A stretch of 12,881 nucleotides of DNA. Origin: Acidimicrobiales bacterium. Its GTDB lineage: Bacteria > Actinomycetota > Acidimicrobiia > Acidimicrobiales > Palsa-688. Every line of letters starts with the position of its first letter. Within the stretch, counting starts at the first letter, position 1. Positions 1 to 12,881 of the stretch are shown here, one piece after another. The stretch is taken from NCBI GenBank assembly GCA_030039575.1, contig JASHVH010000554.1:1-12881 (forward strand). The letters are read 5' to 3'. The position numbers and the translations under genes are program-made. A model generated the notes under the pieces. The model saw nothing but the letters and a program-made list of their open reading frames with translations. It was not told the DNA's origin and did no database searches.

Positions 1-1166
1 GTGGCCAGGAGTACCTTCATCGCATCCGGGCCGAACTCGGACCGGAGAGGCTCTACGAGCTGACAGGTCACTGGCCCAACGCCAAGTTCGGCCTGCCAAA
101 ACTGCTTTGGTTCCTGGATAAGCGCCCAGAGCTGTGGCGACAGACCCGGCACGTTCTTCAGTTCCACGATTGGTTGGTCTTCGAGCTGTCGGGCGAATTA
201 GTAAGCGAGCCATCCTCGGCGGCGATGAGCCAGCTCGTCGACGTGCACAGGCGCGACTGGGCCGAGGAATTGCTGCGTGCCTTTGGACTGGACCGCGCCC
301 TTTTCCCCCGGATGGTGGACGCCGGCACCCACGTGGGCGGCCTGGCTGCGGCGGTGGCACGTGAGACAGGTTTGCTGGCCGGGACACCCGTCCACGTCGG
401 CGGTGGCGACAGCCACGTGTCGGCATTGGGAGCGGGTGGCGCAAGGACCGGGGACATTTCGATTATCGGAGGCTCCACGACGCCCGTCATGTTGGCTTCG
501 GCCGAACCGGTCCTCGATCCTGCACACGCACCGCTTGTCAGCCCTCATCTGCGGCCGCAGGTATGGGCGGTGGAGACGAACGCCGGCGCCACCGGGATCC
601 TCTACAGGTGGTTGCGGGACCTCGTTTCCGAGCGTGAGCGCGACCGGTACACCAACACGAGCTCCTACGCCGCGATCGACGACCTGGCGGCGTCGTCGCC
701 GCTCGGGTCACGCGACCTCATGGTTGCTTGTGCTAACCCCGTCTGGGGTGAGAGCGCCTGGGAGCGCCTGCCCCCGGTCTCGATCGTGGGCTTGACGCCC
801 GGGCATTCAGTCGGTGACGTCGCTCGCGCCATCTTGGAATGTCTCAGTTACGCTGTGCGGGGGAACTTCGACGCTTTAGAAGCGGGCCTGCAACAACCGT
901 CCAAGCGAATAATCTTCAGCGGCGGGACCAGCCGGAGCTCGTTCGCATCGCAGATGCTGGCCGACGTCCTGGGACGTCCCGTGTTGGTGGCCGATGTGCC
1001 CGAGCCATCAGCCGTTGCCGGCGCCGTCATTATCGCTGGTGAGCAAGCGGCTTTGGCTCCCGGCTATAGGCAGTACGTGCCAGACGCGGGCCGCCATGCC
1101 GCCTACGAGAGTTATGCAGACCGCTATCGCGGGTTGTTTGCGCGGTTGCAGGAGGCATTGGGATGA
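1..1166 (+). CDS. FGGY-family carbohydrate kinase, 5' end missing
   Basis: Partial ATP-dependent sugar or polyol kinase of the FGGY (xylulokinase/glycerol kinase) superfamily, a cytoplasmic enzyme that phosphorylates an imported carbohydrate or its first product. The frame is open from base 3, giving 387 residues. Family-like sequence (ELTGHWPNAKFGLPKLLWF) precedes the first internal ATG at 174, so that ATG is not the true start. About 100 N-terminal residues of a typical 480-500 are missing. GGGDSH, with its Asp codon at 408-410, matches the catalytic-base region (GGGDN in xylulokinases). IIGGSTT and the later FSGGTSRSS (from about 921), followed by ADVLGRPVLV, match the C-terminal ATP-binding lobe. 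The gene ends at TGA 1164-1166, and the next gene follows after about 150 bp. The substrate cannot be read from sequence; sugar ketose/polyol kinase is as far as I would go. Confidence 0.9.
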   Translation, partial: GQEYLHRIRAELGPERLYELTGHWPNAKFGLPKLLWFLDKRPELWRQTRHVLQFHDWLVFELSGELVSEPSSAAMSQLVDVHRRDWAEELLRAFGLDRALFPRMVDAGTHVGGLAAAVARETGLLAGTPVHVGGGDSHVSALGAGGARTGDISIIGGSTTPVMLASAEPVLDPAHAPLVSPHLRPQVWAVETNAGATGILYRWLRDLVSERERDRYTNTSSYAAIDDLAASSPLGSRDLMVACANPVWGESAWERLPPVSIVGLTPGHSVGDVARAILECLSYAVRGNFDALEAGLQQPSKRIIFSGGTSRSSFASQMLADVLGRPVLVADVPEPSAVAGAVIIAGEQAALAPGYRQYVPDAGRHAAYESYADRYRGLFARLQEALG

Positions 1167-1319
1167 CCAGCTAGACGCACCTCGGCCGACTGTTACTGCC
1201 CCGCCCGGTGGCGCGTGCGCGGCGACGTAGCCCTCCCATCAGCCGCGTGACGGGGTGATGCCATGTCGTTCCCTAATTGCGGGGCCGCAACGCCGCTCTT
1301 TCAGGAAGGTTGAGTATTG

Positions 1320-3158
1320 ATGATCAGGTGCTACTGCGATCCTCCGACCGTCGACGCGGGTGGCACGCTTTCGGTCTTCGTCTCAACCGACGCGGCGCAC
1401 TTCGTACTGCGCGTCTACCGCCAGACGACGGGCTTTAGGCATGTTGCCTCGGTCCCCGAATACGAGGCCGAGGGAGAGTTTGTGGGTGAGGGCACCGTGG
1501 ACCAGGACTGGGGGTGGCCCGAGTACCGCTTGGCGTTGCCAGCGTCGTTGGCGAGCGGGGCCTACTTCGTGGTGGCCGCGGAGGTAACGGCCGGCGGGGC
1601 CCGCCGGTGGCCCTCTCTCCAGGATGCGGCGGGCGACTGGGGCAAGGCGCTGTTTGTTGTCGCGCCAGTCGACCGACAGCACAAGCCCATCCTTTACAAG
1701 CTGAGCTGGTTCACTTATGCGTGCTACAACTGGACTGGCGAGGGGAGCCTTTACGCCGGGGCCCACTGGAGCGACTACCGCAACCGGCCCGGCTACCGCG
1801 TTTCCTGGCGACGGCCGGGTGTTGCTACCGGAGGGCTCGTCTCCGAGGGCGACCCCCACGACGTCTACGTGCCGGGCTCGCGCCGGCAGACCTTCGAGCA
1901 CTGGGACGCGCCCTTCTTCCGCTTCCTGCACCGCGAGGGCTTTGAGTTCGACGTCGCGACAGATCTCGACGTTCATCGCCGGCCCGAGTTGCTGCGCCAG
2001 TACAACCTTGTGCTCAGCGTCGGGCACGACGAGTATTGGAGCGACGAGCTTCGAGACGCTATCGATGACTACATCTCGAACGGCGGCAACCTGGCTTTCC
2101 TTAGCGGGAACACGTGCTGCTTCCGGATCGACGTCGAGGAAACGACTGCCACTATCAGATGCGAGAAGGCACGGGGTCACGAGGCCGAGTACCTGTGGCA
2201 GGCGCGCCGCCCCGAGCAGGAGACGACCGGCGTCACCTACTTCAATGGGGGAGGGTGGTGGGATGGTCGCCGCCCTCAGGTCGGCTACCGGCCGTACCAC
2301 CACGCCCACTGGTCGTACGACGGGGTCGACACGAGCACCGACCTTGGGGCATCGACGTCCCCGCCGGTCGTCGGGTACGAGTGCGACGGCGCCGATTATG
2401 GCATGCAGCGGGGCCGCCCCGTCGTTACCCGGGCCAGCTTCGGCCGGCTCCCCATCGTGCTCGGCGTCGGCCCGCTTGGCGAGGGCTGGCACGCCTTCAA
2501 GCGGGGTGCCGCGGCGACGATCGTCACCTATACCGACCGCTCCGGTGGGATCGTCTATACCGGCGCCACCACCGATTGGCCGATTGTCGCCGAGACCGAT
2601 CCTGAGATCGGGAAAGTGACGAGCAACGTCCTCAGAGCGCTGCAGCGGCCAAACCTGCGAGTGCTGGGCCCTTTTCGTGAGGGGCGCTCGACGGACCTGG
2701 TCCAAGCCGGCAAGAGCTATGAGTTCCGTCTTCAGTCCACACCCGGACGGCCGGCGCCTGGCACCGTGACCGCATGGCGCGTCGCCATTGACGACAAAGT
2801 CCTGCTCGACTGGGTGGGATCGGGGCCGGTGTTGCGGTTCGAAGTCCCTGAGGACGCCCGTACCCTAACGGTCAGCGTCGACCAGCGCGTCCATGAAGGG
2901 GCGCACTGCGGGTTCGGGTCGCTGAGCTTCGACGTGCTTAACACCACTGAAGCCGCAACGGTGGGCTTCACCAGGGCGCTGGGGCGGGCGGGAACGCCGG
3001 GAGGCCCGCCAGGGAGCTTCACCGACGTGGAGCGCGCCTGGCCAGTCAACCGCTCGCCGATCTCTTCGACGCAGGCCGGAGTTCTCTCCGCCGCGCTCAA
3101 ACAGATGACCGAGTCCCTTCGCCAGCTAGGCGAGACGGGTGACCAAGGCCCACTTTGA
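1320..3158 (+). CDS. N,N-dimethylformamidase large-subunit-like protein
   Basis: A 612-residue protein of the family named for the large (beta) subunit of N,N-dimethylformamidase, an iron enzyme that hydrolyses an amide to an amine and formate. Residues 1-115 look like the N-terminal beta-sandwich (IRCYCDPPTVDAGGTLSVFV). The catalytic region follows with the family hallmarks FTYACYNWTGEGSLY (131-145), ATDLDVH (213-219), LVLSVGHDEYWSDELRDAI (230-248), GGNLAFLSGNTC (255-266) and VGYECDGADY (351-360). Residues from about 440 form a further beta-rich domain. Characterised DMFases use two Tyr and one Glu to hold iron; Y133, Y136, Y239 and E354 are candidates, but I cannot map them with certainty. 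The protein is shorter than the roughly 760-residue enzyme, and no gene for a small subunit is visible. No signal peptide is seen, so it is probably cytoplasmic. ATG 1320 is preferred (AGGAAGG at 1303-1309, 10 nt away); TTG 1317 is also possible. The natural substrate is unknown. Confidence 0.85.
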   Translation: MIRCYCDPPTVDAGGTLSVFVSTDAAHFVLRVYRQTTGFRHVASVPEYEAEGEFVGEGTVDQDWGWPEYRLALPASLASGAYFVVAAEVTAGGARRWPSLQDAAGDWGKALFVVAPVDRQHKPILYKLSWFTYACYNWTGEGSLYAGAHWSDYRNRPGYRVSWRRPGVATGGLVSEGDPHDVYVPGSRRQTFEHWDAPFFRFLHREGFEFDVATDLDVHRRPELLRQYNLVLSVGHDEYWSDELRDAIDDYISNGGNLAFLSGNTCCFRIDVEETTATIRCEKARGHEAEYLWQARRPEQETTGVTYFNGGGWWDGRRPQVGYRPYHHAHWSYDGVDTSTDLGASTSPPVVGYECDGADYGMQRGRPVVTRASFGRLPIVLGVGPLGEGWHAFKRGAAATIVTYTDRSGGIVYTGATTDWPIVAETDPEIGKVTSNVLRALQRPNLRVLGPFREGRSTDLVQAGKSYEFRLQSTPGRPAPGTVTAWRVAIDDKVLLDWVGSGPVLRFEVPEDARTLTVSVDQRVHEGAHCGFGSLSFDVLNTTEAATVGFTRALGRAGTPGGPPGSFTDVERAWPVNRSPISSTQAGVLSAALKQMTESLRQLGETGDQGPL

Positions 3159-3270
3159 TTAATTGTTTCGCCGCACTCATTCTCGGTAGAGGTCCGTCTT
3201 GCCGGCCGACAGCAAAACGCGCCATTCCCCCGGCGAAAGGGCCACGCAGGCCACACAAAATGAGGAGCAT

Positions 3271-3327
3271 ATGGTGGGCGACGGCGCACGTACGGCCGGC
3301 GCCTCAGGACGTTTTGGGAGGGCGTAA
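3271..3327 (+). CDS. Possible 18-residue leader ORF before the dehydrogenase
   Basis: A mini-ORF of 18 codons plus stop, MVGDGARTAGASGRFGRA, begins at ATG 3271 (or GTG 3274) just after GAGGAG at 3262-3267. It ends at TAA 3325-3327, immediately before the TTG start of the dehydrogenase and in the same frame. The Shine-Dalgarno spacing is short for the ATG (3 nt) and better for the GTG (6 nt). It could be a translational-coupling leader, the remains of a longer dehydrogenase N-terminus interrupted by a stop, or chance. No similarity is recognised. Confidence 0.25.
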   Translation: MVGDGARTAGASGRFGRA

Positions 3328-4362
3328 TTGAAGGAGCGAGCGGGGGAACGCGGTGACGGCGTATCGTCGGATAACAACGCGTTGGAGTGCGGGAACGTAC
3401 TGTTAGCCAGCCTGGAGCAGTTGCCGCCGGGTGAGGACCTGCTTGCCGGCTTCGAAGGGATCGAAGTGGCCACGACACCCGAGGCGTTGTCGGAGGGCGC
3501 GCGCGGGAATGAGGTGCTTTTGCTCTGGGATTTCGCCAGCCAAAGAGAATTTGTGAACCTTGGCCCGAAGCTCAGGAGGGCGGTGCGATGGATCCAGTTG
3601 GGCTCGGTGGGCGCCGACCTTGTGCTGGACAGAGAGACCATCGAGTCGGACCTAGTTGTCACAAATTGTGGCAACATTTGGGCTAGAGACGCGGCGATTG
3701 CCGAGTACGCCATAGCACTGCTTTTATTGTTGGCCAAGAGGCTGGCGGATGTGCTGACGGACGGGAAAAGTGGGAGGTGGCGGCCACTGGCGTCGTCTGC
3801 AGTACGGGGAAAGCGCCTGGTTGTGGTGGGGTATGGGCCAATCGGACGATATGTCACCGAATTAGGGACCGGGCTGGGCCTGAGAGTGGCAGCAGTCAAC
3901 CGCAGCGGGAACGACCGGTACCATCAAACGGGGGTGGACGTATATCCGGCCGAGTCCTTACTCGATATTGTGGCGGACGCCGATTATCTTATACTGGCGG
4001 CGCCGGAGACGGCAATGACGAGGGGAATTATTAACACGGCTGTGCTGGGGATGATGAAATCTACCGGAATCGTTGTTAATGTGGCCCGAAGTTCTTTGAT
4101 TGTTGAGGAGGATCTGATCGAGGCGCTGCGAAACGGTCAGTTGAGTGGAGCGGCACTAGATGTCGTTAATGGTGAGCCGCTGCCGCTTGGTCATCCGTTA
4201 TGGTCAGTTGAAAACTTAATTATATCCCCACACATGTCTGGAGATATCGAGGGCTGGCAGAAGTTGCAGCTCGATGTGTTCCGCTCGAATATGCGCCGGT
4301 GGTTGGCAGGAGTGCCGCTCGAAAATGTGGTGACTAAAGAGAGGGGCTATGTCGAGCGATGA
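3328..4362 (+). CDS. D-isomer-specific 2-hydroxyacid dehydrogenase
   Basis: A 344-residue NAD(P)-dependent enzyme of the D-2-hydroxyacid dehydrogenase family (phosphoglycerate dehydrogenase, glyoxylate/hydroxypyruvate reductase type), which interconverts a 2-keto acid and a D-2-hydroxy acid in the cytoplasm. The Rossmann motif VVVGYGPIG has its glycines at 168, 170 and 173. NRS at 191-193 after the second strand resembles NADP-preferring members, so NADPH use is inferred. The catalytic set is intact: Arg254 in NVARSSLI, Glu283 in NGEPLP and His302 in SPHMSG. TTG 3328 is supported by GGGAGGG at 3316-3322, 5 nt upstream, with an in-frame TAA just before it. The first 22 residues look non-conserved. 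Codon use is unlike the flanking genes: six TTA leucine codons and many A/T-ending codons, especially near the 3' end, suggest a different origin. The substrate is unknown. Confidence 0.9.
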   Translation: MKERAGERGDGVSSDNNALECGNVLLASLEQLPPGEDLLAGFEGIEVATTPEALSEGARGNEVLLLWDFASQREFVNLGPKLRRAVRWIQLGSVGADLVLDRETIESDLVVTNCGNIWARDAAIAEYAIALLLLLAKRLADVLTDGKSGRWRPLASSAVRGKRLVVVGYGPIGRYVTELGTGLGLRVAAVNRSGNDRYHQTGVDVYPAESLLDIVADADYLILAAPETAMTRGIINTAVLGMMKSTGIVVNVARSSLIVEEDLIEALRNGQLSGAALDVVNGEPLPLGHPLWSVENLIISPHMSGDIEGWQKLQLDVFRSNMRRWLAGVPLENVVTKERGYVER

Positions 4363-4430
4363 AAATATATATCGTCCATCCGCCGAGCGGGGCCGTCAGA
4401 GGTGCTCCACATTGACAGTCTCGCGGGTGT

Positions 4431-4472
4431 CCCCGACCATGGTGGCCGGGGGGCCCCTCGAATTTCGGGGCC
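4431..4472 (+). terminator. Two back-to-back hairpins after the dehydrogenase
   Basis: Two adjoining 21-nt stem-loops lie 69 nt beyond the dehydrogenase stop. The first (4431-4451) has CCCCG pairing with CGGGG plus an inner CCA/TGG pair. The second (4452-4472) has perfect arms GGCCCC and GGGGCC around a 9-nt loop. There is no T-run on either side, so this is not a classic intrinsic terminator. U-less hairpin terminators have been proposed in high-GC actinobacteria, so a role in ending the left transcript is plausible but unproven. Confidence 0.35.
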
Positions 4473-4678
4473 GCCCGACGGTGTCACCTCCCCACAACCG
4501 TCATCGCGACCAGGCTGTCACCTAAGTCCGCTCCCACGGTGATTGTTGGCGTGCGCGCTCTGCGTCACTTATGAGGGCGACTTTTCTGCACGGCGGGCTC
4601 GTCAAGGCGTAGCCCGCTGCAGGCTCTGGAGAGGGTGAAGCAGGGTCGGTGCGTCTCGGTTACCCCCTTCTGAGTGCC

Positions 4679-4707
4679 TTGACAAGCTTAGGTCCGTACC
4701 CTAAGTT
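4679..4707 (+). promoter_or_regulatory. Promoter-like site with inverted repeat in the spacer
   Basis: A perfect -35 hexamer TTGACA (4679-4684) is followed after 17 bp by TAAGTT (4702-4707), which keeps the important second A and last T of a -10 box. The spacer contains the inverted repeat CTTAGG-7 nt-CCTAAG (4687-4705), which overlaps the -10. A repressor bound there would block the promoter. The site faces the transporter genes but lies about 680 bp upstream of the ATPase start, so either a long leader RNA is made or the real transporter promoter is closer. Confidence 0.35.
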
Positions 4708-5384
4708 TTCCATAGCTCAGATTCTTGATTTCATCATACGGAAGAGCCTGCGATTTGTGATGGACCGGGGGTTTGCAACATGTCCAGCCTGTCGAGCCTG
4801 GGATGTGGGGTCACAGTGCGGGCCCGAGTGCCCTCCACCGGAGGCGCGACCCACGACCTGGTCGTCGCTGTGGCCCCGGAAGTCTCAAGGCTCTAGGCGA
4901 AGCGACGTTACGGCCCGGGCGTTGAGGAGAGCGAGGGCCAGGCCCCGTTGGGGGCAGGTCAGGCCGAGCAGGTGGGTAAGACCCGACTTGGCGGCCGTTG
5001 CCCAGGCCGCCGCCAGTGGCCGGTGTGGGGCTGCCCGCTCCAGCGCGAAGCCTGCTCCCGGGTCGAACACCTTTGTACCGGCCAGAGAGCTGCAGGCCCC
5101 CTGGGTTGTCTCGGTAGGCAGCTGCGAGAGGTCAGCCAGGGCCCCCGCCGGGCCCATGGCTAGGCACGAGCACCGAGTTGACGACAGCGTGAGCGGTACT
5201 TACCATGAACGCATGCCCAGCGGGTGCACCGTTGTTCAGGTAGTAGGAGGGGCCAACTGCTCTCCGGCCCTGATCACGGAAGCCTGTAGATGGCGCCAGC
5301 CTCGTCTTGGACCGGACGGTACGTTCATAAACACAGTGCAACGGCTGAGGTACGACTGACGAGCCCTTGGGGGGCGGAGGTTTC

Positions 5385-6599
5385 ATGTCGTCGCTACAAC
5401 TTCAAGGGGTTTGGAAGGTATTTGGCAGGCACACCGCGGTAAGGAATGTCCATCTTTCTGTCGCTGAAGGAGAGATGGTGGTCCTGGTAGGGCCGTCGGG
5501 ATGCGGCAAGACAACTACCTTACGAATCGTTGCCGGGCTGGAGACGGTGAGCGCCGGAACCGTGAGCATCTCGGGAAGAGATGTTACGAGGCTGCCTCCC
5601 GGGCGGCGCAATATTGGCATGGTTTTTCAAAGCTATGCGCTGTACCCGCACATGTCCGTGTACCGCAACCTCATGTTCGGAGCACAGATTCGGCACGAGC
5701 CCAAGCGTGAAGCCCAGGAGCGAGCCCAAGACGTCGCTCGAGTCTTGGAGATCGACCAGTTGTTGGACCGTCGGCCGGCGCAACTGTCTGGAGGCCAGAG
5801 GCAGCGGGTCGCGCTCGGACGGGTCCTTATGAGGCGGCCGGACCTCTTCCTGTTGGACGAGCCTTTGTCCAACCTCGACGCCGCGCTGCGCACGGAGGTG
5901 CGAGGCGAACTCATACGGCTTCACAGGCGACTTGAAGCGACCATGATTTATGTCACCCACGATCAGGTCGAGGCTATGACCATGGCGGACCGGATCGGGG
6001 TCATGTCCCACGGCATCCTCATGCAACTGGGGAGCCCCGAGGAACTGTACGAAGCGCCACGGAACATATTTGTTGCCGGTTTTTTGGGCTCGCCAAAGAT
6101 AAACACGTTCAGCGGACGGGTCGAGGTGGCCGGCAACGGCCCCCTGTTCCGGTTGCAGGGAGGTTGGCTACCGGTGCCCCCATCGTGGCGGAGCCTTATC
6201 GAAGCCCTGGCCAACGACCAGCAGGTGACGCTTGGCGTGAGACCCGAGGACTGGAGGTCAGCCAGCCCGTCGGCCGACGAAGGAATAGCAGGCGTCGTGG
6301 ACATCGTCGAACCCTTGGGGGGCGAGACCATTGTGACGGTAACCGCTGACGCTTCTTCCATACGTTGGCGCGTGGGCGGTAGGAGCGAACTGTCGGCGGG
6401 CACGTCCGTTCGGCTGACGGCGCCCGCCCATCGCCTGTACCTGTTCGACGCTCGCACCGGCGACGCTTTGGCGACACCCGCCGGCCAAGTTGCCCACGCG
6501 CCGACGGCGCCGCGGCCTGACCTGGAAGAGGGCCCGGCACCGGACACGGAGGAACCGACCGTGCGGGACGGGGACAGGGTCCGTGAACTCGAGACTTAA
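5385..6599 (+). CDS. ABC importer ATPase, MalK/UgpC type
   Basis: A 404-residue ATP-hydrolysing subunit of a CUT1-family carbohydrate importer, acting as a dimer on the inner face of the membrane. All motifs are present: Walker A GPSGCGKTT (36-44), Q-loop Gln82 (MVFQSYALYPHM), signature LSGGQRQRVALGR (134-146), Walker B LFLLDEP (154-160), D-loop SNLD (162-165) and H-loop His192 (YVTHDQVEAMT). PRNIFVAGFLGSPKIN (225-240) is the typical MalK-family linker into the TOBE/regulatory domain, where VRPED matches the family. About 35 Pro/Glu/Asp-rich residues at the C-terminus extend beyond the usual end and look disordered. ATG 5385 is chosen because GGAGG (5376-5380) lies 4 nt upstream; an in-frame TTG at 5367 would place the ribosome binding site inside the gene. 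It heads a complete transporter operon. Some MalK-type ATPases serve several importers, so exclusive use here is inferred. Confidence 0.96.
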   Translation: MSSLQLQGVWKVFGRHTAVRNVHLSVAEGEMVVLVGPSGCGKTTTLRIVAGLETVSAGTVSISGRDVTRLPPGRRNIGMVFQSYALYPHMSVYRNLMFGAQIRHEPKREAQERAQDVARVLEIDQLLDRRPAQLSGGQRQRVALGRVLMRRPDLFLLDEPLSNLDAALRTEVRGELIRLHRRLEATMIYVTHDQVEAMTMADRIGVMSHGILMQLGSPEELYEAPRNIFVAGFLGSPKINTFSGRVEVAGNGPLFRLQGGWLPVPPSWRSLIEALANDQQVTLGVRPEDWRSASPSADEGIAGVVDIVEPLGGETIVTVTADASSIRWRVGGRSELSAGTSVRLTAPAHRLYLFDARTGDALATPAGQVAHAPTAPRPDLEEGPAPDTEEPTVRDGDRVRELET

Positions 6600-6719
6600 G
6601 TTCTTTGAGAACGATGGAGGTGGAAGGGAAGCCTGGTGTGAACCATTCGATGACATGAGAGAAAAAGAAATAGCCGAGACTAGAGGATAAGGCCAAAGCA
6701 CGAACAGGAAAGGGGTAAT

Positions 6720-8108
6720 ATGTCTCGTAAAGGGATTAAGTGCTTATTCGTGAGCGCGGGCACCGCAATTTTGGTAGTGGCGAGCGCTACGACGAGCAGC
6801 GCCAGCGATTTGCACGCTGCTAACTCTAAAACTCCGGTCACTTTCGCGTACTCTTCAGCTTGGGTGATCGATACAACGCCGCTAACGACTCAGTTTTACA
6901 ATGAATTAGTGAAGCAATTTGATGCTAAGTACCCTTCGTTGACGCTAAAACTCGAGCCAATCCCGGGTACGTATGATGATATTGTCACGAAGCTAAGTCT
7001 CTTGTTCAGGAGCTCCAGCACAGCTCCGGACGTTGCCGAGCTGCCGACGCAGGTCATCGGGCAATTTCAATCTTCGGGCGAGCTGATGGCCATGAACAAG
7101 TTCTTGAAGACGTCATCGTGGTGGTCAACCTTCCCGAAGGTGGTCCAGAGCGAGGGCATGGTCGGTAGCCAGGTATATGCGGTGAACCAGGGAGAGAATG
7201 ATGAGTTTATCTACTATGACAAGTCGATCTTCCAAAAGGCTGGCTTGCCGACGACGTGGGCTCCCAAAAACTGGGCACAGATCCTTAGCGCCGCAGAACA
7301 GATAAAGGCGAAGGTTCCCGGCGTCTACCCGATCTGGCTTTACCCGGGCAACTTGTCCGGGTCCACAGGACTGTTGCAGGGGGCGGCGAACCTCATTTAT
7401 GGCACGCCGACACCAGATATCCAGGTCCCCAACTCGACCAAGTTCGTTATTCAGAGCCCCGGGATCGACGCTGTTTTGGGGTTCTACCATGACGTCTATA
7501 GCAAGGGTTTGGGGGTGCCTATGAGCGCCTTGCCCTCCAACGGTGGTATCGGGTACGGAGGCAACCTGTTCCAGATGGGAAAGCTTGGGCTTGCCATAGG
7601 CTCTAACTACTGGGGAGGTGGGTGGACGAAGACCGTCAGTTCACCGTACTGGCCCGTAGCGTCAAAAGTGGTGGCCACGGCGCCGCTCCCGACAGAGTTT
7701 GGGCAAAGTCCGGGCATAGCGACCACGATAGGGGGCTGGGACCTGGCTATCGGAGCGGACACGAAGCACGCTCAGGATGCCTGGGACTTGCTCAACCTTC
7801 TGCAGGATCCGCAGAATTCTCTTAACATGGCAAACTGGTCAGGCTTCGTACCTCCATCGTCGCAATTTGGCAAGGATCCCGCATTTGTCAATTTCGCCGC
7901 TCCGTATAATGCTGAGTCAGTGGACGTCCTTCCGTATGGTCGTCTGATCCCGACGAGCCCGAACTTCGATGCCTGGGCCTACGGGTTTGGAGAGGCGACC
8001 GCGGACATGGCGCTGCATCCCAGCACGACGGTGGCCCAGGCGCTCTCAACGTTCCAGGGTTACGCAAAGGACGAGATCGGCTCGTCAGCACTGGTGTCAG
8101 AGAAGTAA
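6720..8108 (+). CDS. Extracellular solute-binding protein, family 1
   Basis: A 462-residue substrate-capture protein of the CUT1 importer. A positively charged start (MSRKGIK) and a hydrophobic stretch (about 8-21), followed by small residues with plausible cleavage after residues 23-29, form a Sec signal peptide. The mature protein has typical family-1 features: an opening beta strand (VTFAYSSAW), then FYNELVKQFDAKYPSLTLKLEPIPGTYDDIVTKL, APDVAELPTQ, YAVNQGENDEFIYYDKSIFQKAGLP and GGWDLAIGADTKHAQDAWDLLNLL. No lipobox Cys follows the hydrophobic segment; the only early Cys (8) is in the n-region. This is unusual for a Gram-positive binding protein, which is normally a lipoprotein. Many Trp, Tyr, Asn and Gly residues suit a sugar-like ligand. 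AGGAAAGGGG lies just upstream of ATG 6720. The 5' third is less GC-rich than the rest. The ligand cannot be named. Confidence 0.95.
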   Translation: MSRKGIKCLFVSAGTAILVVASATTSSASDLHAANSKTPVTFAYSSAWVIDTTPLTTQFYNELVKQFDAKYPSLTLKLEPIPGTYDDIVTKLSLLFRSSSTAPDVAELPTQVIGQFQSSGELMAMNKFLKTSSWWSTFPKVVQSEGMVGSQVYAVNQGENDEFIYYDKSIFQKAGLPTTWAPKNWAQILSAAEQIKAKVPGVYPIWLYPGNLSGSTGLLQGAANLIYGTPTPDIQVPNSTKFVIQSPGIDAVLGFYHDVYSKGLGVPMSALPSNGGIGYGGNLFQMGKLGLAIGSNYWGGGWTKTVSSPYWPVASKVVATAPLPTEFGQSPGIATTIGGWDLAIGADTKHAQDAWDLLNLLQDPQNSLNMANWSGFVPPSSQFGKDPAFVNFAAPYNAESVDVLPYGRLIPTSPNFDAWAYGFGEATADMALHPSTTVAQALSTFQGYAKDEIGSSALVSEK

Positions 8109-8115
8109 AACGGGG

Positions 8116-8188
8116 GCCTAACGCAATAGGCATTCGACGAGGGCGGCCGCTTCCATGGGCGGCCGCCCGTGGGCCAAGGCTCGGAGCC
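8116..8188 (+). terminator. Run of three stem-loops between binding protein and permease
   Basis: Three hairpins follow the binding-protein stop codon: GCCTA/TAGGC with a 6-nt loop (8116-8131); a perfect 10-bp stem GGGCGGCCGC/GCGGCCGCCC with an 8-nt loop (8141-8168); and GGCT/AGCC with a triloop (8178-8188). No T-run follows. The position between binding-protein and permease genes fits an attenuating terminator or an mRNA 3'-stabilising structure, as known for malE-malF. Either would yield more binding protein than membrane subunits. The function is inferred from structure and position. Confidence 0.55.
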
Positions 8189-8246
8189 TGGGGGGAGCTT
8201 CGGGCGGCAGTGAACATGCAGCATCTACTCGAGGAGGCTCCAGGAG

Positions 8247-9197
8247 TTGATCCCGGTCCAGGAATGGATGGAGCAAGAAGGGCCGGCCGGGCTGGCGGCT
8301 GTCCTCCCTGGAGAGCCGAGCGCCGCCCGGGGACGGCGCGCGGACCCAACCGGAATGCTGTTAACTGCGCCAGCGCTGGTCATGTTATTGTGCCTGTTCT
8401 TAGCGCCCGTCGGGTACGCTTTCTACCTAGGGTTTACAAACCTGACGTTGACAGGCCCGACGTCTCTGCACTACAGCTTCACTGGGACGGCGAACCTCAG
8501 TCTGATGGCACACGATGGGTTGTTCTGGAGTTCGCTCGCGGTCACCGGCATCTATATCGGAGCGTCGGCGGTGTTCGGCGCGACGGTGGCCGGGATGGCG
8601 CTGGCATTGCTGATGCGGCGGGCCGCCAGCGGTGTGAGCGCAGTGGTCGGGAGCCTGGCCATTTTCGCCTGGATAATGCCCGCCGCCAGCGGCGCCTTTT
8701 TGTGGTACACCTTCAGCCAAGCGGGAGGGACACTCTCTAAGGTGGTTGGGGGAGCCCCAATATTCAGCGCTCCCCTTGTTATCGTCTCGACGGCAAACGT
8801 GTGGTCGACCGCCGGGTTCGCCATGCTCGTGCTGGCGGGGGGTCTACGAGCGGTGGCGCCTGAAATGATCGAAGCCGCCCGGCTCGAGGGGGCTTCGCAC
8901 TGGCAGACGTTTTGGAAGATCACAGTTCCAACTATGCGTTACACGCTGATGACGACCGTTCTTATAGTGGTCCTGCTAAGTTTGGGAAATTTCACGTTGA
9001 TTTATGTCATGACCCAAGGGGGGCCCGGTAATGCGACGGATATTTTGCCGATCTATTCGTACCTTCAGGCGTTTAGCTTCAACCGGCTTGGTTATGGAGC
9101 CCTCGTGGGGGATGTGGTTGTCGTCTTGGGAGCCATCGGCGCGTACGCGTATGTCGTAGCCGTTAGGAAAAGGGATAGGGGTCTCGACAGTGCTTGA
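8247..9197 (+). CDS. ABC sugar permease, MalF-like
   Basis: A 316-residue inner-membrane subunit of the CUT1 importer, expected to pair with the next gene's product to form the channel. After a roughly 35-residue charged cytoplasmic N-terminus come about six hydrophobic segments, near residues 38-62, 95-123, 130-155, 172-198, 233-255 and 283-306. The EAA loop that docks on the ATPase is well kept: EAARLEGASHWQTFWKITVP (209-228) matches EAA-x2-(D/E)GA-x8-I-x-x-P. YVMTQGGPGNATDILPIY (254-271) is a strong hallmark of MalF/UgpA-type permeases. TTG 8247 is chosen because GAGGAGG (8231-8237) sits 9 nt upstream; in-frame ATG 8268 is an alternative with a poor ribosome binding site. The gene overlaps the next by 8 nt, indicating coupled translation. 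It contains several TTA codons near its start. Confidence 0.95.
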   Translation: MIPVQEWMEQEGPAGLAAVLPGEPSAARGRRADPTGMLLTAPALVMLLCLFLAPVGYAFYLGFTNLTLTGPTSLHYSFTGTANLSLMAHDGLFWSSLAVTGIYIGASAVFGATVAGMALALLMRRAASGVSAVVGSLAIFAWIMPAASGAFLWYTFSQAGGTLSKVVGGAPIFSAPLVIVSTANVWSTAGFAMLVLAGGLRAVAPEMIEAARLEGASHWQTFWKITVPTMRYTLMTTVLIVVLLSLGNFTLIYVMTQGGPGNATDILPIYSYLQAFSFNRLGYGALVGDVVVVLGAIGAYAYVVAVRKRDRGLDSA

Positions 9198-10089
9198 AGC
9201 CGGATCGCGACCACGTCAGGCCAGTGACTTCGAGTTGGAGCCCGATCTTGACGCGGTGGAGCCACCTCCCGTTATGGCGCCGGAAAGGAAATGGTCGTTG
9301 GGGGCGACCGCCGGACTGGTCGTTATGGGCGTACTGTTCGCGTTGCCGCTGTTGTGGCTGGTGTTAGCCGCGTTTGATGCAAATGGCAACGCCTTCTTGC
9401 GCTGGCCGAACTGGAGCGTGACGAATTTCGTAGCCGCCGGGTCGAGCGCCAACCTGCAGAGTTTTCTGGCGAGCCTGGAGTTGGGCCTGATCTCAGCCGC
9501 GGTAGCGACGATCCCGGCTGTGCCAGCGGGCTACGCTTTGTCGCGTCGGCGCATCCCGCTGAAGGACAGCTTCATGGTGATGGTCCTGTTCCTCACCGCT
9601 GTGCCAATTGCTATCGTTGTGATCCCGGTTTATCAGTTCTTGTCGCAGTACGGTTTCCTCAGTTTGGTGTCGGCAGGGATATTTATAGGCGTTACGAACT
9701 TGCCGTTCGCGCTCTGGCTGGTGCGCGCGGCAGTAGAAAGCGTCCCGCTCGACCTCGAGGAGTCGGCCTTGATGGAGCGGGCGCGACTCTGGCAGATTAT
9801 CGCCCGGGTGACAGGGCCTTTGGCGGCTCCGGGCATTCTCGCCGCTGCTTTCTTTGCCTTTGCCGCGGGGTGGAGCGCCTTCTTGGTCCCATTGGTGCTG
9901 GTGAGCGCATCTTCGCAGTTTCCGGCTGGCCTTGCACTGTACGGGTACATCCATTCGGGAGGGTTGATCCAGTACGGTAATTTGGCCGCGTTCTCGCTGC
10001 TGTACTCGCTGCCCGTCGTAATCCTGTACTTGATTGTGTCCCGGGTCATCAAGGGGGGTTTCGCTTTTGGCGGTGCGATACGAGGCTGA
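9190..10089 (+). CDS. ABC sugar permease, MalG-like, with altered EAA loop
   Basis: A 299-residue second membrane subunit of the importer. A roughly 35-residue acidic, proline-containing N-terminus is followed by hydrophobic segments near 38-62, 93-117, 127-150, 160-180, 212-240 and 265-290. It has the MalG-like features NWSVTNF (74-80), AGYALSRRRIP (113-123) and GWSAFLVPLVL (227-237). The EAA loop is ESALMERARLWQIIARVTGP (191-210): EAA has become ESA, and the highly conserved Gly after the acidic residue is Arg197. The partner permease has a normal loop, so docking on the ATPase may be asymmetric. GTG 9190 overlaps the preceding gene by 8 nt (GTGCTTGA). The reading frame is intact to TGA at 10087-10089, so this is not a pseudogene by length. 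Confidence 0.95.
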   Translation: MLEAGSRPRQASDFELEPDLDAVEPPPVMAPERKWSLGATAGLVVMGVLFALPLLWLVLAAFDANGNAFLRWPNWSVTNFVAAGSSANLQSFLASLELGLISAAVATIPAVPAGYALSRRRIPLKDSFMVMVLFLTAVPIAIVVIPVYQFLSQYGFLSLVSAGIFIGVTNLPFALWLVRAAVESVPLDLEESALMERARLWQIIARVTGPLAAPGILAAAFFAFAAGWSAFLVPLVLVSASSQFPAGLALYGYIHSGGLIQYGNLAAFSLLYSLPVVILYLIVSRVIKGGFAFGGAIRG

Positions 10090-10174
10090 GTATTGCCGGC
10101 CGCCTGACCTGGCAGGGCCATCGAAATACCATTGGGTAAAGGCTTCCTCGTGTTCAAAGGTGCGCATGGTGTAC

Positions 10175-10190
10175 GGTTGTTCGTGCAACC
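10175..10190. promoter_or_regulatory. Operator-like inverted repeat before the isomerase gene
   Basis: GGTTGTTCGTGCAACC has perfect 5-bp arms (GGTTG/CAACC) centred on CG, a layout like LacI-family operators, which have a central CG. It lies 82 bp before the chosen start of the isomerase gene, in the 182-bp gap after the permeases. The rest of that gap (10090-10271) shows nothing else clear. No clear -35/-10 pair was found beside it. It could equally be a small RNA hairpin or chance. Confidence 0.25.
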
Positions 10191-10271
10191 TGGTTGGGAA
10201 AGAAGAGCAATTGCAGCGCTGGCTAGAGGTCCCCAGTGATGCGACCGGGCACTTGGGCCAAGGAGGCGAAG

Positions 10272-11126
10272 TTGACAACGAGCCCTTGGATGGCGCGACT
10301 GTGCGTCGGCACTCAGCCATGTAGCGCGTCCGAAATCAGCAAGATCGCCCCTGGCCTGGCGGGTGCCGGTTACGAAGGAGTGGAGGTACACCCGGGACAG
10401 CTGGCGTCGGTGGGTGACCGCGTCTACCGGGACCGGTTCCTGGGCACGCTTCGCACCGCCGGCCTCGAGGTCGCCTGCGCCTATGCCGGCGTCGCGTCCG
10501 ACGAGCCATCGGCTGCGCTTGCAAGCGCACGCTGCGAGATGGCTGCTGCCCTCGGCGCCGGGCTGGTCTTCCTGGTACCGCCCAGCCGCCGGAGCGGGAC
10601 GCTCCAGGACATGGCGGCCCAGGTGGCCAGGGTGTGCAGCGCGGCAGGTCAGCTTGGCCTCGAGGTAGCAGTGCACAACCACGCCGGGACGCACGTGACG
10701 AACGTGGAAATGGCGCTGCGGTTCCTCGACGCGGTCGACCGACCCGAGGCCGGGCTTTGCCTGGACGTCGCCCACCTGGCGCTGTTCGAAGATGACGTGC
10801 CCGCCGCCATCGACCAGCTGGTCCCATACGTTCGCTATGTCCACCTGAAGGATCTAGCTGCCGGCGCCCGTGAGACCCTCGCCGCGTTGGACGGCGAGTC
10901 GCTCGAAGGCGTGTCGCCGTTGAACCCCGCCTACACCGACATCGGTGCCGGGGCGCTCGACATGCCCGCGATCCTGGAAGCGCTGGCGAGCCGCGGGTAC
11001 GGCGGCTGGGCGACCGTCGAGATCGAGACGCTGAGGCGCCCGACTTTTCTCGAACAGGCGCGTGAAAACGCCGATGAGGTCACCGCACTTTTGGCTCAGC
11101 GCGAAAACCGTGCGCCGCGACCATGA
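10272..11126 (+). CDS. Sugar phosphate isomerase/epimerase, IolE-like TIM barrel
   Basis: A 284-residue member of the xylose-isomerase-like TIM-barrel family, metal-dependent enzymes that isomerise, epimerise or dehydrate sugars and inosose. Family landmarks in order are VGTQPCSASEISKIAPGLAGAGYEGVEVHPG (12-42), VAVHNHAGTHV (132-142), LCLDVAHLALF (162-172), VRYVHLKDL (187-195), YTDIGAGALDMPAILEAL (221-238) and GYGGWATVEIE (242-252). Asp165, His191 and Glu250 are likely metal ligands. The VHNHAGT, LDVAHLA and VHLKD blocks resemble inosose dehydratase (IolE)-like proteins more than ketose 3-epimerases. TTG 10272 is chosen because AAGGAGG (10260-10266) lies 5 nt upstream. The more upstream GTG 10236 would put that site inside the gene, and ATG 10290 is too far from it. 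The neighbouring Gfo/Idh/MocA gene gives an IolE/IolG-like pair, suggesting polyol or cyclitol catabolism by inference. Confidence 0.9.
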   Translation: MTTSPWMARLCVGTQPCSASEISKIAPGLAGAGYEGVEVHPGQLASVGDRVYRDRFLGTLRTAGLEVACAYAGVASDEPSAALASARCEMAAALGAGLVFLVPPSRRSGTLQDMAAQVARVCSAAGQLGLEVAVHNHAGTHVTNVEMALRFLDAVDRPEAGLCLDVAHLALFEDDVPAAIDQLVPYVRYVHLKDLAAGARETLAALDGESLEGVSPLNPAYTDIGAGALDMPAILEALASRGYGGWATVEIETLRRPTFLEQARENADEVTALLAQRENRAPRP

Positions 11127-11165
11127 GCTGGCCGCCGACAGGGCGCCGTACAGGAGGATTAGACG

Positions 11166-11222
11166 ATGCCCCGCTTAGAGGGCCGCAGGAACACGCGAGT
11201 GAGAGGTAAGCACCAATTATGA
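11166..11222 (+). CDS. 18-residue basic mini-ORF coupled to the oxidoreductase
   Basis: ATG 11166 has a very good ribosome binding site, AGGAGG at 11152-11157 with 8-nt spacing, stronger than that of the downstream gene. It encodes MPRLEGRRNTRVRGKHQL and stops at TGA 11220-11222, overlapping the oxidoreductase ATG (11219) as ATGA. This is the arrangement of a translationally coupled leader peptide. It has five Arg, one Lys and one His, and two TTA leucine codons, the last just before the stop. No homologue is recognised. It may be a real small protein, a leader that tunes oxidoreductase translation, or chance. Confidence 0.45.
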   Translation: MPRLEGRRNTRVRGKHQL

Positions 11223-12304
11223 GGCTCGGGATCGTGGGTTGTGGGTGGATCGTCGAGCGCGAGCACGCTCCGGCGTTGCGCGACGCAAAAGGCATTGAGG
11301 TGGCCGCCGTCGCCGATATCGCCCCGGGGCGCGCCCGGCTCGTAGGCAGCTTGCTCGGCTTGGACGAGAAGGACTGCCTCGACGACCCGCGCCGGCTGGT
11401 AGAGCGGCCAGATGTCGACGCCGTCTCCATTGCGACGCCGCCCAACGTCCGCACGGAGCTGGTGGCTATGGCCGCGTCCTGCGGAAAGCACGTTATCTGC
11501 GAGAAGCCTCTGGCCACGACCCTGAGTGCGGCGGACGAGATGATCGCCGGCTGCGCCGAGGCCGGAGTCCAGCTCCTCGTCTACCACAACTACCTGTACT
11601 TCCCTGAGACCCGACTGGCCCGCCAGCTGATCGCCGAGGGTGAGATCGGCGAGGTACTGGCGACGGATATCACGGGGTTCGGGGCCCGCCCGTGGGAAGG
11701 AACCGAAGCCTTCCGGCCAGGCTGGCGGCGGGTCGTCGACGACGCCGGCGGCGGCGCACTGATGGACGTCGCGGTGCACGCTGTGTACCTCACCGAGGCG
11801 TACCACGGACGACCGGTCGACCGGGTCAGCGCCGACGTCCGCTACGACAACAGCGGGGTCGACATCGCGGGCTATTGCCGCTTGGGCCTCGGGCCGGGCG
11901 TAGGGCTCCTCGCGGTGGCATGGGGCCAGGGAGGGGCGTCACTCAGCATCATGGGGACCGACGGGCACATCGCGTTCGTGTTCGACGAGCGCATGGGCTA
12001 TTACGGAGCGCCGGCAAGGGTCGTACGGCTGTTCCGTGCGTCCGGCCCCTCGCGCAGCTGGTACATGCCGTTCGTGAGGACGTTCTTCACGGCGGAGCTC
12101 TTCGAGGACATCGCCGCCTGCCTCGAGGGTCAGAGCGAGCTTTACCCAGCCCACGGAAAAGACGGACGACGGGCCGTCGAGGCCATCTTTGCCGCCTACC
12201 GCGCGGCGGCCACTCAGGCGGTCGTGAGCCTTCCGCTCCCTGAGGACGACCTGTACCGGGAAGGCCTGGCCGGCCTCCGGCCGGCCGTGCAGACCAGGGA
12301 CTGA
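11219..12304 (+). CDS. Gfo/Idh/MocA-family oxidoreductase
   Basis: A 361-residue NAD(P)-dependent sugar or polyol dehydrogenase, related to glucose-fructose oxidoreductase, inositol 2-dehydrogenase and MocA. The Rossmann fold opens at once with GIVGCGWI (4-11), and Asp33 at the end of the second strand (VADIAP) favours NAD. VSIATPPNVRTELV (69-82) and the catalytic-Lys motif CEKPLATT (94-101) are standard. GGGALMDVAVHAVYL (177-191) carries the Asp183/His187 pair equivalent to the active-site D-x-x-x-H of the family. The C-terminal alpha/beta domain is complete. ATG 11219 has only a moderate ribosome binding site (GAGAGGTAAG) but overlaps the stop of the upstream mini-ORF, so coupled translation is likely. 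The substrate is unknown; a cyclitol or sugar from the adjacent importer is plausible. A 157-bp gap to the cupin gene follows. Confidence 0.95.
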   Translation: MRLGIVGCGWIVEREHAPALRDAKGIEVAAVADIAPGRARLVGSLLGLDEKDCLDDPRRLVERPDVDAVSIATPPNVRTELVAMAASCGKHVICEKPLATTLSAADEMIAGCAEAGVQLLVYHNYLYFPETRLARQLIAEGEIGEVLATDITGFGARPWEGTEAFRPGWRRVVDDAGGGALMDVAVHAVYLTEAYHGRPVDRVSADVRYDNSGVDIAGYCRLGLGPGVGLLAVAWGQGGASLSIMGTDGHIAFVFDERMGYYGAPARVVRLFRASGPSRSWYMPFVRTFFTAELFEDIAACLEGQSELYPAHGKDGRRAVEAIFAAYRAAATQAVVSLPLPEDDLYREGLAGLRPAVQTRD

Positions 12305-12410
12305 AGGGCTAATCCTTGAGGAGCCGTCCCTCTCGCCTAGGCTGCCGACGCTGTGTTCCCATAGCCGTGGCCCCGTTTCCCGAGAGTGCCCGCCAGAGGG
12401 CCCAGGAACT

Positions 12411-12424
12411 TTCGATGGCTCGAA
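12411..12424. promoter_or_regulatory. Inverted repeat before the cupin gene
   Basis: TTCGA-TGGC-TCGAA forms a perfect 5-bp-arm palindrome 37 bp before the cupin start, followed by an AT-richer stretch with TATTTG at 12431-12436 that could be part of a -10 box. It is a possible operator for separate control of the cupin. The remainder of the gap after the oxidoreductase (12305-12410) shows only a weak hairpin at 12307-12325. Confidence 0.25.
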
Positions 12425-12461
12425 CTCGCCTATTTGAAAAACAACACTAAGGAGTGGCTTG

Positions 12462-12848
12462 ATGGACATACGTTCGATTGAAACCTCTGTGCCCCTTGTC
12501 GAACACAATGGCACGGTGCCGGTGTGGTACCTTGTCGAGCCGCAGGCGATGCGGGAGGCCACCGAAGGTGGGTTCCTCGAGCTTGTCAATGAGTTCGAGG
12601 TGGCCGGTGGGGGCGCGGTCTACCCCCACACCCACCCGACGCACGAGTTCTACTACGTGACGTCAGGGAGGGGCACCATGACTGTCGGCGAAGAAGACCG
12701 CCCGGTCCAGCAAGGGGACCTGGTCTACATCCCGCCCGACGTCGTGCACAGCCTCCGGCCAGCGACGGACAACGCCCCGATCCATTGCTTTTGCTTCGCG
12801 ATTGGCGTCAAAGGGGCAGGCAAGATCGACTACTCGACGCACGACTGA
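12462..12848 (+). CDS. Small single-domain cupin protein
   Basis: A 128-residue single-domain cupin (beta barrel). Motif 1 is GGAVYPHTHPTHEFYYVTSGRG (50-71), with metal ligands His56, His58 and Glu62. Motif 2 is GDLVYIPPDVVHSL (85-98), with the last ligand His96. All four metal-binding residues are present, so it should bind a divalent metal. Small cupins in sugar clusters act as isomerases, epimerases or lactone/keto-acid enzymes, or as ligand-binding proteins; sequence alone does not decide. ATG 12462 is preferred, with AAGGAG (12449-12454) 7 nt upstream; TTG 12459 is possible. The palindrome upstream suggests it may have its own promoter as well as readthrough from the oxidoreductase gene. 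Confidence 0.93.
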   Translation: MDIRSIETSVPLVEHNGTVPVWYLVEPQAMREATEGGFLELVNEFEVAGGGAVYPHTHPTHEFYYVTSGRGTMTVGEEDRPVQQGDLVYIPPDVVHSLRPATDNAPIHCFCFAIGVKGAGKIDYSTHD

Positions 12849-12855
12849 GCTGGCG

Positions 12856-12877
12856 CGCCACCGCCCGCGCAGTGGCG
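12856..12877 (+). terminator. Hairpin after the cupin gene
   Basis: CGCCAC and GTGGCG pair as a perfect 6-bp stem around a 10-nt loop, 8 nt after the cupin stop codon. No T-run is visible before the window ends 4 bases later, so it can only be called a candidate terminator closing the cluster. Confidence 0.35.
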
Positions 12878-12881
12878 GCCC

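What the first reader, a model, noticed from the sequence alone, without database searches (positions are those of the whole stretch)
1320..3158. DMFase-like hydrolase embedded in a sugar-uptake and sugar-oxidation cluster
Seen: a protein with clear N,N-dimethylformamidase large-subunit motifs (LSVGHDEYW, FTYACYN, GGNLAFLSGNT) between an FGGY kinase and a 2-hydroxyacid dehydrogenase, upstream of a CUT1 importer, an IolE-like enzyme and a Gfo/Idh/MocA enzyme. Known: characterised DMFases hydrolyse small formamides with a Tyr/Tyr/Glu iron site and need a small subunit. Inferred: without a small-subunit gene, and in a carbohydrate setting, this member may cleave an amide or N-acyl group from an amino sugar or aminocyclitol, or do different chemistry. 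This would be an undescribed catabolic route.
Basis: partly seen in the sequence, partly recalled or inferred. Interest (0 to 1): 0.72.

Follow-up and report, generated by a model that had tools for sequence, protein, structure and literature searches.

The report
Uncharacterised metalloamidase beside sugar importer genes
A bacterial draft genome carries an uncharacterised relative of the iron enzyme that breaks down the solvent dimethylformamide, placed among sugar-uptake and sugar-breakdown genes; it probably cuts an amide bond in a small molecule, but the link to sugars is seen only once and the substrate is unknown.

The parts
1320..3158 (+). DMFA2_C (PF20254) putative metal amidohydrolase, 612 aa: Ig-like N-terminal part, catalytic ThuA/DMFase-type domain to about residue 443, then a C-terminal beta-sandwich and helical tail
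1..1166 (+). FGGY carbohydrate kinase, N-terminus cut by the contig end; nearest NCBIfam models autoinducer-2 kinase and xylulokinase, both far below cut-off
3328..4362 (+). D-2-hydroxyacid dehydrogenase; nearest database relative 81% identical on a 2,861-base contig
5367..6599 (+). CUT1-type importer ATPase (UgpC/MalK-like; ATG at 5385 or an upstream start)
   Evidence: 75% identical copy in G004
6720..8108 (+). importer solute-binding protein
   Evidence: 71% identical copy in G004
8247..9197 (+). importer permease 1
9190..10089 (+). importer permease 2
10236..11126 (+). IolE-like xylose-isomerase-type TIM barrel (start uncertain)
11219..12304 (+). Gfo/Idh/MocA oxidoreductase
12459..12848 (+). 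small cupin

Best explanation
The protein is a single-chain metal amidohydrolase of the DMFase / N-acyl-beta-amino-acid acylase fold. A metal ion, by analogy with the Fe(III) of DMFase, is held by Y136, Y145 and E238 and activates water, helped by H236 and N264, to cut an amide bond. Shown: gene, fold, and mapping of Y136, H236, E238 and N264. Inferred: Y145 as third ligand, the metal, amide chemistry. It begins like the DMFase large subunit and I see no leader peptide (inspection only), so I infer that it works in the cytosol, after the neighbouring importer, taking an amide-linked group (for example N-acyl or N-formyl) off the imported carbohydrate or cyclitol so that the kinase and dehydrogenases can use the rest. 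That last step is a guess from one gene neighbourhood; in the sister genus a sulfatase lies in the matching importer cluster, which would fit a role of substituent removal.
Against: DMFA2 lies by this importer in 1 of 5 clusters seen, the window itself. The FGGY kinase (40%) and dehydrogenase (29%) of G004 are not orthologues of the window's, and that cluster has no Gfo/Idh, IolE or cupin match. Homologues of the window genes are mostly absent around 80 family loci and around 7 of 7 more distant relatives in the same order (BLAST E 1e-5, apart from ABC ATPase hits). Gaps of 153 and 169 bases flank the gene, so one operon is not shown. MAFFT put W150, not Y145, opposite Y440, and the profile alignment did not pair Y145 with Y440 either.
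Confidence: 0.4

Rival explanations
1. Same metal-dependent amide hydrolysis, but on a substrate unrelated to the imported sugar, for example an N-acylated amino acid as in N-acetyl-(R)-beta-phenylalanine acylase; the gene is a rare neighbour that came in independently.
For: The acylase is one of the two best fold matches. The gene is rare: only the window's own copy at E <= 1e-40 in 395 class and 396 phylum genomes and 3 of 32 family genomes at E <= 1e-20. It is absent from 4 of 4 other importer clusters.
Against: It sits between a sugar kinase and a dehydrogenase, on the same strand as the importer, and the clade has its own residues beside the site.
Confidence: 0.3
2. Different chemistry on the same scaffold: the clade-specific C135, C267 and W138 beside the ligands alter the metal or the reaction (ester, lactone or C-N lyase chemistry, or redox).
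For: C135 and W138 occur in 0 and C267 in 2 of the 114 other listed homologues.
Against: The ligands and the H236/N264 pair are kept in the clade; Cys near a metal is only suggested by sequence.
Confidence: 0.15
3. A small-formamide hydrolase (true DMFase activity on DMF, N-methylformamide or formamide).
For: Shared fold and site with DMFase.
Against: 24-25% identity over the aligned part; no pentraxin domain (Laminin_G_3 found in dmfA2 but not here); no dmfA1 neighbour, and the Paracoccus large subunit alone is inactive; long tree distance, 4.3.
Confidence: 0.08

Closest known systems
N-acetyl-(R)-beta-phenylalanine acylase (PDB 8huy, 8i59, 8i5a)
   Different: 23-24% identity; it aligns to dmfA2 through the pentraxin region, which the window protein lacks; substrate of the window protein unknown
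N,N-dimethylformamidase large subunit (Paracoccus; PDB 6lvb-6lve; dmfA2 of pAMI2)
   Different: No pentraxin domain, no dmfA1 neighbour, different C-terminal part, different gene setting
Uncharacterised PF20254 proteins of about 600-640 aa in metagenomes (P0002-P0120)
   Same: Same family and in most cases the same length; 33-65% identity in the 33 aligned
   Different: The clade of six with the window has its own Cys and Trp residues near the site

Membership tests
PF20254 DMFA2_C | profile match above the curated cut-off | tested here: met
   189.2 bits against 27
two-subunit iron N,N-dimethylformamidase | catalytic-domain fold | tested here: met
two-subunit iron N,N-dimethylformamidase | first Tyr, Glu and the catalytic His | tested here: met
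   Y136, E238, H236 by alignment; 120, 119 and 119 of 120 listed homologues
two-subunit iron N,N-dimethylformamidase | second Tyr ligand (Y440) | tested here: inconclusive
   MAFFT pairs W150; spacing in one intermediate, L097, points to Y145
two-subunit iron N,N-dimethylformamidase | pentraxin domain II in the large subunit | tested here: not met
   Laminin_G_3 found in dmfA2, none here; 612 against 762 residues
two-subunit iron N,N-dimethylformamidase | small-subunit gene beside the large-subunit gene | tested here: not met
   dmfA1 overlaps dmfA2 in pAMI2; here the neighbours are FGGY and 2-hydroxyacid dehydrogenase genes. Genome-wide search E 0.017 at best, assembly 68% complete
two-subunit iron N,N-dimethylformamidase | bound Fe(III) and DMF hydrolysis | not testable with these tools
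   needs bench work
N-acetyl-(R)-beta-phenylalanine acylase | fold and single-gene enzyme | tested here: met
N-acetyl-(R)-beta-phenylalanine acylase | pentraxin-like insertion, colinear with dmfA2 | tested here: not met
   for the acylase, for the window protein
N-acetyl-(R)-beta-phenylalanine acylase | activity on N-acetyl-beta-phenylalanine | not testable with these tools
   needs an assay

The most novel reading that the evidence does not exclude
This clade is a first carbohydrate-active branch of the 2-Tyr-1-Glu iron amidohydrolases: a single-chain enzyme with a Cys-lined metal pocket that de-N-acylates (or otherwise cuts) an imported amino sugar or aminocyclitol, its C-terminal beta-sandwich and helical tail standing in for the missing small subunit.
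Probability: 0.22. Interest if true: 0.65.

Novelty: new variant of a known kind. Interest (0 to 1): 0.42.

Why it matters
The solved structures of this fold that the searches found carry two activities, formamide hydrolysis and N-acetyl-beta-phenylalanine hydrolysis, while the family has many uncharacterised members (902 homologues passed). If this clade acts on amino sugars it would bring an unusual metal site into carbohydrate breakdown and give the family a third substrate class. The importer's binding protein next door makes the substrate testable.

Tried and rejected
A comparison by eye of contig lengths in the three homologue lists (120 rows listed in each of 902, 329 and 230) found no shared contig apart from the window's own; two equal lengths (3403, 5343) come from different sources. 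This is weak negative evidence only.

A viral-contig scan gave 13 distant loci, 24-36% identical. The plasmid search gave 185 records, none above 39%. Close homologues were sought in samples of class and phylum (E <= 1e-40; at most three candidates per genome scored) and in all 32 held family genomes.

The C-terminal part folded alone without an alignment was poor (pLDDT 54.8) and was not searched. Superposition on the iron site was not possible, as no coordinates are given. I preferred Y145 to MAFFT's W150 for Y440 on conservation and spacing, but only 1 of 99 sequences (L097) shows both spacings; 82 of 99 have a Tyr at +9, 4 at +8 or +10, 13 neither, and 17 of 116 lacked my motif.

The Streptomyces association (both permeases in 7 of 80 loci) comes from one genus with another gene set (HAD, radical SAM, methyltransferase, GNAT, epimerase in single representatives) and is not taken as support. 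Of the 15 loci with a Gfo/Idh match, 14 are from Poribacteria, Planctomycetota or Verrucomicrobiota; no control loci were available. Before the tree, sequences shorter than 350 aa, and those with half or more gaps, were dropped; the second number was not printed. There the 34 sequences of A1 are not a clade of their own: their common ancestor holds 58 tips.

The gap 4363-5366: its longest + strand ORF has no Pfam match, and the window has no Rfam match.

Literature: no held paper with DUF6605, PF20254 or DMFA2_C or with 'beta-phenylalanine acylase'; none for a four-term acylase search; 13 with 'dimethylformamidase' and 18 in a looser search, seen as listings. Of PMC7686228 I read parts 1 and 2 of 3.

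Full report
What is there. The window is a whole 12,881-base contig of a draft genome that is 68% complete. Ten plausible genes lie on the + strand: an FGGY kinase cut at the contig end, the DMFA2-family protein, a 2-hydroxyacid dehydrogenase, a kilobase without a convincing gene, then ATPase, binding protein and two permeases of a CUT1-type importer, an IolE-like TIM barrel, a Gfo/Idh/MocA oxidoreductase and a small cupin. The genome search found one PF20254 gene.

The site. DMFase holds Fe(III) with Y399, Y440 and E521 and needs H519; its large subunit alone is inactive (PMC7686228). In a MAFFT alignment with dmfA2 of the Paracoccus plasmid pAMI2, Y399, H519, E521 and N547 fall on Y136, H236, E238 and N264. 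Of 120 listed homologues, the window's own included, 120 have Y136, 119 Y145, 119 H236, 119 E238 and 117 N264. Y440 was not placed cleanly: MAFFT chose W150 (kept in 112 of 120). The S. microflavus relative in L097 has its Tyr 9 residues after the first Tyr, as in the window, and 17 before the RRP proline, as in DMFase and Roseomonas, which makes Y145 the likelier match. It is the only such bridge in 99 sequences, so this stays inference.

The clade. The window protein and P0002-P0006 form a group of six with support 1.0, far from DMFase. Beside the ligands they carry C135, W138 and C267, found in 0, 0 and 2 of the 114 other listed homologues; C266 is shared with 19. Their pocket is thus probably different from that of other listed members.

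The setting. In G004, another genus of the same family, importer ATPase, binding protein and permeases are 75, 71, 77 and 74% identical. There they are followed by a sulfatase, a 2-hydroxyacid dehydrogenase, a class II aldolase, an FGGY kinase and a beta-keto acid cleavage enzyme. That kinase is 40% and the dehydrogenase 29% identical to the window's, so they are not orthologues, and that cluster shows no Gfo/Idh, IolE or cupin match. Three more distant importer clusters, in G004, G000 and G002, carry Gfo/Idh genes (3 of 3) and IolE-like genes (2 of 3 by BLAST; the third has a fragment at the contig end that starts alike). None of the four clusters has a DMFA2 gene. So the carbohydrate nature of the importer is supported, while the link of DMFA2 to it is seen once.

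The wider family. Searches with single window proteins found FGGY in 0, binding protein in 0, cupin in 0, dehydrogenase in 1, IolE in 1, ATPase in 9, Gfo/Idh in 15 and both permeases in 7, the last all Streptomyces. Single-sequence searches miss distant versions: a putative binding protein in the Streptomyces clusters was not caught. Recurrent neighbours in 84 loci are of other kinds (names from one representative each): a carbamoyltransferase in 10 loci, upstream on the same strand in 7; a DUF7133/HEAT protein in 15; a PhyH protein in 9, eight of them Poribacteria. Seven more distant relatives in the same order showed no window-gene neighbours except ABC ATPase matches in two. All these relatives are about 25-38% identical and may do other things.

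Verdict. The enzyme-class inference is strengthened, the small-subunit argument is weakened by the acylase, and the sugar-substrate inference stays open: helped by one sister-genus comparison, hurt by the lack of recurrence. Shown: gene, fold, most of the site, importer conservation. Inferred: second Tyr, metal, amide chemistry, action after import, sugar substrate.

Noticed in passing
L131 (G004 C107) 6079-8331 and L132 10712-12223: Two sulfatases, each inside or beside an importer cluster of the same type in one sister-genus genome; possibly sulfated-sugar use.
   Followed up: partly
L009, L011-L015, L047, L098: Streptomyces loci with a DMFA2 gene about 3.5 kb before two CUT1 permeases on the same strand, with HAD, radical SAM, methyltransferase and epimerase genes around; looks like one conserved cluster of its own.
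   Followed up: partly
L003, L004, L005, L006, L007, L010, L017, L019, L027, L029: Carbamoyltransferase-type gene near DMFA2 in 10 loci, just upstream on the same strand in 7 of them.
   Followed up: no
L097 6814-9341; L099 6548-9266: DMFA2 gene directly after a glycosyltransferase gene (4-base overlap in Streptomyces microflavus, close in Caballeronia); the first lies beside YcaO and P450 genes.
   Followed up: no
window 4363-5366: A kilobase without a convincing gene between the two halves of the cluster; no Rfam match.
   Followed up: partly
window 10236-12848: IolE-like, Gfo/Idh and cupin genes in a row; by recall this resembles 3-keto-glycoside routes, and NCBIfam lists levoglucosan dehydrogenase and glycoside 3-dehydrogenase models below cut-off.
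   Followed up: no
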